Shown here in pieces: positions 1 to 43,454 of a stretch of DNA of 43,454 nucleotides (positions are counted from its first letter, which is position 1; each line of letters opens with the position of its first letter). The notes under the pieces are model-generated. The model made no database searches. It saw only the letters and a list, made by a program, of their open reading frames with translations, and was not told the DNA's origin. A program made the position numbers and the translations under genes. Location of the stretch: contig JAFUSA010000021.1 of assembly GCA_017480745.1 (NCBI GenBank), positions 1 through 43,454 of the forward strand. Direction: 5' to 3'. The DNA comes from Alphaproteobacteria bacterium (GTDB taxonomy: Bacteria; Pseudomonadota; Alphaproteobacteria; RF32; CAG-239).

Positions 1-51
1 CGTTCTATTAAATTGACCAGTTTTTTAAATCAGATTTTGGAGATTTTTCAC

Positions 52-657
52 ATGACTACAATAGGTTACATCAGGGTTAGTTCATCAAAACAAACACTTG
101 AACATCAACGTTTTGAAATTGAAAATTTTGCACGCCGTGAAGGTATAAAAATTGACAAATGGATTGAGGAAAAAATATCAAGCAGGAAAGCACTTGATAA
201 GCGTAAACTTGGAGAATTACTTAATAATTTGCAAGAAAACGACATACTGATAACCTGTGAAATATCGCGTTTAGGTCGTTCCTTACTTGAGGTTATGAAA
301 ATTCTTGAAACTTGTTTGAATAAAAATTGTCAGGTTTGGACACTCAAAGAGAACTATCGGCTTGGCAATGATATACAAAGTAAAGTGCTTGCTTTCGCTT
401 TCGGACTTGCTGCTGAAATTGAACGACAGCTTATTTCCGAACGCACTAAATCAAGTCTTGCCAACATCAAAGCAAACGGGAAAAAGTTGGGTCGTCCTTG
501 TAATGCCAAAACAAAAAAACTTAAACTTGCTAAAAACCAAAAACAGATACAGAAGTTGCTGGCGCAAGGAACATCTAAATCAAAAATTGCAAAAGTTTTC
601 GGTGTTGAGCGAGCAACTCTACGCAGATACATGCTCCGACAACAAAACTCTGCATAA
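52..657 (+). CDS. Serine recombinase (resolvase/invertase family)
   Basis: A 201-residue site-specific recombinase. The N-terminal catalytic domain opens with GYIRVSSSKQ, placing the nucleophilic serine at residue 10 next to Arg8. The arginine-bearing SRLGRSL motif lies near residue 74, followed by the long helix ending in ERTKSSLANIKANGKKLGRP. The C-terminal 45 residues form a helix-turn-helix (SKSKIAKVFGVERATLRRYM), as in Pin/Hin-type invertases and small resolvases. Length is normal for the small serine recombinases. I chose the ATG at 52 over an upstream in-frame TTG because GGAG sits about ten bases before it. It probably inverts, resolves or integrates a nearby segment, but no paired recombination sites are recognisable in the window. 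The 3' ends of the two minus-strand tRNA genes face it. Confidence 0.9.
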   Translation: MTTIGYIRVSSSKQTLEHQRFEIENFARREGIKIDKWIEEKISSRKALDKRKLGELLNNLQENDILITCEISRLGRSLLEVMKILETCLNKNCQVWTLKENYRLGNDIQSKVLAFAFGLAAEIERQLISERTKSSLANIKANGKKLGRPCNAKTKKLKLAKNQKQIQKLLAQGTSKSKIAKVFGVERATLRRYMLRQQNSA

Positions 658-716
658 TTTGTAATAAATCCTAAATTTTTATTGTAAAATAGGTATAGAC
701 TAAATCGCATTACCTG

Positions 717-791
717 TCAAAAATATTTTGCAAATAAGGTAACTTCTTCAATTTTAAACTTCACATCTTTTGTTTTAGTTTGTTTTTCCAT
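717..791 (-). CDS. 24-codon ORF, possible gene remnant
   Basis: A short reading frame with an excellent ribosome binding site (AAGGAG, eight bases before ATG). It encodes a Lys/Glu-rich peptide that starts MEKQTKTKDVKFKIEEV and ends LFAKYF. I do not recognise it. A strong start with such a short product suggests either a very small protein or the 5' stub of a gene cut off when the neighbouring recombinase region was acquired. No other gene is visible between 658 and 918. Confidence 0.35.
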   Translation of the reverse strand: MEKQTKTKDVKFKIEEVTLFAKYF

Positions 792-918
792 TTCTCATCT
801 CCTTATCAAGAATCGGTTAATTATAATTTCATTTTACCCCCGATTTTTTGTCAAGCTTTTTACAATATTTAATATTTTCATTCTTTCCCTTGTTTTTGAC
901 AATGAACCTTAAAAACAC

Positions 919-943
919 AAAAAAACCACCCGTAAGGGGTGGC
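919..943 (-). terminator. Intrinsic terminator of the tRNA-Cys/Asn operon
   Basis: CCACCC (926-931) pairs with GGGTGG (937-942) around a five-base loop. On the minus strand the hairpin is followed by seven T residues. It lies just beyond the 3' end of tRNA-Asn. Confidence 0.8.
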
Positions 944-953
944 TTTCTTGTTT

Positions 954-1028
954 TGGCTCCGACTGTCGGATTCGAACCAACGACCGATCGGTTAACAGCC
1001 GATTGCTCTACCGCTGAGCTAAGTCGGA
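954..1028 (-). tRNA. tRNA-Asn (GTT)
   Basis: A complete cloverleaf on the minus strand. The acceptor stem is TCCGACT with AGTCGGA, the D-arm is GCTC/GAGC, the anticodon loop CTGTTAA gives anticodon GTT, and the T-arm contains GGTTCGAATCC. CCA is encoded. It lies six bases downstream of tRNA-Cys and is probably co-transcribed with it. Confidence 0.95.
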
Positions 1029-1033
1029 ATATT

Positions 1034-1108
1034 TGGAGGCCGGTACCGGAATTGAACCGATATAGAAGGATTTGCAGTCCTCTGCATAAGCCATTCTGCC
1101 AACCGGCC
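1034..1108 (-). tRNA. tRNA-Cys (GCA)
   Basis: A complete cloverleaf on the minus strand. The acceptor stem is GGCCGGT with ACCGGCC, the anticodon loop CTGCAAA gives GCA, the T-arm contains GGTTCAATTCC, and CCA is encoded. It is the first gene of a two-tRNA operon. Confidence 0.95.
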
Positions 1109-1149
1109 ATTTCGCTACTCAGAGTACCAAACTCACTCAACAGATGACA

Positions 1150-1177
1150 TTTATATACATTTTTTAGTCGTCGTCAA
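1150..1177 (-). promoter_or_regulatory. Promoter of the tRNA-Cys/tRNA-Asn operon
   Basis: On the minus strand, TTGACG and TATAAA are separated by 16 bases. They end about 40 bases upstream of tRNA-Cys, a good sigma70-type match. Confidence 0.65.
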
Positions 1178-1286
1178 TACTTTTTTTGCAAAAATGCAAT
1201 TTTTTTATTTTACCTGTGCAAAACTTTATTTTTTATGGCGGATTTTTCCTTATATATTATATAGTTAGGCTGTTTTTGAGGAGAAC

Positions 1287-1724
1287 ATGATGAAAATTGC
1301 CATTGCGGCCGATCACGGCGGATATGAACTAAAAGAAGTAATAAAAAAATATTTTACCGATATTGAATGGCTTGATTTGGGTACCGATTCTTCGGATTCG
1401 GTTGACTACCCCGATTTTGCTCATAAAATGGCAAAAACATTGCATAATAACGAAGCTTCATTAGGTATTTTGATTTGTGGAACCGGAGTCGGTATTTCCA
1501 TTGCGGCAAATCGCCATAAAGGAATACGTGCAGCTTTGATATATAGCTCCGAAGTTGCCCGTTTGGCCAAACAACATAATAACGCCAATGTTTTAGTTTT
1601 TGGCGGACGCACAATGAACGCAGGCGATGTTATCGGTTATATAAAAATTTTTCTGCATGAAGATTTTGAAGATGGTAGGCATCAACGCCGTTTAGATAAA
1701 ATTGAACAATGGGAGGAGTGTTAA
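1287..1724 (+). CDS. rpiB: Ribose-5-phosphate isomerase B
   Basis: A 145-residue RpiB/LacAB-family enzyme that interconverts ribulose 5-phosphate and ribose 5-phosphate in the cytoplasmic pentose phosphate pathway. Family landmarks are the N-terminal [11 protein letters not shown], the DYPDFA segment, the [10 protein letters not shown] loop with the catalytic cysteine near residue 64, and NVLVFGGR. Length is typical. GAGGAG precedes two consecutive ATGs (1287 and 1290), so the start could be either. The stop codon overlaps the glyA start by one base (TAATG), so the two genes are translationally coupled. rpiB-glyA pairing is common in alphaproteobacteria. Confidence 0.95.
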
Positions 1725-2980
1725 TGGATTTTGAACAAAACTTGCAAACCGAAGATGCGGTAATTTATAATATTATTCAAAAAGAATTAAAACGTCAACA
1801 GGAACAGGTTGAGTTAATTGCCTCTGAAAATATTGTTTCGCGTGCGGTTATGGAGGCTCAAGGTTCGATTCTTACCAATAAATACGCCGAAGGATATCCG
1901 TCACATCGTTATTATTGCGGGTGTGAATTTATTGATGAAATTGAAGTTTTGGCACAAGAGCGCGCAAAAAAACTTTTTAATGCAAAATATGTTAATGTGC
2001 AACCGCATTCCGGTTCTCAGGCAAATATGGCGGTTTATGCTGCTTTATTAGGCTGTGGAGATACCTTGATGGGAATGAGTTTGGATGCCGGCGGACATTT
2101 AACACATGGCTCCAAGGTTTCACTAAGCGGTAAGTTTTTTAAGGCCGTGCAATATGGTGTTTGCCGCGACACAGGTTTAATTGATTATGAGCAGGCGGAA
2201 GAGTTGGCTCAAGAATATAAGCCTCGCTTGATTATTGCCGGAGGTTCTGCTTATCCGCGACAGATAAATTTTAAGCGTTTTCGCAAAATTGCCGATGGCA
2301 TCGGGGCTTATTTAATGGTAGATATGGCGCATTTTGCCGGTTTGGTTGCCGGTGGAGTGCATCCGAATCCTTTGGAATATGCCGATGTAGTTACTACTAC
2401 TACACATAAAACTCTGCGAGGTCCGCGCGGCGGTATGATTTTAACAAATAATGAGGAACTTTATAAAAAGATTAACTCAGCTGTTTTTCCCGGGTCACAG
2501 GGTGGACCATTGGAACATGTTATTGCCGGAAAAGCTGTTTGTTTCGGTGAGGATTTAACTCCTCAGTTCAAAGAGTATGCAAAACAAGTTATATTAAATG
2601 CCGAAGTTTTAGGTAAAACGTTGCTTAAACGCGGTATGAATTTGGTTTCAGGTGGGACAGATACGCATTTGGTGTTGGTTGATTTACGCCCGAAAAAACT
2701 GACCGGAGATGTGGTTACAACCGCTTTGGAACAAGCAAACATTACTTGCAATAAAAATGCTATTCCGTTTGATCCGCAACCTCCTAAAATTACTTCCGGT
2801 GTGCGCTTGGGAACTCCGGCCGGCACAACTCGCGGTTTCAAACAAAAAGAATTTGAGTTTATCGGTAATTGCATCGGCGATGTAGTTGACGCTCTGACTC
2901 AAGGCAATGCCGAAAAGGTTATTGCACAAACTAAACAAAAAATTGTGGCATTGTGCCATGATTTTCCGATTTATAAATAA
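1724..2980 (+). CDS. glyA: Serine hydroxymethyltransferase
   Basis: A 418-residue PLP enzyme that converts serine plus tetrahydrofolate to glycine plus methylene-tetrahydrofolate, the main one-carbon source. The PLP-binding lysine is Lys229 in [16 protein letters not shown]. Other SHMT landmarks are [35 protein letters not shown] and the aspartate of [15 protein letters not shown] start it at 1724, overlapping the rpiB stop, because the strong GGGAGGAG lies at 1711-1718. A start five codons earlier would place that site inside the gene. Length is normal and no key residue is missing. Confidence 0.97.
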
Positions 2981-2997
2981 GAAAGGAACTTGAAATT

Positions 2998-3462
2998 ATG
3001 AAAAACTTTTTTAATGAATTTAAAAAATTTGCCATGCGCGGCAATGTTATGGATATGGCTGTCGGTATTATTATCGGTGCTGCATTCGGTAAAATCGTAA
3101 CTTCATTGGTGGAAGATGTTATTATGCCGCCTATCGGATGGGCTTTGGGTAAAGTTGATTTTTCTGATTTGGCATGGAATGTGGCTGATGGTGTTACCAT
3201 TCGTTATGGTGCGTTCATCAATACGGTAATCAGTTTCATTATTGTTGCTTTTGCCGTATTTATCTTAATCAAAGCCGTTAATACATTGCAGGCAAAAATG
3301 CTTAAAGAGGAAGAAGCCGCCGCGGCTAAAGCCGAACCTACAACTAAAAAATGTCCGTATTGCTGTTCGGAAGTTGCTATTGAAGCAACCAAATGCCCTT
3401 ACTGCACTTCTGAATTGAAAGCAGACACAAAAGTAAAAGCTAAATCTAAAAGCAAAAAATAA
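2998..3462 (+). CDS. mscL: MscL-type mechanosensitive channel with a C-terminal zinc ribbon
   Basis: A 154-residue inner-membrane channel that opens under membrane tension and releases solutes in osmotic downshock. Residues 1-100 are a normal MscL: an amphipathic N-terminal helix, TM1 with the glycine-rich [14 protein letters not shown] pore segment, a short periplasmic loop and TM2 near residues 75-95. Instead of the usual short cytoplasmic helix it continues through an Ala/Glu linker into a zinc ribbon with two CPYC knuckles (Cys119/122 and Cys133/136) and a Lys/Ser-rich tail. It starts 17 bases after glyA with its own AAAGGAA site. Confidence 0.93.
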
Positions 3463-3477
3463 TGGTTTAAAATTAAA

Positions 3478-3512
3478 CTTCTGCCGGAGCTGATAAAAAG
3501 CGCCGGCAGAAG
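3478..3512. terminator. Bidirectional hairpin between convergent genes
   Basis: A perfect ten-base-pair stem, CTTCTGCCGG (3478-3487) with CCGGCAGAAG (3503-3512), has a 15-base loop. On the minus strand it is followed by TTTAATTTT, so it suits the pilin-like gene best. On the plus strand it lies 16 bases after the mscL stop. Confidence 0.65.
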
Positions 3513-3537
3513 GTTGGTTGGTTGTTGCGTAAATTTT

Positions 3538-4308
3538 TTATTTATCAAAACCGAGCGTCATCTTAACACCATCCGTATCATTTCTTTTATTTGCTTCTAC
3601 TACAGCAGAGCATCTGGTGATTGCCGTATCCAAATCAGAAGGAATATTGATATATGTTAGAGCCTCATCTTCTGTATCTGTCAATTCTATTCTTGTGGCA
3701 CCGGAAACTGTCCAATCTTGACTTACTAATTCGATACAAATTTCTTCATCATTAGGTAAGTAATATGCAATACCAAAATCAGACCAGAGAGCTAACTCAA
3801 CCCTACCACCGAAAGGATTGGTAATAGACATAATTTTGCCATCAGTTACGGTAATCATCTCATCAGGGAATATTTTGGCTTTTTTAACTATCGGACAGCC
3901 ATCGTTGGAAGATTGCCCAGAGCAACCGGCACTATTGCAAGAGCAACGCACTCCATCATAATTCTTCTGTGGTCCCCAAAAGGCACGCACATTACCGGCA
4001 ATGAGGGTTATTTGCTCAATGGTTTTGTTGATACGATATTTCATCATGGCTTTACTATATCCGGCGATTCCACCAACAGATAAAACACCGATTATGGCCA
4101 ACACACCAAGCATCTCAATCATACTTCTCCCGCTCTGCGGGCATCTGCTGGTTATTTTTTCGCTCATGTACCTCTTATTGTACACGTCGCTCAAAAACAA
4201 CGGCGCATCTGCCTTAAATATCGGAAGAAGTGAACGACCACTCTGCACGCTTTTCGTCACTGCGAGCGAAGCGTGGCAATCTACATTTTTTATTTCAAAG
4301 TTTTTCAT
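3538..4308 (-). CDS. Type IV pilin-like/pseudopilin protein, paralog 1
   Basis: A 256-residue prepilin-like protein. A 60-residue leader ends in Q-S-G, then the putative mature part begins RSMIEMLGVLAIIGVLSVGG, which matches the class III prepilin site with glycine at -1, Glu at +5 and a hydrophobic helix. Position +1 is Arg, not the usual Phe or Met. After AGYSKAMMKYRINK comes a globular domain with a Cys-rich insert (CSCNSAGC, near residues 124-130) and a further conserved block up to the last cysteine. AGGAGAT precedes the ATG. It stands alone behind a leader RNA (4349-4535) and is paralogous to genes at 27330, 31452 and 32505. No pilus assembly genes are in the window. Extracellular or periplasmic filament function is inferred. 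Confidence 0.8.
   Translation of the reverse strand: MKNFEIKNVDCHASLAVTKSVQSGRSLLPIFKADAPLFLSDVYNKRYMSEKITSRCPQSGRSMIEMLGVLAIIGVLSVGGIAGYSKAMMKYRINKTIEQITLIAGNVRAFWGPQKNYDGVRCSCNSAGCSGQSSNDGCPIVKKAKIFPDEMITVTDGKIMSITNPFGGRVELALWSDFGIAYYLPNDEEICIELVSQDWTVSGATRIELTDTEDEALTYINIPSDLDTAITRCSAVVEANKRNDTDGVKMTLGFDK
4255..4281 (+). repeat. Palindromic repeat-like element inside the prepilin leader
   Basis: The sequence runs CGTCACTGCGAGCG then AAGCGTGGCAATC. It has the form of the CGTCATTGCGAG...GCAATC palindromic elements known from Rickettsia and other alphaproteobacteria. It is read in frame, on the opposite strand, as residues 10-19 of the pilin-like protein. A diverged copy is at 33204-33230. 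Confidence 0.5.
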
Positions 4309-4348
4309 AATCTTATCTCCTTTGTAAAAGTTGCATATAAAATTTTAA

Positions 4349-4535
4349 CCGCCAAACGGCGGTCGGGAGAGCTGATAAATCATATACAATCAAATGATCC
4401 CCATAACCTTTAAGCCTAAGCTCTGAACATCCGCTATGGACTCCCCGACCAAATCGGAGATATCATCATAAAATTTCAACGATGCGCAGCATCGGATTGT
4501 ATAAGAGCCTATCAGAGCTCCGAACCGAAGTTCTG
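4349..4535 (-). ncRNA. Structured 5' leader RNA, class A copy 1
   Basis: This untranslated leader is conserved with 27095-27290 and 33291-33481. Visible elements in transcript order: the hairpin GAAC-TTCG-GTTC; the hairpin CGATGC-TGC-GCATCG (4494-4480); a conserved GATATCTCCGATTTGG block; GGTCGGGGAG (4450-4441), which can pair with CTCTCCCGACC (4371-4361); the small hairpin AGC-TTAG-GCT; and the terminal hairpin CCGCC-GTTT-GGCGG (4362-4349) followed by TTAAAATTTT. Transcription should start within a few bases of its 5' edge. Riboswitch, protein-binding leader or attenuator roles are all possible. Confidence 0.65.
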
Positions 4536-4540
4536 ATCTT

Positions 4541-4568
4541 ATGTTATCATAAAAAATTAAAATGTCAA
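4541..4568 (-). promoter_or_regulatory. Promoter of pilin-like gene 1
   Basis: On the minus strand, TTGACA and TAACAT are separated by 16 bases. Five bases later the conserved CAGAAC edge of the leader RNA begins. The same arrangement recurs at the other three pilin-like genes. Confidence 0.7.
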
Positions 4569-4678
4569 ATAAAAAATAAAAAATTCTGCCAAAAAAATTC
4601 CATTCTGTGTGTAATAATTAGCAATATCTTAAATTTTTTAGCGGATAATTGCAAATAATAAACGGAAGGTATTGATAA

Positions 4679-5584
4679 ATGAAGTTTATGCTTTTTACAC
4701 TTGGCGGGCGCTTTTACTGGGAAGATGTTTTTAATTATCAAAATTGGGTAATTCAAAAACATTGTTTTAGAAACGTATATCGCTTGCTTGATCCTTATGA
4801 TATTTGTCGGGAATCCGGAGATTTTGAGCAATGTAAAGAAACACTTTTGCAATATATGAAAGCCTATGAAGCCGAGGCGCTTTATGACGATACCGTAATT
4901 TTACTTCCGGGGTATGGACGTACCAGAAATTCAATGTTGGAACTTGCCGAATATTTGAAAAAATTGCCTGTGAATGTGGTTATATTTAATTATGCCTCAC
5001 TAAAAAAAGATATTACGTATCATGCACATATGTTGTTGCAATTTGTTAAAAATATGCAATCTCAATCCGGCGGAAATATCAGTATTATCAATTATGGAGC
5101 CGGATGTTTGGTTACCAGAGCCATGATAAACGCAAGCAATAATTTTCATAATTATAAAATTGTTCGAGTTTTAGATGTTAATCCGCTAAATTCCGGCAGT
5201 GATTTAGCCGAATTATTGGCGTGTAACCGTTTTTTTCAAACTCTTTTGGGGCCTATGCTGAACGATATTCAAACGCCGAATGCCGTAAAAATTCCTAAAC
5301 TTCCGCAAGATGTGGATCATGGTATAATTTTTTGCCCTACCAAAGGTTTGAATATTATTAAAAGTTTGTTGGCAAAATATGAGAGCTTTCCTTTTTCTAC
5401 ACCGCCGAGTGAGGATTCTTACGCCAAAAATGTTATATCGGTTGAAAATCCGACATGGTTTCCGTTACAAAATCCTTTATTGTTTGAATATTGTCGTAAC
5501 TATATTGAAAACGGTGAGTTTGCTAAAATTATTCGTCAACCGGCTAAAAAGAACAAAAAAACAAGCAAAAAATTTGCAAAATAA
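4679..5584 (+). CDS. Alpha/beta-hydrolase-fold protein lacking the serine nucleophile
   Basis: A 301-residue cytoplasmic protein without a signal peptide. Residues 72-110 (TVILLPGYGRTRNSMLELAEYL, then VVIFNYASLKK) and 133-150 look like the oxyanion strand and nucleophile elbow of lipase/PGAP1-type hydrolases. The elbow that should read GHSxGG reads NYGAGC, so the expected serine is Gly140. The C-terminus is Lys-rich. It is probably a non-catalytic or differently catalytic member. The start is supported by GGAAGGT ten bases before the ATG. It precedes the VirB6 array on the same strand but is separated from it by a promoter, so a role in that system is only suggested by position. Confidence 0.55.
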   Translation: MKFMLFTLGGRFYWEDVFNYQNWVIQKHCFRNVYRLLDPYDICRESGDFEQCKETLLQYMKAYEAEALYDDTVILLPGYGRTRNSMLELAEYLKKLPVNVVIFNYASLKKDITYHAHMLLQFVKNMQSQSGGNISIINYGAGCLVTRAMINASNNFHNYKIVRVLDVNPLNSGSDLAELLACNRFFQTLLGPMLNDIQTPNAVKIPKLPQDVDHGIIFCPTKGLNIIKSLLAKYESFPFSTPPSEDSYAKNVISVENPTWFPLQNPLLFEYCRNYIENGEFAKIIRQPAKKNKKTSKKFAK

Positions 5585-5629
5585 TTACCAATATTTAACG
5601 ATAATGTCATAAATTTTTAAATAAATTTG

Positions 5630-5638
5630 TGCTATAAT
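5630..5638 (+). promoter_or_regulatory. Extended -10 promoter of the VirB6 array
   Basis: TG-C-TATAAT, an extended -10 element without a good -35, lies 36 bases before the ATG at 5674. The surrounding block, including the TTTAAGGACT ribosome site, resembles 10091-10135, so the two upstream regions look duplicated. Confidence 0.6.
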
Positions 5639-5673
5639 AACCCATGTGGCGATCTGTTTTTAAGGACTATTAT

Positions 5674-7944
5674 ATGAAGATACGTAGTTTTTGGGGCATT
5701 TTGGTAATTATATCGGCAATGTTTTGCAACAGTGTAGCGGCAATGGCTGAGCCTAATGTTTCGACCGATGGTAACTGCCAATTTGATGATGCCGCAAAGA
5801 AAAAGGTTGCAGATGCCGCATATTCTGCCGCTTCTGGTGCACATAATGTATTGGCAAAAATTATAAACAAAGTTAAAGCAGAATATGATAACAGTAGTGG
5901 TGCTTGCCACTATTTATCTAATACATCAGGTAAATGGTGGAAAGAGTTTGCAAAGGGAGAATTGTCTTTTACCAGTAAGGATAAGTCCGGTGCCAAAGTT
6001 GTCGATACCCTTAAACCGAATATGAAAACAACTGCGACTTTGCTGATTGACAGAATGAACGGTGATGCCCTTAATAACGGAATAAATATGAAAGATTATA
6101 CCGATTGGGATTTTGAAGCTCTGAAAAAAAGAGCGCGAGAAGGGAATAAGGAAGTTAAAAAAATTACCGATTGGATAAAAAACGCAGCTGTGGGAGAAAC
6201 ATCGCAGGATTGGGGTAGCGATACATATAAGCTTATATGTAACAGTGTACATTGTTCACAGGAATGCGATATGATGATAAAGCTTTCCGGTAACGGTGTG
6301 GCTTGCTGTAACTGGACAATGTTCAATTCAACAAGCAAATCATCAAATGGTAAGGCCGGAACTTGCAGCGAATCCAATATGGCATTTAAATATAACAATG
6401 CTCAAGATTTGATAAATGCACTTGTTTCTAAAGATTCAAAGGCTGAAAAATGTTTAAAAGCAATCGGTGATATTCAGGCTTTGAGAGGTAGTTCTCCAAA
6501 TCCTGATCCAAACAGTTTTATCGGCAAGAGAAAAGCGGCACATGAGGGACTGGCTGTGCTCTCAGGAGAAGCCGATATTTCATGTAAATGTAAACTCAGT
6601 GAAGATGGACACAAGACTAATGAAATTGCTTCGTGCACAGCAGCAGATGCCGATTTTGAGGAAGATAATTTTGAAAGACCGTGCAAGACCATTGGTGAAT
6701 ATCAGGCAGAATTTAAAAACACTTGTGTGGCTTGTGGTTTGATGTCCACCATATTGGGAGCGGTGCAAAAAATTTCTAAAAATGCCTTTGACGCTATAAG
6801 TTCACACTTAATAGGACTTTTATCGCTCGGACTTTTGATTTATATTGCATATATAACGTTAATAACTATCGCCTCGCCGGAAACACAGAAAATAAGCAAA
6901 TTTTTAACTACTCTTGCAAAGCAGGGAGCTCGAGTAGCCGTGGCTATTGTGCTGTTGCAAACACCGAATTTTGTTTATGATATGTTTGTTACACCTATTT
7001 TAGACGGCGGGGTTGATTTCAGTGTTACTCTGATGGGGCAAGACAAAGCCAAAGTTAAAGAGTTGGGAGCCGATCCTAAATATAGTCATAATTTTGAAAA
7101 GACAGGAAATTATCTTAACGCTAATTTGTTGGAAACACTGGTGGGAGCTACCGCTACATTCAGTAATGAGGCAACTTTAATGCCCGCAATAGGCAGATCT
7201 TTTTACTGTTGGTCGTGGACTGATTTAGGGTGGAAACGCGCGTGGATTATTCCAAGGTTTACGATGTTGGTAGAAGGCGTTATAATGTGGGCGTTTGGCA
7301 TTATGATATGGCTGGCGATAGGATTTTATGTTTTGGATTGTGTGATACAAATGGGCATAGTTTGTTCGCTTATGGCGTTTTTTATAGCGTGTTGGCCGTT
7401 TAAAATGACTTCGGAATATACAAAAATCGGTTGGAATATGTTTTTAAATACTTTCTTTAATTTTGTAATGATGGGAGTTGTGGTAACAACCATCAATGAA
7501 ATGATAACTCAGGCAATTGCTACCGGAATGACGGAAGGTGAGTTGGAACAATACTTAAATGAAGATATGATAGAAGCTCTTGATGCAAAATTAGAATTGT
7601 TTGGGTTGCAAATAGTGATGTTGGTTATTTGCTGTATGATGTGCATGAAACTTTCCGATCAAGCAGGAGCGTTGGCCAATAAATTTGCCGGTGGCGCAAG
7701 AATTAAAATGGGTGGAGATTTGGCCGGTTTAGCTACTTCGGCTGCTACATCGGTAGCTAAAAATGCAGGTGGAGCCGCGCTTAAAGGAGCCGGAGCTTTC
7801 GCCGGTTCAGTGGCTGAGCACACTGGTGCAAAAGCTGCCGTTAACAAAGGGAAAGAACAAGTGCGTAATTTGGGTAGAGCCGCTAAAAATATGGTTCGTC
7901 AAGCCGTAAGAGGTGGCGGATCAGGCGGTGGTGGCGGTAGCTAA
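5674..7944 (+). CDS. VirB6/TrbL-type T4SS membrane protein, unit 1
   Basis: A 756-residue polytopic protein. A cleavable signal (MKIRSFWGILVIISAMFCNS, then VAAMA) is followed by a roughly 330-residue exported Cys-containing domain. The VirB6/TrbL membrane core has several hydrophobic helices, including IMIWLAIGFYVLDCVIQMG and the signature IACWPFK. A Gly/Ala-rich tail ends in GGGSGGGGGS. VirB6 proteins form the inner-membrane channel base of type IV secretion systems. The large exported N-terminal domain resembles the enlarged VirB6 proteins of Rickettsiales more than the 300-residue Agrobacterium type. I place the start at 5674, not at an ATG ten codons upstream, because TAAGGA lies seven bases before it. 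It is first of five related units. Confidence 0.8.
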   Translation: MKIRSFWGILVIISAMFCNSVAAMAEPNVSTDGNCQFDDAAKKKVADAAYSAASGAHNVLAKIINKVKAEYDNSSGACHYLSNTSGKWWKEFAKGELSFTSKDKSGAKVVDTLKPNMKTTATLLIDRMNGDALNNGINMKDYTDWDFEALKKRAREGNKEVKKITDWIKNAAVGETSQDWGSDTYKLICNSVHCSQECDMMIKLSGNGVACCNWTMFNSTSKSSNGKAGTCSESNMAFKYNNAQDLINALVSKDSKAEKCLKAIGDIQALRGSSPNPDPNSFIGKRKAAHEGLAVLSGEADISCKCKLSEDGHKTNEIASCTAADADFEEDNFERPCKTIGEYQAEFKNTCVACGLMSTILGAVQKISKNAFDAISSHLIGLLSLGLLIYIAYITLITIASPETQKISKFLTTLAKQGARVAVAIVLLQTPNFVYDMFVTPILDGGVDFSVTLMGQDKAKVKELGADPKYSHNFEKTGNYLNANLLETLVGATATFSNEATLMPAIGRSFYCWSWTDLGWKRAWIIPRFTMLVEGVIMWAFGIMIWLAIGFYVLDCVIQMGIVCSLMAFFIACWPFKMTSEYTKIGWNMFLNTFFNFVMMGVVVTTINEMITQAIATGMTEGELEQYLNEDMIEALDAKLELFGLQIVMLVICCMMCMKLSDQAGALANKFAGGARIKMGGDLAGLATSAATSVAKNAGGAALKGAGAFAGSVAEHTGAKAAVNKGKEQVRNLGRAAKNMVRQAVRGGGSGGGGGS

Positions 7945-7982
7945 TTAAGGAAATGATACAACTTAAATGAAACGGAGAATAA

Positions 7983-8186
7983 ATGAAATCAGTTTTTTTA
8001 ACATTTATTATTTTCATAGTGTTCTTTATCCTGCTTGATTCGGGTATAATTTCCGTTTTGAGTAGCTCTGCGTTTCATTACACGGTTTATGGTTTGTTTA
8101 TAATTGTGGTATGCGCCGGCTTATATTTTGTCGGACTTCCGAAAAAGAAAATTAAAACGGAAGGTGAAAAAAATGACACTGAATAA
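7983..8186 (+). CDS. Small two-helix membrane protein in the VirB6 array
   Basis: A 67-residue protein with two hydrophobic segments (residues 3-20 and 33-51) and a charged tail rich in Lys and Glu. GGAGA lies upstream of the ATG. Its last 14 bases overlap the start of the next VirB6-type gene, so the two are translationally coupled. The family is not recognised. Position suggests an accessory membrane subunit, perhaps analogous to the small VirB proteins, but there is no sequence support for that. Confidence 0.7.
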   Translation: MKSVFLTFIIFIVFFILLDSGIISVLSSSAFHYTVYGLFIIVVCAGLYFVGLPKKKIKTEGEKNDTE

Positions 8187-10035
8187 AATAAAATTCATAA
8201 TTTTTTTATTAATGTTGTCAATAAATGTTGTATTGCCGACGAGATATTCTTTTGCAGCGGAAGCCAGACTTGCTAACTGTACCAGCGATACCCTTGATAA
8301 GCAGAAAGATTTTATGCAAAACGAGGCCGTCAGGGCTGCGAATGCAATGAAATCAGCGTTTAATACCTATAATGTGGCGGCAAAAGACTATATAAACCAA
8401 TGCCACTCGGGAATGTCTTTGAAAAGACCTTCGTTGATGCCTAATTCAAACGAGGTTACGGCCGCTCAAACATTGGGAATAGATATTGGTATGTCGGTAG
8501 AAGCCCTTAATTTATATAAATACAGCGGGATTGTTTGGGATGCAGAGGGACATTTGATTCCCGAATGTGAAACTAAGAAAAATAAAGCTCAAAGTTTAAT
8601 GGAAGATGTTCGTGCAAAATATATTAGGGCTCTTAAATTGATTTTAGCTGCATCAACAGACGGAAGATCCAGACGATATAACTGTACATGCGATGATTCC
8701 GGTAATGTTAAAAGATGTACTTATGCAGTTCCGACAGGAGAAGTTTTGCATCAAACTTCCGGTTGTGCTCCATTTACAACCTTACATGGAGAATTAACGA
8801 ATAACGGAGGTCCTTTGGGCGATGTTTATGCTGTTATTTTGCGAACACTTAGCGGTATTGCACACGTGGCATGGATTTCGGTAACTCCGGGCTTAACCAA
8901 AGTTGTGCAAATATTCTTTTTGGCTTTGTTGGCTTTTGAAGCTTTAAAAGCCGTCGGTGGTATGGCTGGTTCAAGTATATCAGCGTTTTTGAAAAACGTG
9001 TTGCTTATCGGTTTCAAAATTGCCATAACAGTGCTTTTGTTGAGTAAGGCGCACTTTATTTATGGCATGTTCGTTTCACCGGTCATTCAAGGCGGACTTG
9101 ACTTAGGATTGGCTATTTCTGAGGCAAGCGGAGCCGGAGTGCATTGCTCGGCAAGTTCTAATCTGAGTTTAATTTCAACCGAAGAATTTGATCCGCAGAT
9201 GCTTAATCAAATAAACTCAACAGTGCGTTGTTTCGGTTCTTCTGCGGCTATAACACCGGCAATCGGACGAGGCTTGATGTGTAATGCATGGACGGCCGGT
9301 CCTTTGTCTTTGCCTGATTTCAGTATGTGGTTTACCGGCTTAGTGATGTTAGGATTCGGATTGATGATTTGGTTGGCTATTTCCTTTTATTTGGTAGATT
9401 GCACGGTTCAGTTGGGAATGTTATCGGCGGTAATTCCTCTGTTGGTAGCTTGTTGGCCATTCAAAATGACCGAAAATTACAGCTATAAAGGTGTTAAGAT
9501 GCTGATGAATACATTTTTCAACTACACGATGATGGGAATTGTGTTACTGTTGGGCACAAAAATTATCAGTTACGCGGCAACCGGTAATAATGCCGCGGAT
9601 GAGAGTGCCTTGATAGAAGCATTGAATAATAACGATATTGACGCATTGAAAAAATTGACAGATTTAAGCGGTTTTCAGACGCTTATTTTGGTAGCGTGCG
9701 CAATTTTTGCCATGAAGATGATCGGCAATGTAAATGATTTGGCTGATCAGTTCTCTAAGGGTGGTGGAAGCAATATTGCAGCTAAAATGGGTGGTATGGC
9801 TACTTCGGCGGTTACCTCAGTGGCTCAGGCTGCCGGCGGAGCTGCTCTCAGCGGAGCGGCCACGGCGGGCAAGGCAGTTGCCGATGCTACTGGAGCTACA
9901 ACAGTGGCTAAAAAAGCCGTCGGAGGTATACAGCAAGGTCATAAGAAGTTATGGCAATTTGCTGGTAAGAAAGTCGGTTTAGGACAATTCCAAAACCAAC
10001 AACAAGGCGGTAACGGTGACGGAGGTGATAAATAG
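8173..10035 (+). CDS. VirB6/TrbL-type T4SS membrane protein, unit 2
   Basis: A 620-residue paralog of unit 1. A signal-like N-terminus ending PTRYSFAAEA is followed by a shorter exported domain with paired cysteines (NCTCDDSGNVKRC). The membrane core contains MIWLAISFYLVDCTVQLG and VACWPFKMTENY, closely matching unit 1, and a Gly/Ala-rich tail follows. I use the ATG at 8173, preceded by GGAAGGTG. A longer frame would lack a signal peptide and overlap the upstream gene further. It is likely part of the secretion channel in the inner membrane with an enlarged periplasmic face. Confidence 0.8.
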   Translation: MTLNKIKFIIFLLMLSINVVLPTRYSFAAEARLANCTSDTLDKQKDFMQNEAVRAANAMKSAFNTYNVAAKDYINQCHSGMSLKRPSLMPNSNEVTAAQTLGIDIGMSVEALNLYKYSGIVWDAEGHLIPECETKKNKAQSLMEDVRAKYIRALKLILAASTDGRSRRYNCTCDDSGNVKRCTYAVPTGEVLHQTSGCAPFTTLHGELTNNGGPLGDVYAVILRTLSGIAHVAWISVTPGLTKVVQIFFLALLAFEALKAVGGMAGSSISAFLKNVLLIGFKIAITVLLLSKAHFIYGMFVSPVIQGGLDLGLAISEASGAGVHCSASSNLSLISTEEFDPQMLNQINSTVRCFGSSAAITPAIGRGLMCNAWTAGPLSLPDFSMWFTGLVMLGFGLMIWLAISFYLVDCTVQLGMLSAVIPLLVACWPFKMTENYSYKGVKMLMNTFFNYTMMGIVLLLGTKIISYAATGNNAADESALIEALNNNDIDALKKLTDLSGFQTLILVACAIFAMKMIGNVNDLADQFSKGGGSNIAAKMGGMATSAVTSVAQAAGGAALSGAATAGKAVADATGATTVAKKAVGGIQQGHKKLWQFAGKKVGLGQFQNQQQGGNGDGGDK

Positions 10036-10096
10036 TATATATGATTTGCGAATATTAAAATTTAACCATATTGTAACAAATATTTTCTACAATTTG

Positions 10097-10105
10097 TGTT
10101 ATAGT
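10097..10105 (+). promoter_or_regulatory. Extended -10 promoter before VirB6 unit 3
   Basis: TG-T-TATAGT sits in a block resembling the promoter of unit 1 (AATTTGTG...TATA, then TTTAAGGACT). It would give the array an internal promoter 34 bases before the ATG. Confidence 0.5.
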
Positions 10106-10138
10106 ATAGAAGGGCGTTTTGTTCTTTAAGGACTGGAA

Positions 10139-11485
10139 ATGAATAAGGGTAAATTATATCATGTTCTTAAAATACTTTGCATGGTTACATGCACAGTGTT
10201 TTTACTGGCGGCCTGCGCAAATAAAGATGGAATGAAAGTTGCCGGCGGTGAAGGATATAATTCTCAAGGTTTGTCTCAAGAACAAAAAGATTGTTGGCAA
10301 AAAAGTCTGATTGAAGTTTTTTATAAAAATATAGGCAATTTGAGTTTGTCGGTCTATAAAAATCTGACAGCCGAAGATTTAATGAGCTTGATGATATTAG
10401 CATTTACCATTTGGATGGCTTTTCAAATTTTGCGTCATATATCTTCTCCAACACCGGAAGATATGGGAGAGTTTTGGACCAAGATTTTGAGGAAAGCGAC
10501 TCTGTGTGTTGCCTGTGGATATTTAGCTTCTTCCTCGTCAAACATTATGTATGCTCTCAATACTTTTGTTATGCCGATATATATGGCGCTATTGGAATTT
10601 GCCGCCCATGTTTTGGATTTATTGGGAAGTGAATCTGCAGCCAAAGCCGCAGCCATTAAATTGGCCGGCAGTGATGTGTGTGAAAAATATAATTACACTA
10701 TAAATCAAGCAGCCGGATGTAAAATAAATGGAGCAGTAAAGCTCTCTACTACTTCTTTTCCGCAACAACCGCTTGATTTGATGGGGTGCATGGCTTGTGC
10801 TGTCGGTTCGCGTTTAGATGTCGGATATTCCATCGCTTCGCGTTTATTAGCGCAGGCGTCTTTGATTCCGGTAATTATAGCAGGCTTTTTAATTGCGGCA
10901 TTTACTATTACCAAGTTAGGCTTTGTGCTTTATTTAGTTGATAGTGTTTTCCGTTTGGCAATGATGGTGGCGATTATGCCGTTTCTGATTATGTTCTATC
11001 CGTTTGAACAAACGCGCAAATGGACTTCTACTGGATTTAAGATAATTCTCAATTCCGCTTCTATAATGTTGTGTTTGGCTGTTTTGGTGGGGATGACAAT
11101 ATTTGCCATGCAAAATATTTTAACCGATGCCGATATGGGAATTGCTTTCGGAAATATAAACGAATATAAGATGTTGGGTTCGGTTCCGCTTTCCATGATA
11201 TTCTTGGGTTTTGTAATAGTAAAAGCCAGCAGTTTAGCTGTTAGTTTATCTGATAGCGTAACCGGTGGCGGTGGCGATACCAAATTCCAAAAGAAAGCGG
11301 AAGCTTTGGTCGGCACTGTGGCAAAAGCTGCATGGCATGCTGTTACAGCTGGTGCCGGAAGAGTAGCTACGGCAGCGCTGGAACATTCGGCTCGTTTGCG
11401 TGCTTTGCAGGAAAAGGCGCAAAAGGTTAAGGCGAAAGTAGACAAAGTGCAACATATGGCCAGTCGTTTGGCTGGTAGGGAATAG
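10139..11485 (+). CDS. VirB6/TrbL-type lipoprotein, unit 3
   Basis: A 448-residue VirB6-type membrane protein whose N-terminus carries a lipoprotein signal (FLLAAC, acylated cysteine at residue 26). Hydrophobic helices follow from about residue 80, and the core contains VLYLVDSVFRLAMMVAIMPF and FYPFEQT, matching the WPFK region of its paralogs. The tail is Ala/Lys-rich and helical. A lipobox on a VirB6-type protein is unusual and would tether its N-terminus to a membrane leaflet in addition to the helices. GGAC and GGAAATG precede the start. The gene lies 13 bases before the next one. Confidence 0.75.
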   Translation: MNKGKLYHVLKILCMVTCTVFLLAACANKDGMKVAGGEGYNSQGLSQEQKDCWQKSLIEVFYKNIGNLSLSVYKNLTAEDLMSLMILAFTIWMAFQILRHISSPTPEDMGEFWTKILRKATLCVACGYLASSSSNIMYALNTFVMPIYMALLEFAAHVLDLLGSESAAKAAAIKLAGSDVCEKYNYTINQAAGCKINGAVKLSTTSFPQQPLDLMGCMACAVGSRLDVGYSIASRLLAQASLIPVIIAGFLIAAFTITKLGFVLYLVDSVFRLAMMVAIMPFLIMFYPFEQTRKWTSTGFKIILNSASIMLCLAVLVGMTIFAMQNILTDADMGIAFGNINEYKMLGSVPLSMIFLGFVIVKASSLAVSLSDSVTGGGGDTKFQKKAEALVGTVAKAAWHAVTAGAGRVATAALEHSARLRALQEKAQKVKAKVDKVQHMASRLAGRE

Positions 11486-11498
11486 AAAGGAGGCATAA

Positions 11499-12053
11499 AT
11501 GACTTTTATTAAAAAAATTGCAATTTTATTTATGCTTGCCTTTATGAGTGCTTCTGTTCCGGTACAAGCAGTGTATGCAGCCGGTAGTGGGGGAGCAGTT
11601 GCTTGCGAAAAAGATAGAACTAAAACCAAAGCACAAAGAAGAGCGTGTGCTTGCTCTGAAAAAAAGATGAAAGCCATGTATTTGGATAACGGCAACGTTG
11701 ATAAATATTGTTGGTATTGTAAAATTGTTGTTGTTATGACAAATGCTTATTTAAAAGCGGCGCAGCAGGCACTACCGAGTTCAACTGCTTTGGCAAAAAT
11801 CATTTTAAAGTGGGGCTTTTTGATTTGGCTTGCATATCATATATTGCAAAATGTAAGCTCAATGAAAGCCGTTGGAATTGGCAAAATGCTCCAAGAAATT
11901 TTAGTTATGGGGTTTAAGGTGGCACTTGCCAGTGCTTGTGTCGGTTATGCGCAAAATGTTATAGTGCACTTTTTCATAGACCCGATAATGGGGTTAGGCA
12001 TAGATTACGGTTCATCATTATTAGATGGTCTGAATAGTTATATCAGCACTTAG
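11499..12053 (+). CDS. VirB6-like N-terminal half protein, unit 4a
   Basis: A 184-residue protein with a signal peptide (cleavage near VYAA|GSG), a short Cys-rich segment (ACACSEKK, CWYCK) and two or three hydrophobic helices, including ILKWGFLIWLAYHILQNVSSM. These match the helices that precede the WPFK core in the other units. The WPFK half is missing here and appears in the next gene. AAAGGAGG gives a strong start. I read it as one half of a split VirB6 unit. Confidence 0.7.
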   Translation: MTFIKKIAILFMLAFMSASVPVQAVYAAGSGGAVACEKDRTKTKAQRRACACSEKKMKAMYLDNGNVDKYCWYCKIVVVMTNAYLKAAQQALPSSTALAKIILKWGFLIWLAYHILQNVSSMKAVGIGKMLQEILVMGFKVALASACVGYAQNVIVHFFIDPIMGLGIDYGSSLLDGLNSYIST

Positions 12054-12063
12054 GGGGAATGTT

Positions 12064-14784
12064 ATGCGGATAAAAAATATTTTACATAAATTCTCTTTGG
12101 CTGTTGCGGTATTTTATGCGGTAATGTCGGCTTCCGTTGCTTATGCTGTTTGCGGTTTTGGTACTTCATACGAGCAATTTTCCAAAGAATATGTTCAGGC
12201 CGGCGGCATAGTTTTAACAATGCCGACAAAGGATCAGTATACCTTAAATATACTCCATTATTGCAATGAATTGGAAACAATGAAGAAAAATAAAAAAGCC
12301 TCCGATGAAGCCAGCCAACCAACTCCGTTAGCTCCACAGTCATATAGCGATATTATAAAGGAAATGACACCATGGGGAGAATATGCCGATTCATACGATA
12401 CATGTGCTGGGGTAAGTTCTGCTGCTGCGGCCAGAAACAGCACTTCTCCGAATACCAGTGGAATGTTCAGTGTTAGTGTAATGACCGGAATGCAAAGAAT
12501 GTTGCGCATGATTTATGTTCATTTGAGCCGTCTGTTTATGCTGGGACATGCTGTTGTTTGCTATGGTAATAATGTTGATGTTACACATATTCCGCTGATA
12601 GACATAAATATTCCCAATTTCAGTTTTTTACTTTCCGGTTCGGCTATTTTCTTTTTGGCATCTATGATGACCATGAGTATAGGTATGTATTTTATTGATA
12701 TATCTTTCAAAATAGGTTTTGCCGTGTTGTTTATGCCGATAAGTATTGCTCTATGGCCGTTTAAGCCGACTCATAGCAAATTTAGTGATAATTTGAGTAT
12801 AATTATTCGCAATTCCATGCTGTTTACTTTTGTTGCCGTGGGGGTATCTTTTTCGCTTATTTTAATTACCAATGGAATTTTCGGCCAAGGAAGTTGGAAA
12901 ACTTTTTGGACAGATTTGAGTAATGCTAACACAGAAAGTATAAGTAGGGATTTTTCAATATTTTCAACGCATATTATTGTAGTGGCTTTTTGTATGATTT
13001 ACGGATTTAAAATTTTGGCGTCCAGTGTTAATGATTATTTGGGTTACTTTTTCAGTGATGCGATATTCGGTAGCGAATCGCCAATGCATCAGATGGGAAC
13101 ACAGGCAGTCGGATATGTTTCAGAAAATGCCATAAAGCCGGCAATGTCCTATGCTACCGATGTGGCTACTGCCACGGCAGGCAGAGCCATAAGCAAAACC
13201 GGAAGCACAATAGAAAAATTGGGCAGTAAAGAAGGGCGTAAAGAGCTTGGACAAGACATTAAATACGGCGCACATAAAGCGTGGAATGCCGGAGCACGTG
13301 TCGGTAAAACAATTTTTCATCCGATTGATTCATATAACGAAGCCATGCATGCTACCGGCAGAATGGTAAATAAGGGTTTAGATGCTGCCGGAAATTTGGT
13401 TAAAGAAGCGGTGGATACCGCGTATTTAGTAACCGCCTTGCCAAAAGAATTACGCTCTATTCCGGAAACAATGAAAACTTTGGCAAAGGCACCACACGAT
13501 ATCATAGGAGGTGTGCGCAGTATGGCTGGCGATGGTATTGGTTTGGCATCAAAAGTGGCGGCTTTTACGGTGGGTAATACTGTCGGTCGGGCTTCTGCTT
13601 TGGCGGCCAGATTTAATGTTCCGGGAGCTGCGGCGGTGGCGTCGGTTACCGATCCGACATTGCTTTCAGACTTAGCCGGGCAAGTTCAGCCGATGTTGCA
13701 TCAAGGACGCTTAATTGCTGACGGGTTTATGGCTCAATTATATATTCAAGGTAAAGAGCTTGCGAAACATGGTGTTTCGGCAGGAATAGCAAAAGTTATT
13801 CGTTCGGATGCCGATACAGTGCGTCAGGGTTTACATAATATTAAAGAGGGTGGAAAGCAAACTGCGCAAAAAATTGATGCGGCGGCACAAAAAGTTGTTG
13901 AAACAGTATCGTTTGATGTCGGACACCGTGAAAAAATCAATCAAACAGTTGGTACAGGTGTGGATATGGTAACAGGTGGTTTGAAAGCCGGGTCTGATTT
14001 TATATTTACACAAAGCGGAAAATATGTTCATGAAGCAACTTCTACCGGTATATCGATGGCTTTGGGTGCTATATTGCGTAAAGATCATACGACTGTTCGC
14101 AACGCTTTACATAACGCTAAAATATTCATTCCAACTATGGCAGATAATGCCGGTGCAGGGCTTAAATTCGGAATTAAATCGGCTATGAGTGGTATTTCGG
14201 CTGCGGCTCAATATGTAAAAGAAAGGGCTAATCAGTTGGATAACGCGATTGATAGTATGAATAACTCTTTTACTCTGGGCCCTTCTGCCGTTGTAAAAAC
14301 CCGTATTCGCCGAACAAAACAAGATTTTATTGAATATGCTAATATGGTTAAGTCCGGGCTTAGTAGTTCGCTTACGCCAAAAGAAATGGCGTTAGTGCCA
14401 TTTATGGCAGCATATCAGTTAGCGCAACAAAAAGTGCTTACGGCTACCGGTAATACCATAGGCTTTATGGAACAAGTCCGCGCAACCGGTGGAAAGATTA
14501 TTATAACGTCTGCCGGCAAAATTGTTTTGCGGACTTTGAAAGATACAACCAAAGATGCCTATAAAGCAACTAAGTACACAGCAGAGACAACAGCTAAAGT
14601 TACCGGCGGTATTCTCAGAAACTTCGGTGATCATTTGGCTGATAATCGCAACCATAAGAATCGCAAGTGGAAGACATGGGCTGAAATGAATGAAGCTGCC
14701 GAAAAGAAGAAAGAAGCCGCCCGTGAAGAGCAGGAATATTTCAGAAGCGTAAGTGATAAATATGCGCCAAAGGATGATTCGTAA
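12064..14784 (+). CDS. VirB6-like C-terminal half with a long Ala-rich tail, unit 4b
   Basis: A 906-residue protein with its own signal peptide (ASVAYA|VCG) and an exported segment of about 150 residues. It has only the second half of the VirB6 membrane core (YFIDISFKIGFAVLFMPISIALWPFKPT, then two further helices near residues 255-325). The remaining 580 residues have no obvious membrane segment. They are rich in Ala, Gly, Lys and Thr and read as long amphipathic helices that probably project into the cytoplasm. The gene starts ten bases after unit 4a with GGGGGAA upstream. It should assemble with unit 4a to make one VirB6-like unit. The tail could be an effector-docking or regulatory arm, which is inference. 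Confidence 0.7.
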   Translation: MRIKNILHKFSLAVAVFYAVMSASVAYAVCGFGTSYEQFSKEYVQAGGIVLTMPTKDQYTLNILHYCNELETMKKNKKASDEASQPTPLAPQSYSDIIKEMTPWGEYADSYDTCAGVSSAAAARNSTSPNTSGMFSVSVMTGMQRMLRMIYVHLSRLFMLGHAVVCYGNNVDVTHIPLIDINIPNFSFLLSGSAIFFLASMMTMSIGMYFIDISFKIGFAVLFMPISIALWPFKPTHSKFSDNLSIIIRNSMLFTFVAVGVSFSLILITNGIFGQGSWKTFWTDLSNANTESISRDFSIFSTHIIVVAFCMIYGFKILASSVNDYLGYFFSDAIFGSESPMHQMGTQAVGYVSENAIKPAMSYATDVATATAGRAISKTGSTIEKLGSKEGRKELGQDIKYGAHKAWNAGARVGKTIFHPIDSYNEAMHATGRMVNKGLDAAGNLVKEAVDTAYLVTALPKELRSIPETMKTLAKAPHDIIGGVRSMAGDGIGLASKVAAFTVGNTVGRASALAARFNVPGAAAVASVTDPTLLSDLAGQVQPMLHQGRLIADGFMAQLYIQGKELAKHGVSAGIAKVIRSDADTVRQGLHNIKEGGKQTAQKIDAAAQKVVETVSFDVGHREKINQTVGTGVDMVTGGLKAGSDFIFTQSGKYVHEATSTGISMALGAILRKDHTTVRNALHNAKIFIPTMADNAGAGLKFGIKSAMSGISAAAQYVKERANQLDNAIDSMNNSFTLGPSAVVKTRIRRTKQDFIEYANMVKSGLSSSLTPKEMALVPFMAAYQLAQQKVLTATGNTIGFMEQVRATGGKIIITSAGKIVLRTLKDTTKDAYKATKYTAETTAKVTGGILRNFGDHLADNRNHKNRKWKTWAEMNEAAEKKKEAAREEQEYFRSVSDKYAPKDDS

Positions 14785-14806
14785 AGAAGCAAAAAAGGAT
14801 ATCAAG

Positions 14807-17800
14807 ATGAAAAATATAGGCCTTAAATTTATAATCTTATTTAGCCTTTTTGTAGGATTGAGTGCTTTTGTGCAAAATGCAAATGCGGCAGATTCGTGCA
14901 ATAATTCATGCTCATCTCTTAATGATTGTAAGCCGGCAGTCAGTGGTGGGCATTTTGCCGACAGCGCTTCAAAAAAAATAGATTCTTCCTGTGTGCGTAA
15001 TAATGCTTCGTCCGGTTGTTTTAATGGCATGCCGATCAGTGCCGGAACCGGTAACTATAACTCCATAGGTTACCGTCCGAATGGTGCCGGAGGCAACCCT
15101 ACTCCGCGTAATCACTATGGTTCAGATATCGGCACCACCGGTTACCCGAATGCAAAAGCCTATCCGGTAGCAGATGGCGGAGAAATTGCTTTAACTACTA
15201 ATTCCACCGGAGGTGGACGAACTATGGTAATTAATTATGAAGCCAAGTGCACAGGTGCTGGAGATAAAGCATATTATACTATTTATCGGCATTTAAGAAC
15301 ATATCTTAAAACATCAGGCAAAGTAAATAGAACCGATGAAGTTGCTGTGATTGGCGGTTCCAATTATAAAAACGGTAAACTATGTGATAATCCGGCGCAG
15401 TGCAGCGGTAGCACATGTTGCTCACCTCACTACCAAATGCACTTGCACCTTGAAATGTTGTTAGGGCGCTTTACCGGAAGTAGCACATATGTTGGCAATC
15501 AGGCATCTAAAATTCTTAAACCGTATTGCTCTAACCTTAATTCTTTATGCGGCGGATGTCCGGCAACTGCAAATTGCGATAACGGTCAAAAAGGCCCTCC
15601 GTTCGGAGAAGGTGGATCTTTTGATGGTTCTTTGTCATCTGCCGATCAAGATGCTCAAGTTGAAGCAACAAGATCTTGCCAATACGGAGATTATTTGGAT
15701 AGAAACGGTTGTTTGTTTTGTGAGCTATTCAAAAAAATATTCAATACAGCAAGCAGAATTGCAAAAATTGCCAACGATCTTCTTGCCGGACCGGCAAAAA
15801 GTGTGGTTTCTGTCGGCTTTTTGATATGGATGGCAATTTATTTGTTAAAACAATTTGTGTCATTTCAAGGAATGTCCACCGGTGAAATGTTGAAGGGTTT
15901 ATTGTTTCAAGGTTTCAGAGTGGCTGTGGTTGTTTTGATTTTGAGTGGAGCTGTTTACGGAGTTATGGACGTAACGCTTAATCCGGTAATGAAAACGGGA
16001 CTTAGTTTTGCCAATTCATTGAATCCTACTTCAACATGCGATGAAAGTGCCAGTTATATGCAAGGCATTCAGGGATATGAGGACAGTTATTCCGGTGCCG
16101 GTGTTGATGGAGGTTTATCCAAAGGATTAGGCCGAGCAATTCTTTGCAGTATTAAAAATTTGGAAGATGCTACCGGTTTTATGATGAGTTTGGGTAATTA
16201 TTCCGTTTGCTTGGGAGTATCGCCGCAAAATATGCCGTTTAATATTCTGCCACATCTTGGATATATTACAACCGGTGCGTTTTTATGGGTTGCCGGAATG
16301 GTTTTGTTGGTTACATTTCCATGGTGTTTGATAGACTGCATTTTGCAAATGTGTATAACAGCTGCGTTAATACCTTGCGGCATTGCCGCCTATGCTTTCA
16401 AATCAACAGCCAGATATTTGGTTGTGATATGGAACTTTATGATTAACGCTATGTTTAACTTTGTATTTATGGCGCTTATTGTTTACATTTTGAACAGTAT
16501 GTTGCGTGATTGGATAGGTAATTCCACTCCGGGGTTAACTGATGGTAATGCGCCGGATCCGAAGGTGTTTATTACCGGTTGGAAAGCAAATGGTATTGCG
16601 TGGTGGGGTGTGAATGCTCTTAAAGTATTCGGTATATGTTTCCTGTTTTCAACATTTTTTGAAGAAGCCAAAGATATGGCAGCAAAATTTGCTGACTCTC
16701 CTGGTTTAGGTGGTTCTAAGGGTATTGGTCGTATGGTTGGCGGAACTATGGCTGATATGGGTAATAAATATGTGGCGCAACCGGCAATGCATATAGCCGC
16801 CAAAACAGGTAAAGCCATCGGGCGGGATATGAATGATATGTTCGGAGATGCCGTTCGCAGCAAAATGAATCAGGGACGCGGGTATTTGATGTCTAAGTTC
16901 GGCGGAGAGGCAATTAAAGATGAAGCCGGTAATACTGTGGGATACAAACACCACATGAAATTGTTCGGTATGGATATAAACCGCACGGTATCTATGGATG
17001 AAAACGGTCAATGGGTTCGTCAAAAGGAAACCGTTGTTAAGTCTAAAAACGGTCAAGACAGCCGAATCGTAACCACCAGCGGACCGGGGCAAAAAACACG
17101 AGAAGTATATGATGAAAATAATAATCTGATTAAGCAGACCGGTAAAAATTATGCCAGCAGTGCACGCAATATTGTTGAAAATGACGGTTCAATTCGCAAA
17201 GATGTTGCGGCTGAATTGATGTCCGGTCCTAATAAGGAAGCAGCGGCAGCAATAATGTTGCAAGCGGCAATGCAAAAGCAGGGGATGCAGCTTGATGAAA
17301 CGTTTAAAAACAGACAGATGAATGTCGGTAAAGACGGCTCAATTTCTATGGTTCAAGTAAATAAAGACGGAACAACGCAAACAATTAATGCGCAAATGGT
17401 AGAAATTAACGGTAAAACAATGATGGTTATCAATGAGCAAAAAGCAGATGCAAAAGGTAATTTGATATCGGCCACGCTCTCTAATGGTATGCAAAAACGT
17501 GTAACTTCGTTTGGTAAAGATCGCGAAGGAAATACAACGGCGCATACACAATACAGCTTCAATGAATATTTGGAACGCAAAAATAGTCATAACGGAATTG
17601 TTAATATGTTCGGCGAATGGGGTAATTTGGCGGATAGAGATGCCATTATGGCCGGATTTGATTCGCAAGATTATGATATGCACATGAAGCAGATGTATGG
17701 TAACCAGAGTGATAAAATTGAGGCGGCAAGATATAATCCATTTGGGCAAAATAATATGAATGGCTCCGGATTTGATTTTTTGGGTGGTACCAACGGGGCT

Positions 17801-18031
17801 AATTCAGGTGGAGATAGCCAGCTTAGTGAAAAAGAGATACGCCGTCAGGCTGCACATGAAAGGTTGGAAGAACGTCGTCGTGAGCGAGAAAGACAAGAGC
17901 AACAAAGACAACGCGAACGTGAAGAACGCAAAAATGAACGTAGAGAAAGATACGATCGGATTAATCAGCAAAAACAACATGAACGTGAAGAACGTCGTCG
18001 TGAGCGAGATGAAAGATATAGCAAAAAATAA
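14807..18031 (+). CDS. VirB6-type protein with LytM/M23 peptidase domain, unit 5
   Basis: A 1074-residue fusion. A signal peptide (FVQNANA|ADS) leads to an exported LytM/M23-type domain (about residues 80-220) with all expected zinc and active-site motifs: His103 and Asp107 in HYGSD, YRHL with His162, and HLHLE with His212 and His214. The VirB6 core spans about residues 300-630, including CLIDCILQMCITAALIPCGIAAYAFKST with a diverged WPFK. A soluble region then has repeats resembling NGQWVRQKETVVK, and an Arg/Glu-rich coiled coil fills the last 65 residues. It would cut peptidoglycan where the secretion channel assembles. The ATG at 14807 is preceded by AAAGGAT. It is the last gene of the array. 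Confidence 0.85.
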   Translation: MKNIGLKFIILFSLFVGLSAFVQNANAADSCNNSCSSLNDCKPAVSGGHFADSASKKIDSSCVRNNASSGCFNGMPISAGTGNYNSIGYRPNGAGGNPTPRNHYGSDIGTTGYPNAKAYPVADGGEIALTTNSTGGGRTMVINYEAKCTGAGDKAYYTIYRHLRTYLKTSGKVNRTDEVAVIGGSNYKNGKLCDNPAQCSGSTCCSPHYQMHLHLEMLLGRFTGSSTYVGNQASKILKPYCSNLNSLCGGCPATANCDNGQKGPPFGEGGSFDGSLSSADQDAQVEATRSCQYGDYLDRNGCLFCELFKKIFNTASRIAKIANDLLAGPAKSVVSVGFLIWMAIYLLKQFVSFQGMSTGEMLKGLLFQGFRVAVVVLILSGAVYGVMDVTLNPVMKTGLSFANSLNPTSTCDESASYMQGIQGYEDSYSGAGVDGGLSKGLGRAILCSIKNLEDATGFMMSLGNYSVCLGVSPQNMPFNILPHLGYITTGAFLWVAGMVLLVTFPWCLIDCILQMCITAALIPCGIAAYAFKSTARYLVVIWNFMINAMFNFVFMALIVYILNSMLRDWIGNSTPGLTDGNAPDPKVFITGWKANGIAWWGVNALKVFGICFLFSTFFEEAKDMAAKFADSPGLGGSKGIGRMVGGTMADMGNKYVAQPAMHIAAKTGKAIGRDMNDMFGDAVRSKMNQGRGYLMSKFGGEAIKDEAGNTVGYKHHMKLFGMDINRTVSMDENGQWVRQKETVVKSKNGQDSRIVTTSGPGQKTREVYDENNNLIKQTGKNYASSARNIVENDGSIRKDVAAELMSGPNKEAAAAIMLQAAMQKQGMQLDETFKNRQMNVGKDGSISMVQVNKDGTTQTINAQMVEINGKTMMVINEQKADAKGNLISATLSNGMQKRVTSFGKDREGNTTAHTQYSFNEYLERKNSHNGIVNMFGEWGNLADRDAIMAGFDSQDYDMHMKQMYGNQSDKIEAARYNPFGQNNMNGSGFDFLGGTNGANSGGDSQLSEKEIRRQAAHERLEERRRERERQEQQRQREREERKNERRERYDRINQQKQHEREERRRERDERYSKK

Positions 18032-18154
18032 AATTTCTTCTATTTTATCAACATTATTGTAAGTTTTGCAATAGAAATATTTTAGTGCAACATATTGATA
18101 ATTCGCTATAATATAAAAATATGCAAATTTTTTATCAAAATATGAAAAAAATGC

Positions 18155-18183
18155 TTGCATTTAAAAAAAAATTGTTTTAATAG
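18155..18183 (+). promoter_or_regulatory. Promoter of tRNA-Arg
   Basis: TTGCAT and TAATAG are 17 bases apart and end 15 bases before the tRNA. The tRNA-Gly gene at 33781 has the same CTTGCATTT core. Confidence 0.6.
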
Positions 18184-18197
18184 TGTTAACTGTCAAT

Positions 18198-18274
18198 GCG
18201 CCCGTAGCTTAATTGGATAGAGCATCTGACTACGGATCAGAAGGTTGTGAGTTCGAGTCCCGCCGGGCGCGCCA
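18198..18274 (+). tRNA. tRNA-Arg (ACG)
   Basis: A full cloverleaf. The acceptor stem is GCGCCCG with CGGGCGC, the anticodon stem-loop is TCTGA-CTACGGA-TCAGA with anticodon ACG (A34 read as inosine), the T-arm is present and CCA is encoded. Confidence 0.95.
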
Positions 18275-18279
18275 ATTAA

Positions 18280-18310
18280 CTCCCTGTTTTATAAGGGAGC
18301 TTTTATTTTT
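18280..18310 (+). terminator. Terminator of tRNA-Arg
   Basis: CTCCCT (18280-18285) pairs with AGGGAG (18294-18299) around an eight-base loop, then CTTTTATTTTT. It lies six bases after the tRNA. Confidence 0.8.
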
Positions 18311-18529
18311 AAAATCTTCCGGCTTATTTTGTTTATCGTCAAAAGTAGAGGTAAGAATGAGCTTCTAACTTGAATCTACATGGTTTATTTTTATGAAGCA
18401 GATAAATCTCAAAGCTGTGATAATCAGGCGTTTGGTATATATTACTCACATCTTTATATTCGAAACTTTTACTTGCGCCACACAAGGCTTGATTTGTTTT
18501 TTATAACTTCAAAGTTCTTTATAGTAACT

Positions 18530-18559
18530 CCGTTTTTTCATTACATAATCAAAAAACGG
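18530..18559 (-). terminator. Possible terminator below the secreted-protein operon
   Basis: CCGTTTTTT pairs with AAAAAACGG around a 12-base loop, about 40 bases beyond the stop at 18598. Apart from this I see no gene or clear signal between 18311 and 18597. Confidence 0.45.
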
Positions 18560-18597
18560 CATACAATTATGGTTAAGCCAACATTCGTAGCTATACA

Positions 18598-19392
18598 TTA
18601 TTTACCCATACGGCAATGTTCGCCTATAAAACTTAATTCGTCTTTACTACCGAATCTTTGCACAGAAGTAAAATTGTATCCCTTTTCGGCCGGAATTACC
18701 ATTGATTCTAAAACTGACAAATACTCTTTTTTTAAGCTTTCATCAAACAAACAAAAATATTTCAATCCGCCTTGTTTGGGCTCGTCTCCGATTTTATGTG
18801 CTTTGCGAATAGTCAGATTAAAGGCGCATTTATCATCTTTAATACCTTCTATCTCACGAATTATCCATAAATTTCCGGTGGTTTCAATATTCTTGATGGC
18901 TTCACAATTTGCCAAATTTTTACGAAGTCCCTTAGTGTTATCAATTTCATCACGCAAAAAATTACAATATTTTTCATTACTCATAATATCGGCCGCACGC
19001 AGATAGTCTTCATCTTGCAAAGCATATTCCATATAGCGCCGCGTATTATATTTTTTGCTCTGAAATTGATACAAAGCATCGGCATATTCATAAGCTTTAT
19101 CCTTGTCAAAATCACAATTTTGGGTAATCCGCACACCGATACTGGTTTTGGCTTCAACTTCTAATTTACAGTGATTATTATCTGTTTTTTTTACACGATA
19201 AACAGTGGTGGCACTAACACCGGAATCCTCAGTATTTATACTTTGCTCATAATCTTCACAGTTGCCGAGACTGAGAAAAAAATTCAATGGCAGCGACGCT
19301 AAATCACCACGCGTAGCTAAGTTCAATATTTGCGCCGCCGCCATTGCCGGATATAACAATGTAATAAAAAATAATGTTGTGCGTTTTTTCAT
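18598..19392 (-). CDS. Secreted Cys-containing protein of unknown function, paralog A
   Basis: A 264-residue protein with a signal peptide (MKKRTTLFFITLLYPAMAAA). The exported part contains two copies of a loose module: a cysteine in an N-C-E-x-Y-like start, about 20-25 residues, then a V-rich strand and a second cysteine, followed by a C-[DL]-F-D segment and helices. It is clearly related to the next gene upstream (shared NEKYC/DEDIC region, CLFDESLKKEYLSVLESMVIPA versus CAFTDEQVKEYTSILEKQIIPA). I choose the ATG at 19392, four bases after the upstream stop. It is probably periplasmic. The family is not recognised. Confidence 0.7.
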   Translation of the reverse strand: MKKRTTLFFITLLYPAMAAAQILNLATRGDLASLPLNFFLSLGNCEDYEQSINTEDSGVSATTVYRVKKTDNNHCKLEVEAKTSIGVRITQNCDFDKDKAYEYADALYQFQSKKYNTRRYMEYALQDEDYLRAADIMSNEKYCNFLRDEIDNTKGLRKNLANCEAIKNIETTGNLWIIREIEGIKDDKCAFNLTIRKAHKIGDEPKQGGLKYFCLFDESLKKEYLSVLESMVIPAEKGYNFTSVQRFGSKDELSFIGEHCRMGK

Positions 19393-19396
19393 TATC

Positions 19397-20521
19397 TTAC
19401 TCTGCTTTTTCAACCCCCTCGGAGGCAACATCTTTGGACACAACTGTTTCAACCGGTTCAGGTGCTTTTGTTTCATCATAAATATGTTCGGATACCTCGT
19501 TGGCAGCTTTACGCTCCTCTTTGGCACGTTTCAAATCCTGCAAAGCGGCTTCTTCCTGTTTTTTAGCATCATCAATAGCTTTTTGCGCTCTTTGTTCCAA
19601 TTCATCACTTTCTTCGCTGGATTGTTGTAACTTTTCTTCCAGTTCTTTCATACGTTCATCCATACTTGAATTGGCCGAGCAATTAGCTTCCACAAAATTC
19701 ATTTCGGCATTAGGATCAAAACCTTGCGGGTTATTCATATCATCAAGCATATCGTCCATACTATCGGAAGCTGGTATAATTTGCTTTTCCAAAATTGATG
19801 TATATTCTTTAACTTGTTCGTCGGTAAAGGCACAGGTAAATCTATACCATTGTTCTTCCATATTTTCCATTAATGGTTTTAAGGATTCCACCAGTTCACC
19901 TGATACATTGCTTAAATCAGGTTTTTTGATTGTCATTTGCAAAACATAGTTGCATGAAGTCCCTTCTTTTCCTTTAACTTCACGCATAATTTCAGTTGCT
20001 CCCATTTGCTCGGCTTTGCTATACGGAGAGCAATCGCTCAAAGCTGCACGCAATTCCTTAGTCATATCAATCGCATCACGGTGTGTTTTGCATATATCTT
20101 CATCCATAGTTAAACCCATGGCTAACATATAATCCTCATCGTTCATCATGTCTGTCATACTTTCCAAGGTGTATTCCTTACGATTGAGCATTTTGCGCAT
20201 GGCCTTAACATAAGTTTTCAAATTTTCATCTGAAAACAAGCATGTTTGCGAGCTACTAACTCCTCCCATCATACCTGAATCGCTATCATTAACTGTCTTA
20301 CATTTATTTCCTTCCTTGCCGATAACCTTGTAGGTTGTATTTATCTGCATACCCATCATTTTAGCTGATTTTGTTTCCTCATATGGAGTGCAATTTTCCA
20401 AATTATTTAAATATTCCTCAGACATTTGCGCCTCTTGCACAAAACCTGATACATCAATTAATTGCGCATAAACAACCTGAGGCAATGCAAGCAACGTAGC
20501 AAATAAAATACTTTTTTTCAT
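19397..20521 (-). CDS. Secreted Cys-containing protein with coiled-coil tail, paralog B
   Basis: A 374-residue protein with a signal peptide (MKKSILFATLLALPQVVYAQ). Two Cys-bearing modules begin NCTPYEE and DCSPYSK, each followed by V-x-G-K-E-G-x-x-C. After them the last 90 residues form a Glu/Lys/Ala-rich coiled coil (EELEEKLQQSSEESDELEQR region). AAAGGAT precedes the ATG. It lies 27 bases downstream of murA on the same strand and is followed directly by paralog A, so all could be one operon. Likely periplasmic or envelope-associated. Function unknown. Confidence 0.7.
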   Translation of the reverse strand: MKKSILFATLLALPQVVYAQLIDVSGFVQEAQMSEEYLNNLENCTPYEETKSAKMMGMQINTTYKVIGKEGNKCKTVNDSDSGMMGGVSSSQTCLFSDENLKTYVKAMRKMLNRKEYTLESMTDMMNDEDYMLAMGLTMDEDICKTHRDAIDMTKELRAALSDCSPYSKAEQMGATEIMREVKGKEGTSCNYVLQMTIKKPDLSNVSGELVESLKPLMENMEEQWYRFTCAFTDEQVKEYTSILEKQIIPASDSMDDMLDDMNNPQGFDPNAEMNFVEANCSANSSMDERMKELEEKLQQSSEESDELEQRAQKAIDDAKKQEEAALQDLKRAKEERKAANEVSEHIYDETKAPEPVETVVSKDVASEGVEKAE

Positions 20522-20548
20522 AGTAAAATCCTTTCTTTTGTTAATAAG

Positions 20549-21841
20549 TTAATCACTTTCTTTAATACGTTCAATATCGGCACCAACTGCCTTAAATTTT
20601 TCTTCTAATGTTTCATATCCGCGGTCTAAGTGATATACGCGGTTGACAACTGTTTCACCTTCGGCCGCCAAACCGGCTAAAATAAGCGCAAACGAAGCGC
20701 GTAAATCAGTAGACATTACCGGCGCACCCGAAAGTTTTTTAACCCCACGCACAATCGCCGAAGCATGGCCGTGCACATTGATATTGGCGCCCATACGCAT
20801 TAATTCCGGCACATGCATAAAGCGATTTTCCCAAATACTTTCGGTAATCATCGCAGCCCCTTCGGAAACACACATAAGAGCCATAAATTGCGCTTGCAAA
20901 TCTGTCGGAAATCCCGGATAATAATCTGTATAAACATCATGTCCTTGCAAAGTGCAATTTTGCGCATCAACGATAAATCCGCTATCGGTCATTTCTATTT
21001 TAACCCCCATTTTGCGCAAAATACTGAGTGGAGTTTGCAAATATTCGGCATTAGCGTTAATTAACTCCAAGCGTCCTTTGGTAATTGCCGCCGCAACAGC
21101 GTAGGAACCGGCTTCAATGCGGTCATTTATAATGGTGTGAGTAATACCGTGTAATTTTTCCACCCCATTAATGGTCAGTGTTGAAGTGTTGGCTCCCTCA
21201 ATATGAGCGCCCATTTTATTGAGTATATCAATTAAATCGGCGATTTCCGGCTCCTTAGCAGCATTTTCAATAACGGTTGTTCCTTCTGCCAAAGCAGCAG
21301 CCATTAAAATATTGCAAGTAGCCCCTACCGAAGCGGAATGAAAAGAAATATGGGCACCTTGTAAACGCCCTTTAATATCTGCTACCACATATCCGTTTTT
21401 AATTTCAATATTTGCACCCATTTGTTCAAGCGATGATAAATGAATATCCATCGGCCGTGCACCTATGGCACATCCGCCCGGCAAAGATAGTTCCACATGC
21501 CCGTAACGAGCCAAAAGCGGTCCTAAAACATAATACGATGCTCGCATTTTGCGCACATAGTCATAAGGCGCCACCAAACTTGTCGCTTGTGGTGTATGAT
21601 ATGTAATTGTTCTGGTCAAATGCCCATTTAGCTCTTCTGTCTTCTCTTCAATTTGTGAGCCTATTTGCAATAACAAATTGTTCAGCGATTTAATGTCGGA
21701 AAGAAAAGGAATATTTTTAACGGTAACCGGTTCTTCGGTTAACAAACTTGCACAAATAATCGGCAAAGCAGTATTTTTCGCCCCACTGATATAGACTTTG
21801 CCAAACAGCGGCTTTCCACCGATAATTTTAATTTTATCCAC
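20549..21841 (-). CDS. murA: UDP-N-acetylglucosamine 1-carboxyvinyltransferase
   Basis: A 430-residue enzyme of the first committed peptidoglycan step, transferring enolpyruvate from PEP to UDP-GlcNAc in the cytoplasm. Key residues are Lys22 in SGAKNTALP, the catalytic cysteine Cys124 in LPGGCAIGARP (the fosfomycin target), and the C-terminal DLRASFALILAGLAAEG segment. Length is normal. The start codon is GTG, preceded by GGGGAG. A 44-residue basic protein gene ends two bases upstream. Confidence 0.97.
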   Translation of the reverse strand: MDKIKIIGGKPLFGKVYISGAKNTALPIICASLLTEEPVTVKNIPFLSDIKSLNNLLLQIGSQIEEKTEELNGHLTRTITYHTPQATSLVAPYDYVRKMRASYYVLGPLLARYGHVELSLPGGCAIGARPMDIHLSSLEQMGANIEIKNGYVVADIKGRLQGAHISFHSASVGATCNILMAAALAEGTTVIENAAKEPEIADLIDILNKMGAHIEGANTSTLTINGVEKLHGITHTIINDRIEAGSYAVAAAITKGRLELINANAEYLQTPLSILRKMGVKIEMTDSGFIVDAQNCTLQGHDVYTDYYPGFPTDLQAQFMALMCVSEGAAMITESIWENRFMHVPELMRMGANINVHGHASAIVRGVKKLSGAPVMSTDLRASFALILAGLAAEGETVVNRVYHLDRGYETLEEKFKAVGADIERIKESD

Positions 21842-21842
21842 G

Positions 21843-21977
21843 TTAGTTCTCCCCAGATTTTTGTTGTTTTTTCTTTTCTAATTCCTGTTGTTGTTTTTTG
21901 CGCTTGGCAATATTTTTTTGCAAAGCGCGAGCTTCCTTTTCAAAACGAATGTCTTTTGCTGATTTTTGCTTTTGCAT
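21843..21977 (-). CDS. Small Lys/Gln-rich protein upstream of murA
   Basis: A 44-residue, very basic peptide (MQKQKSAKDIRFEKEARALQ, then Lys/Gln-rich helix, ending SGEN). AAGGGG lies upstream of its ATG, it sits directly downstream of the operon promoter, and its stop is two bases from the murA start. It is predicted to be one continuous helix. Translation through it may also set murA expression. The family is not recognised. Confidence 0.6.
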   Translation of the reverse strand: MQKQKSAKDIRFEKEARALQKNIAKRKKQQQELEKKKQQKSGEN

Positions 21978-22005
21978 AAACGAGACCCCTTAATAATTTA
22001 CGCAG

Positions 22006-22033
22006 ATTATACACTATTTTTCAGACAGTGCAA
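22006..22033 (-). promoter_or_regulatory. Promoter of the murA operon
   Basis: On the minus strand, TTGCAC and a perfect TATAAT are separated by 16 bases, about 30 bases before the ATG of the 44-residue gene. Confidence 0.75.
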
Positions 22034-22275
22034 GCATAACCACACATCAGTAAACAAATTTTTATTTTTTTGTTTGACTTTGCCTTCAAATAACCCTGTC
22101 TTTTGGTTTTATAGGCATTTAAAAAATCAAATTGCAGCATAAATATACCGTGTTTGAGGAATATGGTGGTGTAGTTAAGCAATTAATTCTAAATCATATT
22201 TTCTGAAACCGACACGAAAAGGCATCATAAAAGATTAAATAATACTGATGATATTATTTTCCCGAGTATGCTGTG

Positions 22276-22388
22276 TGTCAGGCCCTCCGGTGGAGTCTTG
22301 CGGCGGATTATCTGTTTTAGGTTTTCGGTATAGATTGGTCGGAGGGCGCTTTTGAAGGGGTAAGAATGTAATTCTTGCTCCTTTTTTT
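22276..22388 (+). ncRNA. Candidate small structured RNA with its own terminator
   Basis: The 22034-22399 gap has no convincing ORF. GCCCTCCG (22282-22289) pairs perfectly with CGGAGGGC (22340-22347), enclosing about 50 bases with weaker internal pairing, and a strong intrinsic terminator follows at once. This is the layout of a free small RNA. It does not show the motifs of RNase P, tmRNA or 4.5S RNA that I would recognise. A 6S-like role is possible but unproven. Confidence 0.4.
22355..22388 (+). terminator. Strong intrinsic terminator
   Basis: A 13-pair stem joins 22355-22367 to 22371-22383 around a three-base loop, with G-T wobbles, and then seven T residues. It ends just before the promoter of the gene at 22457. 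Confidence 0.8.
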
Positions 22389-22399
22389 GTATAAAAATG

Positions 22400-22427
22400 T
22401 TGCAAATTAAAATATTTTTGCTATTAT
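22400..22427 (+). promoter_or_regulatory. Promoter of the two-repeat secreted protein
   Basis: TTGCAA and TATTAT are separated by 16 bases, 30 bases before the ATG at 22457. Confidence 0.6.
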
Positions 22428-22456
22428 ACGCTTATGAATAATTTAGGGGATTGGTT

Positions 22457-23899
22457 ATGCAAAGTCGCTTGTTGGCGTTTTATATATCGGTAATTGTTTG
22501 TCTTTCGGCTTTTAATGTTGTTGCACAAGATAATGTTTTTCCCGAGCAGTTCAAAAGCTCGTGGCAAAATTGCAATTCTGATGTGGCGCAGTTTCAAAAC
22601 GGTTGGCAAACCGTTACAGCAACCATTGTAGGCAAAGAAAATGACCGCTGCCACATAAAATTTTATGGCTTTGATTTGTATATTCCCTTAGAAGTTTTAT
22701 CCAAAGCTAACAATATGGATGACTTGGCAGAAGCACTAAAATATCCGGAAGTTGCCGTTTATGATCATAAAGCTGCTTATAAACCTGACGGTATTTTGTT
22801 CGGTTTGGCAAATTGTGCCAAAGGACAAAGCGACAAATCTGCCTACATAATCAAAAATATCGGAGAGATCAGTATAAAAAATGAAAATATTTTTAATTTT
22901 TCCGGCAATATGTGTTATGTGCATTTAGGCAATGAATTGACTGTTGCCGGAAAATTGCGCGATTATAGCATGGATTGCAATTTAAATTCGGATGACGTGC
23001 AAAGTTTGATTGCGCCGGAAAAAACCGTTATAGACCTTTATGCTCCGCAAGATATTCAGGGAGAAGATATGATGCTTTATCAGTCCGGTGTGATAAACGA
23101 ACAAACAGTTGCCGCCGATGAAGCTTTATTGAGCAAGTTGCTTAATCAAGATTATTGCCGCAAAAATGCGAATATAACGCAAAATACTCCGTCTCCGGCA
23201 ACAACTTCTGCCGAACCTAAAAATGAGGTAGAAGAATATGTTCCGGCAGAAGTATTTTCTCCGCGTTTTATGATGGGGTTGCGTAAATGTCAGCCAAGCT
23301 CCGAAGTAAAGCCTCCGCATAAAGCCGCTGTTTTGGGAATGGATAAAGGTGTTTGCTTAGTGCGTTATGATGGTTTTGATTTGCGCATTCCTCCGGCAGT
23401 TTTGGCAAATATTAATAATTTTGATGATTTACAGGTTCTGCTTAAAAACAAAGACATAACCACTTTTAACTATAAGCCTGAATATAATTACAAAGGATTG
23501 ATGTATGCGGTTGAAGCTTGCCATAAAAAGGTCGACTATTACAGTGAACGTGAGCAGAAAAAAAACAATGGCTTTGAAATTGTGCGTGGTTTGCGCTCCA
23601 TGTATATTAATGATATTTGCACCATCAATTTAGATAACAAACTCTATATAGACGGCAGTATGCGCGATTATAGCGTGCAGTGCCAGTTGCCGGCGAAAGT
23701 TCTTGATGAAATCCGCCCATATTTTGAAGATTTACTGAAAAAATACGGTGCCAGACGGCGAATCGGCGCCAAAGGCAGAATTTTGGTTAATGATGAGGAA
23801 TTTAATGAAAAAACTCGCGAAGCCGATGATGCTTTAATGTATTATATGCAACAAAACGGCTATTGCCAACAAGCCGATCCCAATAATCCGTTTGAATAA
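22457..23899 (+). CDS. Secreted protein with two tandem homologous domains
   Basis: A 480-residue exported protein. A signal peptide (SVIVCLSAFNVVAQ) is followed by two repeats of roughly 210 residues. Matching landmarks in each copy are GFDLYIPLEVL and GFDLRIPPAVL; ILFGLANC and LMYAVEAC; LRDYSMDC and MRDYSVQC; and a closing KLLNQDYC and MQQNGYC. Conserved cysteines imply disulfides and hence the periplasm or outside. A V-x-G-K-E-x-x-x-C stretch near residue 60 resembles the modules of the two secreted proteins at 18598-20521. AGGGGA precedes the ATG; an in-frame TTG two codons earlier is less well placed. Function unknown. Confidence 0.7.
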   Translation: MQSRLLAFYISVIVCLSAFNVVAQDNVFPEQFKSSWQNCNSDVAQFQNGWQTVTATIVGKENDRCHIKFYGFDLYIPLEVLSKANNMDDLAEALKYPEVAVYDHKAAYKPDGILFGLANCAKGQSDKSAYIIKNIGEISIKNENIFNFSGNMCYVHLGNELTVAGKLRDYSMDCNLNSDDVQSLIAPEKTVIDLYAPQDIQGEDMMLYQSGVINEQTVAADEALLSKLLNQDYCRKNANITQNTPSPATTSAEPKNEVEEYVPAEVFSPRFMMGLRKCQPSSEVKPPHKAAVLGMDKGVCLVRYDGFDLRIPPAVLANINNFDDLQVLLKNKDITTFNYKPEYNYKGLMYAVEACHKKVDYYSEREQKKNNGFEIVRGLRSMYINDICTINLDNKLYIDGSMRDYSVQCQLPAKVLDEIRPYFEDLLKKYGARRRIGAKGRILVNDEEFNEKTREADDALMYYMQQNGYCQQADPNNPFE

Positions 23900-23981
23900 A
23901 AAGCAAATACTTATAAAAATTTTTTCGGATTGTGCAAAAAGCTTTACCTCTTTTAGATGTGATTTATTTTGAGCTGCATCA

Positions 23982-24029
23982 ATCACAAAACAAAAGCATC
24001 ACCGTTATCTTCAAGAATAACAGTGATGC
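23982..24029 (-). terminator. Terminator of hydE
   Basis: GCATCACCGTTAT (23996-24008) pairs with ATAACAGTGATGC (24017-24029) with one mismatch. On the minus strand TTTTGTTTTGTG follows. It lies 14 bases after the gene. Confidence 0.75.
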
Positions 24030-24042
24030 CTAAAGCTTAAAT

Positions 24043-25047
24043 TTACTGATGCGGTAGTTTTCCGTTGTGGCCGCCATAGCCTTGCCCGATTGTGCGGCCG
24101 ATGCTCATAATCTTGGCTCCGATACAAGTCCGACAATGCAACGGTGTATCGTCAACGCAGATTTTTCCCGGATATAGCTCATAAAGTTTACGATATTCAC
24201 CTTCGGTAATGTTAGGCATAACCACATTGGCTCCGGCGCGTAAAGCTTTAATTCGTCCTTGCGGGTGCAGGCTTTCCATTGCCGTTGTTGCCGGAATGTT
24301 AATATCCGGCATTAGCAAACGCATCGCCGCCATTGTGCGCAACGCCAGTTCCAAAGAGCCTCCTGTCGCATCTTTCAGCGGTGTTTGCGCATGCGGAATA
24401 AACGGACCGATACCAGCCATATCTATCCCCAAATCACGCAAGAAAAGCAAATCGTCGGCAATCGATTCAATACTTTGTTCCGGCAGACCAACCATGATAC
24501 CCGAGCCGAGCTCATAGCCGATTTCCTTAATCATCAGCAGGCATTCATAACGATGTTGCCAGCTCATACCTGGGTCTAAGCGATGATACAAATCCTTGTC
24601 GGTTGTTTCAATTCGCATTAAATAACGATCGGCACCGGCATCATAAAAGGCTTTATAATCCGCGTAACTACGTTCCCCAATACTGAGAGTAATGGCCACA
24701 TCAAATTTTTTAATTTGTTCGATAATGGCGCACATCACATCAGCCGTAAAGTGCATATCTTCTCCCGACTGCATAACAATCGTTTTAAAACCCATATCGG
24801 CGGCTTTGTGTGCGGTGGTTACCATTTCTTCCGCACTCATCCGATAGCGTCCGAGAAGTTTATTATCACGGCGGATTCCGCAATACATACAGTTGTTGCG
24901 ACAGATATTGGAAAATTCCATCAATCCGCGTAAATGCACTTCATCTCCTACATACTCTTTGCGCACGGCATCTGCTTTGGCAAACAGCTGCTCTTGATGA
25001 GTTTCATCTTGCAACAAATCAATGATTTCCGCTCTGCTTAAATTCAA
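24043..25047 (-). CDS. hydE: [FeFe]-hydrogenase maturase HydE-like radical SAM enzyme
   Basis: A 334-residue radical SAM protein. Cys49, Cys53 and Cys56 (CRNNCMYC) bind the SAM cluster. The surrounding YVGDEVHLRGLMEFSNICRN, the VMQSGED segment, GIGPFIPHAQTPL, IPATTAM and the C-terminal KICVDDTPLHCRTC, which carries the three cysteines of the accessory cluster, all match HydE as I recall it from Thermotoga. HydE helps build the dithiolate ligand of the H-cluster with HydF and HydG, which are not in this window. I choose the TTG at 25047, seven bases after AGGA. An alternative TTG at 25116 lies within a promoter-like sequence. Confidence 0.85.
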   Translation of the reverse strand: MNLSRAEIIDLLQDETHQEQLFAKADAVRKEYVGDEVHLRGLMEFSNICRNNCMYCGIRRDNKLLGRYRMSAEEMVTTAHKAADMGFKTIVMQSGEDMHFTADVMCAIIEQIKKFDVAITLSIGERSYADYKAFYDAGADRYLMRIETTDKDLYHRLDPGMSWQHRYECLLMIKEIGYELGSGIMVGLPEQSIESIADDLLFLRDLGIDMAGIGPFIPHAQTPLKDATGGSLELALRTMAAMRLLMPDINIPATTAMESLHPQGRIKALRAGANVVMPNITEGEYRKLYELYPGKICVDDTPLHCRTCIGAKIMSIGRTIGQGYGGHNGKLPHQ

Positions 25048-25087
25048 AGATAAATCCTTTTGCTTATAATTGTAAAAAATATGCCAA

Positions 25088-25116
25088 AGCGTAACATCTC
25101 CAAAAGCTGTTGTCAA
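25088..25116 (-). promoter_or_regulatory. Possible hydE promoter
   Basis: On the minus strand a consensus TTGACA is followed 17 bases later by TACGCT, a weak -10. Its place supports the shorter hydE start. Confidence 0.4.
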
Positions 25117-25135
25117 TATTTTGGGCTAAAAATTT

Positions 25136-26011
25136 TTATGACCTTAAACTTTTTCCGGCGGCAGATACGGCTATTTTTCGGCTTTTATATTCACCCAAAG
25201 ACGAAGTAATAATTGCACCCGATAAAACAACCGTCCACCACAAATACATCCATACTAACAGAATAGGGAAAGCCGCCATCGCGCCATAAATTGTGCGGTA
25301 TGTTACGTTTATATCCATAAAATATCCGAAACCCTGACGCAAAATGAGCATCATAATCAATGCCGATAACGCTCCCCAAAAAGCATATCTTTTTTGCACT
25401 TTTTTGTTTGGAACTTGAACGTATGCGCAAAATAAAAAGCCGAGAGTTAAAATGTTTGGCAGAATATATGTGCTGATTGCCGTATAGCCGTAAATATGCT
25501 CAGGATGAAAATATTTCAAGGTCAATAAATAACCTTTAAGCGATAACGCTGTGCCCAATAACAGCGGACAAACCACAATTAAAAAACCGTACAAATATAT
25601 TTTTTTTATGATTTTACGTTGTCTTTTTACTTTGAAAATAAAATTAAAACTGTCTTCAATGGTAGAAAGCATTAAAATAGCCGTTACGGCTAATCCGATG
25701 ATTCCCATAGTTGTCAGTTTGCCAACCGCTCCGATAAATTCTAACGTATAATTTTGAATATTTTGCACCACATCAGGCATCAGGTATTGAATTAAAAAAT
25801 CTTGTACTTGGGCTCGAACACTGATGTATGACGGAAAAGCCGTGAATACGGAGAGAGCAACGGCAAGCAAGGGAATTACCGCCAATAAAGTGGTGTAGCT
25901 TAAAGCTGCGGCACTGCGCAAAACCATTGCATCTTGCACACGATTGAACAAATATTTGGCATATAAAATGGTATTTTTCCACCGTTTTGCCGTTATATTG
26001 AGTTTAAACAT
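25136..26011 (-). CDS. YihY/BrkB-family inner-membrane protein
   Basis: A 291-residue polytopic membrane protein of the YihY/virulence factor BrkB family. The N-terminal family motif is seen in RSAAALSYTTLLAVIPLLAVALS, and six hydrophobic segments follow, ending in GAMAAFPILLVWMYLWWTVVLSGAII, a typical family signature. The family is named from a Bordetella serum-resistance factor, but its biochemical role is unsettled. The ATG at 26011 is preferred over an upstream TTG. It follows no close neighbour and is transcribed away from fabI. Confidence 0.88.
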   Translation of the reverse strand: MFKLNITAKRWKNTILYAKYLFNRVQDAMVLRSAAALSYTTLLAVIPLLAVALSVFTAFPSYISVRAQVQDFLIQYLMPDVVQNIQNYTLEFIGAVGKLTTMGIIGLAVTAILMLSTIEDSFNFIFKVKRQRKIIKKIYLYGFLIVVCPLLLGTALSLKGYLLTLKYFHPEHIYGYTAISTYILPNILTLGFLFCAYVQVPNKKVQKRYAFWGALSALIMMLILRQGFGYFMDINVTYRTIYGAMAAFPILLVWMYLWWTVVLSGAIITSSLGEYKSRKIAVSAAGKSLRS

Positions 26012-26140
26012 TTCACAACTTTCAAAAAAAATATTTACAAACAATACGAAATAATATAAGTATCATGGCAGAAACCACAACTGCCCTATTTATATATTAT
26101 AGCGGTAGAGTTAAATTAATATGAACAAAAGGAAAAAAAT

Positions 26141-26965
26141 ATGACTGCAGAACTACTTATGGCAGGTAAAAAAGGCCTTATTATGGGTTTGGCCAATGAT
26201 AAATCCATTGCATGGGGTATTGCGCAAGCCTTAAACGAACACGGCGCACAAATAGCAATTTCTTACCAAAATGAAATGCTTGAAAAAAGAGTAAAACCGT
26301 TGGCTGAACAACTTAACAATCCGTTGTTGATTAAATGTGATGTAGCGGATAGCGCTTCGGTTGAAGCTTGTTTTAAGGAGCTTGGGGAAAAATGGGGAAA
26401 AATAGATTTTGTTGTGCACGCTATTGCTTTTTCGGATAAAGATCAGTTGCGTGGTCGCACAATAGATACCACATTGGATAATTTTTTGAATACTATGCAT
26501 ATTTCTTGCTATTCGTTTTTAGAGGCCTGCCGTTGCGCTTCGCCAATTATGAACGAAGGTGGTTCGATTGTTACTTTAACCTATTTAGGTTCAGAACGTG
26601 TTTTACCGAATTATAACATTATGGGCGTGGCCAAAGCGGCTTTGGAAGCCTCAGTGCGCTATGCCGCTGTGGATATGGGTAAACAAGGTGTTAGAGTTAA
26701 CGCAATTTCTTCCGGCCCGATTAAAACTTTGGCTGCTTCCGGTATTGGCGATTTCCGCACGATTTTGCGCTGGAACGAATTAAACGCTCCGTTGCAAAGA
26801 AATGTTCATCAAAACGAAGTTGGCAATACGGCTTTAAGCTTGCTTTCTGACTTAGGTTCGGCAATAACCGGTGAAGTTTTGCATGTGGACTGTGGATATA
26901 ACACTATCGCCATGGTCAATATTGATAATGCAAACGAAAGCGCCGAAGTTTTGAAAGAATTTTAG
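26141..26965 (+). CDS. fabI: Enoyl-[acyl-carrier-protein] reductase (NADH)
   Basis: A 274-residue short-chain dehydrogenase-fold enzyme that reduces trans-2-enoyl-ACP in the last step of each fatty acid elongation cycle. The FabI-type nucleotide site is GLANDKSIAWGIAQ. The catalytic pair is Tyr158 and Lys165 (YNIMGVAK), with the second FabI tyrosine at 148 (LTYLGSERV). The substrate-loop region SGPIKTLAASGI is intact. AAAGGA precedes the ATG. It is a single gene followed by a terminator. Intact FabI hallmarks predict the usual diazaborine/triclosan-type target. Confidence 0.97.
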   Translation: MTAELLMAGKKGLIMGLANDKSIAWGIAQALNEHGAQIAISYQNEMLEKRVKPLAEQLNNPLLIKCDVADSASVEACFKELGEKWGKIDFVVHAIAFSDKDQLRGRTIDTTLDNFLNTMHISCYSFLEACRCASPIMNEGGSIVTLTYLGSERVLPNYNIMGVAKAALEASVRYAAVDMGKQGVRVNAISSGPIKTLAASGIGDFRTILRWNELNAPLQRNVHQNEVGNTALSLLSDLGSAITGEVLHVDCGYNTIAMVNIDNANESAEVLKEF

Positions 26966-26989
26966 GTAATAAACAATAATTTTACATGC

Positions 26990-27020
26990 ACCACCGGTTT
27001 CATGCCGGTGGTATTTGTAT
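26990..27020 (+). terminator. Terminator of fabI
   Basis: ACCACCGG (26990-26997) pairs with CCGGTGGT (27005-27012) around a seven-base loop, then ATTTGTATT. It lies 25 bases after the stop. Confidence 0.7.
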
Positions 27021-27060
27021 TCAGGCAATGAATATTTTTGCTGGTTTACATAAAAATTGT

Positions 27061-27089
27061 TTGACAAAGAAAAGTTTTTATAATATTGT
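27061..27089 (+). promoter_or_regulatory. Promoter of pilin-like gene 2
   Basis: TTGACA and TATTGT are 17 bases apart, and five bases later the CAGAAC edge of the leader RNA begins, as at the two other class A copies. Confidence 0.65.
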
Positions 27090-27094
27090 AAAAG

Positions 27095-27290
27095 CAGAAC
27101 TTCGGTTCGAGAGTCTTGAAAAGCTCTTAATTTACGCGGTGTTCTAACATCGTTACTTAGTGTATGATATATCTCCGATTTGGGTTGGGGAGTCTTTAAC
27201 GGATGTTCAGGAACTTTGTTCTAAAGGTTAAAGAGGTCATTTCGTAAATTATGATTTTTCAACTCTCCCGGCCGCCGTTTGGCGGTCAAT
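27095..27290 (+). ncRNA. Structured 5' leader RNA, class A copy 2
   Basis: Same order of elements as 4349-4535. The GAAC-TTCG-GTTC tetraloop hairpin is at 27097-27108. The hairpin CGGTGT/ACATCG lies in 27137-27152, and the GATATATCTCCGATTTGGG block follows. GGTTGGGGAG (27183-27192) is able to pair with CTCTCCCGGCC (27263-27273). The hairpin GAAC-TTT-GTTC is at 27211-27221, and the terminal hairpin CCGCC-GTTT-GGCGG (27272-27285) is followed by TCAATTTTT. Several base pairs differ from the other copies yet still pair, which is evidence for the structure. Confidence 0.7.
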
Positions 27291-27329
27291 TTTTAATGTA
27301 TTGACCTTTAAATTTAAGGAGATAGAATT

Positions 27330-27914
27330 ATGAATAATTTAGAAATTAAAAATCAAAATGGACGCTCTATGATAGAAATGTTGGGCGTGTTGGCTATAAT
27401 CGGCGTGTTATCGGTAGGCGGTATCGCCGGCTACTCAAAGGCAATGATGAAATATCGTGTTAATAAAACAATTGAGCAAATTACGCTCATTGCTGGAAAT
27501 GTACGTTCGTTTTTTGCGCCACAGGGAAACTATGATGGAGTTAATAATACAACAGTTATTAAAAAAGCCAAACTTATGCCAGATGAAATGTGGGATAGTA
27601 ATGAAAATAAGTGGGTAAATGCTTGGGGTGGAACATTTGCTTTGGGACAATTGGACTGGTATGGTGATGCTAATCATAATAAATATTTCACCGTTGATAT
27701 ACATGATATTCCTCCGGAGGCATGTATAGATATTGCTACTCAAGATTGGCGTGAAGCTAATATTGTATTAATAGATATAAATGACGGAGGATGCCGTTAT
27801 TTAACTCCGATTCCACTTGAAAATGCCGTTAGTTGTTGCTCCAATGATGTTAATTTGCTAACGTCAGTTTTTGATCAAGATAGGAATTTTCTCAAAAGTA
27901 AATTTAATTTATAA
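27330..27914 (+). CDS. Type IV pilin-like/pseudopilin protein, paralog 2 (short leader)
   Basis: A 194-residue prepilin-like protein with only an 11-residue leader (MNNLEIKNQNG) before RSMIEMLGVLAIIGVLSVGG, Arg at +1 and Glu at +5. The helix continues AGYSKAMMKYRVNKTIEQIT, as in the paralogs. The C-terminal domain includes KKAKLMPDEMW, an Ala/Gly-rich WGGTFALG strand and the conserved C-I-D-I-A-T-Q-D-W segment, and it ends with a C-C pair. The sequence agrees with the minor-pilin/pseudopilin fold. AAGGAGAT precedes the ATG. It is a single-gene unit behind a class A leader. No secretin, ATPase or prepilin peptidase lies nearby, so the machine it serves must be encoded elsewhere. Confidence 0.82.
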   Translation: MNNLEIKNQNGRSMIEMLGVLAIIGVLSVGGIAGYSKAMMKYRVNKTIEQITLIAGNVRSFFAPQGNYDGVNNTTVIKKAKLMPDEMWDSNENKWVNAWGGTFALGQLDWYGDANHNKYFTVDIHDIPPEACIDIATQDWREANIVLIDINDGGCRYLTPIPLENAVSCCSNDVNLLTSVFDQDRNFLKSKFNL

Positions 27915-27931
27915 TGAGGGATAAGGTGTAG

Positions 27932-27950
27932 AAAAATCAGCAAGATTTTT
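27932..27950. terminator. Weak bidirectional terminator
   Basis: AAAAATC (27932-27938) pairs with GATTTTT (27944-27950) around AGCAA, between two convergent genes. Confidence 0.4.
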
Positions 27951-27954
27951 ATTC

Positions 27955-29187
27955 TTACTCATATCTGAGGGCGTTGATCGGGTTTAAAAGTGAAGCTTTA
28001 TAGGCCGGAAAAAAGCCAAAAAATAACCCGACAATGCCCGAAAAGCTAAACGGTAATACCACATAAAAAGTAGAGAGCACAGCACTAAAAGCCGTGGTTA
28101 TCAGCGGCATGGCATAAACACACACGATGCCGATAATTACTCCGATTAAACCGCCTAACAGCGATAATATTAACGCTTCCATTAAAAATTGCAGGCGAAT
28201 ATCCCAGCGCTTGGCGCCGATTGCCATGCGAATACCTATTTCTCTTGTGCGCTCGGTTACAGATACCAGCATAATATTCATAATACCGATGCCTCCGACC
28301 AACAGCGATATTGATGCAATAAACCCTAAAAAAATCGTCATAATTTGGGTGGAACTTTGCATCATTTCCATAAATTGCGTAAGGTTCATAATTGTAAAAT
28401 CATCATCTTTATTTATGCCTAAATTATGGCGTTGCCGGAGCAAAGCAGATATTTCATTTTGTGAGGTATAAGTGTCTTCGGCGCGATATGTTTGTAACAT
28501 CAGCATATTAACCATATCGGGGAATTGTGTGCCGGAAAGCTTCTTTTGCACCGTGCTGAGCGGCAGATATATCATATCATCTTGATTTTGCCCCGGACCG
28601 CTTTGTCCTCGTGCGGTTAATGTGCCAATAACCACAAAAGGCATACCTTTTACCCTAATAGTTTTGCCCAGAGGATCAATATCTCCAAACAACTCTTTGG
28701 CAACTGTATCGCCTAAAATAACAACTTTTGTTGCATTACGAATATCGTTTTCACTGAAAAAACGCCCGTAAGCTAAATCCCATTCTTTTATTTCAAAATA
28801 ACGATTATCAGTGCCGACAATATTGGTTGCCCAGTTTGCATTACCGTAAACTAATTGTCCGCTGTCGTTAACAACCGGAACAGCCAAGGCCACACTGTCT
28901 ATTTTTTCTTGTATGGCATCGGCGTCTCCATTTTTCAATGTCGGTTGCGAACCGTGCCCCATACGCGCCCCACCGGAAGTAGAAGAACCGGAGCGAATCA
29001 TAACTAAATTTGTTCCCATACTGCGCATTTCATTTTGAATGGAAATTTGTGCTCCGTTGCCGATAGAAAGCATAACTATTACCGCGGCCACACCAATGAT
29101 AATTCCCAAGCTGGTTAAAAATGAGCGCATTTTATTTGCTTCTATGGCGCGTAAAGATATTTTTAAGATGGTTTTCAACTCAATCAT
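27955..29187 (-). CDS. MacB-type ABC transporter permease
   Basis: A 410-residue permease of the MacB/FtsX class. An N-terminal transmembrane helix (AIEANKMRSFLTSLGIIIGVAAVIVM) and a 230-residue periplasmic MacB_PCD domain are followed by three C-terminal helices with the family motif VTERTREIGIRMAIGAKRWDI. Here the ATPase is a separate gene, as in YknYZ-type systems, not fused as in E. coli MacB. It starts one base after the ATPase stop. With the adaptor and an outer-membrane TolC-like protein it would export peptides, macrolide-like compounds or lipids; substrate unknown. Confidence 0.9.
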   Translation of the reverse strand: MIELKTILKISLRAIEANKMRSFLTSLGIIIGVAAVIVMLSIGNGAQISIQNEMRSMGTNLVMIRSGSSTSGGARMGHGSQPTLKNGDADAIQEKIDSVALAVPVVNDSGQLVYGNANWATNIVGTDNRYFEIKEWDLAYGRFFSENDIRNATKVVILGDTVAKELFGDIDPLGKTIRVKGMPFVVIGTLTARGQSGPGQNQDDMIYLPLSTVQKKLSGTQFPDMVNMLMLQTYRAEDTYTSQNEISALLRQRHNLGINKDDDFTIMNLTQFMEMMQSSTQIMTIFLGFIASISLLVGGIGIMNIMLVSVTERTREIGIRMAIGAKRWDIRLQFLMEALILSLLGGLIGVIIGIVCVYAMPLITTAFSAVLSTFYVVLPFSFSGIVGLFFGFFPAYKASLLNPINALRYE

Positions 29188-29188
29188 T

Positions 29189-29887
29189 TTATTTTCTTTT
29201 CGTATTTATCTTGTCGCTGTGAATTTCGCCATCGACAATTTTTATAATTCGTTTGGCATAAAGTGCAATATCTTCTTCGTGAGTTACCAAAATTATGGTG
29301 CGGTTATATTCTTGATTAAGTTTAGTGAACAAATCCATAATTTCCACACTCATTTTGGTATCTAAGTTTCCGGTTGGTTCGTCGGCAAAAATGATTGGAG
29401 CATCGTTAACAATAGCTCGAGCAATAGCCACACGTTGTTGCTGACCGCCGGAAAGCTGGTTTGGCTGATGATACATCCTATCTTTTAAGCCAACGCTTGA
29501 CAATGCTTTCTGCGCTTTTTGTTTTCGCTCAATATCTCCAATGCCGGCATATACCATCGGCAGTTCCACATTTTCCAGCGCCGAAGTGCGCGACAAAAGA
29601 TTAAACCCCTGAAACACAAAACCGATTTTTTGATTGCGAATGGCGGCTAATTCATCAGCAGAAAGATTCTCAACGTTTTCACCATCTAATACATATTCGC
29701 CGGAAGTTGGAACATCCAAACACCCTAAAATATTCATCAAGGTAGATTTTCCGGAACCTGATGGTCCCATAATGGCTACAAACTCTCCGCTATCTATTTG
29801 TAAATCTATACCTTTTAAAATCTCCAAATCAAAACCGGCAAGAGGATAACTTTTATGAATATTTTTGAGCTTAATCAACGGCGTCAT
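29189..29887 (-). CDS. ABC transporter ATPase, MacB/LolD type
   Basis: A 232-residue ATPase with Walker A GPSGSGKST, signature LSGGQQQRVAIARA, Walker B IIFADEPTGNLD and the switch histidine in ILVTHE. The NLDTKMS segment is typical of the MacB/LolD group. Its start overlaps the adaptor stop by one base (TGATG), and its stop adjoins the permease start, so the three proteins are made in balance. It energises the neighbouring permease from the cytoplasmic side. Confidence 0.93.
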   Translation of the reverse strand: MTPLIKLKNIHKSYPLAGFDLEILKGIDLQIDSGEFVAIMGPSGSGKSTLMNILGCLDVPTSGEYVLDGENVENLSADELAAIRNQKIGFVFQGFNLLSRTSALENVELPMVYAGIGDIERKQKAQKALSSVGLKDRMYHQPNQLSGGQQQRVAIARAIVNDAPIIFADEPTGNLDTKMSVEIMDLFTKLNQEYNRTIILVTHEEDIALYAKRIIKIVDGEIHSDKINTKRK

Positions 29888-31053
29888 CAGCGAGGCATCC
29901 TCATTCGCATTTTCATTTTTTCTTCGCCTGCTTGGTTTTGTGAAACTATGACTTCATCACCGATTTTAAGTTCAACACTTTTGACCTCGGTATTGTTATC
30001 ATCACTAACTCCCAACTCAACGGTTATGCGTTCAGGTTTGCCCCCACGTAATATCCATACACCACGGTCTTGATAGCGCTTGGCGCCGGTTCCGTCATCA
30101 AAATAAAAACGCAAAGCCTGATTAGGTACGGTCATGGCATTTTTAACCTCGGCAACAATAATATCAACATTGGCTGTCATCCCCGGTTTTAGCTTCAAAT
30201 CGGAATTATCTATTTCGATTACCACGGTGTATGAAACAACATTTGAAGTTGTAACGGCTTCGTTGCGAACCTGCATGACTTTGCCATAAAAATAATCATC
30301 AGAATAACTGTCTACCATAAAGCGCGCGGTTTGCCCTTCTTTTACTTTGGCAATATCGGCTTCCACTACCGATGCTTCAATTTGCATTTTGGTTAAATCT
30401 TCTGCTACCGAAAACAACTCCGGAGTAGAAAAGCTGGCAGCGACAGTTTGTCCCACTTCAACCGCCTTAGAAATTACGATACCGTTCACTGGCGATTTTA
30501 TTTCCGTATATGATAGCTCGGTTTGTGCTGAATTGAGTGAAGCTTCGGCTTGCTTAACTTGAGCTTTTTCCAAAGCCAACTGAGCCACGGCATTATCATA
30601 ATCACGCTCGGCGGCTTCCAATTCTTTTTCAGTGGAATAACGTGAGGCATTTAATTTAGAGATACGGTCGAGCGCTTTTTTATAATATTTTATATTATTT
30701 TCTTCCACGGCAACTTGAGCTTTGGCTATATCAAGAGCAGCTTCACGTTGCGCAACATTGGCCTTAGCATTATCCTGATCAATCAAAGCCAAAAGCTGAC
30801 CTTCTTTAACTTCGGAATTGTAATCAACGTAAATTTCCGCTATTCTGCCGGAAGCCTGTGTGCCGATAGAAACCGTTGAAAGCGGATTTATGGTGCCGGA
30901 AGCGGTTATTATTTCGGTTATATCATTTTCCGCAATTTTTTGTGTTTTGAAAATTCTATCATTATCATTGCGTCCGATAAATTTTATCAATCCCCATACA
31001 AGTAATACAGCGACAATGGATAGTATCCAAACTTTTTTATTTTTTATATTCAT
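29887..31053 (-). CDS. MacA-type periplasmic adaptor (membrane fusion protein)
   Basis: A 388-residue HlyD/RND-type adaptor. An N-terminal membrane anchor (VWILSIVAVLLVWGLIKFI) is followed by the barrel-sandwich half ASGTINPLSTVSIGTQASGR, a long alpha-hairpin (about residues 90-180) and the second lipoyl half YTEIKSPVNGIVISKAVEVGQ. Beta-barrel and membrane-proximal domains follow. It bridges the permease/ATPase pair to an outer-membrane channel. The ATG at 31053 follows a GTG codon; AGGGA lies upstream. It is the first gene of the three-gene efflux operon. Confidence 0.92.
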   Translation of the reverse strand: MNIKNKKVWILSIVAVLLVWGLIKFIGRNDNDRIFKTQKIAENDITEIITASGTINPLSTVSIGTQASGRIAEIYVDYNSEVKEGQLLALIDQDNAKANVAQREAALDIAKAQVAVEENNIKYYKKALDRISKLNASRYSTEKELEAAERDYDNAVAQLALEKAQVKQAEASLNSAQTELSYTEIKSPVNGIVISKAVEVGQTVAASFSTPELFSVAEDLTKMQIEASVVEADIAKVKEGQTARFMVDSYSDDYFYGKVMQVRNEAVTTSNVVSYTVVIEIDNSDLKLKPGMTANVDIIVAEVKNAMTVPNQALRFYFDDGTGAKRYQDRGVWILRGGKPERITVELGVSDDNNTEVKSVELKIGDEVIVSQNQAGEEKMKMRMRMPR

Positions 31054-31209
31054 CACAGGCTATTCCCTAATAAACAAACTGCCGTTAATATAGCATTTTT
31101 TGGGTTAAAATCCACAATTTATAATAAGTTATGCCAAAAAAATTAGCTCAATTTTAGTAAATTAAACAAGTATTATCTTGCAATTTGTTGCTAATTTTGC
31201 AAAAAATAT

Positions 31210-31237
31210 TTGACTTTTAAGCTTTTTATGATATAAT
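31210..31237 (+). promoter_or_regulatory. Promoter of pilin-like gene 3
   Basis: TTGACT and a perfect TATAAT are 16 bases apart. The spacer ends in TTTTTATGA, exactly as at the promoters of pilin-like genes 1 and 4. Confidence 0.75.
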
Positions 31238-31242
31238 GGAAC

Positions 31243-31416
31243 ACAAGATAAGGTAACTTGTCTGGGGTATCCTAACCTCTTACAAATCAGCTGTAAAAAG
31301 CGTTGAATTTTCCGGCTTTGGTCGGAAGGTCGTGGAATAGATATGGTTGAATACACGGCACTATTTGATTTGTAATAGTTAGGAACTTCCGGCCGCCTTT
31401 ATCGGGCGGTTGTTTT
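31243..31416 (+). ncRNA. Structured 5' leader RNA, class B
   Basis: This leader of pilin-like gene 3 differs in sequence from class A. ACAAG/CTTGT form a 5' hairpin. TCCTAAC (31270-31276) pairs with GTTAGGA (31378-31384), and TTACAAATC (31280-31288) with GATTTGTAA (31367-31375), making a long helix that closes a multibranch region with an internal TTCCG/CGGAA hairpin. A terminal hairpin CCGCC/GGCGG (31393-31409) with TTGTTTT follows. The plan matches class A: promoter, long-range helix, GC hairpin with a T-rich tail, then the gene. Confidence 0.6.
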
Positions 31417-31451
31417 AATGTAATAACAACAACAATGAAAGGAAGTTTGCT

Positions 31452-32204
31452 ATGAAAAACTTAAAAATTAAAAATATAAAGAGTCATCAATCGCTGAGCC
31501 TTGCAAAGGCGAATGCGTCAAGGGATATTCAAATTAATAAAAAAGCGGAAGATGCCTTGACGATTACTACGGAATCGAGGCATGACCATAAGTGTGGCTC
31601 TACCACACAAAGCGGACGCTCAATGATTGAGATGTTGGGCGTTCTTGCTATCATCGGTGTTTTATCGGTTGGTGGAATCGCCGGATATTCAAAAGCCATG
31701 CAAAAATATCGCATCAACAAAACCATTGAACAAATAACTCTTATTGCCGGCAATGTGCGTGCATTTTTTGCTCCGCAAAGAAATTATGATGGATTAGATT
31801 CATTCACTGCTGATGGTCGGAAAATTATTCAAAAAGCCAAACTTGTGCCTGATGAAATGTGGAATGAAGATAAAACAGCATTGGTAAATGCTTTTGGAAA
31901 CTCTTTTTATATTGGTATGACATCGGGTGGAGAAAAAGGTTTCTATATTTGGAATATTATTGATTCTATTGAATGTATCGAATTAGCATCTTTCGATTGG
32001 CAAAATGCTAACGCTGCTGCGATACAAATAAGCTATGGTATTGCATATATAAAAGGATTTCCTTTGCCAACGCAAATGACTGATATTGTTAACGCTTGTT
32101 CTGATGCATATGGTTATGGAAAGATAGATTTCATTGCTTATTTTGATATAGATTCACCCAATGCCTATACCTCAGAAAATTTACCTGCGTTTGCAGTATA
32201 TTAA
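31452..32204 (+). CDS. Type IV pilin-like/pseudopilin protein, paralog 3
   Basis: A 250-residue prepilin-like protein. A 55-residue leader ending T-T-Q-S-G precedes RSMIEMLGVLAIIGVLSVGG (Arg +1, Glu +5), and the helix runs on as AGYSKAMQKYRINKTIEQIT. The globular part shares KKAKLVPDEMW-like and C-I-E-L-A-S-x-D-W segments with the paralogs and ends with one late cysteine. AAGGAA precedes the ATG. The long leader begins MKNLKIKN, like the others, so the extra 44 residues relative to paralog 2 look inserted after residue 8. Confidence 0.8.
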   Translation: MKNLKIKNIKSHQSLSLAKANASRDIQINKKAEDALTITTESRHDHKCGSTTQSGRSMIEMLGVLAIIGVLSVGGIAGYSKAMQKYRINKTIEQITLIAGNVRAFFAPQRNYDGLDSFTADGRKIIQKAKLVPDEMWNEDKTALVNAFGNSFYIGMTSGGEKGFYIWNIIDSIECIELASFDWQNANAAAIQISYGIAYIKGFPLPTQMTDIVNACSDAYGYGKIDFIAYFDIDSPNAYTSENLPAFAVY

Positions 32205-32338
32205 TTTCCAAAGTCGTAAATATCGGAGCCATCGGCCGGTAGAGATGAAAACTCCTCTATTTGTGCAGATGGTTCCGGCAGGCACAAATGCACATAATCC
32301 ACCGCATAGCTTGTAAGCACCAATGCCGCTATCGGCAA
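32201..32338 (-). CDS. Doubtful 45-codon frame between pilin-like genes
   Basis: An open frame starting at TTG reads hydrophobic (PIAALVLTSYAVDYVHLC) then acidic (EEFSSLPADGSDIYDFGN). Composition is protein-like and resembles a small signal-bearing protein, but there is no ribosome site, no ATG, and a stop lies ten codons upstream. It could be the remnant of a gene. Nothing else is visible in 32205-32387. Confidence 0.2.
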   Translation of the reverse strand: MPIAALVLTSYAVDYVHLCLPEPSAQIEEFSSLPADGSDIYDFGN

Positions 32339-32387
32339 AACAACTTTTTGAAACAGAAAGCGAGTCTATTCTTTACATTCACTGATT

Positions 32388-32432
32388 ACTTCCGCCGACA
32401 CTCTTTTACGTGTACCGGCGGAAGTTTATATT
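32388..32432 (+). terminator. Terminator after pilin-like gene 3
   Basis: ACTTCCGCCG (32388-32397) pairs with CGGCGGAAGT (32416-32425), the inner ACAC/GTGT extends it, and TTATATTTAT follows. It is about 180 bases beyond the stop. Confidence 0.7.
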
Positions 32433-32504
32433 TATGGATAATTACAAAAAATAATTTATCAATTTATAACATTTAGCTTCGATATATTTATGTTGTTTGA
32501 GTAT

Positions 32505-33257
32505 TTATTTTACAACAAAATCTTTCCAAAAGTTACTATTTCCGTCTGAATTAAGCATAAATATTATTTCTGCAGAAGTTGCTGAACAAAGGTTAATTGC
32601 ATTATCCATACTGACGGGGATGTTATAATATCTTTCACCACCATCCACGGTTCCTATCAGAGTTATTCCGACACTTTTCCAATCATTTAACACTAATTCT
32701 ATGCAAGCTTCTTGAGGGACGTTATAAAAATCTATCAGAAAGGCCTTATTATCACCATCGTCAGTCTTAGAACATGGAAGTATATCGACAGTGCCTCCAA
32801 AAAAATTGCAAAGACTATCATTACTCACTCCGCACCACATTTCAGCCGGTACTAACTTAGCCTTTGTAAACAATTTTTTGCGGTATTCCAGAGGGTCTTG
32901 ACATTCTTGGCAACCTAAATCTTTATAGTTAGCCTGCGGAGCAAAAAATGCTCTTATATTTCCGGCAATTAAAGTTATTTGCTCAATGGTTTTATTGATG
33001 CGATACTTCATCATGGCTTTGCTGTAACCTGCAATACCGCCGACAGATAAAACACCAAGCATCTCTATCATACTTCTTCCGCATTGCGGCACATCTGCTG
33101 GACTGTTTTTCGCTGATGTACTACCTGTGTACACGGCACTCAGAACAGCTGGCGCATCTACACAATTCTCCGGAAGAAATAGACGAGAGCTCTGCGCGTT
33201 TTTCGTCTTTGCGAGCGCAGCGCGGCAATCTATATTTTTTATTTCAAAATTTCTCAT
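32505..33257 (-). CDS. Type IV pilin-like/pseudopilin protein, paralog 4 (shortened helix)
   Basis: A 250-residue prepilin-like protein with a 60-residue leader ending P-Q-C-G. The mature start is RSMIEMLGVLSVGGIAGYSK. Compared with the paralogs it lacks six residues (AIIGVL) between two GVL units, so its N-terminal helix is one and a half turns shorter. The leader is alignable with that of paralog 1 over its whole length at DNA and protein level. The globular domain has a C-Q-E-C pair, a KLVPAEMWC segment and the shared C-I-E-L-V-x-x-D-W. AGGAGAT precedes the ATG. It is convergent with paralog 3. Confidence 0.78.
   Translation of the reverse strand: MRNFEIKNIDCRAALAKTKNAQSSRLFLPENCVDAPAVLSAVYTGSTSAKNSPADVPQCGRSMIEMLGVLSVGGIAGYSKAMMKYRINKTIEQITLIAGNIRAFFAPQANYKDLGCQECQDPLEYRKKLFTKAKLVPAEMWCGVSNDSLCNFFGGTVDILPCSKTDDGDNKAFLIDFYNVPQEACIELVLNDWKSVGITLIGTVDGGERYYNIPVSMDNAINLCSATSAEIIFMLNSDGNSNFWKDFVVK
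33204..33230 (+). repeat. Diverged palindromic repeat-like element in coding sequence
   Basis: CGTCTTTGCGAGCG then CAGCGCGGCAATC matches the element at 4255-4281 at most positions and lies at the same place in the prepilin leader. Confidence 0.45.
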
Positions 33258-33290
33258 AATTTTATCTCCTAAAATTAAAGGTTAAATACT

Positions 33291-33481
33291 AAAAAACCGC
33301 CAAACGGCGGCAGGGGAGTTAATCAATCATATTAACTTAAATGATCCACGTAATTTTTAGGCGTAAGCCCTGAACATCTATCACGCGCTCCCCGCCCAAA
33401 ACGGAGATATCATCATATTAGTTAACGATGCAAAGCACCGAAGTTAATAAGAGCTGATTAAGGCCCCGAACCGAAGTTCTG
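33291..33481 (-). ncRNA. Structured 5' leader RNA, class A copy 3
   Basis: The third class A leader. GAAC-TTCG-GTTC comes first, then the hairpin CGGTGC-TTT-GCATCG (33440-33426) and the GATATCTCCGTTTTGGG block. GGCGGGGAG is able to pair with CTCCCCTGCC, the hairpin GGC-TTAC-GCC follows, and CCGCC-GTTT-GGCGG is followed directly by six T residues. The last element is a textbook intrinsic terminator lying inside the leader, 36 bases before the start codon. Confidence 0.7.
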
Positions 33482-33486
33482 TTCTT

Positions 33487-33514
33487 ATAATATCATAAAA
33501 AAATCAAAAGTCAA
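33487..33514 (-). promoter_or_regulatory. Promoter of pilin-like gene 4
   Basis: On the minus strand, TTGACT and TATTAT are 16 bases apart, with TTTTTATGA at the end of the spacer and the leader edge CAGAAC five bases downstream. Confidence 0.7.
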
Positions 33515-33733
33515 ACTTTTTTAACAATTTTCCCTCGTATGACCGTTTTCAAGATTCGCGAATTGCTCAAAATATTTGTAAATCATGCCACTGAAAAATG
33601 TAAATCAACCTTATTTGGAGTATTTTTTTCGCAGATTAAGCAACTATAAGCAGTTTTGAGCGTTTGTAACTAATTGATAATTCGTTACAAAAAATATAAA
33701 TACACAAAAATGCAAAAAATATTAAAAAAATAC

Positions 33734-33761
33734 TTGCATTTTGTTTTAAATATGTTATTAA
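33734..33761 (+). promoter_or_regulatory. Promoter of tRNA-Gly
   Basis: TTGCAT and TATTAA are 16 bases apart and lie 19 bases before the tRNA. Confidence 0.55.
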
Positions 33762-33780
33762 GAAAACGTTCTACAACGAT

Positions 33781-33855
33781 GCGGGTATAGCTCAGGGGTA
33801 GAGCGCAACCTTGCCAAGGTTGATGTCGTGGGTCCGAATCCCATTGCCCGCTCCA
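33781..33855 (+). tRNA. tRNA-Gly (GCC), likely integration site
   Basis: A full cloverleaf. The acceptor stem is GCGGGTA with TGCCCGC, the anticodon stem-loop is CAACC-TTGCCAA-GGTTG giving GCC, the T-arm is GTGGG...CCCAT, and CCA is encoded. The gene is intact. A tyrosine integrase pointing toward its 3' end lies 320 bases downstream, the usual arrangement for an element inserted at a tRNA. Confidence 0.95.
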
Positions 33856-33895
33856 ATTTTTTAAGTAAAATCAATAACTTATAAAAATGATTTTC

Positions 33896-33924
33896 AGAGA
33901 GGAATTTGCTTCCTCTCTTTTTTT
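33896..33924 (+). terminator. Terminator of tRNA-Gly
   Basis: AGAGAGGAA (33896-33904) pairs with TTCCTCTCT (33910-33918) around TTTGC, followed by further T residues. Confidence 0.85.
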
Positions 33925-34049
33925 GTGCAAAATGATTTTGCACAGCAATTACTACCCTATAATTATTGATAAACAATGACTTAACTATCAAAAACATCCA
34001 CGACACCATCATCTGTTTTGCACACTATTTTGCACAAATTTGTGCAAAA
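33925..34049. repeat. Cluster of TTTTGCAC inverted/direct repeats beside the integrase
   Basis: Five copies of the octamer TTTTGCAC or its complement lie at 33925-33932, 33936-33943, 34016-34023, 34028-34035 and 34042-34049. The first two form GTGCAAAATGATTTTGCAC, and the last two form a perfect 22-base palindrome. Position between the tRNA and the integrase gene suggests integrase arm-type or excisionase binding sites. The rest of 33856-34177 holds no gene. Confidence 0.6.
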
Positions 34050-34120
34050 ATCGGGCAATTTTTTTACACACCCTTCATTTGAAGGCAATTTCAAACCACT
34101 TATTTGGCGGCACTTTGAAC

Positions 34121-34147
34121 AAAAAAAGACTCCTTAAAAAAGGAGTT
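34121..34147 (-). terminator. Terminator of the integrase gene
   Basis: ACTCCTT (34129-34135) pairs with AAGGAGT (34140-34146). On the minus strand CTTTTTTT follows. Confidence 0.75.
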
Positions 34148-34177
34148 ATTAACAGGTTGATGCCAAGCGTGTGTAAA

Positions 34178-35425
34178 TCAAGCATTTCCTGATGGTTGTA
34201 AAAATAATTGCTTCATATTTGCTAAATGAGATGATTGGTCGTAGTATTGCTCAATCATCTTAACACTCGTCCCACATTGCTTTGCTATGTTTATTGTTGG
34301 AATTTCATTTTGAACAAGTGTGCTGATATAAGAGTGTCTGTATGAATACAATACTTTTGAGTTGGTATGCTTTATGCCACATCTATCAAGCAGTTTCCTA
34401 AAACCATTGTCCAACTCATTGACTGCTTTGATTTCGTAATGTTTTTTCTCATCATTACCATTACAAATACTTATGATACGGACTTCATCATCATTGAACG
34501 GAATATTGTGTTTCTCACAGAAGTCTTTTTGTTGTTCGTACATTGTGTTCAAAAGTTTTACGAGATTCGGTGATAGAGCAATACTGCGTTTTTCATTCTG
34601 TTTTCTGCTATACACATCTACGAACAAACCGCCTTCGGCATAATTACCGATAAATTGACTCCAAGTCAAAGTCCTTAATTCACAAGGTCTAATGCCACAT
34701 TCGTAAAGTATGCTGATGTAATTGTATAGCAACTCTTTGCGGCGTTTGGTGTGCTTGTTTATCTCGTTGGCAATTTCTTTTTTCAATGTGCTGAATATCA
34801 AGTTGATTTCATCACGAGTGAATGAATCTCTTTTGCCCGACAAGTCCTTAAAGACAGGATTTCCCTCGTCATCAAAACGATTCTCCTTGCTCTTAATTGT
34901 CGGCAGTGTCAGTTGTTTTTTCATCCTGCCTGTCTTATAGCACCAGTTGAGGAACGAACGAAGCGTGTTGTTCTCACGGATAATCGTAGTCGGTTTGCAA
35001 TATTGATTGGTCTTCTTTGACTTCAACTCCCTGCGATAATCCACATACTTAATCAAATCCAAGTTAGTGAGTTCGTCAATATCACGGATTTTTCTTTTGT
35101 TGCCGATGATGTCGCTAAAATACGGAATGAACAGACGGTTCATATATTCCTTGTGTTGTGGGTTGTTAGTGATGGCAATAAAATCCAAAGCATTCTTCTT
35201 AAAACTCTTTTTATCAAGTCCTTCAGGTGAATAATCTGCCACATAACCCAAATATAACTCTCTTGCTCTTTTTAAGGCAGCTTTTTCATCATCTGTTTTC
35301 AATGATTGACGGACTATCTCTCCCGTTAATTCCTTGCCCATATAAAACTGATAACTGCTGCCCCTTTTACTGATGGTGTATCCATCAAACTTTATCTTTT
35401 CTTGTTTATTTTGCCTCTCTTTCAT
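34178..35425 (-). CDS. int: Tyrosine recombinase (phage-type integrase)
   Basis: A 415-residue site-specific integrase. After an N-terminal arm-binding-like domain comes a SAM-like core-binding domain (about residues 75-180, with RENNTLRSFLNWCYKTGRM). The catalytic domain has Arg in CGIRPCELRTL, the box II YSYRHSYIST (His and Arg), and the nucleophilic tyrosine in MIEQYYDQ. Length and order match integrases of integrative elements. It reads toward tRNA-Gly and should catalyse insertion and excision of the element that extends to the right of the tRNA. Its promoter overlaps a palindrome (35520-35535). Confidence 0.93.
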   Translation of the reverse strand: MKERQNKQEKIKFDGYTISKRGSSYQFYMGKELTGEIVRQSLKTDDEKAALKRARELYLGYVADYSPEGLDKKSFKKNALDFIAITNNPQHKEYMNRLFIPYFSDIIGNKRKIRDIDELTNLDLIKYVDYRRELKSKKTNQYCKPTTIIRENNTLRSFLNWCYKTGRMKKQLTLPTIKSKENRFDDEGNPVFKDLSGKRDSFTRDEINLIFSTLKKEIANEINKHTKRRKELLYNYISILYECGIRPCELRTLTWSQFIGNYAEGGLFVDVYSRKQNEKRSIALSPNLVKLLNTMYEQQKDFCEKHNIPFNDDEVRIISICNGNDEKKHYEIKAVNELDNGFRKLLDRCGIKHTNSKVLYSYRHSYISTLVQNEIPTINIAKQCGTSVKMIEQYYDQSSHLANMKQLFLQPSGNA

Positions 35426-35491
35426 TTCTGTTCTATATCCTTATTAAATAATTGTTTGAAGAATGATTTTTCTGTTTCATTCTATGATTAT

Positions 35492-35520
35492 ATTATAGCA
35501 AAAACAGGGTCTGAAGTCAA
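35492..35520 (-). promoter_or_regulatory. Promoter of the integrase gene
   Basis: On the minus strand, TTGACT and a perfect TATAAT are 17 bases apart, about 70 bases before the start codon. Confidence 0.75.
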
Positions 35521-35535
35521 TTCAAATATTTGAAT
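35520..35535. promoter_or_regulatory. Perfect 16-bp palindrome abutting the integrase -35 box
   Basis: ATTCAAATATTTGAAT shares its first base with the -35 hexamer of the integrase promoter, a typical place for an activator or repressor dimer. Confidence 0.5.
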
Positions 35536-35563
35536 CTGGATAATTTTTTCGTGTTTTCGGTAT

Positions 35564-35594
35564 GTAAAAAACTCCAATAGAAGTGCTATTGGAG
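35564..35594 (-). terminator. Second hairpin below the winged-helix gene
   Basis: CTCCAATAG (35572-35580) pairs with CTATTGGAG (35586-35594). On the minus strand TTTTTTAC follows. With the next hairpin it insulates the integrase promoter from upstream transcription. Confidence 0.7.
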
Positions 35595-35604
35595 AGTGTA
35601 AAAT

Positions 35605-35654
35605 AAAATAGAAGATTGTGAGTTCATCGCTCACAAATATTTATCTTCTATTTT
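35605..35654 (-). terminator. Terminator of the winged-helix gene
   Basis: AAAATAGAAGAT (35605-35616) pairs with ATCTTCTATTTT (35643-35654), with inner TGTGAG/CTCACA. TATTTTA follows on the minus strand. Confidence 0.75.
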
Positions 35655-35672
35655 ATCGCAAAATGTGCTGTA

Positions 35673-36362
35673 TCAGTTGGTTGGTTCATATTTTTCTGGG
35701 CATAACTTTCGCATTAGATTATCAACTATTACCCTTGCATCCATCGTATTTGGATTATCGGTTGGAACAACATTATCATCCGTAATATTACTGGTATTGC
35801 CCTCATTACCGACATTATCCATACTTCCTACATTAACAACACTTTCACTATTGTCAGTGTATTCTTCTTCAATAGTTGTTGTATTGTCCGTTTGAGGTGT
35901 AGGTGTTGCTGGCAAAGCATTTAATTGCCATTGTAATTCAGCAACTTGTTGTTCAAGTGCTATAACCTTTTGTCGCTCGGCAATACACCTATTACGCCAT
36001 ACTTCTATGGTATTCAAATAATCTTGTGCTAATTGCTCTGCCTTTTCTAATTCCTTGGTTTGATGTTCCAATTCTTCTTTGAGACCTCGTTTGTTGATTT
36101 CTTGTAATGGATAGAATAATGGTTTGTGCTTTAACGCTGTTGTTTCAAGCACTCTACGACCATACTTATCCTTACCTTTGACAAGATAACCCATACGAAC
36201 CAAACGATTAACCAGTTCCTTAATTGTGCCTTCGGTAAGGTCAAGTTTAAAACCGATTGTTTCGTTGTTCTCAAAAAATGTATGGTTAAGTTTTCTTCTA
36301 AATACTATGTAATCAAGCAACAATCTTGCTGATATAGAGAGTTCTGCTTTTGATTTACTCAT
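35673..36362 (-). CDS. Winged-helix protein with coiled coil and acidic tail
   Basis: A 229-residue protein. Residues 5-75 read as a winged helix-turn-helix (LSISARLLLDYIVFRRKLNH, then LDLTEGTIKELVNRLVRMGYL and a hairpin wing GKDKYGRRVLETT). Residues 90-155 are a coiled coil. Residues 155-205 are a low-complexity Asn/Asp/Thr/Glu segment, and the end is helical. The domain resembles replication or partition-type DNA-binding proteins of plasmids and integrative elements, as well as transcription regulators; I cannot choose. It lies in the same direction as the integrase but is separated by two terminators. AAGGAG precedes the ATG. Confidence 0.6.
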   Translation of the reverse strand: MSKSKAELSISARLLLDYIVFRRKLNHTFFENNETIGFKLDLTEGTIKELVNRLVRMGYLVKGKDKYGRRVLETTALKHKPLFYPLQEINKRGLKEELEHQTKELEKAEQLAQDYLNTIEVWRNRCIAERQKVIALEQQVAELQWQLNALPATPTPQTDNTTTIEEEYTDNSESVVNVGSMDNVGNEGNTSNITDDNVVPTDNPNTMDARVIVDNLMRKLCPEKYEPTN

Positions 36363-36891
36363 AATCTTCTCCTTGTTAATTTTATTTACATAAATATTTA
36401 GTGGAGATGATGAACGAATTTTAAATCCAGCACTTTTAAAAGAAAAAATATTTATAGTCCCTAAAAATAACTTATATTGTCATTATTCTCAAAATTGAAA
36501 AACTATATTGCCACTATTGAAAATGAATAACATTAGAATTAGTAGTGTATATTGTAAAAAACGAAAATGTATATTTAATTTAAATACCTCTTAAACCCTT
36601 ATGAATACTGATGTTTGAGAGTTGTATAATAATATTATAATATAATAAAAGAAGATATTATAATACAAAATTAGAGAATATTTTTTTTATTTTTAATGAA
36701 AAGATGAAGTTTAATGTAAATCAAATCCAGTGAAGTGATGATGAATCAAAAGTGCTACCAACACAATGCTGATAACTAAAATGCTACCGATATTTCTACC
36801 AATAGCATTACGAGATTAAATTATTCGTATCATTATTTATCAACAAAACAAGATAAATACTTATGATACTAATTTTTATGGAGATTAAATT
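36363..36891. other. AT-rich intergenic region of a divergent gene pair
   Basis: A gene-free stretch of 529 bases between the winged-helix gene and the ankyrin gene. It contains TTGAGA and TAATAT 17 bases apart (36615-36643), which could drive the ankyrin gene through a long leader, and runs of alternating A/T with overlapping inverted repeats around 36626-36666. No coding frame with a ribosome site is evident. An origin of transfer or replication is possible but has no direct support. Confidence 0.4.
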
Positions 36892-37317
36892 ATGATAAAG
36901 AAAAAAACACCTGAAAACATCCGTAAAATAAACGAATTAAACACAGCACTTGCTATCAACGATATTGAAACTATACACGAACTATTACTTAACAATATTG
37001 ATTTGAATTGCCCTGATAGCAGGGGTGCTTATCCCATTATGTATGCTGTGGAATATGGAAATGCCAATGCTTTGATTTCATTATTACGCCACGGAGCGAA
37101 CCCGAATGTCATTGACAAACGCAACGGATACACTCCTTTGATGAAAGCATTATCAGAAAAGTACATTTCTAATAGATATTTGATAGTTATGCTATTGTTA
37201 AAAAACGGTGCTGATGTGAATATTGTTTCTAAATACAACAAAACAGCACTGTATTTAGCAAAGGTTTATAATCAACGCTATATAAGTTTGTTAAAGCGTT
37301 TTGGTGCAGAGTTTTGA
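36892..37317 (+). CDS. Ankyrin-repeat protein
   Basis: A 141-residue soluble protein built of about three and a half ankyrin repeats. Typical phrases are GAYPIMYAVEYGNANALISLLRHGANPN, GYTPLMKALS, and VMLLLKNGADVNIVSKYNKTALYLAK. There is no signal peptide or membrane segment, so it is presumably a cytoplasmic protein-binding module. GGAG lies upstream of the ATG. It is the only plus-strand gene in the element, and its last 40 bases overlap the end of the convergent HAD gene. Confidence 0.85.
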   Translation: MIKKKTPENIRKINELNTALAINDIETIHELLLNNIDLNCPDSRGAYPIMYAVEYGNANALISLLRHGANPNVIDKRNGYTPLMKALSEKYISNRYLIVMLLLKNGADVNIVSKYNKTALYLAKVYNQRYISLLKRFGAEF

Positions 37318-37817
37318 ATATAAAGTTCTCTATTTATTTTAATCAACTTTTTCACATTTTCCATACAACAAAAAATATGTTTAATGCCGATATTTTTCAG
37401 GCGTTTTATCCAATATGAATTTTCATAGTGCTCACAATCCAAAAACGATATAGGCAAACACCCTGCCTTAATAGCACCTTTCATTGCCGTATAGGAATTA
37501 TCTATCACAATGGTATTTTCCGGTTGCTCATTCATTTTTTGTAGGGCAAGCAAAAATATATCCGGAGAAGATTTACCGACACCTGCCATATCAATCGTGA
37601 AAATATTTTGCTCGTTGAAGATATCGGTTAGACCGCACAATTTGACTTTTTCAAGCGTTTGTTCCAAGGTGCCGTTGGTGGCAATACAATGCTTCAAATT
37701 TGGCAATGTCAAAATCTCTCTCACACCATCTGTGAGTGGATAATCACACTCTGCCCAATCATCCGAAATCGGCACTAAAACTCCGTCAAAATCCCATATT
37801 ATCAAATCAATCGGCAT
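37278..37817 (-). CDS. HAD-superfamily phosphatase-like hydrolase
   Basis: A 179-residue haloacid dehalogenase-fold protein. The nucleophile motif is IIWDFDGVL (Asp9 and Asp11), motif II is the threonine of CIATNGT near 47, motif III is the lysine of GVGKSSPDIF, and motif IV is VIDNS. The small cap and length suggest a phosphoglycolate-phosphatase-like or PNKP-like small-molecule phosphatase; substrate unknown. It starts two bases after the stop of the upstream lipoprotein gene. The 3' end overlaps the ankyrin gene on the other strand. Confidence 0.8.
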   Translation of the reverse strand: MPIDLIIWDFDGVLVPISDDWAECDYPLTDGVREILTLPNLKHCIATNGTLEQTLEKVKLCGLTDIFNEQNIFTIDMAGVGKSSPDIFLLALQKMNEQPENTIVIDNSYTAMKGAIKAGCLPISFLDCEHYENSYWIKRLKNIGIKHIFCCMENVKKLIKINRELYIQNSAPKRFNKLI

Positions 37818-37819
37818 AT

Positions 37820-38440
37820 TTACTTCACAATATTTTCAATAATATTTTTAGCGGTTGGAACGATATTCCAACCGGCGGATTGCCAACCGTATGTTCGTTT
37901 TAACCCTTTTGGTTCATCCATTACAAATATGAAAGCATAATTCTTGCCTTCATATTTCAAATGTCCTAAAAATGTGGTAATAACAATTTTATCAGAATCT
38001 TTTTCCGTTGTTGCCGTAATACCGAAAACCTCAACATCTTTCAGATTTGCCCTGCGCACTGTTCCGGCGGTAACATTATCTCTTAACTTTTGTTGTAATC
38101 CTTTACCGGAAGTTTTGACAAGGTTGATATATTTATTTAGCAAGCGTTCCGGTATAGTTTTATTTTCAAATTTAATTTTAGAAAAATAAGTTTCATAAAC
38201 AGTATTAGCGGCAAAATTTACAGAAGTATCTTCAATGGTTTCACCTGAATCCATATCTTTAATAATATACATTCCGCCATTGGCATAAAAATTATCAATT
38301 CCGTCTTGTAATGCTTGAACATTTTTTCGGCATATTGTTTCATCAAATAAACATTGCTGTCCTGTTGCATTATGCTTGTTGAACATGCAACAACCCGAAA
38401 GTATTGCTAATAAAGATATTGTTAAATAAAAATGTTTCAT
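37820..38440 (-). CDS. Lipoprotein resembling a degenerate C-terminal transpeptidase domain
   Basis: A 206-residue lipoprotein (lipobox ILSGC, Cys17). From about residue 100 it resembles the end of FtsI/PBP2-type transpeptidases: GKGLQQKLRDNVTAGTVRRANL, a strand at the KTGT position that reads FGITATTEK, then ITTFLGHLKYEGKNYAFIFVMDEPKG and a closing helix. The SxxK and SxN motifs are absent and KTGT is destroyed, so it cannot act as a transpeptidase. It may be a binding or decoy protein. The ATG at 38440 follows AGGA and gives the signal; a longer frame would not. Confidence 0.6.
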   Translation of the reverse strand: MKHFYLTISLLAILSGCCMFNKHNATGQQCLFDETICRKNVQALQDGIDNFYANGGMYIIKDMDSGETIEDTSVNFAANTVYETYFSKIKFENKTIPERLLNKYINLVKTSGKGLQQKLRDNVTAGTVRRANLKDVEVFGITATTEKDSDKIVITTFLGHLKYEGKNYAFIFVMDEPKGLKRTYGWQSAGWNIVPTAKNIIENIVK

Positions 38441-38460
38441 CTTCTTAATCCTAAAATTAA

Positions 38461-38679
38461 TTATGAAAGTATTAAATAAATGATGAAAATAATAACGCCA
38501 TAAAGTGCCCATTTCCCGAGGGTCCAATAAGCGTTAAGATACTGATAAATGGTATCATAACTTGCTCCGCAATTTCGGCAATATGGGCAACCGTCCGCAT
38601 CAAGCGGAAGCGGTATGTCGCCTTTATGACATATCGGACATTTAATGGTTGTTATCGGAGGAATTTTATTCTTATTCAT
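38461..38679 (-). CDS. Small zinc-ribbon membrane protein
   Basis: A 72-residue protein. An N-terminal zinc ribbon (CPICHKGD and CPYCRNCG) is followed by a C-terminal transmembrane helix (WALYGVIIFIIYLILS). The zinc site is predicted to face the cytoplasm. Its start overlaps the end of the next upstream gene by eight bases. Unknown function, apart from a likely metal-binding, protein-interaction role. Confidence 0.65.
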   Translation of the reverse strand: MNKNKIPPITTIKCPICHKGDIPLPLDADGCPYCRNCGASYDTIYQYLNAYWTLGKWALYGVIIFIIYLILS

Positions 38680-38887
38680 ATCTACCAAAATTATTCTTAT
38701 TTACCTCATCCAAAATAATTTTACCTAAACTAAAAACTGTCTTTATTATAACCCAAATCAGTGCAAACATCAGCATAAATAATCCGCGTCTTTTTTCTGC
38801 GTTTAGTTCTTTATGCACTTGTTCATCACCTCTTTTTTTTATTGCTGCCAACAATTCTGCCTGTTCTAATGCTGCTTTACTAACCAT
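38672..38887 (-). CDS. Small single-pass membrane protein
   Basis: A 71-residue protein. A charged N-terminal helix (ELLAAIKKRGDEQVHKELNA) is followed by a hydrophobic helix (GLFMLMFALIWVIIKTVFSL). AAAGGA lies before the ATG. Overlapping genes on both sides suggest co-translation in the long minus-strand operon. The family is not recognised. Confidence 0.6.
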   Translation of the reverse strand: MVSKAALEQAELLAAIKKRGDEQVHKELNAEKRRGLFMLMFALIWVIIKTVFSLGKIILDEVNKNNFGRYE

Positions 38888-38907
38888 TTTTATATTCCTT
38901 TATTAAG

Positions 38908-39825
38908 TTACATTTTATCACCATTTTTATAGATAATGGTTGCTTCTATTTCCCCATTCTTATTATAGCGTTTCATGATTCCGTGTTTTACTCCATCTTT
39001 AAACGGTGTTTCCCACTCCAATTCTCCCGTTTCGTAATATTCTTTTTCATAACCTTCACATTTACCGCTTACATAGTTTGATTCTGACTTTAAGCGTCCG
39101 TTTTCATAATATTCATGAAAGAAACCGTTATTTGGTTTAGTATCTAAAACATCTTCCCATTCTTTATGAATTAATCCATTAGGATAATATTCAGCATAAT
39201 ATCCCTCAGTAATATTGTTTTTATAAAATCCTTTACGTTTAATTTTTCCATCCTCAAAGAATTCTTTAATAGGACCATTTAATTTACAATTACGAAAAAA
39301 TCCCTCTCTTTCCAATTGTCCGTTTTCGTAATATTCACGCACAAAACCTGTATTTGCCTCATTTTCTAATATATTTTCACATTCCTTTTTTATTTGTCCA
39401 TTAGGATAACACTCAATATAGTGCCCCATTCTTGTTCCTTCTATATAATTCTCCTCATATCGGAGTTTTCCATTTTCATAATACGAGCGGACAAATCCGT
39501 TGTAAGGTTTCTCTCCAAGTATTTCTTCGTTTATTTCTGCAATATTTCCATTTTCATGGTAAATTTCACATCTGCCACAAGGTATCCCTTTATGATAATT
39601 GAATTTACTTTTAATTTTTCCGTTTTTATGATATTCAATTGTTGTTCCGTGTATTACACCATCTTTATAAGGTGTTATTGATTTAATTTTTCTTTTGAAT
39701 AAACCACCATCATAATATTCTTTTACAACTTTTGTATCACCTTTCGCTATACTTCCCAAAACAATAATACCAAGTAATATACACCACCAGTATTGAGTTA
39801 AAAAATCTATTGTTTCTTTTTCCAT
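38908..39825 (-). CDS. Membrane-anchored MORN-variant (YwqK-like) repeat protein
   Basis: A 305-residue protein. An N-terminal membrane helix (YWWCILLGIIVLGSIA) leads into about ten MORN_2-type repeats of the pattern EYYENGKLxxExNYxxGxxxG from residue 35 to the end. The family includes YwqK-like antitoxins of polymorphic toxin systems and many cell-surface repeat proteins. No toxin-like partner is seen next to it. Repeats may bind a partner protein or membrane lipids. The start is preceded by a modest GGAT. Confidence 0.75.
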   Translation of the reverse strand: MEKETIDFLTQYWWCILLGIIVLGSIAKGDTKVVKEYYDGGLFKRKIKSITPYKDGVIHGTTIEYHKNGKIKSKFNYHKGIPCGRCEIYHENGNIAEINEEILGEKPYNGFVRSYYENGKLRYEENYIEGTRMGHYIECYPNGQIKKECENILENEANTGFVREYYENGQLEREGFFRNCKLNGPIKEFFEDGKIKRKGFYKNNITEGYYAEYYPNGLIHKEWEDVLDTKPNNGFFHEYYENGRLKSESNYVSGKCEGYEKEYYETGELEWETPFKDGVKHGIMKRYNKNGEIEATIIYKNGDKM

Positions 39826-39852
39826 ATTTATATCCAGTAACTAATTATTTTT

Positions 39853-40065
39853 TTAATCTCTCAATGCTGGCATGCTCTCATGTTGACTACAAGAGGAAAA
39901 CGCGCTCATTTCAAGGTGATAAAATCCATCACGATTTGCACACATTCCTTTGGTGTTAGAATCATTGGTTTCCGCATAACGCTCCATCAATATTAATCTA
40001 CGCATTCCGCACCAGTAAGTGCAGGTAAGGCAATTTTTAAAAGATTTCGGTAATTGATATGTCAT
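39853..40065 (-). CDS. Small Cys-rich protein
   Basis: A 70-residue protein with five cysteines (CLTCTYWCG, then GMCANRDG and SSCSQHE), which look like a metal site. AAAGGAGAAG precedes the ATG. Similar Cys-rich mini-proteins occur in mobile elements. It is not a good radical SAM substrate by eye but cannot be excluded as one. Confidence 0.55.
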   Translation of the reverse strand: MTYQLPKSFKNCLTCTYWCGMRRLILMERYAETNDSNTKGMCANRDGFYHLEMSAFSSCSQHESMPALRD

Positions 40066-40085
40066 AGTTCTTCTCCTTTCTAAGG

Positions 40086-40226
40086 TTATTTATAATGCAA
40101 ATCACTCGTATCAAATCCGAAAAGCTTATGGTCTTTCTCCTCTTGCACGGATACTCTCAATATTATACCTAATATTTTAAACGTTAATTTGATGCACCAC
40201 CACACTAATTTAAATATAAATCTCAT
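40086..40226 (-). CDS. 46-residue membrane-active-like small protein
   Basis: A 46-residue peptide. A hydrophobic and basic first half (MRFIFKLVWWCIKLTFKILG) is followed by an acidic second half ending SDLHYK. AAGGAG lies seven bases before the ATG. It lies downstream of the peptide-modification genes in the same direction. Not recognised; an antimicrobial-type or membrane-binding role is only a guess from composition. Confidence 0.5.
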   Translation of the reverse strand: MRFIFKLVWWCIKLTFKILGIILRVSVQEEKDHKLFGFDTSDLHYK

Positions 40227-40268
40227 TCTTATTCTCCTTAACAAAATTTAACAATTATTTATATTCCT

Positions 40269-40415
40269 CTACCACATACCTGCTTTGTTATGTTCATAAA
40301 TCCATTCTTCTTCCGTATCACAACACTTTTCTTCCTCATAAAGAAAATCATTGGTAGATAGAGGTTTATCCAAACCAAAGATTTTTACAAACAAGCGTTT
40401 AAAAAACTTCAACAT
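40269..40415 (-). CDS. 48-residue small protein following the SPASM enzyme
   Basis: A 48-residue peptide. A basic amphipathic start (MLKFFKRLFVKIFGLDK) leads to an acidic part with adjacent cysteines (EEEKCCDTEEEWIYEHNKAG) and ends M-W. AGGT lies upstream. It starts 11 bases after the radical SAM stop codon. It could be a second modified peptide or an accessory protein. Confidence 0.5.
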   Translation of the reverse strand: MLKFFKRLFVKIFGLDKPLSTNDFLYEEEKCCDTEEEWIYEHNKAGMW

Positions 40416-40425
40416 CACATTTACC

Positions 40426-41859
40426 TTATTTCATCTGACAAATGCCTGCCTGATAAGGTTTATCTGTTTGTTTGTTTTTAAGCTCGTAAAATACTTTCAT
40501 TTTCATTTTAGCGAGTTTGCACAAAAGCTCGGATTTAGCATAAAGTTTATCTTCCAACATTCCCATTCCCGCACAGAAGTGGCAAAAACGGCAATAATCT
40601 TCTTTGAAACAATCCTTAAACGCCGCCAAAGTAATATGTTGCCATTTATAAAGTTCCGATTCCGGATTTTTCTGCCCGTCTGTCCATATATCTTTCAAAC
40701 GCTGTGTTTTTAGCGAACCGAATTTGAGCGGCAAACTTACGCACCCCACCACATTCAAATTTGGATTGATACATAGCGTATGACTGCCGGCATAACATGG
40801 ACCATCACGATTCACATCTATTTCGGGCGGTTCTTTCCATCCTCCAACATACATCGGTGATTCCGGATTACTGAACAACTCTGTTAATTTCTCATCATTC
40901 ACCAGATGCGACCAAGTTTTTTTATCACCCTCAATTGTTGGGGTTAAAGTTACATCAATCGCGATTGCCGTATCATATTTTTTGGCGAGTTCTACGGTAT
41001 CGCGCCATGTATCAACCGTTTCATTGAGTTGTACTGTTTTAACCTGCGAATGTACGCCGTATTTTTTCAATTCTTCCAACACCGCTACCGATTTATCCCA
41101 CGAACCTGCTACCGTCGTAACCTTTTCGTGTAAGTGCTTGTTGGCAGAATATACGCTGATACCTACCTGATATGGATATAATTCCACAATCTTTTTGAGC
41201 AAGTTCGGATTTTGGTAAAGCGATAACCCGTTGGTGAAAATATGTACATTCAACCGTTTTTGCCGTGCGTATTCAATAATTTTGATAAAATCACTGTCCA
41301 AAGTACATTCGCCGCCGGAAACCGTCAATTCAAAACAACCGAGTTCTACTGCGTCATCAATTACTTCTTTGGCTTTTTCAAAACTGATTTCTTCCATACC
41401 GCGAAACGCCGGATTGTAACAATGAATACAGCGCAAATTACACTTATAAGTCAGCTCCATAAATACCGACCATAAAAATCCTTTGCCGAATGCCCATTTT
41501 GCCATACGGTCTTCTATTGCTCCTTTGCTCTTTTCTTCGGCATCTTGATTATAATTGAGCGGTGCGGAAACATAATTATCTTCTGTATCTGTATCAAACC
41601 CCACCATTTTCAAAGCGTGTAATTGTTCTGTAAAACCATCAATTTCTGCACTCAAGCCGTGTTCAGTGGCATATTTTTCCAAATTTTCCTTTGAAGTGGC
41701 ATCATTTTCGCACAAAAAGGCATATAAATCCGATGCCGGACCATCTAACAAAATGGTTTTATGAACTTTATTGTTGGCAATAATGGTTTTACTCTCCGGC
41801 GTGCCGACCAAATAACTGCGGCAGGCAATCCATTTTGGTATAGTTACGGTTTGATACAT
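40426..41859 (-). CDS. Radical SAM/SPASM peptide-modifying enzyme with PqqD-like N-terminus
   Basis: A 477-residue enzyme. Residues 20-90 resemble a PqqD/RRE-type precursor-binding domain (ILLDGPASDLYAFL...LHALKMVGF). The SAM-cluster motif is CNLRCIHC (Cys140/144/147), followed by SGGECTL. The SPASM end has seven cysteines (355, 363, 373, 417, 423, 426, 429) for two auxiliary clusters. Such enzymes install thioether, carbon-carbon or cyclophane crosslinks in ribosomal peptides; the bond made here cannot be read from sequence. AGGAG precedes the ATG. It follows the kinase-fold gene by nine bases. Confidence 0.88.
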   Translation of the reverse strand: MYQTVTIPKWIACRSYLVGTPESKTIIANNKVHKTILLDGPASDLYAFLCENDATSKENLEKYATEHGLSAEIDGFTEQLHALKMVGFDTDTEDNYVSAPLNYNQDAEEKSKGAIEDRMAKWAFGKGFLWSVFMELTYKCNLRCIHCYNPAFRGMEEISFEKAKEVIDDAVELGCFELTVSGGECTLDSDFIKIIEYARQKRLNVHIFTNGLSLYQNPNLLKKIVELYPYQVGISVYSANKHLHEKVTTVAGSWDKSVAVLEELKKYGVHSQVKTVQLNETVDTWRDTVELAKKYDTAIAIDVTLTPTIEGDKKTWSHLVNDEKLTELFSNPESPMYVGGWKEPPEIDVNRDGPCYAGSHTLCINPNLNVVGCVSLPLKFGSLKTQRLKDIWTDGQKNPESELYKWQHITLAAFKDCFKEDYCRFCHFCAGMGMLEDKLYAKSELLCKLAKMKMKVFYELKNKQTDKPYQAGICQMK

Positions 41860-41868
41860 TGTATTCTC

Positions 41869-42789
41869 CTAAAAAATAAACTTTTCGCGGTTTTTCATAC
41901 GCGTTAAAAATTCCGATTGTTTAATAAAATCCGGATTATGTATTTGATGTCCCTCAATCAACGCATCTAAAATTTTATAAAAGTCAGATTTGAGTTGGAA
42001 TAATTCCGCCATGCGCAAAATTGCTTCTATGGCATAGACAATCTCTTTTTCTTTGCGCTCGTCCGGAATATAATTTTCCGCATCTTGCCCGTTCGGCAAC
42101 AACATCCCCGGCACCGTCAACCACTCATAATCCACAATTTCCGCACATAGCGTGATGTTATCCCAATAGAGAGAGTCGTTAATAATTCCTTTGGCGTGAA
42201 ACAAGCCGATTTGCTTGCCTAACTTCTTGGCAAACTCATAAATATATTCTTGCGGTGCACACTTAAAATAATTGCTGTAAAAGGCGAGCATTTCCTCTCT
42301 GGCGGCATCATTATAAAATGCTACATCTGACATTCTGAACGGCGATTGGCACTGTGTGTATAAAACGCACGGTTTAACTTCTTTGCCACTTGTATGTTTA
42401 ATGTTGATAATATCACCGTACCGAGATTCGGCATTATCAAGTGACGCAAATGTTTTGTAACCTAAAATTTTTGGAGCGTCCGGAGTAAGTTGTTGCAAAT
42501 ATTGGGAAACTGTAAATTCACGCTCGGCATCAGCTTCATCCATTAAACCGAACATCATATTTTCATCTTTACGAGAGCGGAAAATCTGCGGCCCTCCGAA
42601 TGTCCAACCTATGCCTTTAATGTTTATCCATGCCAAATCATCAATTTTCATAGTGACAGCACGACCGTGACGCACGGAAATCAAACAAACCTGATTATTT
42701 CCGGCTGCTTGAGGTGGCAGAAACTCTGCACCTAAAATATCATTACCTAATACTTCAAAAGTGTGAAATTTTAAAAAATCAAATGCCAT
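41869..42789 (-). CDS. Kinase-fold protein in the peptide cluster
   Basis: A 306-residue soluble protein with features of a protein-kinase/SelO-like fold: Lys58 in INIKGIGW, an E-R-E-F pair near 89-91, then the catalytic-loop-like segment GLFHAKGIINDSLYWDNITL (His198, Asn211) and V-D-Y-E with Asp220. This order agrees with kinase-fold enzymes, but spacing is atypical and the HRD aspartate is not clear. It may phosphorylate or AMPylate a peptide or act as an immunity/scaffold protein. It is flanked by the 62-residue gene and the SPASM enzyme with almost no gaps. I am unsure of the fold call. Confidence 0.5.
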   Translation of the reverse strand: MAFDFLKFHTFEVLGNDILGAEFLPPQAAGNNQVCLISVRHGRAVTMKIDDLAWINIKGIGWTFGGPQIFRSRKDENMMFGLMDEADAEREFTVSQYLQQLTPDAPKILGYKTFASLDNAESRYGDIINIKHTSGKEVKPCVLYTQCQSPFRMSDVAFYNDAAREEMLAFYSNYFKCAPQEYIYEFAKKLGKQIGLFHAKGIINDSLYWDNITLCAEIVDYEWLTVPGMLLPNGQDAENYIPDERKEKEIVYAIEAILRMAELFQLKSDFYKILDALIEGHQIHNPDFIKQSEFLTRMKNREKFIF

Positions 42790-42790
42790 A

Positions 42791-42979
42791 TTATTTACCT
42801 AAAAGTATTTTTCCTTTTCTGTTTTTTGCTCTTTCAAGAGATTGTTTTGTTGTGCCGTGCTTATCTATTATTAACTCGCTGTTATATATTTTCTGTTTGA
42901 GATTATCTTCAATTTTTTGGGCAAGCTTCTTTAATTTATCAACATCTTTTAAAATATCCTGTATTTCATTTTCTTTCAT
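42791..42979 (-). CDS. 62-residue coiled-coil protein in the peptide cluster
   Basis: A highly charged 62-residue protein. Residues 5-35 form a heptad-like helix (ILKDVDKLKKLAQKIEDNLK), and the basic end is LERAKNRKGKILLGK. GAGGTAA precedes the ATG. It abuts the kinase-fold gene. Possibly a small partner or leader-binding protein. Confidence 0.55.
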   Translation of the reverse strand: MKENEIQDILKDVDKLKKLAQKIEDNLKQKIYNSELIIDKHGTTKQSLERAKNRKGKILLGK

Positions 42980-42987
42980 TTTTTACC

Positions 42988-43164
42988 TCATATGCTAAAT
43001 AATAAATTACCTTTTTTATCATAAACATTTATTTGATTTCCGCTTTTGGTAGAGACAGTATGTGCTGTGTAACCATATAATTTTCCCGAAAGAGAAATTA
43101 ATAAAGCTCCTTTTTCATCATACACAAGTACACTACTACCGCTTTGTTTTGCTATTGCAATCAT
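42988..43164 (-). CDS. 58-residue beta-repeat protein in the peptide cluster
   Basis: A 58-residue protein with two similar strands-turn-strand units: VLVYDEKGALLISLSG and INVYDKKGNLLFSI. GGGAGGAT precedes the ATG at 43164, so an upstream frame start eight codons earlier is not used. It follows the precursor gene after the attenuator hairpin. Role unknown; perhaps a chaperone or delivery protein. Confidence 0.55.
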   Translation of the reverse strand: MIAIAKQSGSSVLVYDEKGALLISLSGKLYGYTAHTVSTKSGNQINVYDKKGNLLFSI

Positions 43165-43205
43165 ATTATCCTCCCTTTCATGTAACATACAAAATATAAA
43201 GAATT

Positions 43206-43237
43206 AAAGTCAGCGGACGAATCTGCCCACTGACTTT
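43206..43237 (-). terminator. Hairpin between precursor and biosynthetic genes
   Basis: AAAGTCAGCGG (43206-43216) pairs with CCACTGACTTT (43227-43237) with one wobble, loop ten bases. AATTCTTTATATTTT follows on the minus strand. Partial readthrough would give much precursor and little enzyme. Confidence 0.7.
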
Positions 43238-43246
43238 ATTCATTAA

Positions 43247-43348
43247 CTAAGAAGCGCGCCAATTAATACCACACATATTTTCGGTCCATTCTGGGCATTT
43301 ACCCATCATTTTGATATTGTGATCACAAATTTCTGTAATTTTTAACAT
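43247..43348 (-). CDS. Candidate RiPP precursor peptide (33 residues)
   Basis: A 33-residue peptide. A leader-like MLKITEICDHNIK half is followed by a core-like half, PEWTENMCGINWRAS. Cysteines are at 8, 18 and 26, tryptophans at 21 and 30. AAAGGA sits nine bases before the ATG, and a hairpin terminator follows its stop at once. It lies at the head of a co-directional set with the SPASM enzyme. Short Cys/Trp-bearing peptides are the known substrates of SPASM enzymes that make thioethers or cyclophanes. The precursor role is inference from size, composition and position. Confidence 0.65.
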   Translation of the reverse strand: MLKITEICDHNIKMMGKCPEWTENMCGINWRAS

Positions 43349-43385
43349 ATTAAAATCCTTTATAAATTATAGTTCTACGCCTTTT

Positions 43386-43397
43386 GCCACCGGTGGC
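43386..43397. promoter_or_regulatory. 12-bp palindrome upstream of the precursor gene
   Basis: GCCACCGGTGGC is a perfect palindrome about 40 bases before the precursor ATG; between them a TATAAT-like box reads on the minus strand (43366-43371). It may be an operator or a stem of the upstream terminator. No gene is called from here to the window end. Confidence 0.35.
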
Positions 43398-43454
43398 GCA
43401 TTTACCGCTTAACTATTCGGTTATCTGGTTACAAAACCTTGCGGAAAACCGAAC

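Follow-up and report, generated by a model that had tools for sequence, protein, structure and literature searches.

The closest described counterparts of the leader RNAs analysed here are antisense RNAs of phage immunity. In phages P1 and P7, the C4 RNA and its a1b1 target (RF01695, RF03163) are laid out as a promoter, a hairpin, an ordered pair of target segments, a spacer and the antisense RNA. The antisense RNA consists of a closing stem starting with GG, an arm, a loop with one antisense segment, a free second segment and a closing strand ending in CCACC/GACC(A/G)CC. Specificity is determined by the loop segment, which varies, and RNase P cleaves C4 precursors at a GGW sequence (PMC5320573). 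The CI RNA of phage P4 is processed from its own untranslated leader and pairs with a complementary upstream target, seqA, which results in premature termination of transcription (PMC4825925). At the Gifsy-1 IsrK/STnc1160 locus (RF01394), one leader has two exclusive folds, a silent cis-paired fold A and an active fold B, and the silent fold is shifted in trans (PMC4825925). Group 1 C4-like sRNAs of Acinetobacter baumannii occur as many copies within a single genome that differ in the a′ loop (PMC5320573). Another RNA of relevance, sRNA-Xcc1 (RF02221), has until now been viewed as a stand-alone, integron-encoded sRNA (PMC2996969, PMC12444791); its founding member, an RNA of 88 nt, was obtained by cloning and had its ends mapped (PMC2996969).

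Leader RNAs in the window and in the genome

The window, the whole 43,454-nt stretch of alphaproteobacterial DNA that was analysed (contig JAFUSA010000021.1, assembly GCA_017480745.1), contains four leaders, three of type I and a divergent one of type II (Table 1). The preliminary description of this DNA placed the three type I copies correctly and took them for paralogous leaders of pilin-like genes, and a pilin of the Pfam PilS/Bundlin type does follow each window copy; it overlooked the fourth copy and the roughly 180 copies present genome-wide. The type I window copies lie about 40 nt 5′ of the pilin ribosome-binding site, and each is directly preceded by a TTGAC(A/T)/TATAAT-like promoter sequence, which at copy 1 takes the form TTGACA...TATGATA.

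Table 1. Positions of leaders, their parts and the adjoining pilin genes in the window
Feature	Positions	Strand	Remarks
Leader copy 1, type I	4349..4534	-	R1 match, 199.6 bits
Leader copy 2, type I (element under study)	27096..27285	+	R1 match, 175.0 bits
Leader copy 3, type I	33297..33480	-	R1 match, 201.5 bits
Leader copy 4, type II	31244..31410	+	R2 match, 176 bits (copy 4 itself among the 21 training sequences of R2); R1 31.3 bits, E 4e-7
Promoter-like site, copy 2	27061..27089	+	TTGACA-17-TATTGT
Promoter-like site, copy 3	33487..33514	-	TTGACT-16-TATTAT
Promoter-like site, copy 4	31210..31237	+	TTGACT-16-TATAAT
5′ hairpin P1, copy 2	27097..27108	+	GAAC-UUCG-GUUC; opens the target module
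Target segment b, copy 2	27116..27122	+	Flanked by GAGA and GCTC, which can pair in an alternative hairpin
Target segment a, copy 2	27128..27136	+	Found in no other of 83 type I leaders
Hairpin P3, copy 2	27137..27152	+	
S5, copy 2	27183..27192	+	GGTTGGGGAG; begins GG; 3′ arm of P4 (fold A) or 5′ arm of stem S (fold B)
P8 5′ arm, copy 2	27236..27240	+	
Antisense segment a′, copy 2	27243..27251	+	Paired with a (fold A) or in the P8 loop (fold B)
Antisense segment b′, copy 2	27255..27262	+	Paired with b (fold A) or single-stranded (fold B)
S3, copy 2	27263..27273	+	CTCTCCCGGCC; 3′ arm of stem S (fold B), overlapping the start of P7
P7 terminator-like hairpin and T-rich tail, copy 2	27270..27287	+	
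Target segment b, copy 4	31269..31275	+	
Target segment a, copy 4	31280..31290	+	
Antisense module S5...S3, copy 4	31320..31394	+	GGTCGGAAG...CTTCCGGCC; portion akin to RF02221
P7 terminator-like hairpin, copy 4	31390..31412	+	CGGCC common to P7 and S3
Pilin gene of copy 1	3538..4308	-	Pfam PilS
Pilin gene of copy 2	27330..27914	+	Pfam Bundlin/PilS
Pilin gene of copy 4	31452..32204	+	Pfam Bundlin/PilS
Pilin gene of copy 3	32505..33257	-	Pfam PilS/Bundlin

Models R1 and R2 place about 180 leaders in the 1.6-Mb genome of this gut bacterium, about 90 of type I and 94 strong places of type II, and these counts are lower bounds in a draft assembly of 34 contigs with a limited number of candidates scored. 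A pattern search for the P4 hairpin yields 58 places, and 187 leader places were parsed. The pilin genes also number about 180. A query with the pilin N-terminus scored 150 of 182 candidates, none of them with an internal stop, and a leader lies at most 500 nt upstream of 145 of the 150; two of the five scored genes without a leader begin at a contig end. A few leaders precede other genes (for example, a glycosyltransferase and lipoproteins) or have lost their pilin, some are fused into the pilin, and contigs (C14, C26) end in leaders. At P7, 81/89 and 93/96 leaders have four or more T among the first 8 nt.

A fold that pairs target and antisense segments in cis

The leader begins with a 5′ target, in which segment b precedes segment a, and continues into a self-folding 3′ RNA; the hairpin loop (a′) and a single strand (b′) of this RNA show complementarity to the target. 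Fold A is predicted to join target and antisense segments in cis (a with a′, b with b′) and to let P7 form in full. In a plain MAFFT alignment of 18 copies from the same genome, which was not fitted to a model, 96.6% of cells are paired, both sides of the pair change in 30 of the 59 pairs against 11–15 with slid partners, and none of 500 shuffles attains any of the measures. Among 83 type I leaders, in an alignment fitted to the model, 97.6% of cells are paired and both-sided change is seen in 42 pairs, against 16–21 with slid partners. The claim of the preliminary description that compensatory changes reveal a selected RNA structure is thereby strongly supported, far beyond chance. The base pairs listed there are also right: CGATGC/GCATCG, CGGTGT/ACATCG and CGGTGC/GCATCG belong to hairpin P3, and the second set to hairpin P6.

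The longest covarying helices are P2b, P2c and P5. Up to six pair types occur at one position of P2c, and P2b and P2c are paired in essentially every one of 26 leaders from many genera, with the exception of the outermost P2b position. These two helices form the minimum-energy fold in cis, and in the window copies the full leader is about 13–16 kcal/mol more stable in fold A than in fold B. Three blocks of type I leaders, GCTCT, GATGTTCA and TAAAG, are conserved and unpaired. A junction stem Px, in which J3/4 would pair with ATCAT, was dropped, as it is only 82–86% paired with few compensations; the pairing of ATCAT with ATGAT (P8) reaches 98%.

A second fold formed by the 3′ module

The 3′ arm of P4 (GGUCGGGGAG) is complementary also to the strand 5′ of P7 (CUCUCCCGACC), with which it can form a closing stem S, and the complementary ATCAT and ATGAT, flanking a′ on both sides, can form hairpin P8. 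The pairs of S and P8 are found in nearly all copies and are mutually exclusive with those of P4 and P2. Fold B, comprising S, P8 and the hairpins common to fold A, is 98.5% paired, with both-sided change in 24 pairs against 6–12 with slid partners; the pairs of S and P8 are absent from the model behind the alignment. Within type I, most of the fold B covariation comes from P5/P6 and the other hairpins common to both folds. The stronger support for fold B is provided by matched changes between groups, not by type I alone. Stem S of type II reads GG(U/C)(C/U)GGAAG/CUUCC(G/A)(G/A)CC, each position being paired in at least 91/92 type II leaders, and ATCAT/ATGAT in P8 of type I corresponds to ACTAT/ATAGT in type II, which amounts to two compensated pairs. 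Relatives display GGUCUGGGAG with CUCUCCAGACC and similar matched changes, and candidates for S, P8, a/a′ and b/b′ are present in all 28 relatives examined. Taken by itself, the 3′ module adopts S, P5/P6 and P8. The opening GG of S5 occurs in at least 82/83 type I copies.

The terminator-like P7 has bases in common with stem S; full P7 is possible in fold A and is shortened in fold B, where shortened P7 hairpins can still form. The single fold seen in the preliminary description is real and incomplete: P2b, P2c and P5 went unnoticed there, and the sequence points to two folds that exclude each other, both of them conserved.

Pairing specific to each copy

The a segments of all 83 type I copies differ. 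Of the 83 type I targets, 80 pair best with the antisense of their own leader (-17.4 vs -5.0 kcal/mol), as do 72 of 80 type II targets; at least some of the eight type II failures are parsing errors, and 10 further leaders were left unparsed. G-U pairs account for 1.5% of P2b and 3.8% of P2c, against 15–27% in P3, P5 and P6. The dispersion of a is no greater than predicted by column shuffles (0 identical pairs, with 0.92 expected), so that selection for orthogonality is not proven. Diversifying selection on a was likewise considered and rejected, because the first correlation, by which a seemed decoupled from relatedness, was a part-whole artefact; with every stem taken out of the reference, none of the stems shows an appreciable correlation. 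The weaker statement alone stands, that copies differ and no two type I a segments are identical. There is no second target around the ribosome-binding site, where cognate pairs perform no better than noncognate ones (mean z -0.15), nor one within the first 400 nt, in the coding region or upstream.

The same RNA in related genomes

The search of related genomes suggested in the preliminary description recovered further copies: R1 has matches in 30 of 56 related genomes, and the wide model R3 in 47 of 385 genomes of the class, distributed over 39 genera. In these relatives, the RNA mostly lies about 20–60 nt 5′ of an open reading frame. Pilins are not its general partner: the genes behind relatives' leaders encode lipoproteins, outer-membrane proteins and barrels, glycosyltransferases, BspA-type repeat proteins, and HTH and Rha-type phage regulators. 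A genome of the same genus contains 31 matches, and nearly all of the 20 fetched copies precede secreted BspA-type-like leucine-rich repeat proteins, an assignment (LRR_5) based on two proteins tested by Pfam. In this genome, a different surface family has multiplied with the same leader class, instead of pilins. Many of the secreted proteins at these loci (L328-L347) share a conserved C-terminal tail ending in ENMIEWIFE.

The idea that pilin genes of these bacteria generally carry the leader was discarded: in gut metagenome-assembled genomes with pilin expansions outside the lineage (for example, from roe deer rumen), the fetched loci contain no such leader. Large pilin families of other gut alphaproteobacterial assemblies (L281-L325) carry a different short conserved leader with TTGCAAAAAAAAAAACGGTTTA.

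Kinship with sRNA-Xcc1

An Rfam scan of the window returned nothing above cut-offs except tRNAs, copy 2 alone gave just two chance-level matches, and no riboswitch or leader family of Rfam matches the window leaders. RF02221 (sRNA-Xcc1) matches the 3′ half of the leaders at three loci (L076, L078, L079) and of type II copies, in all cases below the cut-off; the best score in the same genome, 34.7 bits for a type II copy, does not reach the gathering score of 53 bits. One related genome (G229) has an RF02221 match of 56.2 bits, above the cut-off, within the 3′ half of an R3 match, that is, of a homologous leader. This co-location indicates that the 3′ half of the leader is kin to sRNA-Xcc1 and belongs to the same family. 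The leaders and sRNA-Xcc1 have in common a 3′ module made up, in this order, of a closing stem, an arm and a P8-type hairpin, and an upstream target as well. They differ in the RF02221 core AATACAATACCC(N4)GGGGAATA, in place of which type I has GATGTTCA..TAAAG and type II GAATA..GAATA.

In 11 of 12 members of the RF02221 type, an ordered upstream pair of segments is complementary to the member's own hairpin loop and single strand. The RF02221 core pattern matched more than 120 viral stretches, and among 65 distinct viral modules a strong upstream target was found for 49% of cognate and 1% of noncognate combinations. All 10 of the scanned proteins downstream of viral Xcc1-type modules are phage antirepressors (AntA, Rha, P22_AR, KilA-N, Bro-N). 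The Rfam sRNA-Xcc1 family seems to cover just one half of the RNA. On this view, sRNA-Xcc1 would no longer be a free-standing sRNA acting in trans, but the 3′ half of a leader that unites target and antisense and belongs to phage antirepressor genes. Members of sRNA-Xcc1 with an upstream target module are located 5′ of phage antirepressor genes at loci L269-L280 and L348-L427.

Likeness to phage immunity RNAs

Within 9.5 kb of P1, R3 scores highest on precisely the a1b1-C4 stretch (235-421), though the match is weak (E 0.0047, 16.6 bits). Rfam calls C4 and c4-a1b1 on the same stretch, and RF01394 scores on P1 a1b1 too. The order in the P1 record is promoter, a1, b1, C4, a2, b2, icd, ant1, and the modules follow each other in the sequence as in the leaders, with our a corresponding to b of P1 and our b to its a. 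The C4 features outlined at the beginning, from the promoter and ordered target pair to the closing strand and the variable loop segment, recur in the leaders, which also share the C4 arrangement of two antisense segments, one in a loop and the next in a single strand, facing an ordered upstream target. The leaders depart from P1/P7 C4 in their sequence, too distant for the Rfam models, in their pilin genes and in their roughly 180 copies. RF01695 and RF03163 have no match in copy 2 alone at E up to 10 or in the other window copies at gathering thresholds, and c4-a1b1 appears below threshold only in one relative (L077, 23.9 bits). In P1, C4 acts through a second target over the ribosome-binding site, and the gene is icd-ant; a second target of this type (a2/b2) at the downstream ribosome-binding site is absent from pilin leaders. 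The antirepressor operon expected downstream of C4 is replaced by pilins in this genome, and antirepressors occur in the viral Xcc1-type relatives. A direct BLAST comparison of the leader with phage records gave no match; the link to phages is made through the structure model and the Xcc1 core only.

The other systems resemble the leaders in part. P4 CI is, by its published description (PMC4825925), an antisense RNA of an untranslated leader with complementary seqA upstream, as in the leaders; no counterpart of its downstream target seqC was found in pilin leaders. The two exclusive folds of the Gifsy-1 IsrK/STnc1160 locus are paralleled by folds A and B, but there a short 5′ RNA acts in trans, and the gene order and downstream open reading frame differ. 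The Group 1 sRNAs of A. baumannii number 21 copies and, as described in PMC5320573, are not coupled to one gene family, as opposed to about 180 leaders nearly all situated on pilins. The predicted architecture of the leader is that of phage a1b1-C4, hence not an unknown class. The preliminary description, which recognised no known class, holds in that no Rfam family exceeds its cut-off in the window leaders, and needs amendment for the RF02221 kinship and the a1b1-C4 layout.

In the phage-type relatives L271, L272 and L274 (5′ of the RF02221 match) and in P1 (L327, about 285-315), target and antisense module are separated by a terminator-like hairpin that has a T-run. The counterpart of this hairpin in the pilin leaders, P3, lacks such a run; there it is P7 that resembles a terminator.

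Proposed mechanism and alternatives

The leaders are probably self-contained antisense attenuators of the phage immunity type (P1/P7 a1b1-C4, P4 seqA-CI) that moved from antirepressor operons to surface genes. Fold A would be the default and would cut most transcripts short before the gene. When the leader adopts fold B instead, S and P8 would form, a′ and b′ would be exposed and P7 shortened, and cleavage by RNase P at the GG opening stem S would free an RNA of about 90 nt. As fold A is the more stable, the release of the antisense RNA would need help or kinetics. In trans, the freed RNA would act solely on its own gene, whose target matches it, because a differs between copies, and would set the frequency of read-through of that gene. 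Processing, trans action and attenuation are thus extended to the pilin leaders by analogy. By comparison with P4 CI and P1 C4, we lean towards self-repression as the net effect; self-activation, which the overlap of S and P7 would allow, seems distinctly less likely.

The leader might instead be an attenuator or riboswitch working in cis only, with the long P2 helix merely closing a domain that binds a ligand or protein, and without release of an antisense RNA. P2b and P2c do form in cis as the minimum-energy fold, the conserved unpaired blocks resemble a binding site, the terminator-like P7 comes next, and cis pairing of a with a′ could alone account for the covariation without any action in trans. 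Such a device nevertheless strikes us as unlikely, since S and P8 are conserved and covary between types and relatives, yet are incompatible with P2 and P4; the 3′ half alone is akin to an sRNA family founded on a cloned RNA (PMC2996969); the same layout acts in trans in P1; and G-U pairs, common in P3, P5 and P6, are nearly absent from P2b and P2c.

Two further explanations dispense with regulation of this kind. A constitutive 5′ element, by which strongly expressed mRNAs for surface proteins are stabilised or insulated, would suit the stable 5′ UUCG hairpin, the long helix and the position of the leader, almost always 5′ of surface genes in its own genome, but it leaves unexplained the two exclusive folds, the copy-specific a segments and the occurrence 5′ of phage antirepressor and HTH genes, and is improbable. 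Lower still stands the probability that the leaders act at the DNA level, as repeats through which pilin genes recombine or undergo gene conversion. The large number of dispersed copies, the leaders that lack a pilin or are fused into one and the contigs that end in leaders are compatible with such repeats; compensatory base pairs are not expected of them, however, and the copies have their own promoter-like sites, intact pilins and low identity in stems.

Under the antisense attenuator reading, every pilin gene might be governed by an RNA switch of its own: a phage immunity RNA adopted by the host and amplified across a family of surface genes, each copy with a private address. A bolder and rather doubtful extension is that about 180 mutually orthogonal immunity modules hold each surface gene in its own self-sustaining on or off state, with one or a few pilins displayed at once and switchable without DNA rearrangement. 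This would constitute antigenic or adhesive variation run by antisense RNA. Separate control of each of about 180 pilin genes in one bacterium becomes testable.

Other features of the window

A palindrome-like repeat, GATTGCCACGCTGCGCTCGCAATGACG, is found at 31 places in the genome, in the window at 4255-4281 (-) and 33204-33230 (-). In many pilin genes it falls within the prepilin region (peptide DCHAALAMTK), and it resembles the Rickettsia palindromic elements. The pilin of copy 3 lacks residues of an otherwise near-invariant hydrophobic segment (EMLGVLSVGGIAG vs EMLGVLAIIGVLSVGGIAG). A phage-type integrase gene (34178-35425, -) lies near tRNA-Gly (33781-33855) and leader copy 3, which suggests an island. 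The window also encodes a MORN-repeat protein (38908-39825, -) with internal direct repeats of 110 nt.
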